Shown here: in pieces, positions 1-11,747 of the stretch
Position numbering within the stretch: position 1 is the first letter of the stretch
Layout of the letters: each line of letters opens with the position of its first letter
DNA from: Prolixibacteraceae bacterium
Lineage (GTDB): Bacteria > Bacteroidota > Bacteroidia > Bacteroidales > Prolixibacteraceae
Assembly (NCBI GenBank): GCA_016788685.1
Contig: JAEUSS010000639.1
Location: 1-11,747 of the forward strand
DNA length: 11,747 nt
Direction: 5' to 3'
Made by a program: the position numbers and the translations under genes
The notes under the pieces: generated by a model
What the model was told of the DNA's origin: nothing
Database searches by the model: none
What the model saw: the letters and a program-made list of their open reading frames with translations, nothing else

Positions 1-1
1 A

Positions 2-100
2 ATCAAAATTATAGCTGCCGGAAAAGTACTTCCGGAGAACAGAGCCCAAATTGCCGAATTTACCGGAGTCTCTGAACTGCATGGGAAACGTATCGTGTAG
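2..100 (+). CDS. C-terminal tail of a CutC-like copper homeostasis protein (5' partial)
   Basis: An open frame enters from the left edge and ends at a TAG at 98-100, leaving 32 visible residues. The tail reads IKIIAAGKVLPEN, then AQIAEFTGVSELHGKRIV. This looks like the end of the CutC TIM barrel: a strand IxIxAxGxV, then a helix beginning PEN, then a TG-x4-HG segment. CutC proteins are cytosolic and were linked to copper tolerance, although the biochemical role is unsettled. The next gene starts over 200 bp downstream, so they are probably separate units. Only the tail is visible, so the family call rests on a short similarity recalled from the family and is moderate. Confidence 0.5.
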   Translation: MKIIAAGKVLPENRAQIAEFTGVSELHGKRIV

Positions 101-323
101 TTTTTCTGCTTATTTTATCGAAAATTCGGGTTCGGCCACAACCTCCTGAATATGTCGACTTTGGCTATCAGCCCGGAGAAATATACTTCAATGTTAATTT
201 ATTGGAATATATTCGTCTTGAAGTCGAAAAATATGGCTTGACCTGGTGCTTGTTTGTAAATAAATGCCTAAAATTGTGCCATCAAATGGACAGGTAAGTC
301 GTTTAAAGCAAACAAGTAAAGTC

Positions 324-872
324 ATGAAAACAATTAAGCATTTTTTAGTAATCGCTCTCATTTGTGTTTTGGGTAACTATGCTTCGGCCGAAACAACTCC
401 GAAGGGAACATACAAGGCTTTTGAAATGTCGGTTAGCGAAGGATTGAACCTTCAGGCCGCAGCTAAAGTCGGGATTAAACCGGTTTACGGAATCTTCGGA
501 ATCGGAACTCAGTTTTTATCGGAAGATTACAAATGGGCTTTTGGTTTAGGAATCGGGACGCATCTGATCAAGCAGGAAAATCACTCGATGAATCTGGAGT
601 ACATGATTTATCACGTCAATCAGAATGAAATCTGGACGAGCAACTACAACAACTTTCAGCAAATCAAGCTGCATTACAGCAAACGAATTGGCGAGAAAAT
701 CAGTATTTTCGGTGGGCCGAGCTTTAACCTGAACATTGCAGAAAATAAGGAAAGCTTTGGGCACACTTTCGAAAGTACATTTGCACCGTACGATATTTAC
801 TCGAATGTTGGAAACAACCACACTGCCAAGGGGTGGGTCGGGTTTACATTGGGTATCCGCTTTGATAAATAA
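324..872 (+). CDS. Small exported protein, probable outer-membrane beta-barrel
   Basis: I choose the ATG at 324 (182 residues) over the upstream ATG at 264, because it places a clean signal peptide at the N-terminus: MKTIKH, a hydrophobic core (LVIALICVLG), and a probable cleavage ASA|E after residue 22. The mature part is rich in alternating hydrophobic and polar residues with Gly and aromatics (YGIFGIGTQF, WAFGLGIGTHL, ISIFGGPSFNL). It ends in a strand-like GWVGFTLGIRF. This fits a small 8-stranded barrel or an OmpA-like barrel domain in the outer membrane. I do not recognise a specific family. A PEGA lipoprotein follows after 75 bp on the same strand and could be co-transcribed. No Shine-Dalgarno sequence is visible, as usual in Bacteroidota. 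Confidence 0.75.
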   Translation: MKTIKHFLVIALICVLGNYASAETTPKGTYKAFEMSVSEGLNLQAAAKVGIKPVYGIFGIGTQFLSEDYKWAFGLGIGTHLIKQENHSMNLEYMIYHVNQNEIWTSNYNNFQQIKLHYSKRIGEKISIFGGPSFNLNIAENKESFGHTFESTFAPYDIYSNVGNNHTAKGWVGFTLGIRFDK

Positions 873-947
873 GCTGTTTTTTTTGTTAATTTTAGTCTTT
901 CTTAAAACTCAATTAATCTAATTATTCACGTCAAAAAGAAAGACAAA

Positions 948-1424
948 ATGAAAAGCTCAAGTATCAGGTTTGTTGCGGTTATTCTGGTTTTATCTGTGTT
1001 TACAAATTGCGCTACAATTATTCATGGATCGAGGCAAAGTGTTTCAATTTCAAGTAATCCGTCAAAAGCAATAGTTCTCATTGATAATTTGGAGCAAGGA
1101 ACAACGCCATTAACGGTGAAACTTTCCAGAAAGGATCACCACACGGTTCAGATTAATCTTGATGGATTTATGCCTTACGAAACGAAGTTAACCCGCAAAG
1201 TTGACGGTTGGTTGGCCGGAAATATTGTATTCGGAGGCTTGATCGGGCTGGCAATTGATGCAGCGACTGGTGCGATGTACAAACTTACCCCGGATCAGAT
1301 TCAGGCCGAACTCCGCAGCCAGACGGCATTGGTTAAAGAAGAGAAAAACGGGATTTTCTTAACGGTGGTCCTGCAGCCCGACAGTAACTGGGAGAGAGTA
1401 GGGCAACTGGTGCGGGCAAATTAG
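948..1424 (+). CDS. PEGA-domain lipoprotein
   Basis: The protein is 158 residues long. The N-terminus has a basic start, a hydrophobic stretch and Cys21 in the context FTNC, a relaxed lipobox, so it is probably lipid-anchored. Residues about 31-84 form a PEGA domain: SVSISSNPSKAIVLIDN, then GTTP (51-54), then TVQINLDGFMPYE. PEGA domains are small beta-folds found in surface and periplasmic proteins. A Gly-rich hydrophobic stretch (GNIVFGGLIGLAIDAATG) follows. Similar lipoproteins ending in this hydrophobic module plus a YKLTPDQ-like segment are common in Bacteroidota. It ends shortly before a strong hairpin terminator. It may pair with the preceding barrel-like protein; the function is unknown. 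Confidence 0.85.
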   Translation: MKSSSIRFVAVILVLSVFTNCATIIHGSRQSVSISSNPSKAIVLIDNLEQGTTPLTVKLSRKDHHTVQINLDGFMPYETKLTRKVDGWLAGNIVFGGLIGLAIDAATGAMYKLTPDQIQAELRSQTALVKEEKNGIFLTVVLQPDSNWERVGQLVRAN

Positions 1425-1450
1425 AAAATTTCAGAATATCAGAAGAAGAG

Positions 1451-1489
1451 AAGCCCTGTCGGAATTTAAATTCCTGACAGGGCTTTTTT
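1451..1489 (+). terminator. Rho-independent terminator between converging genes
   Basis: The arms AAGCCCTGTC (1451-1460) and GACAGGGCTT (1475-1484) pair perfectly. The centre is itself a palindrome, GGAATTTAAATTCC, so the hairpin can extend almost to its tip with one unpaired T. A T tract runs from 1483 to 1489. It ends the PEGA gene transcript. From the minus side the stem is the same but is followed by a CTTCTCTTCTTC tract, so it could also act weakly for the converging oxidoreductase gene. Confidence 0.9.
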
Positions 1490-1513
1490 ATGGCAGATAT
1501 GATCTGAAAAGCT

Positions 1514-2887
1514 TTATGTCCAAAGGTTTTCTCCGTATGAGAATCCTTCGCGCATTGGTTCCTTAATGTAGGCATCCAGCTCGGGGTGATTGCTCACTTT
1601 CATGTTTGCAGCATCGTATTCGATGCGGGTATTAAACCGTTGGGCCAGAACTCCGGTCAGTGACATTTCCATTAATTGGGTGGCATAGTCGAAGTTTGAT
1701 CCGCATTCGGTACCGTTTTTAATAGCTTCAGCCCACTCGCGCTGGGGGTTTTCGTTAAATGTACGGGGAATGGTTTGTACCGGCGGATTTTTCAGGAACT
1801 CAGTCCATTCTTCTTCTTTCATTAAAATCCGGGGATCGTTTGGCCGTCCGCCGGTCATCAGGCACTGTTTGTCGCCGACCATAATCATGCCGCTTCCGGG
1901 TAATTTTTCAAGGTTCCACTCCGGACGGTTTTCAGGTTTCAGTCCTCCTTCGTACCAGCGCATGGTTACCGGAGTTTTATTGCCGCGTGCAGGGAAGTCC
2001 CAGCGTATAACGGCCTGGTCGGAAACAAAGCCCGTATCAGGGACGGGAGATTTAAATTCAGCTTCAACCACATTGGGCATGCCCAGATCCAGCGACCAGA
2101 AAGGCGCATCCAAGGTATGGCAACACCAGTCGCCCAGTTCGCCATTCCCGAAATCGAACCAGCCACGCCATGTCTTCGGGGCATAAATACCATTGTACGG
2201 GCGGAAGGCTGCCGGCCCTAACCACAAATCCCAGTCGAAGTATTCCGGAACGGGTTGTCCGGCTGGCGGAAAACTTTCAGGTTTATTAAAGTACTTTCCG
2301 GGGCCAAAGTCGGGGCCGTCGAACCAGGCGATAACTTCAGTCACATTGCCCAGGAGCCCGGCTTCGTACCACTCTTTGATCAGCCTGATACCATTGGTTG
2401 CATGTCCCTGGTTGGCCATTTGAGTAACAACCCCGTATTTTTTTGCAGCTTTTTGCAGCGTGCGCAACTGCCAGATGTTGTGAGCCAGCGGCTTTTCGAC
2501 AATCACATGTTTGCCGAGTTCCATAGCTGCCATGGCAGCCGGGAAATGCGTGTGGTCGGGAGTACAAATCATAACGGCATCAATTTCCTTATGCATTTCG
2601 TCGAACATTACCCTGAAGTCCTTGTAGCGTTTGGCATTGGGCATTGTTTGGTAGGCGTCAGCAGCCCGCTTGTCATCCACATCGCAAAGGGCGACAATAT
2701 TCTCATTCCACTTCGGATCTTTTTGGTTGATCAGCTTGCTCCAGTTTGACTTCCCTTGCCCTCCGACTCCAATAACCGCAATGTTTAAACGGTTGGAAGG
2801 GGAGCAACTCATGAGGTTCGGAATAAAAAATGCACCGGCAGAAACTAGCGATGCCGATTTGAGAAAATCTCTTCTGGTAGGTTTCAT
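1514..2887 (-). CDS. Tat-exported Gfo/Idh/MocA family oxidoreductase
   Basis: The protein is 457 residues long. The N-terminus carries a twin-arginine signal (RRDFLK, residues 5-10), a hydrophobic core and Cys28 in LMSC, so it may be a Tat-exported lipoprotein. A Rossmann fold follows: NIAVIGVGGQGK (35-46), an acidic CDVDD at the end of the second strand, CTPDHTH (108-114), and the family EKP motif at 131-133. Family members use NAD(P) to oxidise or reduce sugars, inositols and related alcohols. The WDLWLGPA segment and GDWCCH motif fit the bacterial subfamily found in polysaccharide- and inositol-using Bacteroidota and Planctomycetes. It stands alone; hydE ends 97 bp upstream on the same strand. 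The substrate cannot be read from sequence. Nucleotide-binding enzymes exported by Tat are thought to receive their cofactor before export. Confidence 0.93.
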   Translation of the reverse strand: MKPTRRDFLKSASLVSAGAFFIPNLMSCSPSNRLNIAVIGVGGQGKSNWSKLINQKDPKWNENIVALCDVDDKRAADAYQTMPNAKRYKDFRVMFDEMHKEIDAVMICTPDHTHFPAAMAAMELGKHVIVEKPLAHNIWQLRTLQKAAKKYGVVTQMANQGHATNGIRLIKEWYEAGLLGNVTEVIAWFDGPDFGPGKYFNKPESFPPAGQPVPEYFDWDLWLGPAAFRPYNGIYAPKTWRGWFDFGNGELGDWCCHTLDAPFWSLDLGMPNVVEAEFKSPVPDTGFVSDQAVIRWDFPARGNKTPVTMRWYEGGLKPENRPEWNLEKLPGSGMIMVGDKQCLMTGGRPNDPRILMKEEEWTEFLKNPPVQTIPRTFNENPQREWAEAIKNGTECGSNFDYATQLMEMSLTGVLAQRFNTRIEYDAANMKVSNHPELDAYIKEPMREGFSYGENLWT

Positions 2888-2984
2888 GACAGATTTAGGA
2901 TTTAGGTTTATAACGTCCTAAATTAGAAAATATATTTAGACGGGCTGGCGTTTTAAGCTAAAAAATACCAGAACAGAACGGTTT

Positions 2985-4064
2985 TTATTTTTTCTTCATA
3001 AAATGCTTCGAATCACCCCATTCGCCGTATCCGATTTCGCAGCCTGTCAGTTCTATGCGGGCTTCCAGGCAGTTTCGGCACAATTCGGCGTCTTCGTCCA
3101 GGCAGGGTTTGTCTTCGTAGAGCTGATATTCTTTCCGGTAATCACAGGGAGTGAGGTTGGGCATCAGGATGTTGGCACCGATAGTCAGCGCTTTTTCGCG
3201 GCCGGCCGGATCAATCGCTTGCAGGGCCGTTGCGGCTGCAATATTGATGTCGGGCATCAGCAAACGTAAGGCAGCAACCATTTTCAGAGCCATATCAAAC
3301 CGTTGTTGTTTGGTTTTTAAATCGTTCCTGAAGGTGTAAAGGGGGGTGTCTTCGTGCTCGATGTATGGTCCCATCCCGACCATGTCCACATCCATCTGTT
3401 TGAGAAACAGCAGGTCGTTGGCCAGGTCTTCGGTGGTTTGAAACGGTAACCCGATCATCACACCGGTTCCGACCTGATAGCCGCATGATTTCAGATCTTT
3501 TAAAGCCTGAAGACGACGCCCGAAGTTATGAAAATCATTCTCCGGATGAATTTTCCGGTACAATTCAGGATTTGAGCTTTCGATGCGAAGCAGATAGCGG
3601 TGCGCTCCGCTTTCAAACCATTGGCGGTAGGTTTCAGCAGTTTGTTCGCCGCACGAAAGTGTGATCCCCAATTCGTTGTCCGATAAATTTTTGATTTTCC
3701 GGAGGAGAGCATCCACCCGTTTTACAAAAGTCGGGGAGGAGAGCTCTCCGGATTGAAGGACCACCGAGCCAAAGCGGTTTTGCCAGGCAAAGCGGCAGGC
3801 TTCCAGAATTTCGTCATCAGAAGCTTCGTAGCGTACCACTTTTTCGTTGCTTTTCCGGATTCCGCAGTAAAGGCAGTCTTTGGCGCAAATGTTGGAGAAT
3901 TCAATCAGCCCGCGGAAATACACTTTGTTGCCAATGTTCTGCAACTTAACCGACTTGGCACGCTGAAAGAGTTGCTGACGGTCGTCGCCTTCAGCAGCGA
4001 GCAGGCTCAACAGGTCGTTGCGCGAAAAATCAGTTTGAAGCAATAGTTCCTGAAATGGTTTCAT
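2985..4064 (-). CDS. hydE: HydE, radical-SAM [FeFe]-hydrogenase maturase
   Basis: From the ATG at 4064 the protein has 359 residues, close to typical HydE length. A TTG three codons upstream is excluded because it lies inside the -7 promoter element. The radical-SAM motif is CAKDCLYC (C60, C64, C67), in the HydE-like context YFRGLIEFSNIC and GIRKSN. A second cysteine set C-x7-C-x2-C (C321, C329, C332) has the spacing of the accessory iron-sulfur site of Thermotoga HydE; some HydEs lack it. HydE acts in the cytosol with HydF and HydG to build the dithiolate-bridged di-iron centre of HydA. None of those partners is in this window. The gene is divergent from marR. PylB and BioB are related, but the segment before the CX3CX2C motif and the C-terminal cysteines favour HydE. 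Confidence 0.92.
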   Translation of the reverse strand: MKPFQELLLQTDFSRNDLLSLLAAEGDDRQQLFQRAKSVKLQNIGNKVYFRGLIEFSNICAKDCLYCGIRKSNEKVVRYEASDDEILEACRFAWQNRFGSVVLQSGELSSPTFVKRVDALLRKIKNLSDNELGITLSCGEQTAETYRQWFESGAHRYLLRIESSNPELYRKIHPENDFHNFGRRLQALKDLKSCGYQVGTGVMIGLPFQTTEDLANDLLFLKQMDVDMVGMGPYIEHEDTPLYTFRNDLKTKQQRFDMALKMVAALRLLMPDINIAAATALQAIDPAGREKALTIGANILMPNLTPCDYRKEYQLYEDKPCLDEDAELCRNCLEARIELTGCEIGYGEWGDSKHFMKKK

Positions 4065-4070
4065 GGTTGG

Positions 4071-4078
4071 CAAAGATA
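4071..4078 (-). promoter_or_regulatory. Bacteroidota -7 element of hydE
   Basis: On the minus strand this reads TATCTTTG, an exact match to TAnnTTTG. Six bases (CCAACC) separate it from the hydE ATG at 4064, so transcription should start at or within a few bases of the start codon. I see no convincing -33 TTG at the usual distance. Confidence 0.6.
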
Positions 4079-4104
4079 TAAATTTGATGACATTTTTTAT
4101 TATT

Positions 4105-4120
4105 GTTAGAATGTACTAAC
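4105..4120. promoter_or_regulatory. Palindromic operator 1, probable MarR binding site
   Basis: The sequence GTTAG-AATGTA-CTAAC has perfect 5-bp inverted arms, typical of a dimeric winged-helix regulator site. It directly abuts the marR -7 element and lies between the divergent hydE and marR promoters. The site at 4563-4578, read on the opposite strand, matches it at 14 of 16 positions. That points to one regulator, most simply the adjacent MarR protein, repressing its own promoter. Confidence 0.7.
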
Positions 4121-4128
4121 TATATTTG
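4121..4128 (+). promoter_or_regulatory. Bacteroidota -7 element of marR
   Basis: TATATTTG matches TAnnTTTG exactly and lies only 4 bases (CAGC) before the ATG at 4133. The mRNA is therefore predicted to be leaderless or nearly so. A TTG at 4103-4105 is closer than the usual -33 spacing, so the -33 element is unclear. Confidence 0.6.
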
Positions 4129-4132
4129 CAGC

Positions 4133-4546
4133 ATGGAAAAACTGGTAAATGTCATAGCAAAGCTTTCCCGCGAGATTGGCCACATGGAAGAAGCAGCCAA
4201 AGAGCAATTCAATTTTAACGAGTTAACCCTGACTCAGATGAATTACCTGGAAACCATAAGCCAGTTGGGAAATCCGAACCTGACCGAACTTGCCGCTGAA
4301 CTGAATCTGACCAAGCCGACAGTTAAGGTAGCTGTTGATAAGCTGGTTGAGAAAGATTATATCTGCCGGGTGAAGTCGGATGAAGACCGGAGAAGTGCCC
4401 ATCTCCATCTGACCGTCAAGGGAAAACTGATCAATCACACTCACGATTTTGCGCATAAGCAGATGGCCGAATTAATCGGGCAGAAATTGGACCAGACCGA
4501 ACTTGCCCTGCTCGAAATGTTGTTGGAAAAGGTTTTCACGAAATAA
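4133..4546 (+). CDS. MarR-family transcriptional regulator
   Basis: The chosen start is the ATG at 4133 (137 residues). Longer readings begin with TTG upstream of the promoter element. The fold is a MarR winged helix: an N-terminal dimerisation helix (1-25), the core LTLTQMNYLETI (31-42), a helix-turn-helix NLTELAAELNLTKPTVKVAVDKL (49-71) with the recognition helix from about residue 60, and a wing with the family signature DEDRRS (83-88). A C-terminal helix (about 105-135) completes the dimer interface. It is divergent from hydE and 42 bp before the P-type ATPase gene. Two near-identical palindromes flank it, suggesting autoregulation and control of the pump. The signal may be a metal ion, by analogy with metal-sensing MarR proteins such as AdcR; this is inference. 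Confidence 0.92.
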   Translation: MEKLVNVIAKLSREIGHMEEAAKEQFNFNELTLTQMNYLETISQLGNPNLTELAAELNLTKPTVKVAVDKLVEKDYICRVKSDEDRRSAHLHLTVKGKLINHTHDFAHKQMAELIGQKLDQTELALLEMLLEKVFTK

Positions 4547-4562
4547 AAAATTTAGCATTTTA

Positions 4563-4578
4563 GTTAGTATATTCTAAT
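4563..4578. promoter_or_regulatory. Operator 2, second copy of the MarR-type palindrome
   Basis: The sequence GTTAG-TATATT-CTAAT is an imperfect palindrome. Its reverse complement, ATTAGAATATACTAAC, matches operator 1 at 14 of 16 positions. The next two bases (TA) also agree. It ends 10 bp before the ATPase start codon. A bound protein could block an internal promoter or elongation from marR. Confidence 0.65.
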
Positions 4579-4588
4579 CAAATTAATC

Positions 4589-7144
4589 ATGACAGTTGAT
4601 CTGAAATCAGAAAAATACCGCGGGCTTACCAACGAACAGGTGCTGGAAAAGCAACGCCGCGAAGGTCTGAACGAATTGCCTTCGTCGAAACCTAAAAACT
4701 TATTTGCTATTGCCTGGGGCGTGGTCAGAGAGCCCATGTTCCTGCTGCTGGTTGCCTGCGGAACCTTGTACCTGATTCTGGGCGATGTGCAGGAAGGTTT
4801 GATGCTGCTGGGTTTCGTTTTTGTGATTATGGGCATCGAATTTTACCAGGAAAAGAAAACTGAAAAGGCGCTGGATGCCCTGAAAGACCTGGCTAGCCCG
4901 CGCGCGCTCGTGATTCGCGACGGGCTTGAAAAACGCATTGCCGGCCGCGAGGTGGTAACCGGCGACCTGGTAGTTTTACAGGAAGGCGACCGTGTGCCGG
5001 CAGATGCTACGGTTTTATACTCGGTGAACCTGATGGCCGATGAGTCGCTCCTGACGGGCGAATCGGTGTCGGTGCGCAAATCGGAGTGGAACGGAACGGA
5101 TCAAAATATACATCCCGGCGGCGACGATTTGCCTTTTGTTTATTCCGGATCGATGATTGTGCAGGGAAATGGCATTGTGAAAGTGACGGCCATCGGCACC
5201 AATACCGAAATCGGGAAGATCGGGAAAGCCCTCGAATCGGTGGAGGAGGAGCCAACCAAGCTGAAAACCGAAATGGGCATTTTGGTCAAACGGCTGGCTA
5301 TTATTGGTATTTCGCTCTGCGTGCTGGTCATTGTGGTCTTCACGCTTACCCGCGGCGATTTGCTGAAAGGTTTCTTGGCCGGAATTACCCTGGCCATGGC
5401 CATGTTACCCGAAGAATTTCCGGTGGTGCTGACAGTGTTTATGGCTTTGGGCGCCTGGCGGATGTCGAAAAAAAATGTGCTGACCCGCAAACCTTCGGCC
5501 GTTGAAACGTTAGGCTCGGCAACGGTTTTATGTACCGACAAAACCGGCACGCTCACTCAGAATAAAATGACTGTTACCCGCCTGTACAACGGAAACAGCT
5601 TTCATATCGTCAGCAAAACGAATCACTTTCCGGAGGAATTTCACGAGATTATTGAATACGGGATTTTGTCGAGCCAAACCAACCCCTTCGACCCGATGGA
5701 AAAAGCCATTACGAACATGGGCGAACTTTATCTTCAGGATACCGAACACATCCATACCGACTGGCAGATGGTGAAAGAGTATCCGCTCTCGAAGGATTTG
5801 CTGGCCATGTCGAGGGTTTTTTCCAACCACGAGAAACACCGGAAAACCATTGCAGCCAAAGGGGCGCCGGAAGCTATCTTTGAACTGTGCCACCTTCCGG
5901 AGGCCGAAAAAAACAACTACGCGCAGGCGGTTTCCGAAATGGCTTCGGCCGGGCTGCGGGTGCTGGGCGTGGCCAAAGCGCTGATTGCTGACAAAGATCT
6001 TCCGGAGATTCAGCACGACTTCGAATTTAAATTTATTGGCCTGATCGCTTTGTCGGATCCGATTCGCGAATCGGTGCCCGATGCCGTGCGCGAATGTTAT
6101 CAGGCCGGAATACGCGTCATCATGATTACCGGCGACTACCCGGTTACCGCCATGAACATTGCCCGCGAAATCGGTTTGAAGAACCACGGGGTTTCCATCA
6201 GTGGCCCCGAACTTCAGGCCATGAGCGAGGAGGAGCTGAGCGAACGGATTAAAGATGTGAACGTGTTTGCACGTGTGGTTCCGGAGCAGAAACTCAAGAT
6301 TGTGAATGCCCTGAAACGAAACCGCGAAATTGTGGCCATGACGGGCGACGGCGTGAACGACGCTCCGGCGCTGAAGGCCGCCAACATTGGCATTGCCATG
6401 GGCGAAAAGGGAACCGACGTGGCCCGCGAAGCTTCGTCGCTGGTGCTGATGGACGATAATTTTGCCTCGATTGTGGGTGCCGTAAAAATGGGACGCCGTA
6501 TTTTCGATAACCTCCAGAAAGCCTTGGGTTACATTTTTGCCATTCACGTGCCCATCGCCGGCTTGTCGCTCATCCCCGTGTTTTTTGCCGACCTGCCGCT
6601 GCTGCTCTGGCCGGTGCACATTGTTTTTCTGGAACTGATTATCGACCCGGCCTGTTCCATCATTTTTGAAGCCGAAGAGGAAGAGAAGAACGTGATGAGC
6701 CGGCCGCCCAAAGCGATTGACGAACCATTTTTTGGCGCCGGAAAAATCTGGCTGAGCTGCTCGCAGGGAATCGGGATACTGGTTATTGTTTTCGCGGTTT
6801 ATTTGTTGGGCCTGAAGCTGGGTTACTCCGAGCAGGAAGACCGCGCGCTGGCCTTTACCACCCTGATTGCCGCCAACATTGCCGTCATTTTATCGAACCG
6901 CTCGTGGACCCGGAACATCTTCCAGATTGTTGCAACGCCCAACAAGGCTGTCAAATGGGTGGTGGGGGGCGCCGCTTTTTTCCTGATCCTGATCCTGAAT
7001 GTTCCTTTCCTGTTAACCCTGTTCCAGTTCGAAAAAATCAGCCTGACCGAAGCGCTGGTTTGCATTGTTGCCGGATTTTCGAGCATCATCTGGTTCGAAT
7101 TGTACAAAGCATTCCGGGGCGCGAAAAGGCTGAAAACGATTTAA
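4589..7144 (+). CDS. P-type cation-translocating ATPase (P2-like, atypical ion site)
   Basis: The protein is 851 residues with all P-type landmarks: an N-terminal cation-ATPase domain (about 5-65), an actuator TGES (156-159), PEEFP in helix M4 (274-278), the phosphorylated Asp317 in DKTGTLTQ, KGAPE in the nucleotide-binding domain, and TGDGVNDAPAL (585-595). Ten membrane segments are expected and the C-terminus has M7-M10 character. It is nearest to Ca2+ pumps such as SERCA and bacterial PacL. The ion-binding residues differ: PEEFP replaces PEGLP, HVPI (653-656) stands where SERCA M5 has NVGE, and ELIIDP (682-687) stands where M6 has NLVTDG. The substrate is therefore uncertain; a divalent metal is plausible. 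It follows marR by 42 bp with an operator between them and ends before a strong terminator, so marR and the pump may be co-transcribed. Confidence 0.93.
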   Translation: MTVDLKSEKYRGLTNEQVLEKQRREGLNELPSSKPKNLFAIAWGVVREPMFLLLVACGTLYLILGDVQEGLMLLGFVFVIMGIEFYQEKKTEKALDALKDLASPRALVIRDGLEKRIAGREVVTGDLVVLQEGDRVPADATVLYSVNLMADESLLTGESVSVRKSEWNGTDQNIHPGGDDLPFVYSGSMIVQGNGIVKVTAIGTNTEIGKIGKALESVEEEPTKLKTEMGILVKRLAIIGISLCVLVIVVFTLTRGDLLKGFLAGITLAMAMLPEEFPVVLTVFMALGAWRMSKKNVLTRKPSAVETLGSATVLCTDKTGTLTQNKMTVTRLYNGNSFHIVSKTNHFPEEFHEIIEYGILSSQTNPFDPMEKAITNMGELYLQDTEHIHTDWQMVKEYPLSKDLLAMSRVFSNHEKHRKTIAAKGAPEAIFELCHLPEAEKNNYAQAVSEMASAGLRVLGVAKALIADKDLPEIQHDFEFKFIGLIALSDPIRESVPDAVRECYQAGIRVIMITGDYPVTAMNIAREIGLKNHGVSISGPELQAMSEEELSERIKDVNVFARVVPEQKLKIVNALKRNREIVAMTGDGVNDAPALKAANIGIAMGEKGTDVAREASSLVLMDDNFASIVGAVKMGRRIFDNLQKALGYIFAIHVPIAGLSLIPVFFADLPLLLWPVHIVFLELIIDPACSIIFEAEEEEKNVMSRPPKAIDEPFFGAGKIWLSCSQGIGILVIVFAVYLLGLKLGYSEQEDRALAFTTLIAANIAVILSNRSWTRNIFQIVATPNKAVKWVVGGAAFFLILILNVPFLLTLFQFEKISLTEALVCIVAGFSSIIWFELYKAFRGAKRLKTI

Positions 7145-7200
7145 AATTTGCCTGACCATTGTTTTTAATTCCTTGCTGAACGGTCTGTCTGGCTTGGTTT

Positions 7201-7240
7201 ATTGACCGGGTGACTCGAAGTCACCCGGTCAATATTTTTT
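7201..7240 (+). terminator. Rho-independent terminator of the ATPase gene
   Basis: A perfect 15-bp stem, ATTGACCGGGTGACT (7201-7215) with its complement at 7219-7233, closes on a 3-base loop CGA. It is followed by an A and TTTTTT (7235-7240). The position, 57 bp after the ATPase stop codon, fits the end of the marR-ATPase transcript. Confidence 0.93.
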
Positions 7241-7255
7241 CTTGCCGGGTTTCTT

Positions 7256-7280
7256 CGGATTTGTTTTCAGAAACAAACCG
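7256..7280. other. Hairpin in the long intergenic region
   Basis: CGG-A-TTTGTTT pairs with AAACAAA-CCG around a TCAG loop: 10 base pairs with one bulged A. No T tract follows on either strand, so it is not an obvious terminator. It lies 16 bases after the ATPase terminator. Confidence 0.6.
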
Positions 7281-7344
7281 CTGAAACACCTGCTGCTGCC
7301 CGCCCTGTTATGTAAGTGGAATCATTTTGGGCCGTATTTTATCC

Positions 7345-7382
7345 TTGACTCACCCCAAGCTCGCGGACGTGGGGTGAGTCAA
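7345..7382. other. 13-bp perfect inverted repeat with a 12-base loop
   Basis: TTGACTCACCCCA (7345-7357) and TGGGGTGAGTCAA (7370-7382) are perfect complements around a GC-rich loop. Neither strand has a T tract after the stem, so simple termination is unlikely. It could be an operator, a processing hairpin or a structured RNA element. The 290 bp from 7145 to 7435 hold this, the ATPase terminator and two smaller hairpins but no coding region. Confidence 0.8.
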
Positions 7383-7416
7383 TAAAATGATGAATTAAAT
7401 GCGACATTTAGTTCAT

Positions 7417-7436
7417 CTTCCAGTTTAGTCTGGAAG
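7417..7436. other. Short hairpin just before the repeat array
   Basis: CTTCCAG (7417-7423) pairs perfectly with CTGGAAG (7430-7436) around TTTAGT. Its last base is the first base of repeat unit 1. It is 20 bp long, the same as the repeat period, so it may be a diverged unit zero. Confidence 0.5.
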
Positions 7437-7821
7437 CCGTCCTGTTCCAAAAAGTGGCCTCCATGTAGGAAATAAGCCCGTCATGTTGGTCAGGAAGCCC
7501 GTCGTGTTGAAAATGAAGCCTCCATGTTAGAGAAAATGGCCGTCATGTAGGCCGGGAAGCCGTCATGTTAAAGATTTTGCTTCCCTGTCATCCCGCAGAG
7601 CTTCCCTGTCAAGTGAATTGCCTCCCTGTCACCAGCGAAGCCTTCCTGTCAAGGAAATTGCTTCCCTGTCACTCATAAAGCATCCCTGTTATGAAAAATT
7701 GTCTCCCTGTCACTCGCAGAGCTTCCCTGTCAAAGAAATTGTCTCCCTGTCACTCGTAAAGCTTCCCTGTCATATAAATTGTCTTCCTGTCACCCCGGAG
7801 AGCTTTCCTGCCGGGCAGGGA
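7436..7821. repeat. Tandem array of 19 units, period 19-21 bp, in two subfamilies
   Basis: Units start at 7436, 7457, 7476, 7497, 7518, 7539, 7559, 7579, 7600, 7620, 7640, 7660, 7680, 7701, 7721, 7741, 7761, 7781 and 7802. Units 1-7 share a core near GCCGTCATGTT or GCCTCCATGTT. Units 8-18 share GCTTCCCTGTCA or GTCTCCCTGTCA. Unit 5 bridges the types, matching unit 10 at 10 of 12 core bases. In units 9-18 the 8-9-base tails alternate: odd units end in AATT, while even units carry C-rich tails such as CTCGCAGA or CTCGTAAA, giving a two-unit period of about 40 bp. The period is not a multiple of three and the reading frame drifts, so this is not a protein repeat. There is no spacer and repeat pattern of CRISPR type, and no identical long units. 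The function is unknown. Confidence 0.93.
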
Positions 7822-7830
7822 GCCTTTTTT
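7802..7830 (+). terminator. Terminator-like hairpin formed by the last repeat unit
   Basis: In unit 19 the usual CTGTCA becomes CTGCCGGGCAGG, creating a stem (TTTCCTGC with GCAGGGAG, including two G-T pairs) followed by CC and TTTTTT (7825-7830). On the plus strand this is the layout of an intrinsic terminator. No plus-strand gene precedes it after the ATPase terminator, so if it works it ends a transcript that begins inside the repeat region. Confidence 0.5.
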
Positions 7831-7920
7831 CCGGAGAGGACGCTTTTTTCTCTGGCATGAGTCGCCTTAACCGGAAAGGGGGAGCGGGTTTTTGTCCGGA
7901 CTGTTCATCCGGTTCGTTTT
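7831..7920. other. Intergenic remainder between repeat array and ychJ-like gene
   Basis: I see no gene here. There are two weak inverted repeats: CCGGAGA with TCTCTGG (7831-7856), and CCGGA with TCCGG (7896-7912) followed by TTCGTTTTT on the plus strand. No convincing minus-strand terminator for the ychJ-like gene is visible. Confidence 0.4.
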
Positions 7921-8319
7921 TCAGGAAAAATGTACGCCCGAAACGTATACCCAATGGCCGTTTTCGCGCCGGAACAACGATTTTTCGTGAATCTGCTGCA
8001 GTTTCCCGTCTTCCAGGTAGCTGGCCTTAAACTCCACGTAGCCCGTCTGGTCGCCGGCTTGTCCGGCCTGTGTCCCGACGATGGTCAGGCCAATCCAGCT
8101 GACCGACCTGGCCCATTGTTCCATGTTTTTCTTTTCCCTGACGGGCCTCGTTTTTAACGAATGGCTGCGCATGAGGTAATCGCCATCGGCCCGGGTGAAG
8201 GCTACGTAGCGCGAGCGCATCAGCTGCAGCGCGGTAAGGGCTTCCTGATTACCTGAAAGGATGGGGTCGCAGCAGGCATCAGCCGGTTGTTGCGAACCGC
8301 AGGGGCATGGGTTGGACAT
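7921..8319 (-). CDS. YchJ-family protein with N-terminal SEC-C motif
   Basis: I choose the ATG at 8319 (132 residues). A longer frame reaches back to 8442 but its extra 41 residues overlap the upstream DUF2293 gene and do not look like the family. The protein opens MSNPCPCGSQQPADACC: a SEC-C-type zinc motif with C5, C7, C16 and C17. The YchJ core follows (LMRSRYVAF, then DYLMRSH, WIGLTIV, GYVEFKASY, EKSLFRRENGHWVYVSG), an NTF2-like fold. Escherichia coli YchJ has a second SEC-C motif at its C-terminus; this shorter form lacks it, as many Bacteroidota versions do. The function is unknown; SEC-C zinc motifs occur in SecA, where they contact SecB and ribosomes. It lies 10 bp after the DUF2293 gene, probably in one transcript. 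Confidence 0.88.
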   Translation of the reverse strand: MSNPCPCGSQQPADACCDPILSGNQEALTALQLMRSRYVAFTRADGDYLMRSHSLKTRPVREKKNMEQWARSVSWIGLTIVGTQAGQAGDQTGYVEFKASYLEDGKLQQIHEKSLFRRENGHWVYVSGVHFS

Positions 8320-8329
8320 GATCTGTTGA

Positions 8330-9019
8330 TTAAAGGTTTCCGAGTGCTTTTTGCAGGGGGCAATTGGCGGCGGCCGCGTTTCCTGCACGGTAGCTGGCCA
8401 GCAAAGCCACCGACTGCTGCGCCAGCGATCGGCGTACAGCACGGCGTTCGCCTTTTACGCGGGCAATTTTCAGGTTGTCGTAAGCGGTAGTCTGATGGCG
8501 CATCCAGGCAATCACCGCGTGCGAGGCGCGTTCTTCGAGCGGAATCAGCTGGGTGCGCGCCACGGTGCCGCTTCCCACCGGAATGGCATGTGCCGTAACA
8601 ATCCCGGCTAGTTTTTTCTCCAGCGCCTTGTAACTGCTGTGGAAATTGAGGAACGATTCGACGGCCCGGCAGAATTCAATTTCGTACTCGCTTTGTTTTT
8701 TTTCGCGCCGTTCGGCGGCATACACCTGTTTCTTCTGGTAGCTTTCGGTCGAACGCATCAGCTGAACATCGCGCTGAGCCTGCACAACGATTGGCTCCGG
8801 CGCCCAGACACCCAGCGAAATGGTGCGTCGGCCCTTCCTGACTTCCACCTTCCAGTACATTCCTTTCGAGGTGACTTTGCGGGTAACACCCGCATCGCCT
8901 GCCGGTAAAAAGCTCCATCCTGAAGGTGGAACGAGGGTTTCTCCGTTCGGGCCGGTTAATTTGCCGGCGGGGCCGGGTTTTACGATCATGACCGGACTTT
9001 CCACCGCGTGTTTTTCCAT
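8330..9019 (-). CDS. DUF2293-domain protein
   Basis: The protein is 229 residues. The N-terminal third (about 10-75) contains WSFLPAGDAGVTRKV and ends KGRRTISLGVWAP, a part common to long DUF2293 proteins. A charged, probably helical stretch follows (about 80-115, AAERREKKQ). The conserved DUF2293 core lies at about 147-205: VGSGTVART, ERASHAVIAWMRHQTTAYD (163-181), RVKGERRAVRRSLAQQS. The family has no assigned function; its run of Arg and Lys residues suggests nucleic-acid contact, which is inference. There is no signal peptide or membrane segment. Its first 34 bases overlap the end of rlmF and its end is 10 bp before the ychJ-like gene, so it is probably translationally linked to rlmF. Confidence 0.85.
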   Translation of the reverse strand: MEKHAVESPVMIVKPGPAGKLTGPNGETLVPPSGWSFLPAGDAGVTRKVTSKGMYWKVEVRKGRRTISLGVWAPEPIVVQAQRDVQLMRSTESYQKKQVYAAERREKKQSEYEIEFCRAVESFLNFHSSYKALEKKLAGIVTAHAIPVGSGTVARTQLIPLEERASHAVIAWMRHQTTAYDNLKIARVKGERRAVRRSLAQQSVALLASYRAGNAAAANCPLQKALGNL

Positions 9020-9960
9020 TTATTTTGTTCTTCGGTGTTGAGGAATGTCCAGACCACAATCCGGCTGATTTTGTTTCCTTGTCCCATGGGGATGGTTTCG
9101 GCGGCAAACACTTCGGCCTGTTCCAGCGCGTGGTACACTTTTTTCAGGTTCGATTCTTTTGAAATCAGGGTGGAGAAGCAGAAACAGTTTTGAGCGAACT
9201 TCCGGCTCTGCAAAATCATGTTCCTGACGAATTTTTCCTCGCCGCCCTCGCACCACAATTCGTGGTTATGTCCGCCAAAGTTCAGCACGGGTTCCACTTT
9301 TTTGTTGAGGTGCAGATTGTGGATTTTCCGGAGCGATCCGGCCTGGGCTTCTTCGGCCGAGGCATGGAAAGGCGGGTTGCAGACCGAAAAATCGATCAGC
9401 TCGTCTTTGCGGATGATGCCGTAGAAAAAGTCTTTGGGGTTGTGCTGCAATTTGCATTCTACTTTGCCCTGCAGCATGGGGTTGGCGGCAATAATGCCGT
9501 TGGCCGAGTTGATGGCTGCCGGATCGATGTCGGAACCAACGAACGACCAGCCGTATTCCTGATGTCCGATAATCGGGTAAATGCAGCTGGCGCCCACGCC
9601 AATGTCGAAGCATTTGATGTGTGGTCCGGTCGGGATTTTTCCGTAGTTATTCCGGCACAGGAAGTCGGCCATGTGGTGGATGTAATCGGCCCTTCCCGGT
9701 ATGGGCGGACACAGGTAACCTTCCGGAACATCCCAGCTGCCCAGGTTATAATGATGTTTTAAGATCGCTTTGTTGAGTGTTTTTACGGCTTCGGGATTGG
9801 CAAAGTCGATCGACTCGTCGCCGTACGGATTGGGCTTGACAAAAGGGGCCAGTTCCGGAGTGCTTTCAATTAATTGTTTAAAATCGTACCGCTCCCGGTT
9901 TTTGTTTCGCGGGTGCAGTTTGGCCTTTTCTTTCGGGTGTTCTTTTTTTACCTGACGCAT
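8986..9960 (-). CDS. rlmF: RlmF, 23S rRNA (adenine-1618-N6)-methyltransferase
   Basis: The chosen start is the ATG at 9960 (324 residues). A farther in-frame ATG at 10029 lies upstream of the -7 promoter box, and family members begin close to LHPRNKNRERYDF (here residues 15-27). Hallmarks are SIDFANPEAVKTLNKAIL, LCPPIPGRADYIHHMADFL, the SAM-binding motif DIGVGAS (119-125), the catalytic NPPF (195-198, in VCNPPFHAS) and NFGGHNHELWCEGGE. RlmF (E. coli YbiN) methylates N6 of A1618 in 23S rRNA in the cytosol. The C-terminus runs on in a basic tail overlapping the DUF2293 gene by 34 bp. It is the first gene of the rlmF-DUF2293-ychJ cluster. Confidence 0.94.
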   Translation of the reverse strand: MRQVKKEHPKEKAKLHPRNKNRERYDFKQLIESTPELAPFVKPNPYGDESIDFANPEAVKTLNKAILKHHYNLGSWDVPEGYLCPPIPGRADYIHHMADFLCRNNYGKIPTGPHIKCFDIGVGASCIYPIIGHQEYGWSFVGSDIDPAAINSANGIIAANPMLQGKVECKLQHNPKDFFYGIIRKDELIDFSVCNPPFHASAEEAQAGSLRKIHNLHLNKKVEPVLNFGGHNHELWCEGGEEKFVRNMILQSRKFAQNCFCFSTLISKESNLKKVYHALEQAEVFAAETIPMGQGNKISRIVVWTFLNTEEQNKWKNTRWKVRS

Positions 9961-9989
9961 GAAAATGATGTCTCTGATTGTTGAATGTG

Positions 9990-9997
9990 CAAATTTA
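9990..9997 (-). promoter_or_regulatory. Bacteroidota -7 element of rlmF
   Basis: On the minus strand this reads TAAATTTG, an exact TAnnTTTG match, with 29 bases between it and the chosen ATG at 9960. It supports that start over the ATG at 10029, which lies upstream of the box. No clear -33 TTG is seen. Confidence 0.6.
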
Positions 9998-10071
9998 GGT
10001 TTTAATTGGCAGAACAGGTGCAGGAACATAGCTATTACTCCGGTTTTATGCGGCAGGTTAGTTATTGCATC

Positions 10072-11244
10072 TTAAAAGCTCCATTTCAGTCTTCCGAAGG
10101 CAATTTGCCCGATGTCGCCAAATTCGGTTTCCGGATCGCCGAAAAAGAGTTGTCCGGTGAGCATAAGTTCGAGATTATTCAAAACCGAATAGGTGAGCGC
10201 CGGACCCGCATAAAATGAACCATCAGAAGGGTTTACTATTCCGGAGAAACTTCCGGAGAAAAGAGGGGTGATGGGTTTGGAAACCTGGGCAAACAGCGAC
10301 CAGCGCGCCAGCGACAATTGTTTGGCCGACATGTCGGGGTTGAAAAGTATGTCCATACCGCCGGCTTTTCCGGTTTTTCCGCTGCTGTTGTACAGAACGC
10401 TTGAATGAATGTAAAAGCTGTTTTTAAAGGTGTAATCGGCCGAAACGGAAGCTGTGGTGGTACGGAATGAGAAGTCGTTTCGCGGTTCGAAATGAGTCAG
10501 TTCGCCCCGGAATCCGGCTCCGCGGATATCGCCCGCCCAGCCACCGCCAAGAATCCAGTCATTTCCGGCCTGCCCGCCGATGAACTGAAAATCGTAGTCC
10601 CACTTAGTCAGGTGGTACATGCCAGCCAGTGCGGTGCGGTCCCGGTTGCGTCCCGGTTTGTATACTAGTTCAGCCGATGAGGTGGTTCCGGAGTAATACT
10701 GAACGCGAACGGCATCGGTTCCGGGGCGCTCCTCGTAGTCGAAATCGAAGTACGAAAAGCTGTTGAAAATATCATTGGGGTTCCATACCAGGTTTACGCC
10801 CCAGTTGATGCGCTGACGGCCTGCGCGGAATTGCCATTTCCCGGCGGTGTAATCGATGTAAGCGCGGTCGATCATCGAGTGTACAAACCAACTCCGGCTT
10901 TGAGCCGAAATCCAGGATAAATCAAACAGTCCGTTATCAACGTCTGCGGTGGCCTGGTAGCCCGGGAATTTACGGACCAGATTGCCCGTCATTAACCGGT
11001 TGCGCATTTCGATGACTGTCGTAAACTCACTGCTGGTGTACCATTTCAGATTCAGGCGGTTGTGGACGATGTTGGTTGCCAGATGATTCAGGTCGGTTCC
11101 CGGAATTTGTGTTTCGGGAGTATAAAACATGTACAGTTCTTTTACATAGCCATTCAGGCTTATTTTGCTTTCCTGAGCCCAAAGGCAGAACCGGATCAGC
11201 ACGAGCAGGACGACGAACGGTATGGATTTGATCATTTGAAGCAT
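10072..11244 (-). CDS. Outer-membrane beta-barrel protein, porin-like (DUF1302-type resemblance)
   Basis: The protein is 390 residues. The signal peptide (hydrophobic core FVVLLVLIRFCLW, cleavage near AQ|E at residue 24) starts either at ATG 11244 or at the in-frame ATG 11235. The mature part is built of beta strands with alternating residues and ends FGRLKWSF, a C-terminal strand closed by Phe as in outer-membrane barrels. The conserved-looking patch RAGRQRINWGVNLVWNPND, about residue 145, resembles the RVGRQ-x2-WG region of DUF1302 and other large porin-like barrels. It probably forms a channel or a substrate-specific porin; the substrate is unknown. It begins 31 bp after the CAP-domain gene on the same strand, so the two may form an operon. 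No strong terminator follows; rlmF begins 111 bp downstream. Confidence 0.85.
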   Translation of the reverse strand: MLQMIKSIPFVVLLVLIRFCLWAQESKISLNGYVKELYMFYTPETQIPGTDLNHLATNIVHNRLNLKWYTSSEFTTVIEMRNRLMTGNLVRKFPGYQATADVDNGLFDLSWISAQSRSWFVHSMIDRAYIDYTAGKWQFRAGRQRINWGVNLVWNPNDIFNSFSYFDFDYEERPGTDAVRVQYYSGTTSSAELVYKPGRNRDRTALAGMYHLTKWDYDFQFIGGQAGNDWILGGGWAGDIRGAGFRGELTHFEPRNDFSFRTTTASVSADYTFKNSFYIHSSVLYNSSGKTGKAGGMDILFNPDMSAKQLSLARWSLFAQVSKPITPLFSGSFSGIVNPSDGSFYAGPALTYSVLNNLELMLTGQLFFGDPETEFGDIGQIAFGRLKWSF

Positions 11245-11275
11245 GTGTTTCAGGTCTCAGCAGGATCCGGACTTG

Positions 11276-11747
11276 TTATTTCGTTTTGTAATCTCCGGCA
11301 TAGTCAATCACGCACATCGACTGATAGTCCGGATGGCTGCCATAGGCCACGCCGGCAAAGCGGGAGCACGGATTCAGGATGTTTTTCCGGTGTCCGCGGT
11401 CGGGCACTCCGTCGTCAATCAGCAGGAAAATCACGATCTGGCGGGCATCAAAACTTCCGTAGGTAATGTCTTCAGCGGAGCAGATGTTCCACTCTCCGTA
11501 TTTTTCGATTCGCTTTTGCGGGGTCGATCCGTTTTTCCCGACATGGCCGATGCCGCCGTGTTTCTTTTGGGCGGCGGCAAGTTCGGCGGCAGCTTTGGCC
11601 AGTCCTTCTGCCGGCTTGAGGACGGGTACCGGCGAAGTTTGTTTCAGGACTTTGATACATTCAAGAAGGGGATGGACACCTTCCTGCGACATGATGGTCG
11701 TTTGCCCGGGATAGTTAAATAATTTGCCGTCGAAAGCTGTCCGGAGT
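11276..11747 (-). CDS. CAP/SCP-domain protein, secreted (5' end cut by the window)
   Basis: The frame stays open to the window edge, so the ATG at 11692 is internal; 156 residues are visible. The part before it reads LRTAFDGKLFNYPGQTT, which fits the CAP domain of Bacteroidota. The remaining CAP landmarks are present: LAKAAAELAAAQKKHGGIGHVG with its conserved His, then GEWNICSAEDITYGSFDA with the conserved acidic Glu, then the signature GHRKNILNP and a closing MCVIDYAGDY. CAP proteins (SCP/PR-1 superfamily) are usually secreted and may bind lipids or have other roles; the exact function varies. A signal peptide would lie beyond the edge. It is followed by the porin-like gene after 31 bp. Confidence 0.88.
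   Translation of the reverse strand, partial: LRTAFDGKLFNYPGQTTIMSQEGVHPLLECIKVLKQTSPVPVLKPAEGLAKAAAELAAAQKKHGGIGHVGKNGSTPQKRIEKYGEWNICSAEDITYGSFDARQIVIFLLIDDGVPDRGHRKNILNPCSRFAGVAYGSHPDYQSMCVIDYAGDYKTK

Follow-up and report, generated by a model that had tools for sequence, protein, structure and literature searches.

The window analysed here, a stretch of 11,747 nucleotides from a Prolixibacteraceae bacterium (contig JAEUSS010000639.1), contains an array of 19 short direct repeats that belongs to a dispersed family, related arrays being located between genes at ten loci of the source genome (G000, 3.76 Mb, 654 contigs). Going by the sequence, we propose, with about even confidence, that the array is a chromosomal, dispersed iteron-like element and that its rows of cores are putative sites for a sequence-specific protein. 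Two genes, both reading inward, converge on the window array, and the features of the locus are as follows.

4589..7144, plus strand: left neighbour, P-type cation ATPase gene (Pfam E1-E2_ATPase and Cation_ATPase_C)
7284..7309, plus strand: leader module, left border of the element (leader profile score 25.5)
7310..7435, no strand: stretch from the leader to unit 1, without a clear unit, containing an inverted repeat (7345-7382) with 12-bp arms
7436-7813, plus strand: array of 19 direct-repeat units, core starts 7441 to 7807
7436..7578, plus strand: units 1-7, mainly with CATGTT/CATGTA cores
7579..7806, plus strand: units 8-18 and the first bases of unit 19, with CCTGTCA cores and pairwise-alternating linkers
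7807..7819, no strand: closing head-to-head dyad CCTGCC-G-GGCAGG
7921..8319, minus strand: right neighbour, YchJ-like gene (Pfam YchJ_M-like, 2.5e-31)

A first-pass annotation of this DNA had described 19 head-to-tail units of 19-21 bp with a mean of 20.3 bp. Its coordinates are accurate within one base, and the 19 cores as well as the mean were found again, but all 18 core-to-core steps are 20 or 21 bp long, leaving no place for 19-bp steps. The two unit subtypes that it distinguished are also present, with unit 1 (CCTGTT) and unit 4 (CGTGTT) as exceptions in the first block and unit 13 (CCTGTTA) in the second. The core of unit 19, CCTGCC, makes the dyad with the bases downstream of it, and this dyad overlaps a terminator-like stem (7804-7822) that is followed by a T-run. 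With Tandem Repeats Finder, periods close to 20 bp and of 40, 61 and 81 bp are obtained, of which the longer ones score higher (225 for 40 bp and 276 for 81 bp vs 58 to 76 for the 20-21-bp rows), in agreement with the pairwise higher-order pattern claimed before. The autocorrelation of the array amounts to 0.48 at lag 40, 0.49 at lag 41 and 0.52 at lag 81, and did not exceed 0.368 across lags 15-129 in 500 first-order Markov shuffles. A chain of three units was found in none of 100 Markov windows, using a unit profile that was itself built from the window units and related units. The leader is located 126 bp ahead of the first clear unit, and the stretch between them is probably decayed or inserted sequence. 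Strong hairpins at 7200-7234 and 7345-7382 have related arms (GGGTGACTC / GACTCACCCC); the first resembles, judged by its T-run, the terminator of the ATPase gene, and the second sits between the leader and unit 1.

The first-pass annotation had treated the array as a single locus and thereby missed the dispersed family, the leader, the end module and the frequent inverted second arm. A search of the genome and its relatives, which it had recommended, identified related arrays at at least ten loci of the source genome and more in relatives; absence from all close relatives, which it had named as a sign of an inert repeat, does not apply to the array family as a whole. Further arrays on contigs C218, C38, C410 and C216 were found by a DNA search of G000. 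A three-unit sequence profile (R1) was built from these four loci and the window, with window units 2 and 6 beginning one base early in its rows, and together with a unit-chain scan it added C400, C567, C596, C590 and C359, giving ten loci in all. Within the genus, 10/23 genomes match the profile at E 1e-3. Within the family, 26/140 genomes from 7/23 genera match at E 1e-4, which is a lower bound, as stricter filters lose weak matches. Only two of 295 genomes of the order match, namely the source genome and G220, which belongs to another family. The G220 locus (L123:1181-1560) has two inverted arms with 21-bp steps, and at their centre, CATGT-A-ACAGG, the cores are nearer to each other by one pair than in the usual dyad; as one reading frame stays open across one arm, a coding repeat is possible at this locus. 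Units are present at 3/16 ychJ loci of the genus, the source locus included, and one of the three, L178, consists mostly of another repeat. At L178:901-1146 (G007), another tandem array with a unit of ~20 bp around TGTCATCNTGCAAATA lies downstream of ychJ. The window array has no match at E 0.01 among plasmid and phage records. A first scan of viral contigs matched at least 120 stretches; the 120 listed were all searched for unit chains, and among them four have a chain of at least four units; L201, L207 and L296 show strict 21-bp steps and are probably coding repeats, L302 is a simple repeat, and the dyad-plus-unit pattern has no match in viral contigs. Five contig-scan matches obtained with too narrow a pattern were taken as chance. 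No printed description of such arrays was found in the literature searched, which included few subscription papers.

Many elements of the window's genus start with a leader near AAAAGCCCGCCACCACTCGCCCTGTT. A profile of 14 leaders, the window leader not being one of them, has 31 matches over the 465 kb of loci retrieved; one mononucleotide shuffle of these 465 kb had no match scoring at least 13. Distinct array edges account for 24 of the 31 matches, ten of which are absent from the 14 sequences of the profile. The remaining seven were set aside: three in L103/L104, which had been fetched with a pattern containing part of the leader, three that fall on places already counted (L107, L172 and L181) and one weak match in L015, away from any array edge. 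An end module near GTCCTTTCGCGGGTTTCAGAGG, followed by T-rich sequence, is found at L060, L062, L066, L067, L070, L074 and L075, and a near copy in L083, which comes from another genus. A plan in which a variable number of units stands between two different end modules is therefore seen at many loci; the leader is on one side only in every element found, and many arrays are without leader, end module or both. Aligned copies from unrelated loci, L083 included, have part of their linker order in common when compared by eye, and some copies therefore derive from other copies and were not assembled anew on each occasion.

In place of the end module, arrays can be closed by a dyad of the general form CCTGTT-N-AACAGG. 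We scanned 47 loci, orthologues included, for the last core followed by one base and its reverse complement, in this register only and allowing one mismatch, and found 22 dyads, 18 exact and 4 with one mismatch. The dyads match the local core dialect, as in CATGTT-T-AACATG, CCTGTT-A-AACAGG and CCTGCC-G-GGCAGG. In the family, the dyad pattern occurs at 19 places in 13/140 genomes vs 5 places for the reversed control, and in 14 such loci that were read, the dyad is flanked by units on one or both sides at 13 and by none at L109. Beyond the dyad, inverted units make up a second arm in several other genera and, in the window's genus, at C410, L077, L106 and L119.

A spacing of about two helical turns, suggested earlier for the window, holds for the family: over 47 loci, 219/321 steps are 20 bp and 97/321 are 21 bp (316/321 either), in a scan that allowed 18 to 23 bp. 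The unit is made up of a conserved core of ~10 bp and linkers of 8-10 bp. Of 13 close species, 8 have the same array at the ileS locus, a shortened form is present in 2 and an array with a different core in 2, and one species is without an array; the chain scan alone gave six full arrays and one partial array, and L150 was recognised by alignment. Among the 8 species, identity is 0.966 at 66 core sites vs 0.825 at 138 linker sites, while the flank on the ileS side has 0.821 (126 sites) and the opposite flank 0.476 (60 sites); the 45 sites between promoter and start are all invariant. When the core mask was shifted circularly, 0/203 shifts attained the observed value, the best of them (0.963) coming so near because unit-sized shifts must come close. 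Addition of the two shorter arrays did not change this picture. Cores are also better conserved than the rest at a second locus in 5 species (0.845 vs 0.516, in an alignment possibly anchored on the cores) and at a third locus in one pair (0.938 vs 0.850), where the unit order is identical. Drift alone would relax spacing and cores equally, and both are kept.

In the two ileS loci with another core, a short array with the core ATCACTTG and ~22-bp steps fills the intergenic place that the CCTGTT array occupies in the sister species, and the IleRS start of both species is 98% like the reference. The pair pattern of ATCACTTG was found in these two species only among 37 genomes of their genus, with 0 in the control, and one of the two has two further loci, with five units and two units. 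This second array family is thus represented by L146, L152, L188 and L190 in genomes G058 and G060, with 22-bp steps. Such a core switch is to be expected if it is the row of sites that matters and not one sequence.

Of the roles put forward in the first-pass annotation, an array of protein-binding sites fits best, in view of the conserved orthologous cores, the two-turn spacing and the location within arrays of every one of the 11 exact strong cores of G000. In our model, each unit would consist of a core of ~10 bp (GCCGTCMTGTTR and variants of it) and a free linker downstream of the core, and a putative sequence-specific protein would bind one core per two helical turns, so that its copies align on one face of the DNA. 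In the full element, two rows would run inward and meet at the dyad, in which two cores share one base pair head-to-head. The protein would contact its neighbours along one DNA face and pair head to head at the centre. Conserved cores, a fixed phase, free linkers and a shared-base dyad are what one would expect of the sites of a protein that touches its neighbours, and we infer that binding, probably cooperative, is the reason why the cores are kept. Several observations speak against this model. There are many core dialects for one protein (CATGTT, CCTGTT, CCTGTCA, CCTGCT and CCTGCC), and the arrays are patchy, both among family genomes (26/140) and at ychJ loci (3/16). Weaker unit-profile matches outside chained arrays number 19 vs 11.9 expected in 75 kb of G000 contigs, and the other 22 genus genomes have 42 exact strong cores vs 47 for the reversed control. 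The dyad scan covered one register, and the dyad of L123 is closer.

Candidate roles of a bound array are local chromosome organisation, insulation between neighbouring genes and service to a mobilising enzyme. If the cores are protein sites, ~45 non-redundant natural arrays with known core, phase and dyad would provide ready-made bait, the protein identified with them could show which of chromosome organisation, gene insulation or DNA movement is concerned, and the core switch at ileS would be a natural test of the co-evolution of protein and site. More tentatively, and in our view rather doubtfully, the arrays might represent an undescribed chromosomal site system, kept between genes by selection, in which two-turn rows of half-sites lead to a head-to-head dyad and the core is switchable in sister species. 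The protein behind such a system, or the group of paralogues, would then be one of evolving specificity that forms polymers along the DNA from both sides.

The plan resembles that of the iterons of plasmid origins, which are Rep-bound direct repeats spaced about two helical turns apart and accompanied by inverted half-sites of the same core. Plasmid iterons work in the manner proposed above, with a protein on each core, contacts between neighbours on one side of the helix and head-to-head pairing. Direct repeats at such a spacing and inverted half-sites of their core are likewise found here, whereas the present arrays are chromosomal and occupy ten loci, and the window array matches no plasmid record; membership of the iterons is not claimed. 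DNA uptake sequences consist of a short core with lineage dialects in many single genome copies. Lineage dialects of a short core are shared with the arrays, but the exact strong cores of G000 are in arrays and not scattered (11/11), and this identity was rejected. In PMC4679880, TAACTGA direct repeats are reported from Beggiatoaceae, Cyanobacteria and five Bacteroidetes, mostly lying just before start codons in the genome studied there, with a suggested translational role. They, too, are short, mostly intergenic direct repeats that are patchy across species and proposed to be binding sites, and differ in having 7-bp units where the arrays have 20-bp units.

The main rival to the binding-site reading, which we regard as a serious possibility of lesser probability, is that the arrays are non-autonomous mobile repeats of a BOX- or foldback-like kind, whose leader, units and end module are recognised by a transposase from elsewhere. 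The units would then be transposase sites and the two arms would point inward. Such an element would be in keeping with the leader, end module and part of the linker order common to unrelated loci, also in L083 of another genus, with the inward-facing arms and with the patchy distribution. BOX elements of Streptococcus pneumoniae, as presented in PMC3049150, have the same A-Bn-C plan (boxA-boxBn-boxC); compared by plan alone, they are similarly intergenic, dispersed and modular, with two end modules, variable tandem units and no enzyme of their own, but the present units are 20 bp long and helix-phased, form no stems on average and often have an inverted arm and a dyad. BOX elements and MITEs are described as stem-forming in that paper, whereas folding of 16 arrays against dinucleotide shuffles gave mean z values of +0.78 and +0.45 on the two strands, with the minus strands of the window array (z -2.45) and L070 (z -3.20) as exceptions. 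Similarly, the foldback transposon Tetris of Drosophila has inverted arms with ~220 bp tandem repeats (PMC4079207) and resembles the arrays in this arrangement, in being modular and in being apparently nonautonomous; the arrays differ in being bacterial, with 20-bp units, a one-ended leader and no target duplication seen. Terminal inverted repeats with a target-site duplication, the hallmark of MITEs and foldback elements, were not found, the leader being one-sided and the eight copies whose two ends are clear showing no duplication on inspection by eye. No clean empty site was aligned, the ileS non-carriers being too diverged, and the ileS array is in place in 10/13 close species, in two of them shortened. 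Array neighbours were annotated by Pfam at the window and two further loci, and a transposase was seen between the halves of an array in one case only, that of an insertion sequence at L059:3928-5558 (G011), which encodes a 499-aa DDE transposase (PF01609). This insertion sequence is flanked by a direct duplication of array sequence that is exact over 56 bp and unusually long, and for this reason we conclude that it entered the array.

We consider it unlikely that the arrays are inert minisatellites grown by slippage. The block-wise arrangement of unit subtypes and the higher-order pairing do resemble local duplication, and unit number differs between orthologous loci (L059 vs L068; L148 and L154 shorter), but the same modules recur at many unrelated loci, core conservation exceeds linker conservation and the spacing is kept. 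A transcribed structured or regulatory RNA, the other role named in the first-pass annotation, is very improbable: the array overlaps a terminator-like stem, the two-armed L118 folds strongly (z -4.86) and the two minus strands mentioned above fold better than shuffles, yet the 16 arrays lend it no support on average, neither the window nor six further loci matched Rfam at gathering scores, and two-armed folding is explained by the inverted cores themselves. The window contains no tRNA.

The statement that the array is not coding, CRISPR or REP-like was confirmed. The frame at 7618-7860 (80 aa) spans 40-bp repeats, which are not a multiple of three, and was therefore rejected as coding; a CRISPR array has long identical repeats and unique spacers of at least 20 bp, where cores of ~10 bp and linkers of 8-10 bp are found, and the unit is not palindromic as in REP. 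An IS21-type transposon end was rejected, as no istB-like gene is present on the ten array contigs of G000; the genome has four istB-like matches, of which the one above the cut-off is a 487-aa frame that is probably DnaA-like. A Rho-type RNA loading site was dropped, the unit apparently having no clear excess of C over G. A Pfam scan of the eight window proteins revealed no replication initiator, and one protein without a family.

Arrays lie between convergent genes at 15/43 non-redundant loci vs 11/55 control gaps, which is no significant enrichment (p = 0.11); a 62-gap control (11/62, p = 0.065) included gaps at chance loci of other bacteria, L101-L105. For this count, 16 loci that were duplicates or orthologues were dropped by hand, along with half of an array that an insertion sequence had split, two loci had no neighbour, and frames overlapping arrays were treated as spurious, 4/30 array rows being overlapped by a frame of 90-176 aa. 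At L088, L089, L111 and L120, the arrays begin a few bases from the stop codon of an apparent gene family of 245-278 aa, the L089 member of which has no Pfam match, and at L085 the array lies ~40 bp from the stop codon of the same apparent family. Finally, other repeats were observed with the arrays: at L108, L095 and L067, arms with AACTCG-type cores replace AACAGG within or beside elements, and L115 has arms with CCAGTT cores.
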